In this document: positions 1-64,000 of the stretch, piece by piece | Layout: the number at the start of each line of letters is the position of its first letter | Position numbering within the stretch: position 1 is the stretch's first letter | Assembly (NCBI RefSeq): GCF_009377195.2 | Contig: NZ_VJXX01000001.1 | Span: 186,001-250,000 of the forward strand | Origin: Arthrobacter bussei | GTDB lineage: Bacteria > Actinomycetota > Actinomycetes > Actinomycetales > Micrococcaceae | Direction: 5' to 3' | DNA: 64,000 nucleotides | Translations under genes and position numbers: made by a program | The notes under the pieces: generated by a model | The model's database searches: none | Told to the model about the DNA's origin: nothing | What the model saw: the letters and a program-made list of their open reading frames with translations, nothing else

Positions 1-102
1 GGCGACCGAGGCGCTCGCAGAGACGGCCCGTGAGGCGGTGACGAGGGGGTTGACGCGCGTGGGGACTGCCCGGTGGCGTGCGATATGGCTCTTCTTGGAC
101 AT
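1..102 (-). CDS. Secreted protein, probably NlpC/P60-type cell-wall hydrolase (5' end only)
   Basis: Only the first 34 codons lie in the window and the gene runs off the left edge. The ATG at 102 follows a GGGAAAGG ribosome-binding site. The visible N-terminus begins MSKKSHIARHR and continues with basic and Ser/Ala residues, like the long signal peptides of actinobacterial peptidoglycan hydrolases. The gene is directly downstream of a c-di-AMP riboswitch, and in Actinobacteria this riboswitch class typically controls NlpC/P60 and Rpf-type wall hydrolases. The hydrolase assignment therefore rests on the riboswitch and the N-terminus, since no catalytic domain is visible. Confidence 0.6.
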   Translation of the reverse strand, partial: MSKKSHIARHRAVPTRVNPLVTASRAVSASASVA

Positions 103-119
103 GCTGATGCCTTTCCCAA

Positions 120-302
120 TGCCTACGAAGTTAGCTGTCGGGTTCGGATGGGACATCCGGACGTGTTGTTCGAGCACCACCGCCCCAGAGCTGGTGCACG
201 CGCGTCTTTACCCCTAGGACCCGTGAGTGGGTCCGCTATCGGTTCCCCCGCCCCTGTCGATGTGTGTAGCGAACGGTCCGTCCTCATCGACAGGGTTAGG
301 CA
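120..302 (-). ncRNA. c-di-AMP riboswitch (ydaO/yuaA class)
   Basis: The minus strand shows the hallmark conserved blocks of the ydaO/yuaA aptamer in order. These are a 5' hairpin (CCTGTCGATG paired with CATCGACAGG), then GGGGGAACC, GGGGTAAA, and the 3' block CCGAACCCGACAGCTAAC followed by TTCGTAGGC. The closing helix P1 is a perfect 6-bp pair, TGCCTA at 302-297 with TAGGCA at 125-120. The ribosome-binding site of the downstream secreted-protein gene lies only a few bases after P1, so ligand binding could act on translation initiation or on early termination. c-di-AMP normally turns such genes off. Confidence 0.95.
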
Positions 303-308
303 GAGAGA

Positions 309-324
309 GGAGGGGCGCCCCTCC
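309..324. terminator. GC-rich perfect palindrome, possible mutM operon terminator
   Basis: GGAGGGGC and its exact complement GCCCCTCC abut with no spacer, about 95 bp after the mutM stop codon on the minus strand. It is followed by a TCTCTCT stretch rather than a clean T run. It would also lie in the leader of the riboswitch transcript, so its role is uncertain. Confidence 0.35.
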
Positions 325-347
325 GTGGTGGAGCGGGCGCGGGTTCA

Positions 348-376
348 ACGGTACGCGGTGATTCCCGAGTTGTCAC
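348..376 (-). promoter_or_regulatory. Candidate promoter of the riboswitch transcript
   Basis: A GTGACA -35 element at 376-371 and a TACCGT -10 element at 353-348 are separated by 17 bp. They would start transcription about 40 bases before the riboswitch, inside the mutM-distal intergenic region. Confidence 0.45.
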
Positions 377-417
377 GTTTGCATCACGGGCGGCCGGTGC
401 CGCCGGCCCGGCGCTGT

Positions 418-1380
418 TCAGGGTCTCGCGTTCCGCGGCCTGGGCTGGCAGACGGGGCAGAAGGAGGAGGACCTGTTCATGAACTGCTCCCGCCGGATCA
501 GCGTGGTCCGTCCCTCTGCGGCGCACCTGCGGCACGGCCGGCCCGAACGCCCGTAGGCCTCGAGATCGCGGGCGAAGTAGCCGGACGCACCGTTGACGTT
601 GACATAGAGGGCGTCGAAGCTCGTCCCTCCAGCAGCGAGCGCACGCGTCATCACCTGGGTGGCGGCGTCCACGATGCGTCGGGTGTCGGGTCGGCGCATC
701 GTCTCCGTCGGCCGCGCGTAGTGGAGGCGCGCCGCCCACAGCGCCTCGTCGGCGTAGATGTTCCCGATCCCCGAGACGAGCCCCTGATCCAGCAGGGCCC
801 GCTTCAAGCCTGTGCGTCGGCGGCGGAGACGCTGGTGGAAGTCCTCGAGGGAGAATGCAGGGTCAAGGGGGTCACGGGCGATGTGCGCGGCCTGGTGGGG
901 CACGAGCGCAGCGTCGCTTCCTCCCAGCCCACCGGGGCGACCGTCCGGTGTCGGCTCGAGGCCCGTGACGAACATCCCGCCGAAGATCCGCTGGTCGACG
1001 AAACGCAGATCCGTGGGGAGGGCGGAGCCGTCCTCCCCTGTCGCCCGGGAAAGGGCCAGGCGGACCTTCAGATGCTTCTCGCGGGGCGCCGCGGCATCCT
1101 CGATGAGCAGCTGCCCGCTCATGCCGAGGTGGGCCATCAGCGCCAGCGGCGGGGCGTCGTCGGCCGCCTCCGGATCCTCGAGGACCATCCAGAGGAACTT
1201 CCCGCGCCGCACCACATCGGTGACGCGCGCGCCGGTGACCTCACCGACGAAGTCCTCCACTCCGTTGACGTGACGGCGCAGTGATCGTGGATCGACGACA
1301 TCGACCCCCTCCACCGTCCGCCCGATGACCCAGCGGGACAGTCCCCGCCGTACCACCTCCACCTCGGGAAGTTCAGGCAC
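418..1380 (-). CDS. mutM: Formamidopyrimidine-DNA glycosylase
   Basis: Base-excision repair enzyme that removes 8-oxoguanine and formamidopyrimidines and cuts the abasic site. It starts PELPEVEVV with the catalytic proline directly after the initiator. A C-terminal zinc finger has Cys at 283, 286, 308 and 311 (CRRC...CPVC). At 320 residues it is longer than the roughly 270 of enterobacterial Fpg, as is common in Micrococcaceae. The GTG start at 1380 abuts the rnc stop codon, so the two are translationally coupled at the end of the DUF177-rpmF-rnc-mutM operon. Confidence 0.97.
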
Positions 1381-2184
1381 TCATGCTCCGTCAGCGGATT
1401 CCGGGCGCTGGGAGTGCCCGGGCGCGCCTCCGGCGCTACCCGTCACGATGCCCTCGGGCCGGACACCGACGTCGCCGGCTCCCGTGACGGTCGCCGGTAC
1501 ATCCTCGACATCCGTGAGGAGCTTCCACGAGGCAGCAGCAGCCGCCTGCTCGGCCTCCTTCTTCGAATGCCCGCCACCCGCGCCGTACTCCACGCCGCCG
1601 ATGACGAGACGCGCGGTGAAAGTGCGTGCGTGGTCGGGACCCGTCCCGTCGACCTGGTAGTCGATGGCGCCGAGCCGTCTGCCCGCCGCCGTCTCCTGGA
1701 TCCGGGTCTTCCAGTCCGTTCCCTCACCGAGCACGGCGGAGTCCCGGAGCAGGGGACCGATGAGGCGCATGACCATGGCGCGGGCAGTCTCGATGCCGTG
1801 GCTGAGGTACGCGGCGCCGATCACGGCCTCCATGGTGTCGGCGAGGATGGAGGCCTTGTCCCGCCCGTTGGTCAGCTTCTCCCCCTGCCCGAGCAGGACG
1901 TAGCTGCCGAGGTCCAGTGTCCGGGCCACGCCGGCGAGCGCCCTGGTGCTGACGACGGCGGACCGCCGCTTCGCCAGTTCACCCTCGGACAGATCCGGGT
2001 TGTCCCTGTACAGCGCGTCCGTCACGGAGAGGCCGAGCACCGAATCCCCGAGGAACTCGAGGCGCTCGTTGGTGGGGATCCCACCCTTCTCGTACGCGTA
2101 GGACCGGTGCGTCAGGGCAAGACGAAGCGTCTCGGTGTCGATAGTGACACCGAGACGCTTCGAGAGTTCTTCTGTATTCTTCAC
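1381..2184 (-). CDS. rnc: Ribonuclease III
   Basis: Double-strand-specific endoribonuclease for rRNA and mRNA processing. The signature ERLEFLGDSVL is near residues 41-51. The second acidic cluster ADTMEAVIGA follows near residue 115, and a dsRNA-binding domain with GGHSKKEAEQAAA lies near residues 205-217. The C-terminus is extended by about 40 Gly/Pro-rich residues after the dsRBD. The start is a GTG (MKNTEELS). It lies 78 bp after rpmF and directly abuts mutM, as in the canonical actinobacterial operon. Confidence 0.97.
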   Translation of the reverse strand: MKNTEELSKRLGVTIDTETLRLALTHRSYAYEKGGIPTNERLEFLGDSVLGLSVTDALYRDNPDLSEGELAKRRSAVVSTRALAGVARTLDLGSYVLLGQGEKLTNGRDKASILADTMEAVIGAAYLSHGIETARAMVMRLIGPLLRDSAVLGEGTDWKTRIQETAAGRRLGAIDYQVDGTGPDHARTFTARLVIGGVEYGAGGGHSKKEAEQAAAAASWKLLTDVEDVPATVTGAGDVGVRPEGIVTGSAGGAPGHSQRPESADGA

Positions 2185-2262
2185 GACCGCATCAGCTGAT
2201 CACGCGTCGGACCGGCGTTCCCCGCTGCTGCGCGGAGCACTGCAGCGGAAGGTGCACCGATG

Positions 2263-2466
2263 TCAGACGTCGGCTACCTTGCGGCCCTTGTACTCGAGGA
2301 ACAGCGGGGTGCCGGCCGAGTCGGTGACAACCTTGGCCTGGTGGGCGAGGCTGTAGGTGACGCGGCCGTTCTCGAGGGTCTTGACCAGCCTGGGGGCGGT
2401 TGCCTTCCACTGGGACCGGCGTGCACGGGTATTCGCGCGGGACATCTTCCGCTTCGGGACAGCCAC
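2263..2466 (-). CDS. rpmF: 50S ribosomal protein L32
   Basis: A basic 67-residue protein starting [19 protein letters not shown], the diagnostic L32 N-terminus. It is a structural component of the large subunit. The stop codon of the upstream DUF177 gene lies 2 bp before its start, the usual yceD-rpmF pairing. The family has zinc-binding and zinc-free forms; this copy has no CxxC motifs and so belongs to the zinc-free (C-minus) type. Confidence 0.98.
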
Positions 2467-2468
2467 GG

Positions 2469-3059
2469 CTAACTCTCTTCCTTCTCGTCTGACTCTGACT
2501 TGGGTGCCGCATCGTTCTCGGCGGCGGTGCCCGCCAGCCCGGCGAGGGCTGACCAGCGGGGATCCAAAACTTCGTGGTGGTGGTCCGGATCATCGTTCAG
2601 CCGTGCTCCGCACTCGGAGCACAGGCCCTGACAATCTTCCCGGCACACCGGCTGGAATGGCAGTGATGTGACCACCGCATCCCTCAGCACGGGCTCCAGA
2701 TCGACGGAATCGCTCTCCACCCGGTGCTGTTCTTCGTCCTCTTCCACCGACAGCGACGCGGAGTCGCTGTAGAAGAAGAGTTCCTGGAGGTCCACGTCGC
2801 GGTCGAACCGCAATGGCTCCAGGCAGCGGCCACACTCGCCGGTCACCTCGACGTTCGCCGTCCCCGACACCAGGATTCCCTCGTGGACCGATTCGAACCG
2901 CAGGTCCAGCTCCATGTCGGAGCCCTCCTGCACGCCGATCAGCGCCACCCCGAAATCCTTCGGTGCCGGAACATGTTCTTCGATTGTCCGCATGCTCCCC
3001 GGACTGCGTCCGAGATCCTTGACACTGAATGTCAGGGGCGAACTGAGATCGCTGCTAAT
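2469..3059 (-). CDS. DUF177/YceD family protein, probable AUU start
   Basis: The family is linked to 23S rRNA/L32 accumulation and large-subunit assembly and is nearly always adjacent to rpmF. Two cysteine motifs are visible: CGRC in the core, and a later [13 protein letters not shown] cluster. The first ATG is at 2993, but the family's conserved N-terminal block ([17 protein letters not shown]) is encoded in frame upstream of it. Upstream, the frame is closed by TAG before any ATG, GTG or TTG. The only codon with a proper ribosome-binding site (AGGAG, 5-nt spacing) is an ATT at 3059-3057, giving 196 residues. I therefore place the start there; if wrong, the protein begins at 2993. Confidence 0.85.
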
Positions 3060-3092
3060 GGTGACTCCTGTAGAACATATGACCGACGTACC

Positions 3093-3122
3093 ATCCTAGC
3101 CTGACGGGACCGGCAGGCCCAA
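3093..3122 (-). promoter_or_regulatory. Candidate promoter of the DUF177-rpmF-rnc-mutM operon
   Basis: A TTGGGC -35 element at 3122-3117, an 18-bp spacer and a TAGGAT -10 element at 3098-3093. Transcription would begin near 3086, leaving a short leader of about 27 nt before the proposed AUU start. Confidence 0.45.
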
Positions 3123-3264
3123 AACGCGGTGGTCCGGGCGGATGCCCGTCCGACGGGTGGGTCCGGAAGAGGGACGACGCCGCTCGGCCCCGGCGGCCGC
3201 TCATGCTCCGTGCCGCACCCCGCCATCAGGCTGCCGCGACCCGCCGAGTCCGGTCGCCCGACGA

Positions 3265-3810
3265 TCAGGGCGTACCCCCTGCCGTGCCGTCGACGTCCGT
3301 GGCGGCCTCCTCGACGTCCGCATCCGCGCTTCCATCACCGGCGGAGGGGTTCAGGCGCCGGAGGACGGCGTCGGGCACGAACGGACGGATGTCACCGCCC
3401 AGGGCGGCCACCTCCTTGAGCAGGGTGGAGGAGACGTGCGCGAAGTCCGTACCCGTCGGCAGGAAGACGGTCTCGACGGCTGCGAGGTGGCGGTTCATCG
3501 TCGCCATGGGCAGCTCGTAGTCGAAGTCGAGGCTGGAGCGCAGGCCCTTCACGAGCGCCGTTGCGCCGTTCTCGCGGCAGAAGTCCGCGAGGAGGCCGGC
3601 GCCCATGGGGACCACGCGGATGTTCGGCAGGTGCGCGAGGCCGTCGACGCAGAACGCGATGCGCTCCTCGCCGGAGAAGCGGTAGTTCTTGGCGTAGTTG
3701 GTCGACACGGCGACGAGCACCTCGTCGAACAGGCGCGCTGCACGCCCGATGACCTCGATGTGTCCGTTGTGGAGTGGGTCGAAGGATCCGGGGCAGACGG
3801 CGCGGTTCAT
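3265..3810 (-). CDS. coaD: Phosphopantetheine adenylyltransferase
   Basis: Catalyses the penultimate step of coenzyme A synthesis, 4'-phosphopantetheine plus ATP to dephospho-CoA. The nucleotidyltransferase signature GSFDPLHNGH is at residues 8-17, and a VSSTLLKEVA motif lies near residues 128-137. The ATG at 3810 gives 181 residues; the longer upstream frame is antisense to the aminotransferase. The last 25 or so residues are a low-complexity acidic tail (GDGSADADVEEA). It heads the backbone segment running toward mutM. Confidence 0.97.
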   Translation of the reverse strand: MNRAVCPGSFDPLHNGHIEVIGRAARLFDEVLVAVSTNYAKNYRFSGEERIAFCVDGLAHLPNIRVVPMGAGLLADFCRENGATALVKGLRSSLDFDYELPMATMNRHLAAVETVFLPTGTDFAHVSSTLLKEVAALGGDIRPFVPDAVLRRLNPSAGDGSADADVEEAATDVDGTAGGTP

Positions 3811-3876
3811 GCCTCCACGGTACCCAGTCCCGCTCCCGGGTCCACTCCCAGCAGCCGTCACCGGGATACTGGTGGC

Positions 3877-5121
3877 ATGAGCACCGATGCCGAGCGAACC
3901 TCTCCGCACGTCCCCACCACCGGCCCGGCTTCCCCGTGGGCGAGAACCGCCGCCGGCGCGAACCTGCTCGGCAAGGACGGCGGGCTCGGGATCACCATCT
4001 TCGAGGAGGTCACCGCCCTCGCGCAGAAGCACGCGGCGATCAACCTCGGGCAGGGCTTCCCCGACGAGGACGGGCCGCGGGAGATCCTCGACGCCGCGAG
4101 ATCGGCCATCGCCGACGGGGCCAACCAGTATGCGCCCGGACAGGGCCTCCCGGTGCTGCGTGACGCCATCGCCGCCCACCAGGAGCGCTTCTACGGGCTC
4201 GCCGTCGATCCCGGGACCGAGGTGATCGTGAGCACCGGCGCCACGGAATCCATCGCCGCGGCCATTCTCGCCTTCGCGGGGCCGGGCGACGAGGTGCTGA
4301 CCTTCGAGCCCTTCTACGATTCCTACGGCGCCGTGATCGGCCTCTCCGGAGCCACCCATACGACAGCTCCCCTGCTGGCGCCGGACTTCCAGCCGGACTC
4401 CGCCTCACTGGCGGCGGCCTTCACCGACCGCACGAGGATCGTCGTCGTCAACAACCCCCACAACCCCACCGGCAGCGTCTTCCGGCGCGAGGCACTCGAG
4501 ACGATCGTCCGGCTGGCGGAGCGGCACGGCACCATCATCGTCACGGACGAGGTGTACGAGCACCTCCACTTCGGCGCCGAGCACGTCCCGATCGCCACTC
4601 TCCCCGGCGCTGCGTCACGCACCCTGACCATCTCCTCGGCAGGCAAGACCTTCTCCGTGACGGGATGGAAGGTCGGGTGGCTCAGTGGACCGGCGGAACT
4701 CGTGGCGCAGGTGCGCACCGTCAAGACGTTCCTCACCTATACCTCCGGCACCCCCTTCCAGAGTGCGGTGGCTCTGGGCCTCGGCCTGCCCGACGAGTTC
4801 TTCGACTCCGCGGCGGCCACCCTCCGGAGGAAGCGCGACCTCCTGGGCGAGGGGCTTCGCGCCGCAGGATTCGAGGTGTTCGAGCCGGAAGGCACGTTCT
4901 TCACGATGGTCGACGCGTCCCCCCTCGGCATCGACGACGCGACGGCCCTCGCCCGCCGGCTGCCCTCGCTCATCGGCGTGGCCGCCATACCGGTGGCGAT
5001 GTTCTGCCACGAGGACGGCGCCGCCCGGACGAGGTCGCTGCTCCGCTTCGCCTTCTGCAAGCGCTTCGACGTGATCGAGGAGGGCGCCCGGCGCCTGGCC
5101 ACCCTCCGGGACCGTGTGTGA
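3877..5121 (+). CDS. PLP-dependent class I/II aminotransferase
   Basis: A fold-type I aminotransferase of about 414 residues. The PLP-binding lysine is near residue 257 in SSAGKTFSVTGWKVGW, the phosphate-contact Tyr is in YDSYGA, and NNPHNPTG is conserved. Closest in style to the kynurenine/methionine aminotransferase (YbdL, DapC-like) subgroup, so the substrate cannot be fixed; succinyl-diaminopimelate, kynurenine or methionine are possible. It starts at an ATG 66 bp from divergently transcribed coaD. Its stop codon overlaps the GTG of the next gene, indicating coupled translation. Confidence 0.9.
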   Translation: MSTDAERTSPHVPTTGPASPWARTAAGANLLGKDGGLGITIFEEVTALAQKHAAINLGQGFPDEDGPREILDAARSAIADGANQYAPGQGLPVLRDAIAAHQERFYGLAVDPGTEVIVSTGATESIAAAILAFAGPGDEVLTFEPFYDSYGAVIGLSGATHTTAPLLAPDFQPDSASLAAAFTDRTRIVVVNNPHNPTGSVFRREALETIVRLAERHGTIIVTDEVYEHLHFGAEHVPIATLPGAASRTLTISSAGKTFSVTGWKVGWLSGPAELVAQVRTVKTFLTYTSGTPFQSAVALGLGLPDEFFDSAAATLRRKRDLLGEGLRAAGFEVFEPEGTFFTMVDASPLGIDDATALARRLPSLIGVAAIPVAMFCHEDGAARTRSLLRFAFCKRFDVIEEGARRLATLRDRV

Positions 5122-5999
5122 ACGCCCCGGACGCCACTGCCGGCGACGACGGCCCGAAGGCCACCGCCGGCGACGACGGCCCGAAGGCCGCTGCCGACGA
5201 CGACGGATTCGACGTGCCGACGCGCTGGCTCCCCGTCTCGGGCGCGTACGCGGAGATCGACGAGGACGCCTACATCGACGGTGCGCTGATCCTCAGCATC
5301 GGCGGCGCCCAGCAGTCCCACGTCGACATCGCCCACCCGGGCCGCGTCTTCTACGAGTACCTCCAGCGCATCGCGCACGTGATCGACCTGCTCGGAGCAC
5401 CGGGCGCGCCGTTGCGGGTGCTCCACCTCGGCGCCGGGGCGCTCACCCTGGTCCGCTACGTCCACGCGACGCGACCCGGATCCGCGCAGGTCGCCGTCGA
5501 CCTCGATGCCGAGCTGATGGACTTCGTCCTCGCGGAGATGCCCCTCGCGGACGGTACCGACTGCGGAATCGTGATCGGCGACGCCGCCGATGTGGTGCTG
5601 GAGGAGGCCGACGGATCCTTCGACGCCGTCGTCCTGGACATCTTCGCCGGATCGGACGCCCCGGCCCATCTCACCTCGCCGGACTTCGCAGCCCACCTCC
5701 TGCGCGTCTGCGCACGGGACGGCGTGGTGCTCGTCAACGTGGGCGACGATCCGCCCCTCGCCTTCGCCCGGGCGCAGAGCCGGCAGCTGTCCTCCCTCGC
5801 GGGATCGACGGCGGTCCTCACCGAGGCCGGGATGGTGGACGGCAGCTCGGCGGGGAATGTCGTCGTGGCCGCCCGTCCCGCTGCCTGGCCCGCGTCGTGG
5901 ACCGGCGCGCTGCTCGCGTCCGGCCCGCACCCCGCCGCGGTGCTGACCGGACCGGCGAGGGAGGCGTTCGACGCCGGGGAGCCGCTTCCCGGGCGGTAG
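5118..5999 (+). CDS. Spermidine-synthase-like methyltransferase-fold protein
   Basis: A Rossmann-fold protein of the spermidine synthase family. It shows the nucleotide-binding stretch VLHLGAGALTLVRYV, the acidic VAVDLDAELMDF, and VVLDIFAGSDAPAHL. Canonical aminopropyltransferase substrate residues cannot be confirmed, and actinobacterial proteins of this type are usually annotated only as fused or orphan spermidine-synthase-like. The GTG start at 5118 overlaps the aminotransferase stop by 4 nt. The N-terminal 30 residues are a nearly exact tandem repeat (TAGDDGPKA), encoded by 27-bp DNA repeats, which looks like a recent expansion rather than a domain. Confidence 0.8.
   Translation: MNAPDATAGDDGPKATAGDDGPKAAADDDGFDVPTRWLPVSGAYAEIDEDAYIDGALILSIGGAQQSHVDIAHPGRVFYEYLQRIAHVIDLLGAPGAPLRVLHLGAGALTLVRYVHATRPGSAQVAVDLDAELMDFVLAEMPLADGTDCGIVIGDAADVVLEEADGSFDAVVLDIFAGSDAPAHLTSPDFAAHLLRVCARDGVVLVNVGDDPPLAFARAQSRQLSSLAGSTAVLTEAGMVDGSSAGNVVVAARPAAWPASWTGALLASGPHPAAVLTGPAREAFDAGEPLPGR
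5127..5198 (+). repeat. 27-bp in-frame tandem repeat
   Basis: Two near-identical 27-bp units plus a partial third encode TAGDDGPKA, TAGDDGPKA and AADDDG at the N-terminus of the spermidine-synthase-like protein. Because the period is a multiple of three, copy-number change would keep the frame. Confidence 0.8.
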
Positions 6000-6143
6000 C
6001 CCTCGATCAGCGGATGCGGGACCGGGCGCACGCCCTCCTGTCAAGAAAGATCCGGCCCGGCACCGACACCATGCCGTCACTAGCCTGAAAGAGCTTGAGC
6101 AGCCGGGCGCGAAGGACCGTCCCACCCTGGGGAGACCGGAGCC

Positions 6144-6491
6144 ATGCGGCACACGCTGAGCATCACCGTCAAGCTGGACATCGACTTCCGATGGGCGCGT
6201 ATCGACGTCCGCGGCTGCCTCACGCGGGGCAGCTGCCGCGCGCTCGTACCGATCGTCGACCGCAGCTTCCGCATCCTGCAGGAGCCGAACGTCGTCATCG
6301 ACCTGACGGGCGCCACGCACATCGATCGTGAGGGGGTGGACACGCTGCAGAACCTCGGCATCGTCGGGCCCACCGCGCATCCCCTGCTCACGGAGCGGAC
6401 CGGCACCTGCTCGCTCATCGTGCCGGACGACCTCCCGGAATGCCCCTCGCTGCGGGCCCGCCCGGGCGGCTTCCACCGGTCGGCGGTGTGA
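6144..6491 (+). CDS. STAS-like domain protein
   Basis: A 115-residue protein whose core ([24 protein letters not shown]) resembles the STAS fold of anti-sigma-factor antagonists. The usual Asp-Ser phosphorylation site (DSSGL) is replaced by HIDREGV, so switch-type phosphorylation by an anti-sigma kinase is unlikely. No partner kinase is nearby. It ends 73 bp before the cytochrome oxidase subunit. Function unknown; a scaffold or degenerate antagonist are both possible. Confidence 0.65.
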
Positions 6492-6564
6492 ACGACCACC
6501 GGGGGGCCGGCATGCCGCGCCTCCCCCACCCCCACGGCTCACCTGCACAGAAGAGGACCGGCCC

Positions 6565-8316
6565 ATGACCGCTGAATACGCCGACTCGACCCTCGCCGCG
6601 AGACCCGCTGCGGCCGCCTCCACGAGGGGGCGCGGCCGGATCATCGTCGAATGGCTGACCACCACCGACCACAAGACCATCGGCTACCTGTACATCATCA
6701 CGTCCTTCGTGTGGTTCTGCCTGAGCGGGGTCGAGGCGCTCCTGATCCGCGCGGAGCTCTTCGCGCCGGGCATGCAGATCCTGCAGACGAAGGAGCAGTA
6801 CAACCAGCTCTTCACGATGCACGGCACCATCATGCTGCTCCTCTTCGCCACCCCGCTGTTCGCCGGGTTCGCCAACGTCATCATGCCGCTGCAGATCGGC
6901 GCGCCCGACGTCGCCTTCCCGCGCCTGAACGCCCTGGCCTACTACTTCTATCTCTTCGGGGGGATCATCGTCGGTCTCGGCATCTTCACCCCGCAGGGCA
7001 GCGCCGCGTTCGGCTGGACGTCCTATCCGCCGCTGGCCAACGTGAGCTTCTCCCCGAGCATCGGCGGGGATCTGTGGGTCTTCGGTCTTGCCCTGGCCGG
7101 ATTCGGCACCATCCTCGGGTCGGTCAATTTCGTCACGACGATCATCTGCATGCGCGTCCCCGGCATGACGATGTGGCGGATGCCGATCTTCACCTGGAAC
7201 ACGCTGATCACCTCGATCCTGGTCCTCATGGCCTTCCCCGTCCTGGCTGCCGCGCTGTTCGCCCTGGGCGCGGACCGTCGCTTCGGCGCGCACGTCTTCG
7301 ACCCGGAGAACGGCGGTGCCATCATGTGGCAGCACCTGTTCTGGTTCTTCGGCCACCCAGAGGTCTACATTATCGCGCTGCCGTTCTTCGGCATCGTGTC
7401 CGAGATCTTCCCCGTCTTCAGCCGCAAGCCGATCTTCGGGTACAAGGGCCTGGTGTACGCGACGATCTCCATCGCCGGGCTGTCCGTGACGGTCTGGGCG
7501 CATCACATGTACGTGACCGGGGCCGTGCTCCTGCCGTTCTTCGCCTTCACGACGATGCTCATCGCGGTGCCGACGGGCGTGAAGTTCTTCAACTGGATCG
7601 GCACCCTGTGGAGGGGCTCGCTGACCTTCGAGACCCCGATGCTGTGGAGCCTCGGCTTCCTCGTGACCTTCCTCTTCGGTGGCCTCACCGGGATCATCCT
7701 CGCGTCGCCGCCCCTGGACTTCCACACGTCGGACACCTACTTCGTGGTGGCTCACTTCCACTACGTGGTCTTCGGGACCGTGGTCTTCGCGATGTTCGCG
7801 GGTTTCTACTTCTGGTGGCCCAAATTCACCGGGACCATGCTCAACGAGCGGTGGGGCAAGGTCCACTTCTGGATGCTGTTCCTGGGATTCCACGCGACGT
7901 TCCTGATCCAGCACTGGCTCGGGGTGAAGGGTATGCCGCGGCGCTACGCGGACTATCTGCCCGAGGACGGCTTCACGGGGATGCACCAGTTCTCCACGAT
8001 CGGCTCCTTCCTCCTCGGGGCGTCCATGATCCCCTTCTTCTGGAACGTCTACATCACGTGGCGCGCGGGCAGGAAGGTCGACGTCGACGATCCCTGGGGC
8101 TTCGGTGCCTCGCTGGAATGGGCGACCTCCTGCCCGCCCCCGCGGCACAACTTCGCGTCCATCCCCCGGATCCGGTCCGAGCGCCCGGCCCTCGACCTGC
8201 ACCATCCCGAGCTCATGGCGCGCTTCAACGAGACGAGCCACTCTCCTGCAGCCGGGGCCCTGGGAGCAGCGGACATGGGGACCAGGAACCCTCGCCAGCC
8301 GGATCCGGAGAACTAG
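6565..8316 (+). CDS. ctaD: Cytochrome c oxidase subunit I (orphan copy)
   Basis: Catalytic subunit of an aa3-type oxidase, with about 12 membrane segments. Heme and copper ligands are present: HGTIMLLLF for a low-spin heme histidine, GHPEVYI with the CuB histidine and cross-linked tyrosine, HHMY for CuB, and VAHFHYV for the heme a/a3 histidines. The K-channel tyrosine marks A-type chemistry. The ATG at 6565 gives 583 residues. None of ctaC, ctaE or ctaF is next to it, so it is probably a second, unlinked subunit I that would rely on subunits encoded elsewhere. The C-terminus has an unusual hydrophilic tail of about 60 residues. Confidence 0.95.
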
Positions 8317-8324
8317 GAGCGACC

Positions 8325-8531
8325 ATGCGAGCTCCTGTGGATGTCGTCTCCGCCGTCGTCCTCGCCTGCACTGCCCTCGCCTGCCTGACGGCCGGCCTGG
8401 GGATGCTCGTGACCGTTCACGGACTGCCTCCCTGGAACGGTATCGCCGTCTGCCTGATCGTCACGGGATCAGCCCTGGGGTGGCGCGTCCGGTCGTCCGT
8501 GCGCGGACACAGGGTGAGGGACCACCGCTGA
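8325..8531 (+). CDS. Small two-helix membrane protein
   Basis: A 68-residue protein with two hydrophobic segments (about residues 7-30 and 37-52) and a basic C-terminal tail ending in RVRDHR. The ATG is preceded by AGGAG, which overlaps the ctaD stop codon, so it is co-transcribed with and probably translated after ctaD. I do not recognise a family. Its position suggests a small accessory or assembly protein for the oxidase, which is inference only. Confidence 0.7.
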   Translation: MRAPVDVVSAVVLACTALACLTAGLGMLVTVHGLPPWNGIAVCLIVTGSALGWRVRSSVRGHRVRDHR

Positions 8532-8698
8532 CGCCCGGTCCTGGGGCGCTGCATGCATCGGGCGCCCATCCGTGGCGCACAGCTGACCGAATCATGTGCA
8601 GATCATCGGGGTGGTCGACCGCTGTACGCTGAAGGAGATCGTCACCTGACGGTCGATGCCGAGGCCGACGCACGGGAATGACAGGGGAAGGAACAGCC

Positions 8699-9304
8699 AT
8701 GACTGCACCTGCCCTTCCGTATATCCGGTCGCTGGTGCTGGTCTCCCTGATCCTCTCGGTCTCCTCCGCGTCGCACGTGCTCGCCGCCGGTCACCTGCCG
8801 GCGCCCGGGGTCATCCTGCTGCTCGGCGTGCTCCTGCTCCTGCCGATGATGGCGCTCGCACGGCGCACCGTGTCCTTCCGCGCCGCCCTTCTCGTGATGG
8901 GTGCGGGGCAGGCCCTGCTGCACAGCCTGTTCTCCCTGACCGCGGTGCCCGCTGTCTGCCAGAGCTCCTCAGCGATGCCCGGTCACCACGCCGCCTTCGA
9001 GTTGGCCTGTTCGCCCGTCACGCAGGACGGGATGGCGGGAGCTACCGGTGGCGCCCTGATGCTGCTCCTGCACGCTGCAGCGACGATCGTCCTCGCGGCG
9101 GCCGTCTCGAAGAGCGATCACGCCGCCACCCTGCTCCGAGCCTGGCTCCGGCCTCTTCTCACCGGACCCGGTGTCATCCCCTTGCCCGCGACCCCGCACC
9201 GCTCCGACGTCGTCCTCGTTCCGACGCCCGTCGCTCCATCGACCGTGTACGGCGCAGTCCCCCCGCTCCGCGGGCCGCCGTCTCCGGCTATCACGACCGC
9301 CTGA
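8699..9304 (+). CDS. Hypothetical membrane protein upstream of ycnI
   Basis: 201 residues with about four hydrophobic segments (near residues 5-30, 32-55, 60-85 and 115-135) and a Pro/Thr-rich C-terminal tail. Between helices 3 and 4 is a segment with two Cys and two adjacent His (AVCQSSSAMPGHHAAFELAC) that could bind metal. The start at 8699 is chosen because a strong GGGGAAGGA site precedes it. It precedes the YcnI-type copper protein, so a role in copper handling is plausible but unproven. Confidence 0.65.
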   Translation: MTAPALPYIRSLVLVSLILSVSSASHVLAAGHLPAPGVILLLGVLLLLPMMALARRTVSFRAALLVMGAGQALLHSLFSLTAVPAVCQSSSAMPGHHAAFELACSPVTQDGMAGATGGALMLLLHAAATIVLAAAVSKSDHAATLLRAWLRPLLTGPGVIPLPATPHRSDVVLVPTPVAPSTVYGAVPPLRGPPSPAITTA

Positions 9305-9424
9305 GCCGCGTCCTCCACAGGGACGGGGGCTGCGGGCGGTCCCCGACCCGTCACCCCCATCACCCGCTGCCCGGGACCAGACCGCCTTCGCGGTGGATCG
9401 GGCGCACCTCTGGAAGGCTTCACC

Positions 9425-10177
9425 ATGTCGAACACATCCCTGCGGAATCGCCGCACCCTCTCCACCTCCGCCGTCGCGCTCACCACCGCCGGTCTCATGG
9501 CGCTGGGCCTCGGCGCGGCGAGCGCGCACGTGACCGTCGCACCCGCCTCGACCACCGAGGACGGCTACTCGCAGCTCACGTTCAGCGTCCCCAACGAGTC
9601 CGAGACAGCCGCGACGAACAAGCTCGAGGTCCAGCTGCCCACCGAGCAGCCGTTCACCTCCGTGCGGGTCAGGCCCGTGGAGGGTTGGACGGCGGAGGTG
9701 GTCACCGGGACGCTGCCCGAGCCCGTTACCACCGCCGACGGCGCGACGCTCACGGAGGCCCCCCTCTCCGTCGTATGGACGGCGGAACCGGGCGCCGAGA
9801 TCTCGCAGCAGGAGTACCAGACCTTCTCGATCTCCGTGGGCCGGCTCCCCGAGGCGGGCACCACGGTCGTGCTGCCTGCCACGCAGTCCTACACGGACGG
9901 TGATGTGGTGGAGTGGGACGACGAGGTCGTCGAGGGCGCAGAGGAGCCCGAGAAGCCGGCGCCGTCGTTCCTGACCACCGCGGCGGTCGAGGGCGAGGAC
10001 GGACACGGCGCGCACGGCGCAGCGGCCGAGACTCCCGAGGCGATCGACGCCGAGCCCGCCGCAGCGAGCACGGACACCGGCTCGGCCTCCGCCGTCGGCT
10101 GGATCGGCCTCGTCGCCGGTCTGCTCGGCCTCGCCGCCGGCGCCACCGCTCTCGTCCGTACGCGCCGCCAGGCCTGA
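9425..10177 (+). CDS. YcnI-family copper-binding membrane protein (DUF1775)
   Basis: A secreted, C-terminally anchored protein of 250 residues. The signal peptide ends at ASA with His35 predicted as the first mature residue (HVTVAP). In YcnI this N-terminal histidine forms part of the copper site. The DUF1775 beta-sandwich covers about residues 35-165. An acidic and His-containing linker (EDGHGAHGA) follows, then one C-terminal helix and a basic tail. Usual neighbours such as copC/copD are absent here; only the membrane protein at 8699 precedes it. Confidence 0.88.
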   Translation: MSNTSLRNRRTLSTSAVALTTAGLMALGLGAASAHVTVAPASTTEDGYSQLTFSVPNESETAATNKLEVQLPTEQPFTSVRVRPVEGWTAEVVTGTLPEPVTTADGATLTEAPLSVVWTAEPGAEISQQEYQTFSISVGRLPEAGTTVVLPATQSYTDGDVVEWDDEVVEGAEEPEKPAPSFLTTAAVEGEDGHGAHGAAAETPEAIDAEPAAASTDTGSASAVGWIGLVAGLLGLAAGATALVRTRRQA

Positions 10178-10190
10178 CACCCCCGATACC

Positions 10191-10224
10191 GGCGCGGTGC
10201 CGGCGTGCGAACCGGTACCGCGCC
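10191..10224. terminator. Hairpin between convergent ycnI-like gene and rsmD
   Basis: A 13-bp stem (GGCGCGGTGCCGG with CCGGTACCGCGCC, one mismatch) with an 8-nt loop lies 13 bp after the plus-strand stop and 66 bp from the rsmD stop. There is no T run. A shared terminator for both convergent genes is the simplest reading. Confidence 0.5.
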
Positions 10225-10289
10225 CTCGGGATCCCGAACGCCCCCTTCACGACGGGAGGCCGTGCCCCTGCCCGATCCGCGGTGACGGG

Positions 10290-10862
10290 TCAGGATGCTG
10301 CCGGCTCGAGGAACCAGAGGCGGGTCTCGCCGTACTTCTTCTCCGAGAAACGCTCCAGCCCGCCCGGCCAGGACGGCTCCGGTGATCGGGCCGAACGCTC
10401 GACGACGACCACGGCTCCCTTCGCAAGGCGTGACTCGAGGGCCGCGAGCACGGCGATCACGCCGTCGGCGTCCACCGTGTAGGGCGGATCCATCAGGACG
10501 AGGTCCCACGTCAGTTCCGGCGCCACCCGGTCGAGGTACGTCTCCACCTTCGACCGGTGCACCCGGACGGCGGTCCAGCCGAGGACGCGGTTCACGAGAT
10601 CGGCGTTCTTCTGCGCCACCAGCGCCGCGCGGTCGGCCGATTCGACCAGGTCCACGGTCGCCGCCCCGCGGCTGGCACTCTCGACCCCGAGCGAGCCCGA
10701 TCCGGCGTACAGGTCGAGGACGTGCGCGCCGTGCAGGACGCCGTAGGACTCCAGCCGGGAGAAGAGCGCCTCCTTCACGCGGTCCGTGGTGGGCCGGGTG
10801 CCGTTCCCCTCCACGCTGGCAAGGGTCGAACCGCCCGCGGCTCCGGCGATGATGCGCGTCAT
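10290..10862 (-). CDS. rsmD: 16S rRNA (guanine966-N2)-methyltransferase
   Basis: 190 residues. Shows the RsmD N-terminus TRIIAGAAGG, the SAM-binding VLDLYAGSGSLGVE, and the catalytic DPPY motif (LMDPPYTVD). It methylates G966 of 16S rRNA in assembled 30S particles. In other Actinobacteria rsmD sits directly between recG and coaD; here molybdate genes separate it from recG and the oxidase block separates it from coaD. Confidence 0.95.
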   Translation of the reverse strand: MTRIIAGAAGGSTLASVEGNGTRPTTDRVKEALFSRLESYGVLHGAHVLDLYAGSGSLGVESASRGAATVDLVESADRAALVAQKNADLVNRVLGWTAVRVHRSKVETYLDRVAPELTWDLVLMDPPYTVDADGVIAVLAALESRLAKGAVVVVERSARSPEPSWPGGLERFSEKKYGETRLWFLEPAAS

Positions 10863-10871
10863 CCTCCGACT

Positions 10872-11990
10872 CTATCGCCCGTCGCCGGTCCGGCCGCCCG
10901 CCGGCCCGGCGTCCGTTGCAGCGGGAAGGGCATAGACGATGGCGTCCTCATGGCGTAGCGACACCTCCACGGCGCAGCCGGGGAGAACACCCATCGCGAC
11001 GGCGTCCGCAGGAGCCAGGTCAGCGGTCATCCCGGCCGCATGGACCCGGATCACATCACCGCGATGCTCGATGTCGTCGACGGTGGCCGTGACGCGGCTA
11101 GTTCCCGGTGCAGCCCCGCATACCGTCCCGGCGGGAGGACCTCCGGGTCGTGCAACCGAGACTGCGGCGGGACGGATCGCGAGCGCGAACTCCTCCCCCT
11201 CGCGTCCCGCGCCCTCCCACGGCACCACCAGCCCGTTGGAACCCGTGAATCCCGTTTCCGTCCGCCGGCCGAGGAGGAGGTTCAGGCCGGCCAGCCGCGC
11301 ACCGAACGCGGTCACGGGCCGCGTCAGGACCTCCGTGGTCCGCCCGGTCTCGACGACGCGGCCGCCGTCGAGGATCAGCACGCGGTCGGCGAGCAGGAAG
11401 GCATCGAGCGCATCGTGCGTCACGATGACGGCGGACCGCCCCTGCAGGACCTCACGGAGCAGCGTGCGGATCGCAGGGGCGACGGTGACGTCGAGGGCGG
11501 CGAGCGGTTCATCGAGCAGCAGCAGCGCCGGGTCCGTGGCCAAGGCCCGGGCGATCGCGACCCTCTGGGCCTGACCGCCGGACAGCCGCCCCGGGCTGCG
11601 CCCGGCCAGTTCGGGTGTACCGACCCGCTCGAGCCAGGCGGACGCGGTGGCGCGTGACTCGGCCCGCGACAGGCCACGGCTGCGCGGACCGAAGGCCACG
11701 TTCTCGAGGACGGAGAGGTGCGGGAACAGGAGCGCCTCCTGCGCGAGGAGGGAGACGCCCCGGCGCCGCGGCTCGACGAGCACGCGCCGCCCGGGCCCGA
11801 CGTCGAACAGGACATCCCCACCCAGGGTCGCCCGGCCCTCGGACGGTGCCAGGAGACCTGCGAGCAGGCCGAGGAGGGTCGACTTCCCGGCCCCGTTCGG
11901 GCCGAGCACCGCGACGGTCTCACCCTCGGCGAGGTCGAACGCGACGTCGAAGCCGCGTTCGGGCAGTGCCCCGGCGAAGGTCAGCCGCAT
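10872..11990 (-). CDS. modC: Molybdate ABC transporter ATP-binding protein
   Basis: ABC ATPase of 372 residues with Walker A GPNGAGKST near residue 31, signature LSGGQAQRVAIARAL near residue 137, and Walker B LLLLDEPLAALD near residue 157. A C-terminal MOP/TOBE-like region from about residue 235 (NLLLGRR, FALAIRPAAV, VRVHAAG) is typical of molybdate importers. The start overlaps the modB stop by one base (TGATG). It is the last gene of the mod operon and ends 10 bp before rsmD. Confidence 0.92.
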   Translation of the reverse strand: MRLTFAGALPERGFDVAFDLAEGETVAVLGPNGAGKSTLLGLLAGLLAPSEGRATLGGDVLFDVGPGRRVLVEPRRRGVSLLAQEALLFPHLSVLENVAFGPRSRGLSRAESRATASAWLERVGTPELAGRSPGRLSGGQAQRVAIARALATDPALLLLDEPLAALDVTVAPAIRTLLREVLQGRSAVIVTHDALDAFLLADRVLILDGGRVVETGRTTEVLTRPVTAFGARLAGLNLLLGRRTETGFTGSNGLVVPWEGAGREGEEFALAIRPAAVSVARPGGPPAGTVCGAAPGTSRVTATVDDIEHRGDVIRVHAAGMTADLAPADAVAMGVLPGCAVEVSLRHEDAIVYALPAATDAGPAGGRTGDGR

Positions 11991-12925
11991 CAGTGCGCCC
12001 GCCCCGGCGCGGCGGGCGGCGTCGTCGGCGACGCCGTGCGCCGCGGATCGAGGCTGCCGAGCGGGCGGACGCGATGGGCGACGCCGACCACGACGACGGC
12101 GACGACCACGAGGACGAGGGACAGGGCCACGGCCGCATCGGGATCTGTCTCGCGCTGCAGGTAGATCTCGAGCGGGAGCGTCCGCGTGGTGCCCTGGAGG
12201 CTCCCCGCGAACGTCAGGGTGGCGCCGAATTCGCCGAGCGCCCGGGCGAACGAGAGGACCGCGCCGGAGACGAGTGCGGGGAGCACCAGCGGCAGGGTGA
12301 TCCGCCGGAGGACCGTCCAGCGACCGGCCCCGAGCGTTGCACCGACCGCCTCGTAGCGCGTCCCGATGGTCCGCAGGGCTCCCTCGAGGCTGAGCACCAG
12401 GAACGGCAGGGCGACGAACGCCTGGGCCAGCACGACGGCCGTCGTGGAGAAGGCGACGTCGACCCCCAGGGACGCGAGGCCGCTCCCGATCAGACCGCGC
12501 CGACCGAAGGTGTAGAGCAGGGCGATACCCCCGACCACCGGCGGCAGCACGAGGGGCAGCAGGACGAGGGACCGCACGAGCCGCCGACCGGGGAAGGAGG
12601 TCCTCGCGAGGACGAGCGCCAGCGGCACACCGAACAGCACACAGAGGATCGTGGCGGACACCGAGGTGCGCAGGCTGAGCAGGAGGGCGGCCCGGGCCCC
12701 CTCGGACGTCACGAGCGGGACGAACCGCGGCCAGTCGATGCGCAGCGTCATGGCCGCCAGGGGGAGGACCACGAAGACAGCGCCGACGACGGCGGCAGCG
12801 ACCACCCAGCGCGGCAGGGCAGCCGTGTTCACGCGCCGGGCCGTCCGGGCGGCCCCGGAGGGAACCGTCACCGGCCGGGCCGTCCGCGGCCGGCCCGCTC
12901 GTCCGCCTGCGGCCTCAGGGCGCAC
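11990..12925 (-). CDS. modB: Molybdate ABC transporter permease
   Basis: Inner-membrane permease with five to six helices and the EAA-type loop ([24 protein letters not shown]), which contacts ModC. The annotated GTG start overlaps the modA stop by 11 nt and yields about 30 extra hydrophilic N-terminal residues; an internal GTG (VNTAALPRW) is an alternative start. It would form the channel for molybdate delivered by ModA. Confidence 0.92.
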
Positions 12926-13790
12926 CGAAACCAGCCGCCGTCAGGACGGCTCGACCCTCGGGACCCGTGACGAAGTCGACGAACGCCTGCGCCGTGGCCC
13001 CCTCCGGGCTCTCCGCGAGAGCGGTGATGGGGTAGGTGGTGACTCCCGCCCCCGCCTCGGCCAGGTCGATGCCGAGCACCGAGCCCCCCGCAGCGCGGAC
13101 GTCCGTCCCGTAGACCAAGCCGGCGTCCGCTTCCCCCGACGTCACCTTGCCCAGCACGTCGGTGACGGAGGACTCCTCACTGACCGGATCGAGGTCCACG
13201 CCCTCGGCACCGGTCACGGCCGCCGCGGCGACCCCGCAGGGCACCTGTTCGGCACAGACCACGGTCTTCACGCCGGGGCGCGCGGCATCGGCGAGGGACG
13301 AGATACCGGCAGGGTTGTCGGGCGGGACCGCGAGCTGGAGCGTGTTCGTGGCGAAATCGACCGCGGTCCCGGCGAGTAGCCCCTCGTCGGACACCTGCTG
13401 CATCGTGCGGGTATCGGCGGAGGCGAAGACATCGGCCGGTGCCCCCTCGATGATCTGGGTCACGAGGTCGGAGGACCCCGCGAACGTGAGCCGAACCTCT
13501 GCGCCCGGGTGCCCGTCCTCGAACCGGCGGGCGAGGTCGGTGAAGGTGCCGGTGAGGGAGGCCGCCGCGAACACCGTGATGCTCCCGTCGATCGCCGCGC
13601 CGTCCGCCGCAGCGGACCCTCCGGTGCCCGTGGCATCCCGGGCTCCGCCGCAACCCGTCAGGAGGAGCATGGCGCAGGCGACGGCGGTGGGGGCCGCACG
13701 CCGCTGCCACCCCGGGGTCCGTCCGGGCCGGACGCGGCGGGCGTCCCGCCCGTGACTCCTGACCCCCGACGCGAGGCGAGCGACGATCAC
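12915..13790 (-). CDS. modA: Molybdate-binding lipoprotein
   Basis: Substrate-binding protein of the mod system, 291 residues from a GTG at 13790 that overlaps the regulator's stop codon (GTGA) and follows a GGGAGGGAAGG site. A twin-arginine-free signal peptide ends in the lipobox LLTGC with the acylated Cys at residue 47. The mature part has the ModA signatures [25 protein letters not shown] and [11 protein letters not shown]. It is anchored to the outer face of the membrane. The longer upstream open frame is rejected as it overlaps the regulator gene. Confidence 0.93.
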
Positions 13791-14191
13791 GCCTTCCCTC
13801 CCGGGGTCTCGATGATGACGGTCGTGGCCTTGATGACGGCGATGGCGATCGACCCCTTCTTCAGGCCGAGATCCCGTACGGCCTCGCTGCTCATCAGGGA
13901 CACGACGCGATGCGGTCCGCACTGCAGTTCGACCTGCGCCATGACCGTGTCCTGCAGGACGTCCGTGACGATCCCGACGAACCTGTTGCGCGCGGACCGC
14001 CCGATGTCGGAGGGGTCGCCCGGCAGCACGGCGTTGCGGTGCGCGAGCGTCGCCAGCTCGTACGCATCCACCACGAGCCGCCCCGCCGGGTCCTTCGTGC
14101 TGGCGAGAATGCCGCCGTCGATCCAGCGGCGCACGGTGTCGTCACTGACGCCGAGATAGCGGGCTGCGTCTCCGATCCGTATCTGCGTCAT
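13787..14191 (-). CDS. Helix-turn-helix/TOBE molybdenum-responsive protein
   Basis: A 134-residue protein. Residues 1-55 are a MerR/excisionase-like helix-turn-helix (IRIGDAARYLGVSDDTVRRWID), and residues 67-134 a Mop/TOBE domain (NRFVGIVTDVL, VSLMSSEAVRDLGLKKGS). TOBE domains bind molybdate or tungstate. Placed first in the mod operon, it is probably a molybdate-sensing transcription regulator of modABC and/or a molybdenum store. The ATG at 14191 fits the family N-terminus; upstream sequence in frame overlaps recG antisense. Confidence 0.87.
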   Translation of the reverse strand: MTQIRIGDAARYLGVSDDTVRRWIDGGILASTKDPAGRLVVDAYELATLAHRNAVLPGDPSDIGRSARNRFVGIVTDVLQDTVMAQVELQCGPHRVVSLMSSEAVRDLGLKKGSIAIAVIKATTVIIETPGGKA

Positions 14192-14232
14192 GGACAGAAC
14201 CTTACATCCTCGGATGCGGAGCGAAGACCGAC

Positions 14233-16467
14233 TCAGCCCTTCTCGAGGAAGGCTTCCTTCTCGGGGTTCAGGTACAGCTCGATGGCCAGTGCCAGGCCGG
14301 GATACCTCTCGAGGTCCGGATCCTCCCCGACGATCTCCTGGGCGTCCGTCCGCGCCTTCTCGATCACCGTCCCGTGCTGGGTGATCTTCAGGAACCGCAG
14401 GGCCGACCGGCCGCCCGACTGGGACGCGCCGAGGATGTTTCCCTCCCGGCGCAGTTCGAGGTCCTTCTGCGAGAGCTCGAAGCCGTCGGTCGTGGACGCC
14501 ACGGCGGAGAGCCGCTCGCGGCTGGGGTGCTCGGGCTCGAGCTTGGTGACGAGGAGGCACGTCCCGGCGTGCCCGCCCCGGCCGATCCGCCCGCGCAGCT
14601 GATGCAGCTGAGAGATGCCGAAGCGGTCGGCATCCATGATCACCATGAGGGTCGCGTTGGGGACGTCGACGCCCACCTCGATGACCGTCGTGGCGACGAG
14701 GAGCTGTACGCTGCCGTCGGCGAAGCGCGCCATGACGGCGGCCTTGTCCTGCGGATCCATCCGCCCGTGCAGCATCCCCCGCGTCACGCCCTGCAGCTGC
14801 GCGACCGCGCCGAGGTCGTCGGACAGGCCGACGACGCTCGTGAGCTCCTGCTGACCGCCGGTGGCCTTCTCCGGCCCCGGGTCCCCGTAGAGCGGGGCGG
14901 GGACGTCCTCCTCGGACCTGCCGTCGTCACCGATCTTCGGGCACACCACGTACACCTGGCGGCCCGCATCGATCTCCTCGCGGGCCCTGGCCCAGATCCT
15001 GTCGATCCATGCGGGGTGCTCGGTCAGCCCGACCTCGTGCGTGGCGATCGGGCTCCTGCCCGCGGGAAGCTCGGAGAGCGTGGACGTCTCCAGGTCCCCG
15101 AACACCGTCATCGCCACGGTCCGCGGGATCGGGGTGGCCGTCATCACGAGGACATGGGGGGACGTGCGGGCCTTGGTGCGCAGGGAGTCCCGCTGCTCCA
15201 CGCCGAACCGGTGCTGCTCGTCCACCACGATCAGGCCGAGGTCGAAGAACTGCACGTTGTCCGAGAGCAGCGCATGCGTGCCGATGATGATCCCCGCGTC
15301 ACCGGATGCAGCCTCCAGGAGGGACTTCCGACGCTGGGCCGTGCTCATCGACCCGGTCAGGAGGACCACGCGCGTGCCGTCCGTGGACCCGCCGAGCATT
15401 CCGCCCTCGGCCAGCGGCCCGAGGGTACGCGTGATCGACTGGAGGTGCTGGGCGGCGAGCACCTCGGTCGGCGCGAGCAGCGCGGCCTGTCCGCCGGCGT
15501 CGATGACCTGCAGCATGGCCCGGAGCGCCACCAGGGTCTTGCCCGAGCCCACCTCACCCTGCAGCAGCCGGTTCATCGGGTGGTCGCGGGCGAGGTCGTC
15601 CGCGAGCGTCCGTCCGACGTCGCGCTGACCCTGCGTCAGGGTGAACGGCAGGCGCGCGTCGAACTGGTCGAGCAGTCCGCCCGCTCGCGGGGGCCTGGCG
15701 GTCGCGTCCTCCCTCGCCGCCAGCGCCCTCCGCCGCGCGAGAGCCGCCTGCAGCACGAACGCCTCCTGGTAACGGAAGCGGTGCTGCGCCCTGTAGGCGT
15801 CCTCGACCTGCTGCGGCCGGTGCACCAGCTCGTAGGCGGTCGAGAGGCTCATCAGCTTGTCGCGGCGGGCGATCGACGCGGGGACGGGATCATCCAGGTC
15901 CGTGAGCCGCAGCGTGTCCAGGATGGTCCCGACCGCTAGGGCGATGCGCTCGCTGCCGAGCTTCTCCACCGCGGGATAGACCGGGATCGGGCGGTTCACG
16001 TACGCGGGGTCGCCGTCGCCCTCGTCCAGCAGTACGTAGGCCGGGTTGGTCAGGGACAGCTTCCCGCGGTAGACCGTCACCTTGCCGGAGAACATGGCCC
16101 GGACACCGGGCCTGAGATCTCGCTCGGCCCCGTAGCCGTTGAAGAAGGTGAGGCTCATGGCACCGATGCCACCCTCGGCGTCGTCCGTGATCACGACCTC
16201 CAGCAGCATGCCCTTGCGCGTGCGCATCCGCCGCGAGTTCGCGGACTGGACGCGGGCGATCAGCGTCACCTCCTCGTCCACCGGCACCTCCGCGATGGGG
16301 GTCAGCTCGCCACGCTTGAGGTAGGTGCGGGGGAAGTGGTTCAGCAGCTCCCCCACCGTGGTGATGGAGAAGTGCTTGGCCAGCAGTTTCGCGACGGGAC
16401 CCAGATGGCGGTCCAGAGGTGCATCGAGCTCCGAGGCGGCCGTGGACCGCGCCGCATCAGGACTCAC
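14233..16467 (-). CDS. recG: ATP-dependent DNA helicase RecG
   Basis: 744 residues. N-terminal wedge/OB region (about 1-190), then the SF2 helicase core with Walker A GEVGSGKTLVAL, the DEAH-type box VVDEQHRFGVEQR, motif III ATPIPRTVAM, and QLRGRIGRGG. It remodels stalled replication forks and Holliday junctions. The start overlaps the DAK2 gene stop by 11 nt. It follows thiL and the DAK2 gene as in other Actinobacteria. Confidence 0.97.
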   Translation of the reverse strand: MSPDAARSTAASELDAPLDRHLGPVAKLLAKHFSITTVGELLNHFPRTYLKRGELTPIAEVPVDEEVTLIARVQSANSRRMRTRKGMLLEVVITDDAEGGIGAMSLTFFNGYGAERDLRPGVRAMFSGKVTVYRGKLSLTNPAYVLLDEGDGDPAYVNRPIPVYPAVEKLGSERIALAVGTILDTLRLTDLDDPVPASIARRDKLMSLSTAYELVHRPQQVEDAYRAQHRFRYQEAFVLQAALARRRALAAREDATARPPRAGGLLDQFDARLPFTLTQGQRDVGRTLADDLARDHPMNRLLQGEVGSGKTLVALRAMLQVIDAGGQAALLAPTEVLAAQHLQSITRTLGPLAEGGMLGGSTDGTRVVLLTGSMSTAQRRKSLLEAASGDAGIIIGTHALLSDNVQFFDLGLIVVDEQHRFGVEQRDSLRTKARTSPHVLVMTATPIPRTVAMTVFGDLETSTLSELPAGRSPIATHEVGLTEHPAWIDRIWARAREEIDAGRQVYVVCPKIGDDGRSEEDVPAPLYGDPGPEKATGGQQELTSVVGLSDDLGAVAQLQGVTRGMLHGRMDPQDKAAVMARFADGSVQLLVATTVIEVGVDVPNATLMVIMDADRFGISQLHQLRGRIGRGGHAGTCLLVTKLEPEHPSRERLSAVASTTDGFELSQKDLELRREGNILGASQSGGRSALRFLKITQHGTVIEKARTDAQEIVGEDPDLERYPGLALAIELYLNPEKEAFLEKG

Positions 16468-17434
16468 CGGCCTCGGCTCCCGGAACCGGTACCGCGAGCT
16501 GCGTCACGGAGATGTTGACGGGGTGACCTGCCTCGTGGATGAGGGCCAGGGCCGGCGCGGCATCCGGCACGTGCACGTGGATCCTCCAGCGATAGCCTTC
16601 CTCGACCTCCGTGACCGCGCTCATGATCACCGAGTCGCCGAGTTCGTCCAGGTGGAGCCTGAGTGTTGCGGCATCGAGGGGACTGAGGTTGATGGTGCAC
16701 ATGACCTCGACGCCGTCCGCGTCTCCCCCGTTGTGGATGTGGGGTGCCTGGATGTCGTAGCCGTGCAGGCCGTCGATCAGCTCGTCCTGCAGTTCCTCGC
16801 CGAGGGCCGCTGCCCGGAGGGCGTCGAGGATGAGCAGGAAGCCCACGCCGCCGGCGTCGACCACTTCCGCGTCCGTCAGTGGTCCGAGTTGGCTCTCGGT
16901 GTGCACCACGGCCTGCAGGGCGTGCTGGACCGAGGCCCGGAGCGTGAGCGCCAGCGTCGAGTTGCTGTCGTCCGACGCGTGTCCCGCGGCCGTCTCGGCG
17001 GCACCCCGCGCACTCGCCTCGAGGACGGAGAGCATGGTGCCCGGCACGGGGTCGCTGAGCGCGGACCAGCTGCGGATCTGGGCGCGGTGCAGGGAGGAGG
17101 CGAGGAGGGTGCAGGTCAGCCGGCTGGTGCCGTGGAGCGGCTCGGCGAACGCGGAGAGGAAGACGGCGAACAGGGTGCCCGAGTTGCCGCGGGCATCCTC
17201 CATGGCGGCACGTCCTGCCAGGGTGAGGAGCTCGCCGAGGTCGGAGGTGTCCGCCTCGTGCGCCGCCCGGGCAGCGGCCCGCACCGTCTGGTACAGATTG
17301 GTGCCGGTGTCCCCGTCCGCGACAGGGAAGATGTTGATGGCGTTCAGGCGGTCGCTGTGGTTCCCGAGCGACTCCTCGGCCTTGCTCAACCAACGCTTCA
17401 TCGCCACTGCGTTGGCGGTGATCTTAGTGTGCAA
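16457..17434 (-). CDS. DAK2-domain protein (FakA-like)
   Basis: 325 residues. The N-terminal DAK2 domain contains the nucleotide and Mg-binding motif FPVADGDTGTNLYQT and GNSGTLFAVFLSAF. The C-terminal part resembles only a portion of the FakA DegV-interacting region, so the protein is shorter than the roughly 550-residue FakA. No fakB/degV is nearby. A role in fatty-acid phosphorylation is possible but not demonstrated. The apparent start is a TTG at 17434 overlapping thiL by 11 nt; in-frame GTG (17407) and ATG (17401) are alternatives. Confidence 0.85.
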   Translation of the reverse strand: MHTKITANAVAMKRWLSKAEESLGNHSDRLNAINIFPVADGDTGTNLYQTVRAAARAAHEADTSDLGELLTLAGRAAMEDARGNSGTLFAVFLSAFAEPLHGTSRLTCTLLASSLHRAQIRSWSALSDPVPGTMLSVLEASARGAAETAAGHASDDSNSTLALTLRASVQHALQAVVHTESQLGPLTDAEVVDAGGVGFLLILDALRAAALGEELQDELIDGLHGYDIQAPHIHNGGDADGVEVMCTINLSPLDAATLRLHLDELGDSVIMSAVTEVEEGYRWRIHVHVPDAAPALALIHEAGHPVNISVTQLAVPVPGAEAGES

Positions 17435-18554
17435 AGTGGTCCCATCCCCTGAGAGCTGTCGCCTGTGACGCCAGTGTCACCAGCGGCTTGCCCGGCCTCA
17501 CCGAGCCTACCGCAGTGAAGCCGGGAGGAAGCAGGGAGTCCTGCGGGAAGGTGGCGAGCAGACCGTGGTCCTCGCCGCCGCCGAGGATCCACTCCATCGG
17601 ATCGAGATCGAGCACCAGGGCCACCTCACGGAGTGGATCGGCGTACGTCCCGAGGACCACGGGGTCGAGGTCCAGGTGCACCCCGCTGGCGGCGGCGATC
17701 CGCCCTGCGTCGCGGACGAGGCCGTCGGAGATGTCGAGCATCGCGCTCGCGCCGCCGGCAGCGGCGGCCGGGCCGGCGGTGAGCGGCGGGCGGGGACGCA
17801 GCTGGGCTGCGATGAGGTCAGCCGCCGACGCGCCGAACTCCGTCACCGGCCGCCCGTCCTCCAGGATGGCCAGTCCGGCCGCTGCCCGGCCCAGGGTTCC
17901 GGCCACCGCGAGGACGTGGCCCGGCCTGGCTCCGGAACGGAGCACCGGCGCGAGCCCGTGCAGGGCCCCCGTCACGGCTGCCGTGATGACGAGCTCGGAA
18001 CCGCGGCCGAGGTCCCCGCCGACCACGGAGCAGCCCACTGCGCGGAGCTCCCGGATCGCTGCGGCGAGGCCCCGCGCGCAGTCCTCGACCCAGGCGACGG
18101 GGGTGATCGGGGGCAGGGTGAGGCTGACGACGAGCGACGTCGGCGTGCCGCCCATCGCGTTGATGTCGCTGAGATTCTGCGCCGCGGACTTCCAGCCGAC
18201 GTCGAAGCCCGAGGTCCTGAAGCCGTTGGGGCGTACGGTCCTGAAGTCGTGGCCCTCCACGAGGGTGTCCATCGACAGCACGAGCGGTCCGGCCTCCGAC
18301 AGCACGGCGGCATCGTCACCGGGCCCTACGAGGACTCCCTGCGGAGCACCCAGCATCGCGATGATCCGTGCCAGGAGTTCACCTTCACCCAGCCCGCCGA
18401 CCGACGCCTCGGCGGTGGACCCGCGATCGACGCCCGGAGCCGCGTCCTCCGGCAGCGCCACCGGCCGAGGAGCACCACCTGCCGGACGGGAGGACCCGGT
18501 CGTCGCGTCCGGGACTGCAGCTGCGCCCGGTTCGGAAGGAATGTCGTGCCGCAT
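17424..18554 (-). CDS. thiL: Thiamine-monophosphate kinase
   Basis: ATP-dependent phosphorylation of thiamine monophosphate to the diphosphate cofactor. PurM-like fold, with VGPGDDAAVL near the N-terminus, MDTLVEGHDF, NLSDINAMGG, VVGGDLGRG, and MLDISDGLVRDAGRI (all nucleotide or Mg-binding motifs of the family). The N-terminal 50 residues are a Pro/Ala-rich extension, so the true start may lie downstream of 18554. It heads the thiL-DAK2-recG unit. In related genomes rpmB sits between thiL and the DAK2 gene; it is absent here. Confidence 0.94.
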   Translation of the reverse strand: MRHDIPSEPGAAAVPDATTGSSRPAGGAPRPVALPEDAAPGVDRGSTAEASVGGLGEGELLARIIAMLGAPQGVLVGPGDDAAVLSEAGPLVLSMDTLVEGHDFRTVRPNGFRTSGFDVGWKSAAQNLSDINAMGGTPTSLVVSLTLPPITPVAWVEDCARGLAAAIRELRAVGCSVVGGDLGRGSELVITAAVTGALHGLAPVLRSGARPGHVLAVAGTLGRAAAGLAILEDGRPVTEFGASAADLIAAQLRPRPPLTAGPAAAAGGASAMLDISDGLVRDAGRIAAASGVHLDLDPVVLGTYADPLREVALVLDLDPMEWILGGGEDHGLLATFPQDSLLPPGFTAVGSVRPGKPLVTLASQATALRGWDHFAH

Positions 18555-18608
18555 ACTCCTACCGTAGGCCCCGGGGCCGACACGCGCGCCGGGCTGCCGG
18601 GTCCGCCG

Positions 18609-20030
18609 TCACGCCCTCGGGAGTGCGTGCACGTAGGCGGACAGCCGCTCGGACGCCGGCGCCGGCGCGAACCCGGTGGCCTTGATCTTCGCGAGGTCGA
18701 GCGTGCTCCTCAGCGGGCGGGGAGCCGCGGCCTTGCCCGCGAAGTACTCCTCGGTACTGACGCCGGTGACGTCACCACGCTCCCGTCCGACGAGGTCGAA
18801 CACGTCGGCGGCGATCTCTGCCCAGCTCTGCGGCGCGCCGTCGTTGGTGACGTTGTAGGTGCCGTACGGTGCGCCGGTGCCGACCAGGTGCAGGATGGCG
18901 CCGGCGATGTCCTCCGTGAAGGTGAGCCGTCCCACCTGGTCGTCGACCACACTGGGCGAGATCCCGCGGCCGGCAAGGCTCGCCATGGTGCGCACGAAGT
19001 TCCCGCCCTCACCGATCACCCAGCTGGTGCGCAGGATGTAGTGCCGCGGCACGGTCGCCACGATGGCGTCGCCGGCGGCCTTGGTCTGCCCGTACACCCC
19101 GAGCGGGGTGAAGGCCTCGTCCTCGCCGTGCACGTCCCGGGACCCGTCGAAGACGTAGTCGCTGGAGACGTGCACCAGGGTGATGCGGTGGGCGGTGGCC
19201 ACGCGGGCGAGGGCCGCGACGCCCGAGACGTTGACCGCCCAGGCTGCCGCGCGGCCCTCCGGGCTCTCCGCGGTGTCGACGGCGGTGTAGGCCGCCGCGT
19301 TGATGATGGTGTCGTAGGCCGTCCACGGGCGGGCGTCGTCGAGCCCACCGCCGAGCAGGTCCAGCTCCGCACGGCCGGCGAACTCCACCGACGGGTGCCC
19401 CGCGAGGGCCGCGCGCAGCGCCCGTCCCAGCTGTCCGTCGGCGCCGACGACGAGCGTGCGGCGCGGCGCGAGCGGTGTGACCTCGGCGAGCCGGGGGTGC
19501 TGTCGGTCCTTGTCGGACAGCTCGGCGTCGGCGAGCGGGATGGGCCAGTCGATCGCCGACGTCTCGTCGGCCAGGTTGAGGAACACGTACTGGTCCTGCG
19601 CGTCGGCCGACCAGTGGTCGTTGACGAGGTAGGTGTAGGCCGTGCCGTCCTCGAGAGTCTGGAAGGCATTGCCCACGCCACGGGGGATGAAGATGGCGGT
19701 GGAGGGGTCCAGCTCGGCGGTGAAGACCGCGCCGAACGAGGGTCCCTCGCGCAGATCCACCCAGGCACCGAAGACGCGCCCGGTCGCCACCGAGATGAAC
19801 TTGTCCCAGGGTTCGGCGTGGATGCCGCGGGTCGTGCCGGCCGTCTCGTTGAAGGAGATGTTGTTCTGCACGGGTCCGAAGTCGGCGAGGCCGGCGGCCG
19901 TCATCTTGGCCCGCTGCCAGTTCTCCTTGAACCAGCCGCGGTTGTCACCGTGGACCGGGAGGTCGAACAGCACGACGCCGGGGATGGGCGTCTCGCGCGA
20001 GCCGAGGGGCTTCGAGAAGGTGGGGCCCAC
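18609..20030 (-). CDS. Fused dTDP-4-dehydrorhamnose 3,5-epimerase / reductase
   Basis: 473 residues combining RmlC and RmlD. The N-terminal cupin (about 1-185) has NISFNETAGTTRGIHAEPWDK with the catalytic histidine, IPRGVGNAFQTLEDG and a C-terminal tyrosine. The C-terminal SDR part (about 190-473) has VVGADGQLGRAL, HVSSDYVFDG and the YGQTKAAGD catalytic Tyr/Lys. The two domains do the last two steps of dTDP-L-rhamnose synthesis. It starts 3 bp after the rmlB stop. Such RmlC-RmlD fusions are recurrent in Micrococcaceae. No glucose-1-phosphate thymidylyltransferase (rmlA) is in the window. Confidence 0.93.
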   Translation of the reverse strand: MGPTFSKPLGSRETPIPGVVLFDLPVHGDNRGWFKENWQRAKMTAAGLADFGPVQNNISFNETAGTTRGIHAEPWDKFISVATGRVFGAWVDLREGPSFGAVFTAELDPSTAIFIPRGVGNAFQTLEDGTAYTYLVNDHWSADAQDQYVFLNLADETSAIDWPIPLADAELSDKDRQHPRLAEVTPLAPRRTLVVGADGQLGRALRAALAGHPSVEFAGRAELDLLGGGLDDARPWTAYDTIINAAAYTAVDTAESPEGRAAAWAVNVSGVAALARVATAHRITLVHVSSDYVFDGSRDVHGEDEAFTPLGVYGQTKAAGDAIVATVPRHYILRTSWVIGEGGNFVRTMASLAGRGISPSVVDDQVGRLTFTEDIAGAILHLVGTGAPYGTYNVTNDGAPQSWAEIAADVFDLVGRERGDVTGVSTEEYFAGKAAAPRPLRSTLDLAKIKATGFAPAPASERLSAYVHALPRA

Positions 20031-20033
20031 GGG

Positions 20034-21092
<1,059 letters not shown>

Positions 21093-21872
21093 TCACGACT
21101 GGTGGCGGCCCCTCCTGCGGACGGCGACGACCACCACGACGGCCACGAGTGCGGCGACGAGACCCGCGCCGATCCAGGCCGCGGGCGCGAGCGAGGAGGT
21201 GCGCTCCGCCTCGACCGCGACCGTGCTGCCGCTCGGCGAGGGAGTCGGCACGCTGCTCGTGCGCGGCGTCGCGGTGACCGTCGCGTCCGGGGTGGCGGAG
21301 GGCAGGGTCGCAGGCGGGACGACGGCAGGAGGCGCGGACGACGGCGGGGCTGCCGTCACGGGGGCGGAGGCCGTCGCACTCGGGGTGGCCGTCGCCGTGG
21401 GTTGCGCGGCAGTCGGCGACGGCACGGGCCCCTCGTCCTCGATCGGTACCACCTGGTCGGTTGCGGCGTCGTACCGCTCGTTGGTGTAGATCAGCGTGTC
21501 CGCGAAGAGCAGGTACCCGGTGCCGGGTTCGATCAGGTGGCCGGTCCCCGGATGCACGAGGAAGCCTGTCCGGGCGTTGATCGCGAATCCCGTCGCGGGG
21601 TCGATCCCCGACGTGGCGGTGGGATCCGGCACGGGCGGTGCGGGTTCGCCGAACGTCGCTCCCGGCTGGGGCTGCTCGACGACGTTCGGCCGCTGCTGCT
21701 CGACGACGTCGGGCTGCTGCTGGGCGACGACCGCAGGACGGGGCGCGACGGCGACGGCCGGCGCGGGAAGGACGGCCACCGCGGCCACCGCGGCCACGGC
21801 GAGGAGTGCGCCCGCGGCGGCGACCCGCGGTCGGACGATGGGATGGGGGGCGGGGAGGTGGGGCGCTGTCAT
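21093..21872 (-). CDS. Secreted, C-terminally anchored Pro/Thr-rich protein
   Basis: 259 residues. A signal peptide with a long Ala/Val core is followed by a short imperfect repeat (VVAQQQPDVVEQQRPNVVEQ). Next comes a compact repetitive motif (GFAINARTGFLVHPGTGHLI, then EPGTGYLLF), then a Pro/Thr/Ala spacer of about 80 residues. One C-terminal helix and a basic tail (RRRGRHQS) end it. I do not recognise the family. The layout is that of a wall-spanning surface protein. It lies 60 bp upstream of rmlB and may be co-transcribed with it. Confidence 0.7.
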   Translation of the reverse strand: MTAPHLPAPHPIVRPRVAAAGALLAVAAVAAVAVLPAPAVAVAPRPAVVAQQQPDVVEQQRPNVVEQPQPGATFGEPAPPVPDPTATSGIDPATGFAINARTGFLVHPGTGHLIEPGTGYLLFADTLIYTNERYDAATDQVVPIEDEGPVPSPTAAQPTATATPSATASAPVTAAPPSSAPPAVVPPATLPSATPDATVTATPRTSSVPTPSPSGSTVAVEAERTSSLAPAAWIGAGLVAALVAVVVVVAVRRRGRHQS

Positions 21873-22120
21873 TCGTCCTCGGCTCGATCTGCGCCGGGAT
21901 GCTGGGGAAGCGCACCGGTCACGCGTGGGACCGTCAGCCTGAGCGCTGCGGCTCTCGAATCCTACTGGCGGCCGGCTCCACGGCGCGGTCGGCCGGGTCC
22001 GGCGGCGGCCGCGTGTCGCAGCAGGCCGCCCGGGCGTCGACGGGACGCTCCGGCCGCAAGCGGAAGAAGCCCGCGACCGCGTGTCGAGGGAAGGCCGGGG
22101 CCACGCACTAGGCTGGCTCC

Positions 22121-22609
22121 ATGCGTGCTCTCCCCCGTGCCGTGGCCCTCGTCGCGGCCGCCGCGACCCTGCTGGTCGTGCTGCCCGGCTGCACGTCCGT
22201 CGTCGACGTCGATCCGGCAGCGGACGCCGCGAATGCCGACTGCGCGGATGTGATGATCGCCCTGCCGCCGCTGGTCGCCGAGAACGAACAGCGGGACACC
22301 AACAGTCAGGCGACGTCCGCCTGGGGCGATCCGTCCAGGGTGGTGCTGCGGTGCGGCGTCGTCGTGCCCGGGCCCACCACCGATCCCTGCGTGACCGTGA
22401 ACGACGTCGACTGGGTGGTCCGCGAGGGTGATCCCGCGTGGACCGCGACCACCTACGGGCGGGATCCCGCCGTCGAGGTCCTGTTCGATCCCGAGGAGGT
22501 GGCCTCCAGCACTGTCCTCGTGGAGCTGGGCGACGCCGTCTCGCGCGTCGAGCAGACCCGGGCCTGCGTGGGACTGTCCGAGGCCACCCCCGTACCCACC
22601 GGCGGCTGA
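22121..22609 (+). CDS. DUF3515 lipoprotein
   Basis: 162 residues. Signal peptide with lipobox LPGC and acylated Cys at residue 24. The mature domain has family-typical DCADVMIALPPLV and SAWGDPSRVVLRCGV. Function unknown, exported to the membrane surface. In many Actinobacteria it sits between ddl and thiL; here it is on the opposite strand and 16 kb from ddl. Two conserved extra cysteines may form a disulfide. Confidence 0.85.
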   Translation: MRALPRAVALVAAAATLLVVLPGCTSVVDVDPAADAANADCADVMIALPPLVAENEQRDTNSQATSAWGDPSRVVLRCGVVVPGPTTDPCVTVNDVDWVVREGDPAWTATTYGRDPAVEVLFDPEEVASSTVLVELGDAVSRVEQTRACVGLSEATPVPTGG

Positions 22610-22651
22610 CGCCGGACCGACCGCACCAGCCGCGACCCGCCAGGAGGCACA

Positions 22652-23509
22652 GTGAAAGCCGAACAGATCTCCGACGTCTGCACCTTCCACGGAGAAGGCC
22701 CCTACTGGGATCCGCGGCGGGGTGAACTGCTCCTCGTCGACATGATGGAGGGCGACGTCCTCGTGCGCCACGAGGACGGGGGCATCGACCGGCATGACGT
22801 GCACCCCCGCCTGGCCGGTGTGATCCGCGGGCGCGCCTCGGGCGGCTACGTCATCGGCGTGGAGCGTGGTTTCGTGTTCGCGGACGAGTCGCTCGCCGAC
22901 CTCTCACAGGGGCCGGAGGCCTTCGACGACCCCGCCGTCCGCATGAACGACGGCGGCTGCGACACGGCCGGCAGGTTCCTCTGCGGCTCGATGGGCTGGG
23001 AGGGCGGCTTCGGCGCCGGCACGCTGTACTCGCTGGACGGCGACCACTCGGTCTCGACGCTGCTCACCGGGATCACGGTGTCCAACGGCCTGCACTTCTC
23101 CCCCGACGGCGGCACCGCCTTCTTCAGCGACACCCCGACGGGCCGGATCGACGCGCTCGGGTACGACGTCGAGGCGGGGAGCTTCACGGACCGCCGCACC
23201 TTCGCCGTCGTCGAGCCCGCGCTGGGGATGCCGGACGGCATGGCGATCGACGCGGAGGGCGGTGTCTGGACCGCGCTGTACGGCGGGGGCGCCGTGGCGC
23301 GCTTCGATGCGTCGGGCAGGTTGTCGGAGCACATCCCCCTGCCCGTCACCAACGTGACGGCGTGCGCCTTCGGAGGAGCGGACCTCTCGACGCTGTTCAT
23401 CACGACCACGCAGGAGAACATCCCGGAGGGGTCGGAGCCACTGGCGGGAGCTCTTTTCTCGGTGCGGACAGGTGTGGCCGGAGCCCCGCTGCCGATGTTC
23501 CGTGGCTGA
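22652..23509 (+). CDS. SMP-30/gluconolactonase family protein
   Basis: 285-residue six-bladed beta-propeller hydrolase. The metal-binding Glu is in FHGEGPYWD, further ligands are in TVSNGLHFSPDG (Asn) and GMPDGMAIDAEGG (Asp). The family hydrolyses sugar lactones such as gluconolactone; the substrate here is unknown. It starts with GTG at 22652 after AGGAGG. Its stop codon lies in the first unit of a 13-bp tandem repeat array. Confidence 0.88.
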   Translation: MKAEQISDVCTFHGEGPYWDPRRGELLLVDMMEGDVLVRHEDGGIDRHDVHPRLAGVIRGRASGGYVIGVERGFVFADESLADLSQGPEAFDDPAVRMNDGGCDTAGRFLCGSMGWEGGFGAGTLYSLDGDHSVSTLLTGITVSNGLHFSPDGGTAFFSDTPTGRIDALGYDVEAGSFTDRRTFAVVEPALGMPDGMAIDAEGGVWTALYGGGAVARFDASGRLSEHIPLPVTNVTACAFGGADLSTLFITTTQENIPEGSEPLAGALFSVRTGVAGAPLPMFRG

Positions 23510-23569
23510 GTCCCGGGGCTGAGTCCCTGGGCTGAGTCCCTGGGCTGAGTCCCTGGGCTGAGTCCCTGG
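23505..23569 (+). repeat. 13-bp tandem repeat array, five copies
   Basis: Five direct copies of GCTGAGTCCCTGG (first copy with one change) begin at the end of the SMP-30 gene. The TGA stop at 23507-23509 is inside copy 1. Since 13 is not a multiple of three, the repeated TGA falls in all three plus-strand frames. Confidence 0.9.
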
Positions 23570-23740
23570 GATGTCCCTGCACGATCACCGGCCCAGCGCT
23601 GCCTCCGGCGAGCGGAGGCGAAGAGGAGGGACATCCTCCCGCGAACGACCACTGTTATGCGTCCGCGGGAGGCTTGTCCCCCACATGTTCGTGTCCGCTC
23701 CGGCCGTGGATGGGTGCGTTCCGAACGGAGCGGAGGGGCA

Positions 23741-24580
23741 CTACAGGATGGGTTGCCCGCCCGTCACGGCGATGCGTGCGCCGGAGACGTAGCTCGCTTC
23801 ATCCGAGGCCAGCAGCACGTACACCGGGGCGAGCTCCGCCGGCTGGCCTGCGCGTTGCATCGGGACCTGCTGCCCGAAGCTCTCCACCTGCTCCTCGGGC
23901 ATGGTAGCCGGGATGAGCGGCGTCCAGATCGGTCCGGGGGCCACCGAGTTGGCGCGGATGCCGCGTTCGGCGAGCAGCTGAGCCATGGCGGCCGTCATGT
24001 TCGCGATGCCGGCCTTGGTGGCCGAGTACGGCATGAGGGTGGGGACGGGGTTGTCCGAGTTGACCGAACTGGACCCGATGATCGAGCCTCCGGGGCCCAT
24101 GTGCGGGAGGACCGCCTTGGTCAGGTGGAAGAACGCGCTGAGGTTGATGGCGAGCGTGCGGTCCCACTCCTCGTCGGGAATCTCCTCGATGGTCTCGTGC
24201 GTCATCTGGAAGGCCGCGTTGCTGACGAGGATGTCGACGCGCCCGAACTCCTGCACCGCCGTGTCGATCACGCCCCTGCACGTCGCCGGATCAGCCAGAT
24301 CGCCGGGGAAGAGGACAGCGGTCCTGCCTGCCTCCTCGACCCAGCGCGCGGTCTCGCGGGCGTCGTCGTCCTCGTCCAGAGAGCTGATGAGGACGTCCGC
24401 GCCCTCCCTCGCGTACGCGATGGCGACCGCGCGCCCGATGCCGCTGTCGCCGCCGGTGATGACCGCCTTCTTGCCGGCGAGGCGGCCCGAGCCGCGGTAG
24501 GACTGTTCGCCGTGATCGGGCGCTGGGTCCATCGCGTCGGTGGTTCCGGGCGGGTCCTGCTGCTGCACTGGCTGGCTCAC
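23741..24580 (-). CDS. Short-chain dehydrogenase/reductase, general-stress type
   Basis: 279 residues. Rossmann motif AVITGGDSGIGRAVA, NAA motif VSNAAFQMT, catalytic Ser in IIGSSSV and Tyr/Lys in YSATKAGI. The 35-residue Gln/Pro-rich N-terminus before the fold is typical of the YghA/GsiB-like general-stress SDR subgroup. Its substrate is unknown. The GTG start at 24580 is preceded by AGGAGGA. It is transcribed toward the convergent SMP-30 gene, with the repeat array between them. Confidence 0.9.
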   Translation of the reverse strand: MSQPVQQQDPPGTTDAMDPAPDHGEQSYRGSGRLAGKKAVITGGDSGIGRAVAIAYAREGADVLISSLDEDDDARETARWVEEAGRTAVLFPGDLADPATCRGVIDTAVQEFGRVDILVSNAAFQMTHETIEEIPDEEWDRTLAINLSAFFHLTKAVLPHMGPGGSIIGSSSVNSDNPVPTLMPYSATKAGIANMTAAMAQLLAERGIRANSVAPGPIWTPLIPATMPEEQVESFGQQVPMQRAGQPAELAPVYVLLASDEASYVSGARIAVTGGQPIL

Positions 24581-24742
24581 TGTTCCTCCTGGTGTCTGCT
24601 GGGTCTCTCCTGCAGGCGCTCCGTGTCCACCGGGGATCGGTGCCGCAGGTTCCTTGCCTCCTCACCATAAGCAGCCTTAGTAGTTGAGGAGAAGCGGACA
24701 TCCGGTCCGGGAACCCGTTGCGCAGGAGGACCCGTAGCAGCC

Positions 24743-25762
24743 ATGCAGCAGCCAGCCGAGTACATCCTCCCGCTGAGGTGGACCGATCGGGGACCCCTCG
24801 ACGAGCTGGCCCGCTACCTGGCCAGGCTGGTCCGGTGGGTCGACGTCACGGTGGTCGACGGGTCCCCCGACGCGTCCTTCCGGCGTCACGCCCGGGCGTT
24901 CCCTCCCGCCGTCCGCCACGTCAGGCCCGCGCAGCAGCAGGTCAGCCGGGGCGGGAACGGCAAGGTGCAGGGCGTCCTGACCGGGATCGCCCTCGCCCGG
25001 CACGAACGGCTCGTCATCGCGGACGACGACGTCCGGTACACCGAGGAAGGCCTGTCGCGGGTCCTGCGGCTCCTCGACGGCGCGGATCTCGTCCGGCCGC
25101 AGAACTACTTCGCACCCCTCACCTGGCACGCACGCTGGGACACCGGCCGGACCCTGCTGAACCGGGCCTTCGCCTCCGACTACCCGGGAACCCTCGCCCT
25201 CCGGCGCAGCACGGTCCTGGCGGCCGGCGGATACAGCACCGAGGCCCTGTTCGAGAACCTGGAACTGATCAGGACCATCCGCGCTGCGGGCGGACGGGAG
25301 GTCCGGGCGGACGATCTCTTCGTGCGTCGCCTGCCCTGTACCACGCGGCACTTCCTGCGGCAGCGCGTGCGGCAGGCCTATGACAGCTTCGGTCAGCCGC
25401 CACGTCTTCTGGCGGAACTCGGCGTCCTTCCCGCCCTGGTCCTCATCCGTCCCGACGGGTTACGGCTCGCCGGGCTGGCCTGCGGTGTCGCCGCCCTGGC
25501 GGAGCTGGGCCGACGACGGCGGGGCGGGCGGGCGGTGTATCCACCCGCTGCTGCCCTGTGGGTACCGCTGTGGCTCGCGGAGCGGGCCGTGTGCAGCTGG
25601 CTCGCCGTGCTGAGCAGGGCACGCGGTGGGGTGCGGTACAGCGGCGGGCGGATGCGGCTGGCAGCGCACTCCGAGCGCCAGTTGCGGAGACGCGTCGCAG
25701 CGATCCGCCCGCGGGACGGATCGCGGGGACCCGCACCCGTCGGGATCAGCGCGCGGCGCTAG
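24743..25762 (+). CDS. Family 2 glycosyltransferase
   Basis: 339 residues. GT-A fold with VVDGSPDASF near residue 40, a DDD divalent-metal motif (IADDDVRYT) near residue 95, and an acceptor-site ENLELIRTI motif. A hydrophobic C-terminal part (about residues 240-300) suggests membrane association. The donor sugar is unknown. AGGAGG lies 12 bp before the ATG. It is divergent from the SDR and ends tail-to-tail with the SRPBCC gene, with the two stops sharing CTAG. Confidence 0.85.
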   Translation: MQQPAEYILPLRWTDRGPLDELARYLARLVRWVDVTVVDGSPDASFRRHARAFPPAVRHVRPAQQQVSRGGNGKVQGVLTGIALARHERLVIADDDVRYTEEGLSRVLRLLDGADLVRPQNYFAPLTWHARWDTGRTLLNRAFASDYPGTLALRRSTVLAAGGYSTEALFENLELIRTIRAAGGREVRADDLFVRRLPCTTRHFLRQRVRQAYDSFGQPPRLLAELGVLPALVLIRPDGLRLAGLACGVAALAELGRRRRGGRAVYPPAAALWVPLWLAERAVCSWLAVLSRARGGVRYSGGRMRLAAHSERQLRRRVAAIRPRDGSRGPAPVGISARR

Positions 25763-26205
25763 CCCGCCAGGCTGTCGAGCTTCCCCTTCATCCCGTTCAA
25801 CGCCGGGTCACGCAGCGCGTCGAACGCCGGCCGCAGGACCGGCTGTGCGATCTTCAGCACCCCATTCAGGTCGAATTCCGCGGTGTAGGTGACATCGCTG
25901 CCGCCCGGGATGGACGTCGAGGGGACCACGTCCATCGAGTCGAAGGCGACGAGGGTCTTGTTCTCCCCGCGCAATCGGATGTGGCCGGGCCGTAACTCCT
26001 CGATCTCGTACTCGATGGGACGGCGCTTGCCGCGGAACTCGGCCTCCGCGTGGTAGCGGTGCCCCACCGCGGCCGGTCCCTCGGACCGCTTCTCGACGAC
26101 GGGCGTCCCAGGATCCCAGGTGCTCGTGTTCTCGAACTCGGAGAGGAAGGCGAAGGCCCGCTCGGGAGGAAGGACGGTGCTGATGGATCCTCTGACGGTG
26201 ATCAT
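25759..26205 (-). CDS. SRPBCC (START/Bet v1-like) protein
   Basis: 148 residues. Begins MITVRGSISTVLPPERAFAF and contains FENTSTWDPGTPVV, typical of the polyketide-cyclase/dehydrase SRPBCC family, which forms a hydrophobic ligand pocket. The ligand is unknown. It is divergent from the DUF3072 gene with about 75 bp between the start codons and overlaps the glycosyltransferase stop by 4 nt. Confidence 0.85.
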   Translation of the reverse strand: MITVRGSISTVLPPERAFAFLSEFENTSTWDPGTPVVEKRSEGPAAVGHRYHAEAEFRGKRRPIEYEIEELRPGHIRLRGENKTLVAFDSMDVVPSTSIPGGSDVTYTAEFDLNGVLKIAQPVLRPAFDALRDPALNGMKGKLDSLAG

Positions 26206-26279
26206 GGCCCCACCCTACAAGGGTGTCGGTGACGGTAAGTAGACTGATGGAACACGCCCCACGACGAAGAGGAACACAC

Positions 26280-26510
26280 ATGGCAGACACACTGGGAAGC
26301 CCGACCTCCGAGCCCGAGGGCGGTTTCGAGCGCGATCCCTCCGACTGGGTCACCGGCGACGAGCCCATGACCGCAGCGCAGCGCAGCTACCTCGACACCC
26401 TCGCCCGCGAGGCCGGCGAGGAGATCCCCGCAGACATCAACAAGGCCGAGGCGTCCGAGCACATCGACAGGCTCCAGGGCAAGAGCAAGAGGCTCGACGA
26501 GGGATCCTGA
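26280..26510 (+). CDS. DUF3072 protein
   Basis: A 76-residue acidic protein. Core DWVTGDEPMTAAQRSYLDTL followed by AREAGEEIPADINKAEASEHI is the DUF3072 signature, a short helical module found in Actinobacteria. Function unknown. The ATG at 26280 follows AGAGGAA and fits the family; the upstream in-frame extension is not conserved. Confidence 0.85.
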   Translation: MADTLGSPTSEPEGGFERDPSDWVTGDEPMTAAQRSYLDTLAREAGEEIPADINKAEASEHIDRLQGKSKRLDEGS

Positions 26511-26606
26511 TCCCCCGGCACGCCTCGGTACCGATCGGGTCCCACGGTGCAGCGGCTTCCAGCCGCGGCGCCGTGGGATTCGTCGGTCCGGCGTCCGTCA
26601 CCCTCG

Positions 26607-28004
26607 TCAGCGCACCGCGGCGAAGTTGAACTCCGTGCAGATGTCCTGTCCGAACACGAAGCGCCGCACCGGGGCGCTTCGGGCCTCGTCGAGAGCATCC
26701 GAGCCGCTGAAGCGGATGCCCGGCACGCCGTCGCCCACGAGGACGGGCGCGGTGGTGAGGTAGAGCCTGTCGAGCACCCCGGCGTCGAGGAATCGGGACA
26801 CCGTCTTCCCGCCCCCCTCGATCAGCACCTTCCACAGCCCCCGTGCCTGCAGGATGTCGAGGACGCGCCGGGGAGCGAAGTCGCCCTCCGCGAGCCGGAC
26901 CACCTCGACGGACGCGGGCAGGCCCGTCGGGACCACCGCTCCGAGTCCCGTGATCCACAGGGTCGGGACGCCGTCGTCGGCGAGGACGCGTGCCTGCACG
27001 CCGACCTTCGCGCCGGCGTCGAGCACCACCCGCACCGGGCTGCTGCCGGGGACCTCCTCGACCGCGAGGGAGCAGTCCTCCGTGAGGACCGTCGACGCCC
27101 CGACCACGACGGCGTCCACGAGTGCGCGCAGGCGCTGCAGGTGGCCCTGATCGCCGCGGTCCTCGTGCAGCCCGGCGTCACCCGTCCGTGAGGCGATGAA
27201 TCCGTCGAGGCTCTGCCGCAGCTGCCCGATGACGAGCTGCCCGGTGGCAGCCGCCACGTAGCCGTAGCGGTGGGCCAGCTCCTCGGCCTCACCCGGCGCC
27301 GGTGCTGCGGGCACGACGCCGTCCAGCAGCAGGTCCCAGGCGTCGGCGACCGGCGCGGCGTCATGGCGCATGCGGGCCCGCTTCGTCGCCAGGTAGCGCG
27401 CGTTCTCCGAGCGCTCGGACACCACGAGCCCTCGCCGCTCGACGACGCGGATACCCAGGTCCTCCAGGGCCTCCTCCTTGGCCGGATTCCCGGAGAGGAG
27501 GCGCACGGCCCCGATCCCGAGGTCCTGCAGGATCTCGGCGGCCTGGTCGTACCGGCGGGCGTCGACCGGCAGACCGAGCGCGGTGTTGGCATCCACGGTG
27601 TCGATCCCCTGGTCCTGGAGTGCGTACGCCTTCAGCTTCGCGAGCAGGCCGATCCCGCGGCCCTCGTGTCCCCGGACGTACACCACGGCACCACGACCCT
27701 CGCGGGCGATCTCCGCGAGCGCAGCGTCGAGCTGCTCCCCGCAGTCGCAACGCCATGAGCCGAGGGCATCTCCGGTCAGGCACTCGCTGTGCACCCGCAC
27801 GAGCGGCGGCGGACCCGTCGTGTCGGGCGCGTCGTCGTCGATCCCCTGCGCCAGCACCACGTGCTCCGTCCCGCCGCCGTCGCGGTACCCGACCAGCCGG
27901 AAGGTCCCGTGCCGCGTGGGCAGCACCGTCTCCGCGACCCGCTCCACGCTGGCGGGGACGGACGAGGACTCGGACGGGAGGGAGCGGACGGACTGGGCGG
28001 GCAT
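26607..28004 (-). CDS. GTP cyclohydrolase II fused to RibD-type reductase domain
   Basis: 465 residues with two riboflavin-pathway domains. Residues about 20-220 are GTP cyclohydrolase II with zinc cysteines in [17 protein letters not shown], the GTP motif [12 protein letters not shown] and the [10 protein letters not shown] block. Residues about 240-465 are a RibD C-terminal (DHFR-like) reductase: [40 protein letters not shown]. RibA normally partners with DHBP synthase (RibBA) and RibD_C with a deaminase, so this pairing is unusual. It starts at ATG 28004 after TAAGG. No other rib genes or FMN riboswitch are seen nearby. Confidence 0.92.
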
Positions 28005-28076
28005 GCAACAACCTTAGGAGCGGGGCGGAACAGGGCGAAAACGTGCGTCATCCTTTGAACGGGATCGGCGGACGGT

Positions 28077-28997
28077 TTATTGCTCCTGGGCGGGGCGCAG
28101 CACGCTCGCCGCGGCACGTCCCAGGACGTCGCGGAGGGCGAGCACGGCGGGTCTGAGCGCGCCGGCCCGGCGTGCCGAGGTGAAGATCGATCGTCGCGGG
28201 TCCTCGTCGAGGTCGAGGAGCCGGACGGGGACGCTCCGCCCGGTCCACACGAGGTCGGGCATGAGCGCGACGGCGTTACCGGACTCGATGAGCCGGATCT
28301 GCGCCTGGAGGTCGGCGGTCTCGTACCGCACGTCCGGTTCGAACCCGGCACGGCGGCACGCCTGCTCCGCCCAGTGGCGGGACGCCGCACCCCTCGGTTC
28401 CATCACCCAGGCCGCGTCCGCGGCGTCCGCCACCGTGGTGATGTCCGTGACAGCGCGTTCCCCCGCCTGCGGGACCGCGAGGCGGATCGCGTCCTGGGTG
28501 AGCGGTACGTGGTCCAGTTCCGCGTGGCGCGGGGCCGCGTGACCGGGGTACTGCTCGGCGATGACGAGATCGAAGTCGCGGGCGAAGGTCTCGTACAGCG
28601 CCCTCTCCGGTTCGCGCTGCACCATCTCCACCCGCACCTCCGGGTAGTCCCGGTTCATGGCCGTCAGGGCGTCGGGCATCAGCGCGAGCGCCGCGGACTG
28701 GAACACGGCGACCCGAACGGTCCCCGACACCGTGGTCAGCGAGGCGGCGAGGTCGGCCTCGGCCCGCTCCAGGGTCTCCAGCAGTTCCGCCGTGTGCGCG
28801 ACGAGCACCTCGGCCTGCGGCGTCAGGACCACGCGCCGGCCGGTCTTCCGCAGGAGTTCGACGCCCACTTCCTTCTCCAGCAGGGCCAGTTGCTGCGACA
28901 CGGAGGACGGGCTGTAGCTGAGGGCGGCAGCGACGTCGGCGAGGGTCCCGCGGATCTTGAGCTCCCTGAGCAGGCGCAGTCTCCGCAGGTCCAGCAC
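28077..28997 (-). CDS. LysR-family transcriptional regulator, probable putA regulator
   Basis: 306 residues. N-terminal winged helix (LDLRRLRLLRELKIRGTLADVAAALSYS region, residues 1-60), then the effector-binding PBP-like domain from about residue 90. Starts with GTG at 28997 after GGAGG. It is divergent from putA with 165 bp between start codons, and that gap contains a perfect palindrome, so it likely responds to proline or a related metabolite. The effector is inferred from context only. Confidence 0.9.
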   Translation of the reverse strand: MLDLRRLRLLRELKIRGTLADVAAALSYSPSSVSQQLALLEKEVGVELLRKTGRRVVLTPQAEVLVAHTAELLETLERAEADLAASLTTVSGTVRVAVFQSAALALMPDALTAMNRDYPEVRVEMVQREPERALYETFARDFDLVIAEQYPGHAAPRHAELDHVPLTQDAIRLAVPQAGERAVTDITTVADAADAAWVMEPRGAASRHWAEQACRRAGFEPDVRYETADLQAQIRLIESGNAVALMPDLVWTGRSVPVRLLDLDEDPRRSIFTSARRAGALRPAVLALRDVLGRAAASVLRPAQEQ

Positions 28998-29044
28998 TGT
29001 GCCTCCAGGGGTCGTCCCGGCGGTCCCGCTTCTTCGGTTCCGCT

Positions 29045-29068
29045 GATGAATACCCTTCGGTATTCATC
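29045..29068. promoter_or_regulatory. Palindromic operator candidate between lysR and putA
   Basis: Perfect 9-bp inverted repeat GATGAATAC-(N6)-GTATTCATC. It holds LysR-type T-N11-A spacing and lies 48 bp upstream of the lysR start and 95 bp upstream of putA. A second weaker inverted repeat TGAAG-(N6)-CTTCA follows at about 29106-29121. Confidence 0.7.
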
Positions 29069-29162
29069 GCTTTTCCTCATCCTACGGCCGGTCGATACTG
29101 GGACGTGAAGTAGCTGCTTCATCCTGTGCCCGGCGAGAGCCGACCGACCGAGAGCCGTTGCC

Positions 29163-32100
29163 ATGACAACCCAGATACCGCCCCTCGAGGGCTTCGCCGC
29201 CACAGCGGCCACCCCCGGCCCGTCCGTCGACACCCACCCGGTGAACGACGGCGGCTCGACCCGCTTCCTCGCCGTGCCCGGCGGGACCACCGAGATCCCG
29301 GCGACGCTGCCGGAGGAATCCGTCGCACTCGTGCGGCGCTGGCTCACCGAGGCGTCGAAGGTGCCCGTGGACGCCTCCGCACAGCAACTGGCAGGGGTCC
29401 TGAAGGATCCGGACGGACTGGCCTTCACGGTCGGTTTCGTGGACGGCGTCATCCGCCCGGAGGACCTCTCGGTCGCCGCGCGCAACCTCGGCGCCATCGC
29501 GCCCATGGTGCCCGGCTTCCTCCCCTGGTACATGCGCGCCGCCGTGAAGGTCGGCGCCGGCGTCGCCCCCGTCCTCCCCCGGGTGGTCATCCCGATCGCG
29601 CGGCGCGTGCTGCGCGAGATGGTCGGACACCTCATCATCGACGCCTCGGAGGCGAAGCTCGGCCGCTCGATCGCGAAGATCAGGCGCGAGGGGATCCGCC
29701 TGAACGTCAATCTCCTCGGTGAGGCCGTGCTCGGCGACCGGGAGGCCGAGCGCCGCCTCGAGGGGACCGTCCGCCTGCTCGAGCGCCCGGACGTCGACTA
29801 CGTGTCCATCAAGGTGTCCTCCACCGTGGCGCCGCACCCCGCGTGGGCGTTCGAGGAGGCCGTGGAGCACGTGGCCGAGAAGCTGACGCCCCTCTACACC
29901 CTGGCCGCGCGGTCCGGGTCGAGAAAATTCATCAACCTCGACATGGAGGAGTACAAGGACCTCGACCTGACGATCGCGGTCTTCATGAAGATCCTGGACC
30001 GTCCCGAGTTCCTCGACCTGGAAGCCGGGATCGTCCTGCAGGCCTACCTGCCGGATTCCCTCGCAGCGATGATCCGCCTCCAGGAGTGGTCTGCCGCCCG
30101 GCGGGCGCGCGGTGGAGCGGGCATCAAGGTGCGCGTCGTCAAGGGCGCGAACCTGCCCATGGAGACCGTGGAGGCCTCCCTGCACGACTGGCCGCTCGCC
30201 ACCTGGGGATCCAAGCAGCAGTCCGACACCCACTACAAGCGCGTCCTCAACTACGCCCTGCAGCCCGGCCGAGTGGAGAACGTCCGGATCGGTGTGGCCA
30301 GCCACAACCTGTTCGACCTCGCCTTCGCCTGGCTCCTCGCCGGCGACCGCGGCGTGCGGCACGGGATCGAGTTCGAGATGCTCCTCGGGATGGCCCAGGG
30401 TCAGGCCGAGGCGGTCAAGCGCGACGTCGGCTCCCTGCTGCTCTACACGCCCGTGGTGCACCCCAGCGAGTTCGACGTCGCCATCGCCTACCTGATCCGA
30501 CGTCTGGAGGAGGGCGCGAGCCAGGACAACTTCATGTCCGCCGTCTTCGAGCTCACCGAGAACGAGGCTTTGTTCGAGCGCGAGAAGAACCGGTTCCTCG
30601 CCTCGCTGGACGACCTCGACGACACCGTGCCGCAGCCGAACCGCCTGCAGGACCGCTTCCTCCCCGAGCCGGTCCACCCGGGCTCCGGCTTCGTGAACAC
30701 CCCGGACACCGATCCCTCACTGCCCGCGAACCGCACCTGGGGCCGGGCCATCCTGGATCGCGTCCCCACCTCGCAGCTCGGGAACGACCTCGTGGCAGCG
30801 ACGACCCTCTCCAGCACCGAGGACCTCGAGGACGCCGTCGCCGGTGCCGTCGCCGCGTCGGGTGACTGGGGCTCCCTGACCGGCGCCGAGCGGGCCGTGA
30901 TCCTGCACCGGGCCGGCGACGCCCTCGAGGCCCGGCGCGCCGAGCTCATGGAGGTGATGGCCGCCGAGACCGGCAAGACGCTGGACCAGGCGGACCCGGA
31001 GACCTCCGAGGCCGTCGACTTCGCCCACTACTACGCGGAGCGTGCCCGCGACCTCGACGACGTCGACGGTGCTGCCTTCTCCCCGGTACGGCTCACGGTC
31101 GTGACCCCGCCGTGGAACTTCCCCGTCGCGATCCCGGCCGGCTCCACCCTCGCCGCCCTGGCCGCCGGCTCGGCGGTCATCATCAAGCCCGCCTCCCAGG
31201 CGCGCCGTTCCGGTTCGGTCATGGTGGACGCCCTGTGGGCGGCCGGCGTGCCGCGCGAGGTCCTGCGCCTCGTGCAGCTCGAGGAGAACGAGCTCGGCCG
31301 TCAGCTCATCGCCGACCCGCGCGTGGACCGGGTGATCCTGACCGGTGGATACGAGACCGCGGAGCTCTTCCGGTCCTTCCGGACGGACCTTCCGCTGCTC
31401 GCCGAGACCTCGGGGAAGAACGCGGTGATCGTGACGCCGAGCGCCGATCTCGACCTCGCGGCGAAGGACGTGGCGCAGTCGGCCTTCGGCCACGCGGGGC
31501 AGAAGTGCTCGGCGGCGTCGCTCGTGATCCTCGTGGGCAGCGCCGCCACGTCGCACCGCTTCCGCAACCAACTGCTCGATGCCGTCGCCTCCCTCACCGT
31601 GGGCTACCCGGAGGACCCCGCCACGCAGATGGGGCCCGTCATCGAACCGGCCGAGGGCAAGCTCCTCGACGGCCTGACGACCCTCGGCGAGGGTGAGTCC
31701 TGGCTGATCGAGCCGCGGAAGCTCGATGCCGGCGGTCGGCTCTGGAGCCCCGGCGTCCGTGACGGGGTGAAGCGGGGCTCCATCTACCACCTCACCGAGT
31801 ACTTCGGGCCGATCCTCGGCATCATGACGGCCTCCACGCTCGAGGAGGCCATCGCGCTGCAGAACGACATCGACTACGGCCTGACCTCGGGCATCCACTC
31901 CCTCGACAGCAGGGAGATCGCCACCTGGATCGACGGCGTCAAGGCCGGGAACCTGTACGTCAACCGCGGGATCACCGGCGCGATCGTGCAGCGCCAGCCG
32001 TTCGGCGGGTGGAAGAAGTCGGCGGTCGGCGCAGGGACGAAGGCCGGAGGCCCGAACTACCTCGTGGGCCTCGGCTCCTGGTCGGCCAGGGAGTCCACCG

Positions 32101-32699
32101 CGGGCGCTGCACCGCTGGCCGGCGTCGCTCCCCTGCTCGCGGCGGCCCGGTCCGTGGGCCTGCCGGAGGCGGACACTGCCCGGCTGGCGCGCGCAGCGGC
32201 GTCGGATGCCGAGGCGTGGGCCGGCGAGTTCGGCGTGGTGCGGGACGTCTCCGCGCTCTCGGCCGAGCGCAACCTCTTCCGGTACCTCACCCACCCGGTC
32301 ACCGTCCGGCTCGCAGAGGGTGCCCCGGTCGCCGATCTCGTCCGCGTGCTGCTGGCCGCTCGCGCCGCCGGGGCCCCGGTCAGGGTCTCGAGCGCCGTCG
32401 AGCTGCCTGCCGCGCTCCGCTCCGTCGTCGCGGCGCAGGCCGAGAGCCTCACGACGGAGGACGATGCGGGCTGGCTCGCCGCTGCGGCGACCTCCGCGGC
32501 ACGCCGCGTCCGACTCATCGGAGGCGGCGTGTCCGAGCTTGCTGCAGCGACCGGCGGGCGCCCGGACCTCGCGGTCTACGCGCAGCCGGTGACGGAGTCG
32601 GGTCGCGTGGAGATCCTGCCGTTCCTGCAGGAACAGTCGATCAGCATCACGGCTCACCGCTTCGGTACGCCGAACGCGCTGACGGAGGGAATCCTCTAG
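29163..32699 (+). CDS. putA: Bifunctional proline dehydrogenase / glutamate-semialdehyde dehydrogenase
   Basis: 1178 residues. An N-terminal proline dehydrogenase barrel (about 60-470; YVSIKVSST, VRVVKGANLPMET, LGMAQGQAEAV). The aldehyde dehydrogenase domain (about 560-985) has TPPWNFPVAIPAGS, the Glu motif LAETSGKNA, and the catalytic Cys in GHAGQKCSA. A C-terminal domain of about 190 residues (from about 985) follows. It oxidises proline to glutamate, channelling the P5C intermediate. No ribbon-helix-helix DNA-binding domain is present at the N-terminus, so it is not self-regulating; the divergent LysR likely fills that role. Confidence 0.97.
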   Translation: MTTQIPPLEGFAATAATPGPSVDTHPVNDGGSTRFLAVPGGTTEIPATLPEESVALVRRWLTEASKVPVDASAQQLAGVLKDPDGLAFTVGFVDGVIRPEDLSVAARNLGAIAPMVPGFLPWYMRAAVKVGAGVAPVLPRVVIPIARRVLREMVGHLIIDASEAKLGRSIAKIRREGIRLNVNLLGEAVLGDREAERRLEGTVRLLERPDVDYVSIKVSSTVAPHPAWAFEEAVEHVAEKLTPLYTLAARSGSRKFINLDMEEYKDLDLTIAVFMKILDRPEFLDLEAGIVLQAYLPDSLAAMIRLQEWSAARRARGGAGIKVRVVKGANLPMETVEASLHDWPLATWGSKQQSDTHYKRVLNYALQPGRVENVRIGVASHNLFDLAFAWLLAGDRGVRHGIEFEMLLGMAQGQAEAVKRDVGSLLLYTPVVHPSEFDVAIAYLIRRLEEGASQDNFMSAVFELTENEALFEREKNRFLASLDDLDDTVPQPNRLQDRFLPEPVHPGSGFVNTPDTDPSLPANRTWGRAILDRVPTSQLGNDLVAATTLSSTEDLEDAVAGAVAASGDWGSLTGAERAVILHRAGDALEARRAELMEVMAAETGKTLDQADPETSEAVDFAHYYAERARDLDDVDGAAFSPVRLTVVTPPWNFPVAIPAGSTLAALAAGSAVIIKPASQARRSGSVMVDALWAAGVPREVLRLVQLEENELGRQLIADPRVDRVILTGGYETAELFRSFRTDLPLLAETSGKNAVIVTPSADLDLAAKDVAQSAFGHAGQKCSAASLVILVGSAATSHRFRNQLLDAVASLTVGYPEDPATQMGPVIEPAEGKLLDGLTTLGEGESWLIEPRKLDAGGRLWSPGVRDGVKRGSIYHLTEYFGPILGIMTASTLEEAIALQNDIDYGLTSGIHSLDSREIATWIDGVKAGNLYVNRGITGAIVQRQPFGGWKKSAVGAGTKAGGPNYLVGLGSWSARESTAGAAPLAGVAPLLAAARSVGLPEADTARLARAAASDAEAWAGEFGVVRDVSALSAERNLFRYLTHPVTVRLAEGAPVADLVRVLLAARAAGAPVRVSSAVELPAALRSVVAAQAESLTTEDDAGWLAAAATSAARRVRLIGGGVSELAAATGGRPDLAVYAQPVTESGRVEILPFLQEQSISITAHRFGTPNALTEGIL

Positions 32700-32734
32700 T
32701 CCCACCGCGGTCGTCCGGCGAGGCCCGGCCACCC

Positions 32735-32763
32735 GACCGGCCGCCCGTTCGGAGCGGCCGGTC
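32735..32763. terminator. Hairpin between convergent putA and secreted-protein gene
   Basis: Perfect 10-bp stem GACCGGCCGC / GCGGCCGGTC with a 9-nt loop, 35 bp after the putA stop and 20 bp before the stop of the convergent secreted-protein gene. It is followed by a C run, not T. Shared terminator for both strands is likely. Confidence 0.5.
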
Positions 32764-32782
32764 CCCCGTATGGTGGGCCGGG

Positions 32783-35410
32783 CTACTGCTGGACGAGGAG
32801 GTCGTCGAACCGAGCGGTCAGCGGTGCCATGGTCGCCGAACTGGAGAGGTAGGCATCCACCGCCACGGACCCCGCCTTCTGCAGGGCCGGATCGGCGTCG
32901 GTACTCGTGACCTGCCATACTGTCGGTTCCGTGGTCCCGGCTTTCCAGACCTTCGCCTGGACCGTGGCCGGAGCAGTACCCGAGACGCGCACCCGGACGG
33001 TGTAGGTGTCGGCCACGGCGAAGGTCATCGGCGACAGGGCGGCACTGCCGAGGGGTGTCGTGGTCCCGGTGACGACCTTCTCGGTGAACAGGGACAGGGC
33101 GCCCGCGGCGGAGATCCACAGCTTCGCCCGGTAGCCTCCGGTCCCGGCAACATTCCGGCCGATGACCGTCAGGTAGGCGCCGCCCCCGTTCGGCGCCTTG
33201 TCCAGTCGTGTGGTGAACCGTGTGTCGGTCGTCAGGGACGAGACACCGTCGAGCCGGGACGTGCTGCTCGTCCCCGGAGCCGCGATGCTCATCAGGCCTG
33301 CGCTCCCGTCGACGGAGTACCTGGCGGTGGACCCGCCGACCGCCCAGCTCCCACCGACGTCGGCCGTGCCCCACCCACCGGTGACGGTGCGGCTGAAGGC
33401 GTCCCGCGCCAGCGCGGGGGGTTGCCCTGTCGACGTCACGGTGACCACGCGGGAGACCGAGCTGGTTGACCCGGCGTTGTCGGTCACCGTCAGCCGCACG
33501 GTGTAGGTGCCCGCTGCGGCGTAGGTCTTCGCCGGTCCCACGCCGCTACCGGCGGTCCCGTCCCCGAAGGCCCACGCGTAGGAGGCGATGGTGCCATCGG
33601 CGTCGGTCGACGTCGATGCGTCGAAGGATGCGGTCAGGCCGCTGACCGTCTCCGTGAACCGGGCCACGGGTGCCGTGTTCGGGGCGGACCCGGCCATGAC
33701 GGTGACGCTCGAATCGGCCGACCGCACCTCGTTGCCGAAGGGATCCGTGACGAGGATCCGGTAGCTGTGCGTGGAGGACGGGGCAAGCCCGGAATCCTCG
33801 AACGTGAGCACGGGCCGCTGCCAGAAGGTCGACAGCTGGGAGACCTGACGGACCGGGGTGGCGATCTGGCCGTCGCGGATGACCCTGTACGTGAGCTTCT
33901 GGTTGTCGTAGTCCTAGTTGGCGGTCCACCGCACGGTGACCCGGCCGGCCGCCGGAGAGGTCAGGGTCGGGCTGGCCGAGGCGTCGGTGACGACGGGACC
34001 CGACGTGTTCGGCGCGATGCTGCGGACCGCGAAGCGGACGAGGCCCTGCTGTGCCTTGCCGTTCACCCTCGGGAATTCGCCGCCCAGCACCACGTAGTCG
34101 GCATTGCCGGTCACGGTCCAGGGTCCCTGGCTCTGGCCGGTGAACGTGCCGGCGTCCAGGCGGGGGAACCAGGTGAGGATCGACGGTGCGGGATTGCCCT
34201 GGAAGTTGAAGTACGAACCGGAACCGTTGCGGGCGACGGTCCCGGTTGCACTCCGGCTGAAGGCCAGCGCCCGTTGCCAGCTCCTCGGGTTCGTCTCGGG
34301 GAATCCGCCGATGTTCCCGCAGTAGTGGGCATGCCCCACGGTGTAGATAGCCTCTCCGACGGGGCTGACGCCGTAGGTGTCGCCGTGGCAGTCCTCGACC
34401 CATCTGAGCGATCCGTCCGCCCAGTTCGCCGAGAACGTCCCCTCGAAGTTCCCGCCCGAGCCGAAGACGTACCCCGTGCCGTAGACGTTGGCCGCATCGG
34501 CCGACAGCCCGGTGATGGCAGCATTCGGACCGCCGTTGCGGATGAGCCCGTTGACGGACCACGGCCTCAGTGCTCCTGATGTTGCATCGACGGCCCCGAG
34601 ACCGTAACCCGGGTTCGAGGATCCGTTGAGCGTCGTGAAACTGCCGCCCACGACGATCTTCGTCCGGTCGGGTGAGATGACCATCGCGGTCACATCCCCG
34701 CCCGCGGCCGAAGGGTTCCAGCCGCGCAGTGCTCCGGTACCCGCATCGACGGCGGCCAGCTTCGCCCGCGGGCTCGAACCCACGGCGGAGAACCAGCCGC
34801 CCAGGTAGACCGCATCGGCCGTCGCCACGATCGTCTCGACCCTCGAGTTCGGCGCCGGCCTGAAGGAGCTGATCATCGCCCCGGTCGTCGGGTCGAGCGC
34901 GGCGACCCGGTAGGCGGGCGTCCCGTTGACCGCGGTGAAGGCGCCGCCGACGTAGATGCGGGAGCCGTCCGGAGAGGCGGTGATCGTCCTGGCCTGCGCG
35001 TTGAGGCTCGGGGCGAAGGACTGGCGGAGCACCCCGGTCGTGAGGTCGTAGGCCAGGATGTGGTTGCGTGGCACGGTGTTCGTCCCCGGGGCGGCCCCGG
35101 CCGGCCTCGCCGTCGAGAAGTTACCCGCCACGTAGACGGTGTTCCCCACGATCACCTGCTGCCAGACCACGCCATCGACCTGCACGGTGGGCAACGGGTC
35201 CGCCGACACCGTGGGCGGGTTCGCGGCGGTCACCGGATCCGGCGCCGTGTCGGCGGAGGCGACCGGGCCGGTGATCACCGTCGCCACGACCGCGAGGACA
35301 GTGCCCGCTGCCATGGTCCCGGTCCTCCGGAAACCGCTCCAGAGCCCCCGAGGGATCCGGGACCGCCGTTCCGGGGCGATCCCCGCTTCCGGCCCGCTGG
35401 TGCTTCTCAT
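32783..35410 (-). pseudogene. Secreted FN3/PKD-domain protein interrupted by an amber codon
   Basis: The reading frame is continuous for 876 codons from the ATG at 35410 except for one TAG at 33916-33914 (codon 499). Signal peptide near residues 35-55. Residues about 60-410 are repeats of GxTVYVGGxFT type (delta-60/beta-propeller-like). An FN3-like segment follows (SPAAGRVTVRWTAN, stop, DYDNQKLTYRVIRDG), then a PKD domain (PVARFTETVSG, YAWAFGDGTAGSG) and a C-terminal concanavalin-like domain (ALARDAFSRTV to DDLLVQQ). The stop replaces a position where homologous FN3 repeats carry Trp (WTANWD), so a TGG-to-TAG change is likely. Either the gene is broken or the codon is read through. It starts in ATGA overlap with the upstream gene. 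Confidence 0.8.
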
Positions 35411-36312
35411 GGTGCTTCTCCTTGCACTGGCACGGAACCCTCGAAGACCGCGACCGTCGAGACGGCCCGGTAGTGGAAGAGGACGCGGACGGCGTCACGG
35501 TGTTCCGCTGAGATCCTGAACACGACGACTCCGGAGACCGTCTGTCCCGGGCCCACCTGGACAGGAAACGGGATGGCTCCCGGGCCACTGAGCTGTTCCG
35601 CCGGCGCCCGGTCTGCTACCGTCTCGGCGTTCACGACTGCTTCGGCCAGGGAGATGGGCTCACCGGTGCTGTTCGTCACCTCGAGGGTGACGCGGACCGC
35701 GGGCCCGCCCACCTCGCCGATACCTCGCGCTTCTCCCTCGACGGACTGCAGCGCCGTCACCTCGGCGGACACACCACGCGCGAGGTCCGCCGCTTCCCCG
35801 AAGCCCTTCGCCGCGGCGACGGGCGGGGGTTCGTCGATCGCCCCCACGGCGCGAGGCGGTGCGAACGCGTCCGGGCCCGGAGGCGCTGAAGCGGGCGTCC
35901 CGGGCGCGGCAGGGGTCGGATTCCCCGGGCTCGGGGTCGCGGGGCCGGGGATCGCGGGACCGGGAATTTTTGGCGGCGTCGCCGCTTCGGCTCCCTCGAC
36001 GGGCCTGATCGAGGGCGCCGGAGCGGGCGTCGATCCGGGCTTGGCGGGTGCGGGCTTGGCGGGTGCGGGGCGGGTCGGTTGCGGCGAAGCGTACGCGGAC
36101 CCGGCCAGCGGAGCACCCGGTGAAACGCCGATCTGCGCCGAAGGGGGCATTTGCTCCGACCCGGGATTCAGGGCCTCGGCCGCGGCCCACCCGGTCAGGC
36201 CGAGCACAGGGACAAGCGCCGCGATGGTCCGGATCCGTCCCCGGCGGCCTGTCCGCTCCGAGGTGCCGGGCCGGTCGGAGGTCACGACGCCCGCATCCTG
36301 CGGCGCTGCCAC
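35407..36312 (-). CDS. Membrane-anchored Pro-rich protein with C-terminal beta domain
   Basis: 301 residues from a GTG. One hydrophobic helix at about residues 28-45, a Pro/Ala-rich linker (about 65-165), and a C-terminal domain (about 180-300) rich in VRVTLEVTNSTGEPISL. This resembles DUF4352-type immunoglobulin-like modules. It overlaps the secreted PKD-domain gene by 4 nt (ATGA), so the two form an operon and may act together at the cell surface. Function unknown. Confidence 0.75.
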   Translation of the reverse strand: MAAPQDAGVVTSDRPGTSERTGRRGRIRTIAALVPVLGLTGWAAAEALNPGSEQMPPSAQIGVSPGAPLAGSAYASPQPTRPAPAKPAPAKPGSTPAPAPSIRPVEGAEAATPPKIPGPAIPGPATPSPGNPTPAAPGTPASAPPGPDAFAPPRAVGAIDEPPPVAAAKGFGEAADLARGVSAEVTALQSVEGEARGIGEVGGPAVRVTLEVTNSTGEPISLAEAVVNAETVADRAPAEQLSGPGAIPFPVQVGPGQTVSGVVVFRISAEHRDAVRVLFHYRAVSTVAVFEGSVPVQGEAP

Positions 36313-36686
36313 GCTGCACCACCGAGGGGACCGTCGCAGCGGGGGCGGGCCTCCGGCCCGTCATCAGCGGCGGGGCGGCCGAGCCGCCGCGCGACGCGGC
36401 TGCGGTCACCACCGCGGTCGACACCAGTGCCCATTATGGGACCTGCTTCTCGAAAGTCCTGCCGAGTCCTTCACCTGTACGCACAGCCAGCTTACGAACG
36501 GGCGCGTGCGACCGCACGAGTAGGGCGTACGCGTTGTCGGCCTCCGGACTACGCAGGTCGGCGCTGCCGGCCGCTGGCGGCCACTGGCGGCCACTCCGTG
36601 GCACGTAGACTTGCGCGCGGAGAACCCGTGGCCCGCTCCCGACGCCACGACGCGCGGCCCGCCAGTGGTCGGAAGGATCGAAGCCC
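36313..36686. other. Divergent intergenic region
   Basis: Lies between the divergently transcribed Pro-rich membrane gene and the YeiH-type gene. It contains a short direct repeat (CTGGCGGCCA twice near 36576-36597). No convincing additional gene, riboswitch or strong promoter is seen; the plus-strand frame crossing it is not supported by a start or protein family. Confidence 0.5.
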
Positions 36687-37835
36687 ATGAGCAGCCGCAG
36701 CACCACCCGGAGGTCCCGCCGTGCCAGGGTCCGGGCATGGACTCCGGGGCTTGCCGTGATGGCGGGTGGAGTAGGGGTCTCGATGCTCCTCGCGCACCTG
36801 CAGACACTCCTCGGGGCCCTCGTCATCGCGCTCGTCCTCGGGATTCTCCTCGGGAACTCCGGTCTGTACAGGGCCACCCTGCGCACGGGGATCGGCGGAG
36901 GGACCAAGCGCCTCCTGCGCGCGGGCGTGGTGCTGCTCGGACTGCAACTGGCCCTGCCCGACATCCTCGCGCTCGGGCCGCAGGTCATCCTGCTGATCGT
37001 CGCGTGCGTCGTCCTCAGCTTCTACGGCACCCTCTGGCTGGGCCGGCGCTTCGGATTGAGCCGCTCCGGTTCCCTGCTCATGGCGGCAGGCTTCTCGATC
37101 TGCGGGGCGTCGGCCGTCGCCGGGATGCAGGGCATCGTCGATGCGGACGACGACGAGGTGGCCTCCGCCGTCGCCATGGTCACCCTCTACGGCTCCCTCA
37201 TGATCATCGCCCTGCCCCTGGCGAACGCGGCGATCGGCCTCGATGCGACCCGCTTCGGGGTCTGGTCCGGGCTGGCGGTCCACGAGGTCGCGCAGGTCGT
37301 GGCGGTGGCGAGCACGGCGGGTACGGTGGCGCTGGCGTCCGCCACGGTGGTGAAGCTCGGTCGCGTCCTCATGCTCGCGCCGGTGGCCGCCATCACGAGC
37401 ATCGGTGAACGACGTCGCTCATCCGCAGGCCCGCAGGCCGCGACGACCGAAGCCGGCACCGGGTGGCCGACCGCCTCGACGACCGGTTCGACGACCGGTT
37501 CGACGACCGGTTCGACGACCGGCGGCAGGATGATGACGGATGCCGCGGACACGGGTACGGCTGAGGTCCGTCGCTCCACACCCGTGGTTCCGCTCTTCGT
37601 CGTCGGTTTCCTCGCGATGGTGGTCCTGCGATCGCTCGGCATCCTGCCGCAACCCGTCCTCGACGTCGGCCGGACCATCACGACCATCCTGCTCGCTGCG
37701 GGCATGTTCGGCCTGGGCGCGGGCATCGACCTGCGGAGACTGCTCCGCACGGGCGGCCGCTTCGCCGCCGTCGGTGCAGCGGCGACCACCCTCCTGGCAG
37801 GGCTGTCACTCCTGGGCGTCGTCGTCCTGACCTGA
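36687..37835 (+). CDS. YeiH/UPF0324-family putative sulfate exporter
   Basis: 382 residues and about 10 membrane helices. Family features: GVVLLGLQLALPDIL, SICGASAVAGMQGI and GLAVHEVAQVVAV. The family is annotated as putative sulfate (or sulfite) exporter; substrate unproven. The ATG follows GGAAGGA. A cytoplasmic-side loop of about 60 residues carries a four-copy TTGS repeat. Confidence 0.88.
   Translation: MSSRSTTRRSRRARVRAWTPGLAVMAGGVGVSMLLAHLQTLLGALVIALVLGILLGNSGLYRATLRTGIGGGTKRLLRAGVVLLGLQLALPDILALGPQVILLIVACVVLSFYGTLWLGRRFGLSRSGSLLMAAGFSICGASAVAGMQGIVDADDDEVASAVAMVTLYGSLMIIALPLANAAIGLDATRFGVWSGLAVHEVAQVVAVASTAGTVALASATVVKLGRVLMLAPVAAITSIGERRRSSAGPQAATTEAGTGWPTASTTGSTTGSTTGSTTGGRMMTDAADTGTAEVRRSTPVVPLFVVGFLAMVVLRSLGILPQPVLDVGRTITTILLAAGMFGLGAGIDLRRLLRTGGRFAAVGAAATTLLAGLSLLGVVVLT
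37476..37523 (+). repeat. 12-bp in-frame tandem repeat, four copies
   Basis: TCGACGACCGGT repeated four times in the YeiH-type gene encodes an STTG repeat in a hydrophilic loop between transmembrane helices. The period keeps the frame. Confidence 0.85.
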
Positions 37836-37838
37836 CGA

Positions 37839-37866
37839 ACAGACCGACCCCGACAGACCGACCCCG
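37839..37866. repeat. 14-bp direct repeat in convergent intergenic region
   Basis: Two adjacent copies of ACAGACCGACCCCG are followed by CCCGACAGTCGGG, a short inverted repeat, between the YeiH-type stop and the ddl stop. A terminator function is possible. Confidence 0.5.
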
Positions 37867-37999
37867 ACAGTCGGGCTGGACCCGGGGGACTGACCGGGGC
37901 GAATCGGATCCGGCAGGGCCGGACGGCACGATGCCGCGCTTCGGGCTGACCGCGTACACCGCGCCAACCGCGTCGAGCACCGCAACGAGCACCGCGATG

Positions 38000-39132
<1,133 letters not shown>

Positions 39133-39136
<4 letters not shown>

Positions 39137-40239
39137 GGTGCGTGATCGCCTTCCGGCTTGAGGTTGCGGGCCAGCAGGCGCGGCCCGAGGTCGTTGACGG
39201 AGAGGCGTCCCTGCAGCACGGCCACCACACTCGCGGTGATGGGCATGTCGACGCCGAGCTTCGTCGCGGAGTCGAGGACGGCCTGCGCCGACTTGATGCC
39301 CTCCGCGGTCTGGTTCATGCGCACCGTCACCTGGTCGAGGGTCAGCCCCTGACCGAGCAGGTGCCCGGCGGTGTGGTTGCGCGAGAGGGCGGAGGAGCAC
39401 GTGGCGATGAGGTCGCCCATGCCCGCCAGTCCCGCCATGGTCTCGGGGCGCCCACCCAGGGCCACGGCGAGGCGCGTGGTCTCCGCGAGGCCGCGCGTGA
39501 TGACGGAGGCCTTGGTGTTGTCACCCATGCGGCGGCCCTCGCAGATGCCGACCGCCAGCGCGATCACGTTCTTGACGATGCCGCCGATCTCGACCCCGAT
39601 CACGTCCGTCGAGGTGTACGGGCGGAAGTAGGAGGCCGTGCACGCGGCGGCGATCCAGGTCGCCGTGTCGTGGTCGGGACACGCGACGACCGACGCCGTC
39701 GGCTCCTCCCGGGCGATCTCCATGGCCAGGTTCGGCCCGGACAGCACAGCGATCCGTTCGGGCGGCAGCGCGAGCTCCTCTGCGATCACCTCGCTCATGC
39801 GCGCGTCCGTGCCGACCTCGAGGCCCTTCATGAGGGACACGACGACGGCGTGGGGCGGGATGAGGGGCCGCCAGGCGGGCAGTTGGGCGCGCAGCGTCTG
39901 CGCGGGGACGGCGAGGACCACGAGGTCGCTGTCCGCGAGGACGGCGTCGATGACCGCCGAGGCGGAGACGTTGCCCGGCAGGAGGGTGTCCCCGAGGTAT
40001 CGCGAGTTACGGTGGTGCACCGAGATCTCCTCCGCCACCTCCGGGCGTCGGGACCAGAGCATGACATCGGTGTCCGGAGCAGCATCGGCCAGGACCTTCG
40101 CGAAGGTGGTCCCCCAGCTCCCGGAGCCGAGGACGGCGATCTTTCGGGGTGCACCGTCGGGTCGTGTCCGCTGCCCGCCGGGGCGCTCCGCGACGGCGTG
40201 GTGGGCAGTGCCGGGCGCGCCGGTCTCCGGACCGCTCAC
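39133..40239 (-). CDS. gpsA: Glycerol-3-phosphate dehydrogenase [NAD(P)+]
   Basis: 368 residues. NAD(P)-binding VLGSGSWGTTFAKVLAD, family motif SGPNLAMEIA, and catalytic Lys in GGIVKNVIALAVGI. Supplies sn-glycerol-3-phosphate for phospholipids. Starts with GTG overlapping the plsC stop by 4 nt. The N-terminal 30 residues are an unconserved extension. Confidence 0.97.
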
Positions 40240-41030
40240 GATGCAGCTCCCGACTCTTCCGCGGACGGCGGATCCCCGGCGTTCCCGCCCGTCGCACCGA
40301 AATCACGGCCGGTCGACTTCTGCTGCTTCGCGGCCGGATCCCAGCGCTCCGTGGGCGACGGCTCACCGCGCAGCTCGGCGAGCAGCTCCGTGATCGCATC
40401 GAGGATGCGCTCCGTCGCGGCGTCGAGGGTGGTGCGGGTCAGCGGGGCACCACGGAACTCGCTGAGGTCCACGGGGTCGCCGACGAGCACGCGGGCACGC
40501 TTGCGCGGGATCAGGTGGAAGCGCTTGGCGTAGCGGGGGAAGACCTCGTGGGCCCCCCACTGCGCGATCGGTACCACGGGCGCCCCCGTCTGCAGGGCGA
40601 GCCGCGCCGCACCCGTCCGCCCCTTCATCGGCCACATGTCGGGATCCCGCGTGAGCGTGCCCTCGGGGTAGATGATGATGCCGCCGTTGTCCGCGAGCAC
40701 CTCGCGCGCGGCCTCCAGTGAGCGGTTGGCTCCGGCGGAGCTGCGCTCCACCGGCACCTGGCGGATGACGCGCAGGATGGATCCGATGACGGGCACCGAG
40801 AAGAGCGACGCCTTCGCCATGAAGTGCGGCATGACGCCCTGGTTGTACAGGAAGTGGCCCACCACGATCGGATCGATCTCGGTCACGTGGTTCGGGCAGA
40901 CGATCATGCCGGTTCCCTGCGGAAGCCGCTCCTGGCCCCGCCACTCCTTGGCCATCATGGCGTTCATGACGGGCCTCACCCAGGAGGCGAGGAAGGTGAA
41001 CATGGCGCGCGAACCCCGTGGTTCCCCCAT
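40236..41030 (-). CDS. plsC: 1-acyl-sn-glycerol-3-phosphate acyltransferase
   Basis: Membrane-associated acyltransferase making phosphatidate. The catalytic HX4D motif is NHVTEID and the glycerophosphate motif is YPEGTLTRD. I place the start at the ATG at 41030, 14 bp after the murA stop; a second ATG at 41003 (MFTFLASW) is equally possible. The C-terminus has about 40 hydrophilic residues. Overlap with gpsA (GTGA) indicates coupling of lipid-precursor enzymes. Confidence 0.93.
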   Translation of the reverse strand: MGEPRGSRAMFTFLASWVRPVMNAMMAKEWRGQERLPQGTGMIVCPNHVTEIDPIVVGHFLYNQGVMPHFMAKASLFSVPVIGSILRVIRQVPVERSSAGANRSLEAAREVLADNGGIIIYPEGTLTRDPDMWPMKGRTGAARLALQTGAPVVPIAQWGAHEVFPRYAKRFHLIPRKRARVLVGDPVDLSEFRGAPLTRTTLDAATERILDAITELLAELRGEPSPTERWDPAAKQQKSTGRDFGATGGNAGDPPSAEESGAAS

Positions 41031-41043
41031 GTGCCGGAACCGC

Positions 41044-42393
41044 CTAGGAGACTGCCACGGCGTCAGCCGGGGCATCCTCCGTGACGTCGAAGTCGGCGCC
41101 GAGGCCCTCGAGCTTGTCCTGGAAGCGCTCGTACCCGCGGTTGATCAGCTCGATCCCGGTGACCCGGGAGACGCCGTCGGCCGCGAGCGCGGCGATGAGG
41201 TGGCTGAAGCCGCCGCGCAGGTCGGGGACGTCGATGTCGGCCCCGCGGAGCTGGGTGGGTCCGGAGATGACGGCGGAGTGGAGGAAATTGCGCTGCCCGA
41301 ACCGGCACGGCACGCTGCCGAGGCATTCACGGTGCACCTGGATGTTCGCGCCCATGCGGATGAGGGCCTCCGTGAAGCCGAAGCGGTTCTCGTACACCGT
41401 CTCGTGCACGATCGACACGCCCGCCGCCTGGGTCAGCGCGACGACGAGCGGCTGCTGCCAGTCGGTCATGAAGCCGGGGTGCACATCGGTCTCGAGGACC
41501 AGCGGCGAGAGCGGACCGCCCGGGTGGTAAAAGCGGATGCCGTCGTCGTCGACGTCGAACGCGCCGCCGATCTTCCGGTAGGTGTTGAGGAAGGCCGTGA
41601 GGTCCAGCTGGCGGGCGCCCTCGACGTAGATGTCACCCTGGGTCACGAGGGCTGCGGACGCCCAGGATGCGGTCTCGTTGCGGTCCGAGATGGCCTTGTG
41701 GTTGTAGCCGGTGAGCTCCTTCACCCCCTCGATGCGGATCACGCGGTCCGTCTGCACCGTGATGATCGCGCCCATCTTCTGCAGGACGGCGATGAGATCC
41801 ATGATCTCGGGCTCGACGGCGGCACCGGAGAGCTCGGTGATGCCGTCGGCGCGGATGGCGGTGAGGAGCACCTGCTCGGTCGCGCCGACGCTGGGGTACG
41901 GGAGCGTCAGCTTCGCGCCGTGGAGGCCCTTGGGAGCGGAGATGGAGATGCCACCGGGTCGCTTGTCGACGACGGCGCCGAAGTTGCGGAGCACCTCGAG
42001 GTGGTAGTCGATGGGGCGGTCACCGATCTTGCAGCCGCCGAGATCGGGGATGAATGCCTCACCGATGCTGTGCATCAGTGGACCGCAGAAGAGGATGGGG
42101 ATGCGCGAGTCGCCGGCGTGGGCGTCGATGTCCTTGGAGCGGGCCATCTTCGCGTCGCTGGGGTCCATGGTGAGGTCCCCGGTCACGGGATCCTTCGTCA
42201 CCTTCACGCCGTGCAGCTGCAGGAGGCTGGTGACGACGTCGACGTCCTTGATCTCCGGCACGTTCCGGAGGACCGACGGCGTGTTGCCGAGGAGTGACGC
42301 GACCATGGCCTTCGGGACGAGGTTCTTCGCACCGCGAACCGATACCTTGCCCCTCAACGGAATGCCGCCGCGAATGGTCAGAACGCTACCCAT
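41044..42393 (-). CDS. murA: UDP-N-acetylglucosamine 1-carboxyvinyltransferase family
   Basis: 449 residues. EPSP-synthase-like fold transferring enolpyruvate to UDP-GlcNAc, the first committed step of peptidoglycan synthesis. GAKN near the N-terminus and the active-site cysteine in GGCKIGDRPIDYHLE are present, so it should be active and fosfomycin-sensitive in principle. The C-terminal DLRGGFSHLIAALAADG differs from the E. coli DLRASASLVLAG block. This divergent type sits beside plsC and leuCD in many Micrococcales, and a second MurA may exist elsewhere. Confidence 0.92.
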   Translation of the reverse strand: MGSVLTIRGGIPLRGKVSVRGAKNLVPKAMVASLLGNTPSVLRNVPEIKDVDVVTSLLQLHGVKVTKDPVTGDLTMDPSDAKMARSKDIDAHAGDSRIPILFCGPLMHSIGEAFIPDLGGCKIGDRPIDYHLEVLRNFGAVVDKRPGGISISAPKGLHGAKLTLPYPSVGATEQVLLTAIRADGITELSGAAVEPEIMDLIAVLQKMGAIITVQTDRVIRIEGVKELTGYNHKAISDRNETASWASAALVTQGDIYVEGARQLDLTAFLNTYRKIGGAFDVDDDGIRFYHPGGPLSPLVLETDVHPGFMTDWQQPLVVALTQAAGVSIVHETVYENRFGFTEALIRMGANIQVHRECLGSVPCRFGQRNFLHSAVISGPTQLRGADIDVPDLRGGFSHLIAALAADGVSRVTGIELINRGYERFQDKLEGLGADFDVTEDAPADAVAVS

Positions 42394-42609
42394 GGATACC
42401 TAGTTTCCTCATACGTTGAACCCCCGCGGACTCGAAAATGCTCGTTACAAGCATAGGAGCACCACGGAGCAGACAGAAATACAAGGGTACTGGGTGCACT
42501 CCCTGTTCGGTGAGAGCAACCGGTGAGGGTGCGTCGGCATTCCTGTCCGTCGTCCGTCGGCCCGTGATGTGCCCGACACCCCGGCTGATACCCAGCCGAC
42601 ACCCCGAGC

Positions 42610-42652
42610 CGGCGCAGCAGCCGACGCCGCAGCCGACGCCGCAGCCGCTGCC
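42610..42652. repeat. CAGCCGACGCCG short tandem repeat
   Basis: About three copies of a 12-bp CAGCCGACGCCG unit lie downstream of the leuD stop, in the murA/leuD intergenic region (42394-42667). The rest of that region holds the murA promoter area and no gene. Confidence 0.6.
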
Positions 42653-42667
42653 TCCGGGGTGCGCCGC

Positions 42668-43267
42668 TCAGGAGCGCGCGGGCAGCGTCACAGGCTTGTG
42701 GGACGGGCGCCGGGCCTCGAAGGACGTGATGTGCTCCTCCTGCCGCAGCGTGAGCCCGATGTCGTCGAGGCCCTCGAGGAGCCGCCAGCGCGTGTAGTCG
42801 TCCAGCTGGAAGGGTGCGCTGACCGCGCCGCACTGGACGGTGCGGGCCTCGAGGTCCACGGTCACCGTGGTGCCCGGCTCGTTCTCGAGCACCTTCCAGA
42901 TCAGTTCGATGTCGTCCTGGGCGACCTGCGCCGCGACGAGCCCCTGCTTCCCCGAGTTGCCCCGGAAGATGTCCGCGAACCGGGAGGAGAGCACGGCACG
43001 GAACCCGTAGTCCTTCAGCGCCCAGACGGCGTGCTCGCGGGAGGACCCGGTGCCGAAGTCCGGGCCGGCGACGAGCACCGAGCCGCGGGTGTAGGGCTCG
43101 CGGTTCAGGATGAACTCCCTGTCCTTGCGCCACTCGGCGAAGAGCGCATCCTCGAAGCCCGTGCGGGTGATCCGCTTGAGGTAGACCGCGGGGATGATCT
43201 GGTCGGTGTCGATGTTGCTCTGGCGCAGCGGCACGCCGATCCCGGTGTGCGTGGTGATCTTCTCCAT
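42668..43267 (-). CDS. leuD: 3-isopropylmalate dehydratase small subunit
   Basis: 199 residues. Begins [26 protein letters not shown] and contains [17 protein letters not shown], the substrate-binding loop of aconitase-family small subunits. It isomerises isopropylmalate in leucine synthesis together with LeuC, whose stop is 10 bp upstream. Confidence 0.97.
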
Positions 43268-43277
43268 GGAACGGCTC

Positions 43278-44750
43278 CTAGGCGGCAGGGACGGAGGACG
43301 GGATCATGTGGTGGACACCGGTGCCACCGGGTAGCGGGCCGAGGTCCGACGGCGAACTCAGGGTGCCGCGGACGGCCGTCGCAGCGGCGACGACGGGCGA
43401 GACGAGGTGCGTGCGCCCACCCTTGCCCTGGCGTCCTTCGAAGTTGCGGTTCGAGGTCGAGGCGCAGCGCTCCCCCGGGGCGAGCTGGTCCGGGTTCATC
43501 CCCAGGCACATGGAGCACCCGGCGAAGCGCCATTCGGCGCCGAAGTCCTTGAAGACGCGGTCCAGCCCCTCGGCCTCCGCCTGCAGGCGGACACGGGCCG
43601 AGCCCGGCACCACCATCATCCGGATCGCGGGATCCTTCTCACGTCCGCGGATGATGTCCGCGGCAATGCGGAGATCCTCGATCCGGCTGTTGGTGCAGGA
43701 GCCGAGGAACACGGTGTCCACGCGGATGTCCTTCATGGCCGTTCCGGGCTCGAGGGCCATGTACTCCAGCGCCCTGCTGCAGGCGGCCCTGTCGTTCTCG
43801 TCGGCGAAGTCCTCCGGTGCCGGGACGGACTGCGAGAGCGAGACGCCCTGACCCGGGTTGGTACCCCAGGTGACGAAGGGCTCGAGTTCGTTCGCGTCGA
43901 GGAACACCTCGGCGTCGAAGACGGCGTCGTCGTCCGTGCGCAGTTCGCGCCAGTCGGCGACGGCGGCGTCCCAGTCCGCGCCCTGCGGTGCGTGCGGCCG
44001 CCCCTTCAGGTAGTCGAAGGTGATCTCGTCCGGCGCCACCATGCCGGCGCGGGCTCCCGCCTCGATGGACATGTTGCAGATGGTCATGCGGGCTTCCATG
44101 GACAGCGACCGGATGGCCGACCCGCGGTACTCGAGCACGTAGCCCTGGCCGCCGCCCGTGCCGATCTTCGCGATGACCGCGAGGATGATGTCCTTCGAGG
44201 TGACACCCGGCTTGAGCGTCCCCTCGACCGTGATGCCCATCGTCCGGAACGGCTTCAGGGAGAGCGTCTGTGTGGCCATGACGTGCTCCACCTCCGAGGT
44301 GCCGATGCCCATGGCGAGGGCACCGAAGGCCCCGTGCGTCGAGGTGTGCGAATCACCGCAGACGACGGTGAGGCCCGGTTGGGTCAGACCGAGCTGCGGA
44401 CCCACCACGTGGACGATGCCCTGCTCGGCGTCGCCCAGCGAGTGCAGCCGGACGCCGAACTCCCGGCAGTTGGCCCGCAGGGTGTCGATCTGGGTACGGC
44501 TCGTGAGGTCGGCGATCGGCTTGTCGATGTCGAGCGTTGGCGTGTTGTGGTCCTCGGTGGCGATCGTCAGGTCGGGACGGCGCAGCGGTCGCCCGGCGAG
44601 GCGGAGGCCCTCGAAGGCCTGCGGGGAGGTCACCTCGTGCACGAGGTGCAGGTCGATGTAGAGGAGGTCGGGCTGGGCCTCGGCGCCGACGACGTCGCCC
44701 TTGCGGACCACGTGTGCGTCCCAGACCTTCTCTGCCAGTGTCTTACCCAT
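43278..44750 (-). CDS. leuC: 3-isopropylmalate dehydratase large subunit
   Basis: 490 residues from ATG 44750, after GAGGA. Contains the [4Fe-4S]-cluster cysteines in [13 protein letters not shown] and GCSMCLGMN, and the family block [28 protein letters not shown]. Forms the heterodimer with LeuD. It is divergent from the IclR regulator, and the intergenic gap holds the palindrome that likely controls both. Confidence 0.97.
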
Positions 44751-44876
44751 GACGGTCGTCCTCACTCTATTCCTCGATGTCTCCCCGGGCTGTTCCCCGA
44801 ACGTGTTAGTCGCAAGGGCTCCCCGGTGCCTCCCACTCAACCAGCGGCAGCGGGCCGGAGCCAGCCGGACGGCTTG

Positions 44877-44895
44877 CGTCTCAGATAATGAGACG
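44877..44895. promoter_or_regulatory. IclR-type operator between leuC and iclR
   Basis: A perfect 7-bp inverted repeat CGTCTCA-(GATAA)-TGAGACG. Its centre provides a GATAAT hexamer that is a good -10 box for the iclR transcript, whose ATG is only 20 bp downstream. Binding there would block the regulator's own promoter and could control leuCD. NdgR/LtbR-type IclR proteins bind comparable palindromes at leuCD in other Actinobacteria. Confidence 0.8.
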
Positions 44896-44908
44896 GCAAT
44901 ATCATCCT

Positions 44909-45628
44909 ATGGACAATTCTAGCGGCGTCGGTGTCATCGACAAGGCCGCGCTCGTACTCGATGCGCTCGAAGCCGGACCCACGACGCTCGCCCAGCTGGT
45001 CTCCTCGACGGGCCTCGCGCGGCCGACGGTCCACCGCCTCGCGCTGGCCCTCACCCACCACCGGCTCGTGGGCCGCGACATGCAGGGCCGCTTCGTCCTC
45101 GGCAGCAGGCTCGTCGAGCTGGCGTCGGCAGCCGGCGAGGACCGCCTGATCGCCGCCGCGGGGCCGGTCCTGCTGGGCCTCCGCGACGCGACCGGGGAGA
45201 GCGCGCAGCTCTTCCGGCGGCAGGGCGACTGGCGCGTCTGCGTCGCCTCCGCCGAGCGGCCGGTGGGCCTGCGGGACACCATCCCCGTCGGGACACAGCT
45301 GTCCATGCGCGCCGGGTCGGCGGCTCAGTGCCTGCTGGCCTGGGAGGACCACGACCGCCTCCTGAAGGGCCTGCAGAACGCCCGCTTCACGCCGACGGTC
45401 CTGGCCGGCGTACGACGCCGGGGCTGGGCCCAGAGCCTCGGCGAGCGGGAGGCCGGTGTCGCCTCGGTGTCCGCACCGGTCAGGGGACCGTCCGGGCGGG
45501 TCATCGCTGCCGTCTCGATCTCGGGACCCATGGAACGGCTGACGCGGCAGCCCGGCCGGATCCATGCGGAAGTCGTCTCCGGCGCCGCCCGCCAACTCAC
45601 CCTGGCCGTCGGCAAGGCCGCCGACTGA
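44909..45628 (+). CDS. IclR-family regulator of leuCD (NdgR/LtbR type)
   Basis: 239 residues from ATG 44909. N-terminal winged helix (VIDKAALVLDALEAGPTTLA, GLARPTVHRLALAL) and C-terminal IclR effector domain. In Streptomyces (NdgR) and Corynebacterium (LtbR) an IclR protein encoded divergently from leuCD regulates leucine genes; the layout here is the same. Very short 5' leader if the GATAAT box is used. Its stop is followed after 1 nt by the next ATG. Confidence 0.92.
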   Translation: MDNSSGVGVIDKAALVLDALEAGPTTLAQLVSSTGLARPTVHRLALALTHHRLVGRDMQGRFVLGSRLVELASAAGEDRLIAAAGPVLLGLRDATGESAQLFRRQGDWRVCVASAERPVGLRDTIPVGTQLSMRAGSAAQCLLAWEDHDRLLKGLQNARFTPTVLAGVRRRGWAQSLGEREAGVASVSAPVRGPSGRVIAAVSISGPMERLTRQPGRIHAEVVSGAARQLTLAVGKAAD

Positions 45629-45629
45629 C

Positions 45630-46322
45630 ATGGCCTCCGGAGCACCAGCGGACTCCCCGCGGCGAGACACGGCCCCTCCTGCGCCGGCCCCCGGCCTCGG
45701 GAGCGACGGCCCGGCGCCGGCCTCCGGGACGGACCTACGGGGTGACACGGCGCCGTCCCGCCGTTACGCCGTCTTCCTGCGGGGCGTCAACGTCGGCGGG
45801 ATCACCCTGCGGATGGCGGATTTGCGGGAACTCCTCGCCGGGCTGCCCCTCCGGGACGTGGCGACGGTCCTCGCGAGCGGCAATGCCACCTGTACCTCGG
45901 ATCTCGACCCGCAGGCGTTGAGGACGGCCGTCCAGGACGCCCTGCGCCGCCGCTTCGCGTACGAGGCGTGGGTCGTCGTCGTCGAGCACGGCGACCTGGT
46001 GAACCTGGCAGCATCCGTGCCGGTGGGGGCCGCCGACCCCGGAGGCGATCGGACGGCTCCTGCCGCGCCCCCGGATCAGCACACGTACGTGACCTTCTTC
46101 ACCGAGCCTGCCGAGCGCGACGCACTCCTCGCGGAGGCACGCGACCTCGCCGACCGACCCGTCCTCCTCGAGGGCGCTCCCGCGGTCGCCTGGCGCTCAC
46201 CGAAGGGCAGCTCCACCGATATGCCCCTCGCCAAGATCCTGGCGCGGTCCCGCTACGCCGCCGTCTCGACCACCCGCAACATCAACACCGTGCACAGGGT
46301 CCTCCGGCTGCTCGACGCGTGA
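45630..46322 (+). CDS. DUF1697 family protein
   Basis: 230 residues. Family core begins YAVFLRGVNVGG, continues VATVLASGNATCTSD and ends with TTRNINTVHRVL. Function unknown. The first 50 residues are a Pro/Ala-rich extension that most family members lack; the true start may be internal. It follows the regulator's stop by 1 nt, so it is probably co-transcribed. Confidence 0.85.
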   Translation: MASGAPADSPRRDTAPPAPAPGLGSDGPAPASGTDLRGDTAPSRRYAVFLRGVNVGGITLRMADLRELLAGLPLRDVATVLASGNATCTSDLDPQALRTAVQDALRRRFAYEAWVVVVEHGDLVNLAASVPVGAADPGGDRTAPAAPPDQHTYVTFFTEPAERDALLAEARDLADRPVLLEGAPAVAWRSPKGSSTDMPLAKILARSRYAAVSTTRNINTVHRVLRLLDA

Positions 46323-46464
46323 CGGGACGACCGGACGCACCGGATCGACGAGGAGCGGCACAATGGGACCTGTCGCCGGAGGGCCGAGCGGCGCCCGGAT
46401 GCATGAGCCGGCGAGCGGATCCCTCCGCTCGCGCCGACCCCGGAGAACCAGCAGAAGGACAGAC

Positions 46465-47106
46465 ATGCGCCTCATCGCCCAGGATTGCTACCGCCTCGAA
46501 CACCAGAAGGGGTCGCACGGTTTCGTCGTGGCCGGGGCGGGACGCGCTGCCGTCATCGACCCGGGGATGACGTCGGGGTTCGACGGCGTCCTCGCGGAGC
46601 TGCGCGCCAACGAGGAGACGACGGGCCGCATCACCGATATCGTCCTGACCCACTACGACGTCGACCACGCACAGGTGGCCGCCAGGCTCCAGGCGGCCCT
46701 GGGAGCGACCGTGTGGATCGGCGCGGCGGACGCCGACGTGCTCCGCGGACGGCTGACGCCGAAGACCCTGTTCCGGAAGCTCCTGCAGCGGGTTGCGCGC
46801 GTGACCCTCCCCGAGGGTGCCCGGGAGCTCGACGGCTCCGGCGAGATCTTCTCGGGCCTGGAGTACCTGCCGGCGCCGGGTCACACACCCGGCCACTACG
46901 CCTACCAGTGGCGTGGCGTCCTGTTCACCGGTGATGCCGCGCTGGTCGGAGCGGACGGCACGCTCCGCGACTTCTACGCTCCGCTGATCAACGACCGGGC
47001 GGTCGCTGCACGCACCGTGCAGCTCCTCGCCGAACGGATCCGCACCGGGTCGGTCGAGTGGGTCTGCTCCGGCCACAGCCCGATCGCCCGTACCGCGGCC
47101 TCCTGA
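46465..47106 (+). CDS. Metallo-beta-lactamase-fold hydrolase
   Basis: 213 residues. The zinc-binding motif is HYDVDH (HxHxDH-like with Tyr in place of the second ligand His), further ligands are HTPGHYAYQ and GDAALVGADG, and a C-terminal CSGHSPIA provides the last His. The altered first motif makes a single-metal or degenerate site possible. Substrate unknown. Confidence 0.85.
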   Translation: MRLIAQDCYRLEHQKGSHGFVVAGAGRAAVIDPGMTSGFDGVLAELRANEETTGRITDIVLTHYDVDHAQVAARLQAALGATVWIGAADADVLRGRLTPKTLFRKLLQRVARVTLPEGARELDGSGEIFSGLEYLPAPGHTPGHYAYQWRGVLFTGDAALVGADGTLRDFYAPLINDRAVAARTVQLLAERIRTGSVEWVCSGHSPIARTAAS

Positions 47107-47109
47107 TAC

Positions 47110-47200
47110 CGGGGCGCGCCCGTCCTCAGCGCCGGTCCACAGCGCCCGTCCTCAGCACCCGTCCTCGGTGGTCGTCCTCACCGGTCGTCCGCGCCGGGCA
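47110..47200. repeat. Degenerate GCCCGTCCTCAGC repeats in convergent gap
   Basis: Three to four imperfect copies of CCCGTCCTCAGC fill the gap between the MBL-fold gene and the stop of the convergent GTPase gene. They could act as a transcription stop for either side; no gene is present. Confidence 0.6.
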
Positions 47201-47203
47201 TCC

Positions 47204-49150
47204 TCACCGGCCGGACGAGGCGGCTTGCACGGCGGATCCGAAGGCATTGCACCGTCCTACCTCACGGGCGACAGGGAGCAGCACGGCGTCGTCGGCCACG
47301 CGTGAACAGGCTGCGAGGAGTCGCCGGCGCACGCGGGAAGCGCGCCGGGCCGCGCCCCAGCGCGCGAGGAGTGCGGCCAGGACCCCGAGCAGGAGCCCCG
47401 CGGCGAGCCCCCCGAGGATGAGCAGCGTGGGGACGGGGAAGCCCTCGACGCGCGGGACGTCGATGGCGGGCAGCTGGAGGAACCCCAGGACCGCGAGCAC
47501 GCCGAGCCAGGCCAGGCCGGCGACGAGGGCCGCGAAGGCCACCCACTGGAGGACCCCGAAGCCGCTCCACCAGGCTCGCCCGCCGGTCTCCAGATCCGTG
47601 CCGGTGACAGCGGAATCGAGGTCGTCGGTGACGTGGTCCGCGGTGCCGCGGGCCACGTCACGGATGGATGTCCGCCACGGCTCGACGGCGTCCCCCGCCG
47701 CTGCATCCCCGAAGACCCGCAGTGCGTGATCGACACGCGCGCGCTGCGCCGGCTGCGCGAGCGGCAGTGATGACGTCCGCAGCTCGGGCGCGAGGTCGCG
47801 GGACCGGAGGTTCAGGCGGCGCAGCGGATCGGGGCGGAGCCCGGCGACCCAGCGGGTCACGGGCCAGCCGGCAGTGGCGTGGGCGTCACGGCGATAGGAG
47901 CTGCGCACGGCGTCCACCACCACGCGGACGCCGGCCGCCGTTCCGAGTTCGTCCGCCAGCGCCTCCCGGGCGGCGTCCGACGGCGGCCGGACCGGGTGAT
48001 CCGGGGCGAAGGGCAGGAGTTCGGCGGCGGAACGGGCGGCATCAGCGGCCATCCTGCGCGTCGCAGCGGCGCGGGTCTGCGCGAGCGCGCGGATCTGATC
48101 CGCCAGGACATCGATGCCGAGCCCTGTCCTGGCCGAGACCGGCACCACCACGACGTTCCGCAGGCCCTCACCGGCGAGGATGGCCGAGAGGGACGCGGTG
48201 ACGGCCGGGACATCCTGCGGCTCGAGGCGGTCCGCCTGGTTGAGCGCCACCAGGGTCACCGCTTCATGGGTGGCGAGGCCGCGGAGGAAGTCGTGATGCA
48301 GGGCGGCGTCCGCGTACTTCTGCGGATCCACGACCCACAGCAGGACGTCCACCTGCCCGGTCAGGCGGTCCACGACTCCTCGGTGCGCGAGGGCGGTGGA
48401 GTCGAAGTCCGGCAGGTCGAGCAGGATCAGCCCCGGACCCTCGTGCAACGGCTCAGCAGGTGCCGCGGGTGGCGCGGGTGGCGCGGTGTGGACGGTCGAC
48501 GGCGCAGCCGGACGGCGCCGCAGCCTGCGCAGGAAGCCTGTGCGGCGGGCACCACCGGCGCCGCCGGAATCCCCTATCGCGCCCGCGCCACTACCCGCGC
48601 CACTACCCGCGCCACTCCCCGCGACACTCCCCGTACCAGTGCCTGCATCGGAAGAGGACTGAGCGGCCTCGCCGTGATTCCGGACAGCAGGGCCGGCCTC
48701 GCCCCCGCCGTCGTCGTCGTCGAGCCCGTCGTCGTGCCCGTCGTTGATCGCGACCCCCGGGACGAGAGGCGTGCCATCGGGTAGTTCCACCCGCTGGCGC
48801 ACATCGAGCCAGTCGAGCAGCTCGTCGCTCCCCTGCCTCCCCCAGACGAGGGCCAGGGGTTCCGACGTCGTCGGACGACGGGCGGCCACGCGAGCCGCAG
48901 CCGTGCCGCTCAGCGCGTTCACCAGGGAGGACTTCCCGCTGCCGGTCGGACCGAACACGCCGACGACGGTGTGGTCGGCGGACAGCGAGCGGCGCGCGCC
49001 GGCCCGGTCCAGGGCCACGGCGAGCCGGTCGAGGTGATCCCCCGGCAACCGGTCCAGCCCGAGCTCGTACGCATCCTGAAGGTGGTCGAGGACGACGGTG
49101 AGCCTCGTTGCGAGCGGCGCCTCCACCACGGCTTCCCGGCGTCGGCTCAC
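47204..49150 (-). CDS. Dynamin-like membrane GTPase, member 2 of pair
   Basis: 648 residues. G1 loop GPTGSGKSS at 67-75, a G3-like LLDLPDFDS at 243-251 and G4 NQAD at 304-307. Two transmembrane helices lie near residues 535-560 and 575-600, followed by a basic tail. Between G1 and G3 is a 100-residue low-complexity insertion (residues 137-236). It overlaps the partner gene stop by 4 nt. The pair resembles actinobacterial dynamin-like pairs (DynA/DynB, IniA/IniC type) that act in membrane remodelling or septation, but I cannot decide which. Confidence 0.82.
   Translation of the reverse strand: MSRRREAVVEAPLATRLTVVLDHLQDAYELGLDRLPGDHLDRLAVALDRAGARRSLSADHTVVGVFGPTGSGKSSLVNALSGTAAARVAARRPTTSEPLALVWGRQGSDELLDWLDVRQRVELPDGTPLVPGVAINDGHDDGLDDDDGGGEAGPAVRNHGEAAQSSSDAGTGTGSVAGSGAGSGAGSGAGAIGDSGGAGGARRTGFLRRLRRRPAAPSTVHTAPPAPPAAPAEPLHEGPGLILLDLPDFDSTALAHRGVVDRLTGQVDVLLWVVDPQKYADAALHHDFLRGLATHEAVTLVALNQADRLEPQDVPAVTASLSAILAGEGLRNVVVVPVSARTGLGIDVLADQIRALAQTRAAATRRMAADAARSAAELLPFAPDHPVRPPSDAAREALADELGTAAGVRVVVDAVRSSYRRDAHATAGWPVTRWVAGLRPDPLRRLNLRSRDLAPELRTSSLPLAQPAQRARVDHALRVFGDAAAGDAVEPWRTSIRDVARGTADHVTDDLDSAVTGTDLETGGRAWWSGFGVLQWVAFAALVAGLAWLGVLAVLGFLQLPAIDVPRVEGFPVPTLLILGGLAAGLLLGVLAALLARWGAARRASRVRRRLLAACSRVADDAVLLPVAREVGRCNAFGSAVQAASSGR
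48443..48742 (-). repeat. Low-complexity insertion in a GTPase domain, with 12-bp repeats
   Basis: Encodes residues 137-236 of the GTPase: an acidic Asp/Gly run, Gly/Ser/Ala repeats (GSGA units from tandem 12-bp copies at about 48582-48631), a basic patch RRLRRRP, then a Pro/Ala run. It lies between the P-loop and the G3 motif. Confidence 0.85.
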
Positions 49151-50943
49151 GCCTCACCCTCCGCCGACATGTGCTGCCCTGCGGGCAGCGCCGTGCGCAG
49201 CCTGCGCGTGAGCACCCGGAGCGACTCCGCCGGGGTCTGGTGCGTGAGGGGCGCCAGCGACGCCTCGAAGGGAGCGCGCTCCTCGCGGAACAATCCTTCG
49301 ACACGGGCGGAGAGGTTCGTGCGTGCCGTCGCCGTGAGCCGCCGGACGGCGTCGTCGCCGAAGACGGCTTCGAGCAGCTTCTGGCCCGCGATGGCCGAGG
49401 CACCGGCGATCCCGAGCTCACCGCCGGTCAATCCACCGGTCGAGGCGAAGACCACCACCATGAGGGCCACGGCGATCCCGTTGACGCCGAAGGAGAGCAT
49501 CCTCGCGGTGAAGCGCTTGTCCGCGCCTTCCGCCTGGACCAGGCGGAGGAGGTCCTGCTGCCAGGCGCGGATCTCGCGCGCCACCTGCACGCCGACGTCG
49601 TCCGCACGCCACGGAGGGACATCCCGCAGCAGTGTGGCACCGGCCTGGTCCGAGCGCCACCGCCGTCGCGTCGCCTCGTCCGCCCGGGCCGCCTGCTCCG
49701 TGATGACGGTCTGCAGACCGCTGCCGATCGCCTCTGCGACCGTCGAGGCGGGCGCGGGCCTGCCGGTGAAGAAGGCCGTCACGCGGTCGCGTGCGCGACC
49801 GATCCTCGTCTCCAGGCCACGCATGAACTCGCCGGTCCCCACGAAGTCCTGCCAGCGGGCCAGGACCTCCCCGCGGAGCAGCCTGCCGTCCTTGGTCGCG
49901 GCGAGGACATCGGCGAGCGCGTCGCGGTACGCGGAATCCAGGGACGCCCGGAGGGAGTCCCCCACCGCCTGTTCCTGCAGGACCGCGTCCGCGATGGCAT
50001 CGATGCGTCCGGCGAGGGCGCGCATGGCTCCCCCGACGGTCCTTCGGGCGATATCGCGGCGGCCCTCCGCGTCGGCCGCCAGGGCCTGCAGCCAGCGGGA
50101 AATCGGCTCGACCGTCTCCGGCGGGAGCATCCGTGTCGCGTCCAGCCGCACCTCGGGCACCACGAAAATCGGGGCATGACCGAGGTTCTCGGCTGCGAGC
50201 AGGGTGAGGAGGTCGCCGCGGATCTCCTCCTCCACGCCGGTCGGCACGCGGTCGAGCACGACGGCGACGAGCACGTCCCGCCGTCCCGCCTCCGCCAGGA
50301 GCTTCCACGGCACCGCATCCGCGTAGCGGTTGGCCGTCGTGACGAAGATCCACAGATCCGCCGCGGCGAGCAACTGCCCCGCGAGCCGGCGATTCTCATC
50401 GGCGATGGAATCGACGTCGGGCGCGTCGAGCAGCGCGAGTCCTGCGGGGAGGCCAGTCATGGGCCGCAGGAGCAGGGTGTCCGCGCCCGTGGCCCGGTGG
50501 AGCTGTGGGCGGCCCGGATCGATGGCCGTGCCGCCTTCCTCCACTCCGTCATCGGCGGCCAACCGTACCCGGCTCAGGGTGGGCAGGATCCGTGCGTCGT
50601 CGAACCACGCTCCGTCGTCGGGATGGTGGAGGAGCAGTGGCTGCCGCGTGGTCGGCCGGACGGCGCCCGCGACGGAGACCGGTCGACCCACGAGCGCGTT
50701 GACCAGCGTGGACTTCCCCGCGCCCGTCGATCCCCCGACCACGGCGACCAGGGGTGCGTCGAGGCTGGCGAGCCTCGGCAGGATGTAGTCGTTCAGCTGG
50801 GCACGGGCGGCCGCGGCGGAGGACCGAGCCTCGACCGAGGTCGGCAGGTCCAGGGGGAAGGTGAGCTCCTCCAGTGCACCACGGACCTCCCGGAGGAGGG
50901 GAGGGAGCCCGCGTGCGTCGCCGGCGAGGGAGGGTGCGCTCAT
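49147..50943 (-). CDS. Dynamin-like membrane GTPase, member 1 of pair
   Basis: 598 residues from the ATG at 50943. P-loop GGSTGAGKST at 70-79, G3-like LLDAPDVDS and a G4-like VLDRVPTG region. Helical middle domain, and a C-terminal hydrophobic hairpin (LSFGVNGIAVALMVVV ... GGELGIAGASAIAG). No canonical second transmembrane helix pair is present. Membrane attachment and GTPase activity are inferred from the family layout. It is translated first, with the partner gene overlapping at GTGA-type spacing. A 17-bp hairpin separates it from tRNA-Glu. Confidence 0.85.
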   Translation of the reverse strand: MSAPSLAGDARGLPPLLREVRGALEELTFPLDLPTSVEARSSAAAARAQLNDYILPRLASLDAPLVAVVGGSTGAGKSTLVNALVGRPVSVAGAVRPTTRQPLLLHHPDDGAWFDDARILPTLSRVRLAADDGVEEGGTAIDPGRPQLHRATGADTLLLRPMTGLPAGLALLDAPDVDSIADENRRLAGQLLAAADLWIFVTTANRYADAVPWKLLAEAGRRDVLVAVVLDRVPTGVEEEIRGDLLTLLAAENLGHAPIFVVPEVRLDATRMLPPETVEPISRWLQALAADAEGRRDIARRTVGGAMRALAGRIDAIADAVLQEQAVGDSLRASLDSAYRDALADVLAATKDGRLLRGEVLARWQDFVGTGEFMRGLETRIGRARDRVTAFFTGRPAPASTVAEAIGSGLQTVITEQAARADEATRRRWRSDQAGATLLRDVPPWRADDVGVQVAREIRAWQQDLLRLVQAEGADKRFTARMLSFGVNGIAVALMVVVFASTGGLTGGELGIAGASAIAGQKLLEAVFGDDAVRRLTATARTNLSARVEGLFREERAPFEASLAPLTHQTPAESLRVLTRRLRTALPAGQHMSAEGEA

Positions 50944-51044
50944 GGACCCATCATGCCAGCCGACCCCGGACCGGCCGGGAATCTCCATCCCGTCACCGCG
51001 CCACCGCACGCTGTTTCCCCCCGGCCCGCCGACCTGCTTAACGC

Positions 51045-51083
51045 AGAACGTCCCGGACATCGTGATGATGTCCGGGACGTTCT
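51045..51083. terminator. 17-bp perfect hairpin downstream of tRNA-Glu
   Basis: Perfect stem AGAACGTCCCGGACATC / its complement, with a 5-nt loop, 23 bp after the 3' end of tRNA-Glu on the minus strand. There is no T run on either side. Most likely it ends the tRNA transcript and isolates the GTPase genes. Confidence 0.6.
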
Positions 51084-51105
51084 TCGGTGTCCGTGAGGAC
51101 TGCTG

Positions 51106-51178
51106 TGACCCCAGCGGGATTCGAACCCGCGTTACCGCCGTGAGAGGGCAGCGTACTAGGCCGCTATACGATGGGGCC
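51106..51178 (-). tRNA. tRNA-Glu (CTC)
   Basis: 73 nt. Acceptor GGCCCCA pairs with TGGGGTC, T-arm GCGGGTTCGAATCCCGC, anticodon loop with CTC. The 3' CCA is not encoded. Confidence 0.97.
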
Positions 51179-51245
51179 AGTACTTTTCCATCTTACTCGA
51201 ACTTCTGACTGCTTGTGCCATCCCGCCCGCGAGGGCCGGAGTGCG

Positions 51246-51317
51246 CTGGGGTACCAGGACTCGAACCTAGAATGTTGGTACCAGAAACCAGTGTGTTGCC
51301 AATTACACCATACCCCA
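51246..51317 (-). tRNA. tRNA-Gln (CTG)
   Basis: 72 nt. Acceptor TGGGGTA pairs with TACCCCA, T-arm loop TTCGAGT, anticodon CTG within the TTCTGGT loop. The 3' CCA is not encoded. It is 67 bp upstream of tRNA-Glu on the same strand. Confidence 0.97.
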
Positions 51318-51386
51318 ATGGCACATTTCGAAGCCCTGATCTTGCCGGGTTTCGTTCGCGTAACCGCTCCGCGCCGAGAAACAACT

Positions 51387-52160
51387 TTACCGGACGGAGG
51401 GCAGGAACTGCAAAACGGACGCCAGCCCCCTGATCCGTGGCACGTGCAGGTCGGGTCCCTCGGGCGCATCGGGGACGTCCGTACCGGTGCCGGAGCGGTC
51501 CAGCCAGACCCCGCGCAGCCCGGCCTGCTGCGCGCCGACGGCGTCGATGAGCCGATTATCACCGACGTAGAGCGTCCGTGCGGGATCCGTGCCCAGCAGT
51601 CGCGCACCTTCGAGGTAGATCGCCGGATCCGGCTTCGCGACGCCAACCGTGTCGATGCCGACGAGGATCCGGATCCGCTCGAGCCCGGCGCGGTCCAGCT
51701 TCGCCCGCTGGTAGTCATGCACGTTGTTGCTCACGGCGCCGTAGGGGACGGTCCGGGCGTCCAGGGCGTCGAGGAGGGGCGCCACGTCGTCGTACTGCCT
51801 GAAGTGCAGCGGGAGGGTCTGCTCGTAGGCACGTACCCACGCGTCGGCCATCTGCCCGAGGAAGGGCTCCGGCGTGAAACCGGACCGGGCATGGCGCACG
51901 CGGTGCACGCGCTGCTCCTCGAAGGTCAGCTCACCGGCGAGGAAGCGGTCGTAATGGCGCTGCGGATCCGTGGTGTACAGGGCCTTGTAGCGGACCCAGT
52001 CATCGTCGCCGAGGTGGTCGAGCGCGGGATCGGGAATGGCCTGCAGGGTGTGCCCCATGGCCCGCTCGAGATCGACCAGGGTGTCGTCGATGTCGAAGAG
52101 GACGCCGTGCACGGGCGCAGGCCCGGGATCCTGCCCGCCCAGGCGATCGGACGTCGTCAC
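51387..52160 (-). CDS. HAD-superfamily hydrolase
   Basis: 257 residues from a GTG at 52160 that overlaps the gltX stop (GTGA). Motif I is [10 protein letters not shown], motif II SNN, and the acidic motif [17 protein letters not shown] (DD replaced by GDN). Likely a phosphatase of the YjjG/YfnB type; substrate unknown. It is translationally coupled to gltX. Confidence 0.88.
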
Positions 52161-53671
52161 GCCTGCGGGACCGTCGCCTGCAGAGCGCGCACGCGGGCGA
52201 TCGAGGACTCGCGACCGAGGATCACCATCGACTCGAACAGCGGCGGCGAGATCCTGCGCCCCGAGATCGCGGTGCGCACCGGGCCGAAGGCGACCCGCGG
52301 CTTCAGCCCCAGGGTGTCGACGAGGGCGGCCCGCAATGCGGCCTGCAGGGGCTCCGCCTGCCACTCCGCGCACCCTTCGAGCGCATCGAGCGTCGCGCCG
52401 AGCACCTCGCCCAGGTTCTCCGGCAGCCCCTTCCGTGCATCGTCGGCGATGTCGATCGCGTCGTCGGCCTTGAAGAGGAAGGCGAGCATCTCGGGCGCCT
52501 CGCCGAGCAGCGTGATGCGTTCCTGGATGAGGGGTCCGGCGGCCGCGATGATCCTCAGCTCCTGATCCGTCGGTTCGCTACCGATGACGCCGGCCGCTGC
52601 CAGGTACGGCAGGAGACGGCTGCGGAACTCGGCGGGATCGAGCAGGCGGACGTGGGTCCCGTTGATGGCCTCGGCCTTCTTCAGGTCGAAGCGCGCCGGG
52701 TTGGCGAGCACGTCGCGTACATCGAACTTCTCGACGAGCTGCTCGACGGAGAAGATGTCCTCGTCCGCGGACAGGCTCCAGCCGAGCAGCGAGAGGTAGT
52801 TGAGGAGCCCTTCGCGGATGAAGCCGCGCTCACGGTGCAGGAACAGGTTGGACTCGGGGTCGCGCTTGGAGAGCTTCTTGTTGCCCTGGCCCATCACGTA
52901 GGGAAGATGTCCGAACAGCGGCATGTACTGCGCCACGCCGACGTCGATCAGGGCACGGTACAGGGCGACCTGGCGTGGGGTCGAGGACAGCAGGTCCTCG
53001 CCGCGCAGAACGTGGGTGATGCCCATGAGGGCGTCATCCACGGGATTCACCAGCGTGTAGAGGGGTGCGCCGTTGGCGCGGACGACGGCGAAGTCCGGGA
53101 CACTGCCGGAGCGGAAGGTGATCTCCCCGCGCACGAGGTCGGTGAAGGTGATGTCCTCGTCCGGCATGCGTAGCCGGAGGACCGCGGGACGGCCCGCCGC
53201 ACGGAAGCCGTCCTTCTGCTCCTCGGTGAGGTCGCGGTCGTGGTTGTCGTACCCGAGCTTCACGTCGCGGCCGGCGGCGCGATGGCGCTCCTCGACCTCC
53301 TCCGGGGTGGAGAAGGATTCGTAGAGGTGCCCTGCCGCGGTGAGCCGCTCGATGACATCGCGGTAGAGGTCGCCGCGCTGCGACTGGCGGTAGGGACCGT
53401 GCGGACCGCCGACCTCGACGCCCTCGTCCCAGTCGATGCCGAGCCAGGTCATGGCCTCCAGCAGCTGCTGGTAGCTCTCCTCGCTGTCACGCGCGGCGTC
53501 GGTGTCCTCGATGCGGAAGACGAGCTTGCCGCCCGTGTGCCGCGCGTAGGCCCAGTTGAAGAGGGCCGTCCGGATGAGGCCCACGTGGGGCGTCCCCGTG
53601 GGCGACGGGCAGAATCGGACCCTGACGGGCGTGGCATCGGTGACGGTGGGAAGGTCTGCGGCAGTAGTCAT
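52157..53671 (-). CDS. gltX: Glutamyl-tRNA synthetase
   Basis: 504 residues. The HIGH-like motif is [16 protein letters not shown]-like KLSKRD lies near residue 260, and the Glu-charging core is [16 protein letters not shown]. It charges tRNA-Glu, whose gene lies about 1 kb away on the same strand. Whether it is discriminating or not cannot be told from this alone. Confidence 0.97.
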
Positions 53672-53745
53672 GATGGTCCCAGTCTAGGTGCGACCTCTCA
53701 CCGCGGATGCGTCGTCGGGCCACCCGGGCACGACGCCGCGGCGCG

Positions 53746-54519
53746 TCAGCGGCGTGCCGGGTTGGACAGCCGGCCGATGCCCTCGATGTCGACGTCGAAT
53801 CTCTGGCCGTCGGTGATCATGCCGACGCCGGCGGGGGTTCCGGTGAGGATGATGTCACCGGGAAGGAGGGTGAAGGCCTGGGAGACGTAGGCCACGAGCT
53901 CGCGTGCCCCCCAGATCATGTCGCTCGTGGAACCGTCCTGGCGGAGGTCGCCGTCGAGGGTGCCGCGCACCGTGAGGTTCTCGGGATCGAGCTCGGTCTC
54001 GATCCAGGGACCGATGGGGCACGAGGTGTCGAAGCCCTTGGCCCGCGCCCACTGGTCGTCGGTCTTCTGCACGTCGCGCGCTGTCAGGTCGTTGGCGCAG
54101 GTGTAGCCGAAGACGACGTCGTCGACGCGTTCGAGCGGGACGTCCTTGCAGATGCGGCCGATGACGACCGCGAGCTCGGCCTCGTAGGAGATCTGGTCCG
54201 AGAACGACGGCAGCATGATCGGATCGCCGGGGCCGATCACGGAGGTGTTCGGCTTGAGGAACATCAGCGGCGCGGCCGGTGTCTCGCTCCCCATCTCCTG
54301 GATGTGGTCGGCGTAGTTCCGTCCGATGCCCACGACCTTGCTGCGCGGGATCACCGGTGCCAGCAGCCGGACGTCCTCGAGCGCATGGCGGGCACCCGTG
54401 AGCTGGACGCCGCTGTAGAAGGGATCACCCTGGATGACGGCGACCTCCTCGTTACCGGCGGAACCGTCCACCACACCGAACATGGGATCGTCGTCGACGA
54501 CAAAGCGTGCAATTCGCAT
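53746..54519 (-). CDS. Fumarylacetoacetate hydrolase family protein
   Basis: 257 residues. FAH fold with metal-binding EAELAVVIG, VFGYTCANDLTARD and the active-site GFDTSCPIGPW. Catalyses cleavage or hydration of acyl-pyruvate-type substrates; 2-hydroxyhepta-2,4-diene-1,7-dioate or acylpyruvate enzymes are typical annotations, and the substrate here is open. It is upstream of gltX on the minus strand. Confidence 0.9.
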   Translation of the reverse strand: MRIARFVVDDDPMFGVVDGSAGNEEVAVIQGDPFYSGVQLTGARHALEDVRLLAPVIPRSKVVGIGRNYADHIQEMGSETPAAPLMFLKPNTSVIGPGDPIMLPSFSDQISYEAELAVVIGRICKDVPLERVDDVVFGYTCANDLTARDVQKTDDQWARAKGFDTSCPIGPWIETELDPENLTVRGTLDGDLRQDGSTSDMIWGARELVAYVSQAFTLLPGDIILTGTPAGVGMITDGQRFDVDIEGIGRLSNPARR

Positions 54520-54663
54520 GCCGTCAGCCTAGCCTGAGCCATCGCCACCGGGCAGTGCGGCGGGTACCGCTGAACTCGCTCCACGATCCATCGACGGTTC
54601 ATCCTCGATTTGTGCGCGGTCCATAGACGTCCTGTGCGCGTTGTCGACGAAGCCTTAAAAGGG

Positions 54664-54708
54664 GATACCGCGGGCACTCCCTCCCCACAAGAGGGTGCCC
54701 GCGGTATC
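54664..54708 (-). terminator. Rho-independent terminator of the peptide gene
   Basis: A perfect 14-bp stem (GATACCGCGGGCAC / GTGCCCGCGGTATC), followed on the minus strand by CCCCTTTTAAGG. It is 61 bp past the stop codon of the small secreted peptide gene. Confidence 0.85.
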
Positions 54709-54768
54709 AGGTCTACTCTGCAGACTCGCTCCGCTGTCCGGTGAGGATCAGGGAAAGAGGAAGTGTGC

Positions 54769-54909
54769 TCAGTAGGGCCAGTTGTTGACGCGGTCGGTCG
54801 ACGAGACAGGGGCAACGGCGCCCGACTTGGCGGGGGCCGCCGTGGCGACCGCCGCGGTGCCGGAGACGAGGAACACGGAGAGCATGAGGGCGGAGACGAG
54901 GCGCTTCAT
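54769..54909 (-). CDS. 46-residue secreted peptide, candidate pheromone
   Basis: A 46-codon reading frame from ATG 54909, preceded by an AAGGA site at 8-nt spacing. It starts MKRLVSALMLSVFLVSGTAA, a classic signal peptide. Probable cleavage after ATA leaves about 22 mature residues ending STDRVNNWPY. It has its own strong terminator and is divergent from the TPR gene 166 bp away. Size, secretion signal, short aromatic C-terminus and a TPR neighbour match peptide-pheromone/receptor modules. No homologue is recognised, and a role as signal is inference. Confidence 0.75.
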   Translation of the reverse strand: MKRLVSALMLSVFLVSGTAAVATAAPAKSGAVAPVSSTDRVNNWPY

Positions 54910-54943
54910 AGTAGACATCCTTCGGGGTGATCACAGTGGTTGA

Positions 54944-54973
54944 AGCAGGTGCCTGTGCATACCACAGCCTGCT
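54944..54973. promoter_or_regulatory. Imperfect inverted repeat between peptide and TPR genes
   Basis: AGCAGG-(tgc)-CTGTG-(N5)-CACAG-CCTGCT, 11 paired positions with a 3-nt bulge. It lies 35-64 bp upstream of the peptide ATG and 102 bp upstream of the TPR ATG. It may be an operator or the peptide's leader hairpin. A TACGAT -10-like box for the peptide transcript lies just beyond it at about 54981-54986. Confidence 0.45.
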
Positions 54974-55075
54974 CTGAAAACATCGTAAGCCACTCCAGTC
55001 ACTTTAGTAACAGTTTCTGCGACAAAACTGCCCATTTCCTTGGTTTCGCCGGTTTCGATCGAATGAGGGACCAAT

Positions 55076-56158
55076 ATGGTGGAAACAAAGAGTTGGAATC
55101 GATGGCGGGAGTCGATCGTGGCGTTGCAGGACGACCGAGGCGAACAGCTCATGATCGAGCTCCAGGCACGCGACGCCTGGAACCAGCGCGACTTCGTACG
55201 CGCCCAGGAATTGGCCGAGCGGGGTGCGGATCTGGCAGTGGCCTGCAATGACGAGGCCGCCTGGTGGAACGCCACGTTCCTCGTGTCCGAGGCGCTGCGG
55301 AAGCAGGGCCGGATGCAGGACTCGCTGGAAACTGCCGCGACGCTCGAGGAGCACCCCCTGACTCATGCGTCGATCGCCCTGAGCGCGAGGGTCGCCACAC
55401 TCAAGTCCTTCGCCCTCCAGGGCACCGGCGCCCTGGGTCCTGCTGTCGCGGCCGCTCGCACGGCGGTGCAGCTGGCCGGTGACGAGCCGGGGCAGAAGTC
55501 GATCAGGATGGAGGCCCAGAATGCCCTCATCGCGTCCCTCGCGGACAGCGACCAGCTCGACGGCGCGTGGCAGGAGAGTCAGGTGCTTGCAGACCTCCTC
55601 GCGACCGAGCCCCCCACCCAGACCACGGGTCTCGGCTACTGGGCCATCGGCAATGTGGCGTTCCTCCTCAAGCACATCGACGAGGCGGTGGCCTACCACC
55701 GCCTCGCTGCAGAGCACCTCTCCCCCAGCAACGACCTGGCCCTGTGGGCCCGATTCAATCGTGCCTCGGCTGCCTTGAGACTCACCGCCGCTGTGACCGG
55801 TCCCGAGACGCTGGAGTGCATCGAGCGGGCCGAGCTCGCCAGTTCGATCGTCGGTGGCTCAGAGCGGGACCGGCTGGAACTGAAGCTCACCCGCGCGCAG
55901 TGGCTCGTGCTCACCGGTCAGTACGACCTTGCGGTCGATCAGCTGGCATCCATCATCGAGCATCAGCATCTCCTCGCGTCACACACCGCGGCCCAGGCGC
56001 ATTTCCTGCTCGGCGAGGCTCTGCTGTCCAACCGCGAGGTCGAGCCGGCGCGCGAGCACCTGACGATCAGTGAGGGGTTGTTCCTGCAGTCCGGCGCCGA
56101 GGATCGCGCGGCGAAGGCCCGCGGTCTACTCCAGGGCATGGACGCTGCCTTGGGCTGA
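55076..56158 (+). CDS. TPR-repeat protein, candidate peptide receptor
   Basis: 360 residues of almost entirely helical TPR-like repeats (for example AWNQRDFVRAQELAERGADLA, AFLLKHIDEAVAYHRLAAEH, ALLSNREVEPAREHLTISEG). There is no N-terminal helix-turn-helix, signal peptide or transmembrane segment. The ATG at 55076 follows GAGGGA with 5-nt spacing, and a stop codon lies in frame just before it. TPR-only intracellular proteins paired with a short secreted peptide resemble Rap/Phr of the RRNPP class. The function is inferred from layout. Confidence 0.75.
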   Translation: MVETKSWNRWRESIVALQDDRGEQLMIELQARDAWNQRDFVRAQELAERGADLAVACNDEAAWWNATFLVSEALRKQGRMQDSLETAATLEEHPLTHASIALSARVATLKSFALQGTGALGPAVAAARTAVQLAGDEPGQKSIRMEAQNALIASLADSDQLDGAWQESQVLADLLATEPPTQTTGLGYWAIGNVAFLLKHIDEAVAYHRLAAEHLSPSNDLALWARFNRASAALRLTAAVTGPETLECIERAELASSIVGGSERDRLELKLTRAQWLVLTGQYDLAVDQLASIIEHQHLLASHTAAQAHFLLGEALLSNREVEPAREHLTISEGLFLQSGAEDRAAKARGLLQGMDAALG

Positions 56159-56683
56159 CCGGGCGCTTCCGCCGTGGCCGGCGGACGTCAAGGACGGATT
56201 GCCGGCGCCGTCGGTGGCTGGTCATGCGGACCGTGCCGTACAGTTTTTCTCAGGCCCCGGTCGGGCTGGGCGTTTTCCCCCATTACTCCCACCCCGACCG
56301 GGGCTCCTGCGTGTGCAGGCATCGCTGCCGCACGGCGGGGTGGGAACGCCGCTCCCGGCAGGGACGCAATCGGTCGGTCCGAGGCCCGGGTCTGCCGGTG
56401 ATGTCCTTCCCCCGGTGCTAGGGTTTCCCCGTCGGCCCGTCCTCTGCTGGGCGCCGATGTCGGTCGCCGATCGCCGCTCCGGGCGGTGCGGCTCCACAGA
56501 GTGATTCCACACGGATCCGCGATCCGTTCGACGGCGACAACTTCGGGGGTAGGGCGCCATGCACCAGGCTTCATCGCTCCGCATCCCGGCCTCATGGACC
56601 GCCGGGACGACGGCGGGTTCCGCGTCAGGGCGTCGTCGTCCTGCTGAGCCGTTCCAGGCCCCCCGGAATGTACGCTGGTCCCG
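56159..56683. other. Intergenic region before the GGDEF-EAL gene
   Basis: Contains a 12-bp inverted repeat GCCCCGGTCGGG / CCCGACCGGGGC at 56254-56304 with a 27-nt loop and a TTTTT run just before it. Near its end is a possible 42-codon upstream frame (see 56560). No c-di-GMP riboswitch consensus is recognised, and no other gene is convincing. Confidence 0.5.
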
Positions 56684-56687
56684 ATGA
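56560..56687 (+). other. Possible upstream ORF coupled to the GGDEF-EAL gene
   Basis: A 42-codon frame starts with ATG at 56560, behind a GGGGGTAGGG stretch, and ends in TGA at 56685-56687, overlapping the ATG of the next gene (ATGA). The c-di-GMP gene itself lacks a good ribosome-binding site, so translational coupling through this leader is possible. The predicted peptide is basic and unconserved as far as can be judged. Confidence 0.3.
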
Positions 56688-58258
56688 ATGCCGACCACAA
56701 GGACCCCCGGCTCGCCATGCTGGTCGAGAGCATCGTCCGGCTCTCGCGGGGTGAGCTCAGCAGCCGTATCGAACCCTCGAGCGCTCGTGACGAGGTCGAC
56801 GCCGTCATCACCGGGGTGAACCTCCTCGCCGAGGAGCTCGAGCAGGTGTACGAGCAGTTCGAGAAGCGCGTGGAGAGCCGCACCGCGATGCTGCGCCAGG
56901 CACATCTCGACATGATGAAGATGGCCATGTCGGACGCCCTCACGGGTCTGGCCAACCGGGTGGCCCTCATGGACGCCATCGAGGAAGCGCTCGGCCAGGC
57001 GGCGAACGGCGCGCCCCCTCCGGCCCTCCTCCTGCTGGACCTCGACAGCTTCAAGAACGTCAACGACCGCTTCGGCCATGACGCGGGTGACCGCGTACTC
57101 CAGGAGGTCGCCACGCGGCTCAACGGCGTGGTGCGCGAGAGCGACCTGGTCGCCAGGCTCGGCGGCGACGAGTTCGCCGTCCTGCTGCCCGCGGCCACCA
57201 TGGACATCGCCATGCAGGTGGCCCGCAGGGCGCTCGAAGTACTCGGCGAGCAGATCCGGCTCGACTCCCTCTACGTGCACTCCCGCGCCAGCATCGGGGT
57301 GCGGCTCGGGACGGCTGGGCAGACCGCCGAGGAACTCCTCCTGGACGCCGATACCGCCATGTACGCCGCGAAGCGGGAGGGCAGGAGCATCATCAAGGTG
57401 TTCGAGCCCGTCATGCTCTACTCCCGGCAGCTCCGCAGCCAGATGGCGACGGAGCTGCGCGGGGCGATCAGCGCCGACGAGCTCGTGCTCCACTACCAGC
57501 CCGTCGTCGAACTCGCGACGAACCGCATCCTCGGCGTCGAGGTCCTCGTGCGCTGGCAGCATCCGCTGCGGGGGCTGATCCCGCCCGACACCTTCATCCC
57601 CCTCGCCGAGGAGATCGGCGTCATCCATGATCTCGACCGCTGGGTCATGTCGGCGTCCCTGCGGCAGCTCGCACGATGGCGTGAGGACTTCGACCTCGAC
57701 CCCGATTTCCAGCTGCGGGTCAACCTGTCCGCCGTCGAACTCAAGCAGCTGGACCTCGTGGACCACATCCGCACCCTGCTCCGCGAGCTGCACCTGCCGG
57801 CGCGCAACCTGGTCGTCGAGATCACCGAGACGGCGATCGTCACGCGCGGAGAGGTGGAGATGTACTCGCTGCTGAGCCTCCAGCAGCTCGGCGTCGGCAT
57901 CGAGATCGACGATTTCGGTACGGGCTACTCGTCCATCAGCTATCTGCGGGAGCTACCGGTCAGCATGGTCAAGGTGGATCGTTCCCTGCTCGTCGGGCTG
58001 AACACCAGGGCGGGCCAGCTGGAGTTCGTCGCCGCGATCCTGCAGCTCATCCGTGCGGCCGGGCTCGAGGCCGTGTTCGAGGGCATCGAGACGAGGGAAC
58101 AGGCGGATCAGCTGCGGGCCATGGGCTGTGCCAGCGGCCAGGGCTACTACTTCAGCCGGCCCCTCCCCGCGGACGAGACCGGAACACTGCTCGCCACGAC
58201 CCATTACCTGCGCATCGGCGAAGGGGTCGAGGGCGCCGGGAGCACGCCCGCGCGCTGA
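56684..58258 (+). CDS. GGDEF-EAL c-di-GMP enzyme
   Basis: 524 residues. N-terminal helical/HAMP-like region (1-75), GGDEF domain with LGGDEF (160-164) and an I-site RESD at 151-154, then an EAL domain. The EAL signature is EVL at 286-288, and NLSAVEL, EITETAIV, DDFGTGYSS, KVDRSLL and EGIE residues are all present, so both synthesis and hydrolysis appear intact. No transmembrane helices are seen. It likely sets c-di-GMP levels in the cytoplasm. It is 525 bp downstream of the TPR gene on the same strand. Confidence 0.93.
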   Translation: MNADHKDPRLAMLVESIVRLSRGELSSRIEPSSARDEVDAVITGVNLLAEELEQVYEQFEKRVESRTAMLRQAHLDMMKMAMSDALTGLANRVALMDAIEEALGQAANGAPPPALLLLDLDSFKNVNDRFGHDAGDRVLQEVATRLNGVVRESDLVARLGGDEFAVLLPAATMDIAMQVARRALEVLGEQIRLDSLYVHSRASIGVRLGTAGQTAEELLLDADTAMYAAKREGRSIIKVFEPVMLYSRQLRSQMATELRGAISADELVLHYQPVVELATNRILGVEVLVRWQHPLRGLIPPDTFIPLAEEIGVIHDLDRWVMSASLRQLARWREDFDLDPDFQLRVNLSAVELKQLDLVDHIRTLLRELHLPARNLVVEITETAIVTRGEVEMYSLLSLQQLGVGIEIDDFGTGYSSISYLRELPVSMVKVDRSLLVGLNTRAGQLEFVAAILQLIRAAGLEAVFEGIETREQADQLRAMGCASGQGYYFSRPLPADETGTLLATTHYLRIGEGVEGAGSTPAR

Positions 58259-58270
58259 CGGGACGGGTGC

Positions 58271-58303
58271 CCGTCCGCCCCTCCCTGATCGGAGGGCGGA
58301 CGG
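58271..58303. terminator. Convergent terminator between GGDEF-EAL gene and ilvE
   Basis: CCGTCCGCCC plus CTCC pairs with GGAGGGCGGACGG across a short loop (CTGATC), with one bulged base. It lies between the two convergent stops. Confidence 0.65.
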
Positions 58304-58315
58304 GCGGAACGGGCA

Positions 58316-59422
58316 TCAGACCAGGCGGGTCAGCCAGCCGTGGGTGTCCTCGACGGCGCCGGTCTGGATGCCGAGGAGCTGGCTCCGGATGGCCATGGTC
58401 ACCTCGCCCGGCTGTGCGTTCTCGGCCCCGATGAACTCGTCGCCGTCGCGCAGGCGCCCGATCGGTGTGATGACGGCGGCCGTGCCGCACGCGAAGACCT
58501 CCGTGATCTCGCCGCTCTCCACACCCGTGCGCCACTCGTCCAGCGTGATGGTTCGCTCGGTGACCTCGGCCCCGCGGTCACGGCCGAGCTGGATCACCGA
58601 GGACCGGGTGACACCCTCGAGGATGGTGCCGGAGAGTGCCGGGGTCACCATGGAGCCGTCCCGGTAGACGAAGAAGACATTCATCCCGCCCAGTTCCTCG
58701 ACGGCGTTGTCGTTGAACTGGTCGAGGAAGAGGACCTGCTTGCAGCCGTGGGCCTCGGCCTCGAGCTGCGCCGCGAGCGAGGAGGCGTAGTTGCCACCGG
58801 CCTTCGCCGCACCGGTGCCGCCGCGGCCCGCCCGCGCGTAGTTGCGGGAGACCCAGATGTCCACGGGCTTCACCTCGCCGCCGAAGTAGTTGCCGGCGGG
58901 GGACGCGATGACGCGGTAGGAGACCTCGCGGGCGGGCCGCACGCCGAGGAACGCCTCGGTGGCGATCATGAAGGGACGCAGGTAGAGGCTCTCCCCGTCG
59001 CCGGAGGGAATCCAGTCCTGGTCGGCGGCGACGAGCTGTCGCAGCGACTCCAGAAAGAGCTCCTCCGGCAGCTGCGGCAGGGCCAGTCGGATGGCGGACC
59101 GGTTGAGGCGAGCGGCGTTGGCGTCCGCACGAAAGGTCCAGATGGAGCCGTCCGCGTGGCGGTAGGCCTTCATGCCCTCGAAGATCTCCTGGCCGTAGTG
59201 CAGCACGGCCGCCGCAGGATCCAGGGCGATCGGCCCGTACGGCTCGAGCCGTGCGTCACGCCAACCGCCCACACCGGCCTCGTCGGTGCGGAAGTCGACG
59301 ATCGCCGTGTGGTCGGTGAAGAAGTTCCCGAAGCCGGGATCGGCCAGGATCGCCGCCCGCTCCTCGGCGGGGACACGCTGCGTGGACAGGTGCTGGGCGA
59401 ACTGGGTATCGGTGGCTGTCAT
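58316..59422 (-). CDS. ilvE: Branched-chain amino-acid aminotransferase
   Basis: 368 residues. Fold-type IV PLP enzyme. The PLP-lysine motif is TGAAKAGGNYA, with downstream EELGGMNVFFVYRDG and the N-terminal YGQEIFEGMKAYR block. It forms or degrades leucine, isoleucine and valine. GGAGG precedes the ATG. It is transcribed after leuB with a 95-bp gap that contains GGTTA-(N8)-TAACC at 59497-59514. Confidence 0.96.
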   Translation of the reverse strand: MTATDTQFAQHLSTQRVPAEERAAILADPGFGNFFTDHTAIVDFRTDEAGVGGWRDARLEPYGPIALDPAAAVLHYGQEIFEGMKAYRHADGSIWTFRADANAARLNRSAIRLALPQLPEELFLESLRQLVAADQDWIPSGDGESLYLRPFMIATEAFLGVRPAREVSYRVIASPAGNYFGGEVKPVDIWVSRNYARAGRGGTGAAKAGGNYASSLAAQLEAEAHGCKQVLFLDQFNDNAVEELGGMNVFFVYRDGSMVTPALSGTILEGVTRSSVIQLGRDRGAEVTERTITLDEWRTGVESGEITEVFACGTAAVITPIGRLRDGDEFIGAENAQPGEVTMAIRSQLLGIQTGAVEDTHGWLTRLV

Positions 59423-59517
59423 GGTTCCTCCGCGCTCACGCGGGCTGCTCGCGGCAGGGCCGCCGTCGCCCGTCGGTGGTCAGTGCTCCGGCACTGGGTT
59501 AATGATGTCTAACCACC

Positions 59518-60570
59518 TTAGGACACGGCGGCGGCAATGGCATCGCCGACGGTGGCGGTGCTGCGGGCGCCGGTGCGGGCGGCGATGTCGGCCTCGACGG
59601 CCGCCTCGACCCTCGCCGCGTGTGCATTCAGGCCGAGATGCCGGAGCAGCAGGGCGGCCGAGAGGATCGCCGCCGTGGGATCGGCGATCTGGCGCCCTGC
59701 GATGTCGGGCGCCGAGCCGTGGACCGGTTCGAACATCGAGGGCGCGGTCCGGTCCATGTTCAGGTTCGCGGAGGCCGCCAGCCCGATACCGCCGGACACC
59801 GCCGCGGCGAGGTCGGTGACGATGTCGCCGAATAGGTTGTCCGTGACGATCACGTCGAAGCGTGCGGGATCGGTGACGAGGAAGATCATCGCCGCGTCCA
59901 CGTGGAGGTAGTCGTGGGCCACCTCGGGGAACTCCGCGGCCACGGCCTCGACGGTGCGCTTCCACAGGTGGCCCGCATACACGAGCACGTTGTGCTTGTG
60001 GACGAGGGTGAGTTTCCCGCGGCGGACGGATGCGCGGGCGAAGGCGTCCCGCACCACACGCTCGACCCCGTGGGCGGTGTTGAGCGACACCTCGGTGGCG
60101 ACCTCCTGCGGGGTCCCGCCCCGCAGTGTTCCCCCGTTACCGGTGTAGGGACCCTCGGTCCCCTCACGGACGACGACGAAATCGATGGTCCCGGGATCGG
60201 CCAGCGGACTCGGGACGCCCGGGTACAGGCGGGAGTGCCTTAGGTTGACGAAGTGGTCGAGCGAGAAGCGGAGCTTCAGCAGGAACTCGCGCTCGATGAG
60301 TCCAGAGGGGATGCGGGTGTCGCCGGGAGCCGCCCCCACGGCGCCGAAGAGGATGGCGTCGTGCGTCCGGAGCCGCTCGAGCGTGCCGTCGGGAAGGGTC
60401 TCCCCCGTCGCGAGCCAGTGCTCCGCGCCGAGCGAGTACTCGGTGAGTGCGAGGTCGACGTCGTCGCCCGTCACGGCGCGCAGCACCTTGACGGCCTCGG
60501 CGGTCACTTCGGGGCCGATCCCGTCGCCGGGGATCACGGCGAGGTCGATACGGCGCGGTGCATCAGTCAT
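59518..60570 (-). CDS. leuB: 3-isopropylmalate dehydrogenase
   Basis: 350 residues from ATG 60570, after GGAG. Contains [18 protein letters not shown], the NAD/substrate block [24 protein letters not shown], and [12 protein letters not shown]. Third enzyme of leucine synthesis, acting after LeuCD. It is upstream of ilvE, on the same strand. Confidence 0.97.
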
Positions 60571-60680
60571 GGCTCCAGCGTAGGAAGGCACCGGGAAGGG
60601 TCACAATCCGTCCGCAGGATGAGACGGCTCCACCCGTGGTCGGATGTGCGGCGCGGGGCGCTCACCTAGAGTTGGTCACC

Positions 60681-61886
60681 ATGGACATCCACCTGAGGCT
60701 CGCGCGCTGGGTGCGATCGCACCCGGGGACGATCGATGCGGGCCTGGCCCTGGCGATCTTCGTGGGCCTGGTGCTCCCCTTCGCGGCCGGGGGTGTCGAG
60801 GGTTACGGCGGGATCGTCGTCGTGTCCGCAGCCCTGGTGGTCCCGCTGGCCTGGCGCCGCGCGTTCGTGGTTCCCTCGGCGTCGGTCATAGCCGGCGTCT
60901 CCGTGCTCCAGCTCGTGGCGGGGATCGAGCCCGTACCGGCGCAGTTCGTCATCCTGATCACGCTGTACACGCTCGCGGCCCACGGCCCGCGGTGGTCGAG
61001 CCTCGCCGGGCTGGGAGTCGCGGTCGCCGGGTGCGCCGTCGGACTCGTCCGGTTCGGGGATCTCCTCGGCGTGAGCGGCGGGAGTTCGGTGCTGACCACC
61101 GTCCCCCTGTTCCTCATCCTGCTGTTCTTCGTCGAGTCGCTCGTGCTCCTGGCATGGACGACCGGCGACCTCGCGCGGTCACGCCGCCTCACCTTCCGGG
61201 CGCTCGAGGACAGGACGCGGAGGCTGGAGGTCGAGCGCCAGCAGGAGCGCGATCTCGCCGCGGCGGACGAACGGACGCACATCGCCCGCGAGATGCACGA
61301 CATCGTGGCGCATTCGCTGTCCGTGATCATCACGCAGGCCGACGGCGCCCGGTACGCGAGCGCGCACGCACCGGAACTCGCGGTGCAGACGCTGGGCACC
61401 ATCGCCGACACGGGCCGTGGATCCCTTCGGGAGATGAGGCGCCTGCTCGGGGTGCTGCGTGGTGACGAGAGCGCCTCGACCCGGCCCCTGCCCACCCTGA
61501 ACGACATCGATGCGCTCATCCAGTCGGTCCGCCGGGCGGGCGTCCGCGTCTCCTGCCGCCGGATCGGCACGCCGCGCCGGGAACTCCCCCTCGGTGCCGA
61601 ACTGACGGCCTACCGCGTGGTGCAGGAGGCCCTGACGAACGTGCTGAAGCATGCCGGGGCGGACACCAGCACGGAGGTCGCGCTCGAGTACGGGCCGAAG
61701 GGCCTGACCGTCACGGTCGACGACGACGGTCGCGGTGCCGCAGCGGACCCCGGCACGGCAGGAGCGGGTCAGGGCATCACGGGGATGACGGAGCGGGTGC
61801 GCCTCTACGACGGCACGGTCGTGGCCGCTCCGCGCACCGGGGGCGGCTACCGCGTCGAGGCCTTCATTCCCTACACACAGTCATAG
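60681..61886 (+). CDS. NarL-type sensor histidine kinase
   Basis: 401 residues. Four to five membrane helices (residues about 15-160) without a periplasmic sensor domain. The HisKA_3 site is HIAREMHDIVAHSLSVI with phospho-accepting His, and the ATPase has YRVVQEALTNVLKHAGA and DDGRGA. Stimulus unknown. The response regulator gene follows 14 bp later. Confidence 0.94.
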   Translation: MDIHLRLARWVRSHPGTIDAGLALAIFVGLVLPFAAGGVEGYGGIVVVSAALVVPLAWRRAFVVPSASVIAGVSVLQLVAGIEPVPAQFVILITLYTLAAHGPRWSSLAGLGVAVAGCAVGLVRFGDLLGVSGGSSVLTTVPLFLILLFFVESLVLLAWTTGDLARSRRLTFRALEDRTRRLEVERQQERDLAAADERTHIAREMHDIVAHSLSVIITQADGARYASAHAPELAVQTLGTIADTGRGSLREMRRLLGVLRGDESASTRPLPTLNDIDALIQSVRRAGVRVSCRRIGTPRRELPLGAELTAYRVVQEALTNVLKHAGADTSTEVALEYGPKGLTVTVDDDGRGAAADPGTAGAGQGITGMTERVRLYDGTVVAAPRTGGGYRVEAFIPYTQS

Positions 61887-61900
61887 GTCTTCCTTCACCC

Positions 61901-62659
61901 ATGGACCCGAGGAGTACCGGCATGGACAGCAGGCACGCACCGGCGGACGCGGACGTTCCCGCGCCGATCCGCATCGTGATCGTCGACGACCAGCACCTGG
62001 TCCGCAGCGGCTTCGCGATGCTCATCAACTCGCAGCCCGACCTGACCGTGGTCAGCCAGGCCGCCAACGGCGAGGAGGCCGTGCGCGCGCTCGCGGCCAC
62101 GAGGGCCGACGTCGTCATGATGGATGTCCGGATGCCCGGCATGGACGGGATCGAGGCGACGCGCCGCATCCTCGCGGCGCATGCCGGCGGGACCCCGGAC
62201 GGACACGGGCGGGACGCCGGGCCACGCATCGTCGTGCTGACGACGTTCGATCTCGACGAGTACGCGCTGTCCGCGATCCATGCCGGAGCCAGCGGGTTCC
62301 TGCTGAAGGACGCGCCACCCGAGGAGCTCCTCGAAGCCATCCGGACCGTGCACCGCGGCGACGCCGTGATCGCGCCGTCGACCACCCGGCGCCTCCTCGA
62401 CCACGTGGCACCGCTGCTGCGCCGACCCTCCCCCGAGCAGTCCGCCCATGCCGCCGCCGTCGCCCGCCTCACGGCCCGCGAGCGCGAGGTCTTCGAGCTG
62501 ATCGCGCAGGGACTCTCGAATCCGGAGATCGCGGCCCGGCTGTTCCTCTCCGAGGCCACCGTCAAGACCCATGTGGGGCACATCCTCGCGAAGCTCGAGG
62601 CACGCGACCGTGTGCAGGCCGTCGTCATGGCCTACGAGACCGGCATCGTCCGTCCCTGA
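61901..62659 (+). CDS. NarL/LuxR-type response regulator
   Basis: 252 residues. Receiver with IVIVDDQHLVRSG and phospho-Asp in VVMMDVRMPGMDG. The linker carries an acidic loop, and a C-terminal LuxR helix-turn-helix (LTAREREVFELIAQGLSNPEIA, LFLSEATVKTHV). It is the partner of the upstream kinase. An ATG at 61922 (MDSRHAPA) is an alternative start. Confidence 0.95.
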   Translation: MDPRSTGMDSRHAPADADVPAPIRIVIVDDQHLVRSGFAMLINSQPDLTVVSQAANGEEAVRALAATRADVVMMDVRMPGMDGIEATRRILAAHAGGTPDGHGRDAGPRIVVLTTFDLDEYALSAIHAGASGFLLKDAPPEELLEAIRTVHRGDAVIAPSTTRRLLDHVAPLLRRPSPEQSAHAAAVARLTAREREVFELIAQGLSNPEIAARLFLSEATVKTHVGHILAKLEARDRVQAVVMAYETGIVRP

Positions 62660-62834
62660 TGCCGCCCCCTGCCGCCGCCGCACGCGCGAGCCGGAGGGGC
62701 GTCCTGCTGCGGCGGCGGCACGATCCACCCCCCGCGCTCCGCGGTCCCCTTCGGGGGGCCGGCCGGTCGATCTCCCGGCACCCGCGCGCGCCGCCTATAT
62801 TGGGGGGATTGCAGCGGACGCCGGAGAGGACATC

Positions 62835-64000
62835 GTGGCGCAGGACGAAGCACAGGGGAATCGCGACGCCGCCCTGGCGGTCGTCGCGTCGTCGTCCCCG
62901 GAGGACTGCGACCGGCTGCAGGGACTGCTCGACGCGGGCGGCCTCCGCGCCAGGACGGTGACCACGGCCGCATCCCTCCTCGATGACATCCTCGCGCACC
63001 GCCCGGACATCCTGCTGGTCGATCTCGACATCGCGCTCGACTACGCCGGCGCCCTGCCCGACGTCGTCGCCCGGCATCCCCAGCTCGCGGGGCTCCCGGT
63101 GATCCTGCTCCTGCCCGACGGCGGCGTGGCCCAGCTCCCGGACGGCCTGGCGCCCTATGTCTCCGACGTCGTCTTCCGGCCTGTGGCGGCCGAGGAGGTC
63201 CTGCACCGGTCGCGGTCGGCCATCGCGCGGCGCCGCCGCCACCAGGCGCAGCGCGCCTCCTCCGCGCGCCTTCGGGAGGACATGCGCAGGATCTCGGCGC
63301 GCATCCGGTCGACCAATGACCCCGTCGCCATGGTCGACCAGTTCCTGCCGGCGCTCGGCCGGTCACTGGGCGCGGATCGCGTGACGCTCCAGATGTTCGA
63401 CGACGACCGCGTGGCCGCACGGAGCAGCACGTGGAACCGGGGTCAGGGCACGGACGGCATCGACACCGCGGATGACGCGCCCGCCATGCACGACGTCGAC
63501 GCCACGGAGGGCAGGGCGGCCGACGTCGCCGGCCCGCTGCGGTCCGACCAGGAGGCCGCGCTCGCCCTCGCCCTGGGTCTGTGGGAGGACACGGCGGCCG
63601 CATCGTTCAGCGCCGGTCCTGCGGCGACACCCCGCCCCGGGGACATCCCGGCTCCCGGCTGGCTCCTGCAGGGTTCCGGCGAGCACACCGCACCAGGCCC
63701 TCCCGCCGCCCGGACGGCTGATCGGACGCTCCACGGTGTCGTCGCAGCGCTCGGCGAGGGTGACACCCCGTTCGGCCTGCTCTGGGTGGTCCGCGCCGAG
63801 ACCCCGCTCGCATGGACCGGCGTCGAGGCCGCCCTCACCCAGCACGTCCTCGGCAATCTGGCCCACGGGCTCATCCAGGCGCAGCTCATCAGCCGCCAGC
63901 AGGAGGCCGTCCGGAAGCTCCGAGCCCTCAACCAGGCGAAGAGCGATTTCGTGGGTACCGTCAACCACGAGCTCCGTACGCCGCTCGCCTCGATCGCCGG
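62835..64000 (+). CDS. Hybrid sensor kinase, 5' part (cut by window end)
   Basis: Open without a stop from a GTG at 62835, after GGAGAGGA, to the window end, covering 388 codons. Residues about 15-125 resemble a receiver (SSPEDCDRLQGLLDAGG, ILLVDLDIALDYAG) but only partly match phospho-acceptor geometry, so a pseudo-receiver is possible. Residues about 155-350 resemble a GAF sensor. The final visible motif VNHELRTPLASIAG is the HisKA phosphorylation site. The ATPase and any downstream domains lie outside. No cognate regulator is visible. Confidence 0.85.
   Translation, partial: MAQDEAQGNRDAALAVVASSSPEDCDRLQGLLDAGGLRARTVTTAASLLDDILAHRPDILLVDLDIALDYAGALPDVVARHPQLAGLPVILLLPDGGVAQLPDGLAPYVSDVVFRPVAAEEVLHRSRSAIARRRRHQAQRASSARLREDMRRISARIRSTNDPVAMVDQFLPALGRSLGADRVTLQMFDDDRVAARSSTWNRGQGTDGIDTADDAPAMHDVDATEGRAADVAGPLRSDQEAALALALGLWEDTAAASFSAGPAATPRPGDIPAPGWLLQGSGEHTAPGPPAARTADRTLHGVVAALGEGDTPFGLLWVVRAETPLAWTGVEAALTQHVLGNLAHGLIQAQLISRQQEAVRKLRALNQAKSDFVGTVNHELRTPLASIA

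Follow-up and report, generated by a model that had tools for sequence, protein, structure and literature searches.

Does a short gene for a predicted exported peptide, transcribed divergently from a gene for a protein composed of TPR repeats only, encode a signal together with its receptor? The question arises from a 64,000-nt stretch of the Arthrobacter bussei genome (NZ_VJXX01000001.1, positions 186,001 to 250,000), called the window in the following, in which a first-pass annotation had proposed a peptide-signalling module. The answer put forward here, with good confidence, is that the locus encodes a peptide pheromone and a cytoplasmic TPR receptor, an RRNPP-like system in Actinomycetota with a GGDEF-EAL enzyme as its probable output. 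The relevant features are as follows.

54664..54708, minus strand: intrinsic-terminator-like hairpin 3' of the precursor gene, with a 14-bp perfect stem and a weak T run
54769..54909, minus strand: predicted pheromone precursor gene, 46 aa, product MKRLVSALMLSVFLVSGTAAVATAAPAKSGAVAPVSSTDRVNNWPY
54772..54789, minus strand: predicted pheromone core VNNWPY at the precursor C-terminus, W and P invariant in 20/20 aligned close homologues
54838..54909, minus strand: predicted Sec signal peptide, cleavage predicted after ATA (residue 24), followed by AP
54918..54922, minus strand: ribosome-binding site (RBS) of the precursor, AAGGA, just 5' of the Met-Lys start, kept in 16/20 aligned loci
54982..55012, minus strand: conserved promoter-like block TGTTACTAAAGTGACTGGAGTGGCTTACGAT, TTACTA-17-TACGAT towards the small gene, from an alignment of 20 loci
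55076..56158, plus strand: TPR-only protein of 360 aa, the proposed receptor, divergent from the precursor gene
56684..58258, plus strand: GGDEF-EAL protein, predicted partner or output of the receptor (EAL 3.6e-73, GGDEF 4e-44, HAMP-like N-terminal match 3.9e-6)

The small gene extends from an ATG at 54909-54907 on the minus strand to a stop at 54769 (46 codons). An alternative ATG is situated three codons further 5'; in 18/19 close homologues (L052-L070) the start chosen by the filter is the corresponding Met-Lys. The signal peptide was called by a simple hydrophobicity filter combined with inspection by eye, and comparison of the precursor with protein families gave no match above the cut-off. 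VNNWPY denotes the predicted core and not necessarily the full mature peptide. The arms of the terminator-like hairpin (54664-54682/54690-54708) are followed on the minus strand by CCCCTTTT, and the hairpin is identical in Arthrobacter sp. Leaf234. Thus, the 46-codon gene with its signal sequence, VNNWPY end and own RBS on the minus strand, as well as the perfect 14-bp terminator stem 3' of it, are present as the first-pass annotation had described them. A second precursor gene was sought in the window's genome and none was convincing, the next best match having an E-value of 0.22.

The opposing gene encodes 360 aa, or 346 aa if translation starts at the alternative GTG 55118, which suits many homologues with a length of 343-346 aa. 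In Pfam, only TPR is matched, and weakly, with a best E-value of 0.003 that does not reach the Pfam cut-off. The AlphaFold model (pLDDT 95) consists of all-helical repeats, in which one long helix (residues 3-36) is followed by paired helices or repeats. Both results agree with the earlier description of a divergent, 360-aa TPR-only protein, and no signal peptide was seen, consistent with a cytoplasmic location. RRNPP receptors comprise 250-500 aa according to excerpts of a large survey (PMC10075063). Of the features that define RRNPP(A) systems, the window contains a cytoplasmic TPR-repeat receptor within 250-500 aa (360 aa) and an adjacent exported-propeptide gene with its own RBS, its signal peptide judged by filter and eye. 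The XRE HTH of the PlcR/Rgg/NprR type was not found by Pfam in the window's receptor. In a structure comparison the receptor model aligns with peptide-bound Rap proteins, the best alignments beginning at about Rap residue 39-47, and TPR proteins without a pheromone role, such as APPBP2 (27.9) and MalT (26.4), score equally high or higher, the TPR fold being generic. PlcR and Rgg are absent among the VIA matches listed for either model, an absence that proves nothing. In Rap, an N-terminal three-helix bundle precedes the TPR domain; such a bundle is not visible in the receptor model.

The TPR protein was matched in 38/38 genomes searched within the genus, the window's own counted, and at an E-value of 1e-10 relatives occur in 221/395 genomes and 17/32 genera of the window's family, counting the receptor gene alone. 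Of 225 loci that matched in the named collection, 80 were kept, which contain 84 TPR genes; three of these (L071, L073 and the first copy in L078) lack 750 nt of upstream sequence and were left out. Each of the remaining 81 testable TPR genes is accompanied within 500 nt by a divergent ORF that passes the signal-peptide filter. WP after residue 20 is found in 80 of these 81 ORFs, the exception being found at L074, next to the first of its two TPR genes, and the effective sample is smaller than 81 because many loci are close relatives and not independent. Among the other filter-passing ORFs of the same loci, which served as a control, WP occurs in 23/243. The pairing of precursor and TPR gene is therefore more than chance, and C-terminal conservation beside the TPR gene, which had been set as the test that could overturn the pair, takes the form of a Trp-Pro core. 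The record L053 (WNZI01000017.1) bears the title Vibrio cholerae strain 35D but contains Arthrobacter genes (gltX 89% and FAH 95% identical to the window) and is a mislabelled or contaminated assembly.

Of 20 aligned precursors from the window's genus, 18 end in DR(V/I)xxWP(Y/F/G) and two in DVNRWP(H/S); W and P are fixed, and the flanking positions on either side of WP are variable. In many loci 2-8 tandem cores are found per precursor, as exemplified by Paenarthrobacter (IGWWPN twice at the core position), A. sp. Soil782 (KVGNWPD three times), Sinomonas susongensis (IGNWPDPM six times) and A. rhombi (VGDWPH/VGNWPH eight times). Judged by its sequence, this multi-copy layout matches the appearance of a pheromone precursor. 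In 5/6 genomes with two tandem TPR genes and coverage of both upstream regions, two precursors with differing cores were observed, e.g. IDDWPH and GNWPD. The nearest described case found is provided by the repeated Phr propeptides of Bacillus phages, as reported in excerpts of PMC11343458. Values of dN/dS amount to 0.25 in the signal part of the precursor, 0.46 in the linker and about 0.43 in the last nine columns. Since dN/dS is higher in the core than in the signal part, the precursor does not have its greatest conservation in the core, and strong purifying selection on the whole core was not seen.

Comparison of the window with Arthrobacter sp. Leaf234 in 100-nt bins gives 96-99% identity at 53.8-54.5 and 56.8-57.6 kb and lower values in intergenic bins (0.74-0.77 at 54.6, 55.0 and 56.3 kb), with means over the whole aligned stretches of 93% upstream and 90% downstream. 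The receptor gene (55.1-56.1 kb) shows 70.7% identity, as against about 97% in the nearby flanking genes, and the precursor bins show 93-96%. Seven codons differ between the two precursors, six of them silently, and the remaining one exchanges N for Y directly before WPY. A single altered core residue beside a diverged receptor resembles, at the level of sequence, a pherotype difference. The same trend was analysed in 243 locus pairs with GGDEF-EAL proteins more than 85% identical: pairs with the same core (133) have a mean identity of 86% in the receptor and 91% in GGDEF-EAL, compared to 66% and 89% in pairs with different cores (110). With GGDEF-EAL distance held constant, partial Mantel tests, which can be too liberal, resulted in r 0.29 (P 0.0016) for 19 genus-clade loci, r 0.35 (P 0.0024) for 31 Paenarthrobacter-like loci and r 0.58 (P 0.0002) for 56 loci. 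The conserved core, its tandem copies in many species and its covariation with the receptor support the original proposal of a peptide signal and its receptor, and we regard such a pair as very probable.

An inverted repeat that had been reported between the two genes could not be confirmed, since none of at least 7 nt is present in 54910-55080. The region contains the 31-bp block at 54982-55012, which is kept in most of 20 aligned loci, with GTGRCTGGWGTGG in 17/20 and GTTRC plus a second half in 16/20. On its plus strand, GTCAC (54998-55002) and GTAAC (55007-55011) form a direct repeat, GTCAC-n4-GTAAC, with a period of 9. MtrA sites are described in excerpts of PMC13189361 as a repeat of GTCACAgcg for the mycobacterial type and as 6-nt units 5 nt apart for the Streptomyces type; the repeat in the window resembles the former in its period of 9 and is unlike the latter. 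Control of the small-gene promoter by MtrA may serve as a lead only.

The pair claimed in the first-pass annotation stands without its inverted repeat, and the conserved unit also holds a third gene not mentioned there, encoding the GGDEF-EAL protein. A homologue of this gene is located on the same strand downstream of 59/60 TPR-only genes, at a distance of 33 nt to about 6 kb, the 60th TPR-only gene (L089) being positioned at a contig end. GGDEF and E(A/V)L motifs are intact in 52/52 proteins examined, the window's among them. The gap between the TPR and GGDEF-EAL genes amounts to 525 nt in the window, which calls for reservation about a common transcript; in L083, there is a 4-nt overlap between the longest GGDEF-EAL ORF and the receptor stop. 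Paenarthrobacter-like loci keep the peptide, TPR and GGDEF-EAL genes, and gltX, FAH, ilvE and leuB were not found there in the stretch examined. In L057 (A. agilis UMCV2), the GGDEF-EAL match breaks off after 486 nt and none of the usual flanking genes was detected in the stretch examined, an anomaly ascribed to masked sequence or rearrangement. Between receptor and GGDEF-EAL gene of L075 (7109-11687), Pfam, applied to this locus only, identifies a GH18/CBM protein, a GT2 glycosyltransferase and a DUF7793 protein; ORFs resembling this insert were recognized by eye in L065, L072 and L094, within one sub-clade. Inserts of this type perhaps represent a c-di-GMP-linked polysaccharide locus.

The related receptors of Pseudarthrobacter, Sinomonas, A. 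rhombi and others combine an XRE HTH and the TPR part in one protein (HTH_3 E 7e-12 in L123), and the window's protein accordingly belongs to an HTH-less branch. A quick tree of 51 receptors places the 25 TPR-only proteins in one clade (SH-aLRT 98) among HTH-TPR receptors; a single loss of the HTH would be the simplest reading of these sequences, the outgroup branches being long. Probably, the TPR-only branch has lost DNA binding and controls c-di-GMP. Six genomes contain both kinds of receptor, with different cores. A profile of the Micrococcaceae HTH-TPR relatives has PlcR (E 1.7e-5) and ComR among its PDB matches, both reached through the HTH only, without any RRNPP match in the TPR part. 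The HTH-TPR receptor of L116 adjoins purC and purD, and two consecutive ABC transporter genes (L116:1432-5132) are located upstream of the peptide gene in this locus of the HTH branch; similar ORFs were seen by eye in L081, L110, L123 and L128. These transporters are candidate exporters or chance neighbours. The window's genome itself encodes an HTH-TPR paralogue (G000 contig 29, L051:3339-4565, minus strand), near which no peptide gene was found, as is the case in 8/9 other loci of the paralogue's clade. The ninth, L043, has a divergent ORF with three copies of IGDWPLGG that the filter missed, and the clade was rejected as a clean negative control (0/10 by filter but 1/10 counting L043). Overall, a predicted exported peptide and a TPR protein are conserved together and covary, one branch being tied to GGDEF-EAL and others to an HTH.

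In the proposed mechanism, the 46-aa precursor is predicted to leave the cell by the Sec pathway and to be cleaved by signal peptidase, whereupon a protease would release a short C-terminal peptide, (V/I)-(G/N)-x-W-P-x, as suggested by conservation and tandem copies. The peptide would build up outside the cell and re-enter via an oligopeptide permease; eight SBP_bac_5 (OppA-like) proteins are present. Inside, it would occupy the groove of the TPR receptor, and re-import followed by binding in this groove is considered likely. Gene linkage suggests that the receptor, devoid of a DNA-binding domain, might alter the activity of the adjacently encoded GGDEF-EAL enzyme and thereby c-di-GMP, with probable effects on surface polysaccharide or biofilm. 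That the GGDEF-EAL protein is the direct output of the receptor is moderately favoured. Alternatively, the pair may be real and the receptor may act on a response regulator or a separate transcription factor, e.g. the contig 29 HTH-TPR paralogue, the GGDEF-EAL neighbour being kept for other reasons. There is precedent in the Rap proteins, which act on response regulators, and the peptide-less paralogue as well as the variable gap between TPR and GGDEF-EAL genes, with other genes intervening in some species, would fit such a target. However, GGDEF-EAL accompanies 59/60 TPR-only genes and 0/21 HTH-TPR genes, even where the other flanks differ, which renders another target unlikely.

It is far less probable that the small gene encodes a secreted bacteriocin or effector peptide and the TPR protein an immunity or export factor. 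In toxin-immunity pairs, too, a small secreted peptide can diversify at its ends while its linked partner evolves fast, as observed here, and the ABC transporter pair upstream of the L116 peptide gene, with its similar ORFs in four further loci, could be seen in the same light. However, no maturation or immunity-type gene was detected among the neighbours examined, the peptide matches no family above the cut-off, short cores are arranged in tandem with spacers, and the homologous partner bears an XRE HTH in other genera that share this type of core. The least credible view, that the secreted product of the small ORF is conserved but has no connection with the TPR gene and is retained by synteny only, draws on the neighbourhood of both genes shared across the genus (gltX, FAH, ilvE, leuB) but is already disfavoured by the data, as the two genes are paired in no fewer than three genomic settings (gltX/FAH; Paenarthrobacter-like loci in which these are missing; purC/purD in L116) and also in other families, and core and receptor covary.

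Beyond the genus, the HTH-TPR profile matched 15/248 genomes of the order at 1e-30 and 10/394 genomes of the class at 1e-20; the window's own family contributes to both counts. Cores were found in L172 of the window's family (VGNWPD five times) and, in another family of the order, in L174 (GGSWPT three times) and L175 (ending in DTWPA), with none in two further loci there. By family, a WP peptide is present in 2/4 loci of f17, 1/1 of f54, 0/2 of f53 and 0/1 of f44, the last being a partial match. Family f37 was taken to be Streptomycetaceae because P0121, from Streptomyces roseus, is 95% identical to the L197 receptor. Here, 19/121 genomes match at 1e-40, giving 21 loci, of which 10 (L201, L202, L206, L209-L214, L220) contain, near the receptor, a signal-peptide ORF with WP in up to five copies of IDWP, IEWP, IGWP or similar cores. 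In three loci (L203, where it is 748 nt away, L204 and L205) an ORF ends in DWP/EWP but has no clear signal peptide, and 8/21 show no WP peptide; a WP-ending ORF in L216 was excluded from the count, being taken for a fragment of a longer protein.

The Streptomyces receptor also matches 40 plasmid records, seven loci of which were examined. Two of them (L222 and L228) possess a divergent three-copy WP precursor and one (L227) a single-core ORF downstream; L223 and L224 have only ORFs without a signal peptide, and L225 and L226 none. Two precursors from named Streptomyces plasmids, WP_331719352.1 (IDWP three times) and WP_331742133.1 (DIGWP three times), are annotated as hypothetical proteins. 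On the linear plasmids L222 and L228, adenylation-domain, P450 or ATP-grasp genes lie near the XRE-TPR receptor, and peptide-controlled natural products are possible. Short ORFs without a signal peptide upstream of the XRE-TPR gene in L223, L224 and L227 contain DDIGWPKR or DGDIGWPT and are possibly leaderless signal variants. Carriage of the window's receptor on phages or plasmids was considered and rejected, as it had no match in either, and Sinomonas HTH-TPR had none in phages. By a slight margin of belief we favour a still wider reading: Actinomycetota would own a broad class of pheromones with intracellular receptors, characterized by a Trp-Pro core, often multi-copy precursors and XRE-TPR receptors, some among Streptomyces natural-product genes; one Micrococcaceae branch, having lost the HTH once, would use the peptide to gate a c-di-GMP enzyme, the exchange of the receptor gene as a pherotype island being accompanied by a change of one residue in the signal.

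No description of an RRNPP-like system in Actinomycetota was found in the accessible portions of the open full-text literature, preprints lying outside this scope, and an earlier description is possible. As far as its excerpts extend, PMC10075063 scanned Firmicutes and viruses only and calls actinobacterial signals typically small molecules; the accessible text of PMC9765709 has no mention of actino or Streptomyces, and in that of PMC4748050 TPR is named in a table listing actinobacterial domains and nowhere else. The literature compared, which also covers PMC13220807 and PMC5650626, places intracellular-receptor peptide signalling in Bacillota in the parts available. If true, the occurrence of a Trp-Pro peptide class in Arthrobacter, Sinomonas and Streptomyces would make peptide communication accessible in a phylum of central importance for soil life and antibiotics, and the TPR-only branch would link a population signal directly to c-di-GMP. 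Since the signal is short and by prediction unmodified, it can be synthesised and tested, and the WP copies among Streptomyces biosynthetic genes could yield elicitors for silent products.

Among known systems, Rap-Phr of Bacillus shares an HTH-less TPR receptor beside a Sec-exported short propeptide, and propeptides with a repeated pheromone are known there (excerpts of PMC11343458); the receptor model aligns with peptide-bound Rap proteins. In contrast to Rap-Phr, the system in the window occurs in Actinomycetota, has a Trp-Pro core and a GGDEF-EAL neighbour, and its receptor model is without the N-terminal three-helix bundle. PlcR-PapR, NprR-NprX, Rgg-SHP and AimR-AimP are mirrored by the HTH-TPR relatives in Pseudarthrobacter, Sinomonas and Streptomyces, which adjoin a small exported peptide, often divergently, whereas the window's protein has no HTH and the phylum differs. 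The yeast alpha-factor is likewise produced from one exported precursor with several signal copies and short spacers, an arrangement found in the multi-copy precursors of this family; unlike in yeast, the proposed receptor is an intracellular TPR protein and not a GPCR, and no dibasic processing sites were noticed by eye. In Agr and ComQXPA pherotypes, signal and receptor co-diverge within otherwise near-identical genome stretches. Although the window pair has neither a histidine kinase receptor nor a peptide-modifying gene beside it, signal and receptor diverge together at this locus in the same manner.
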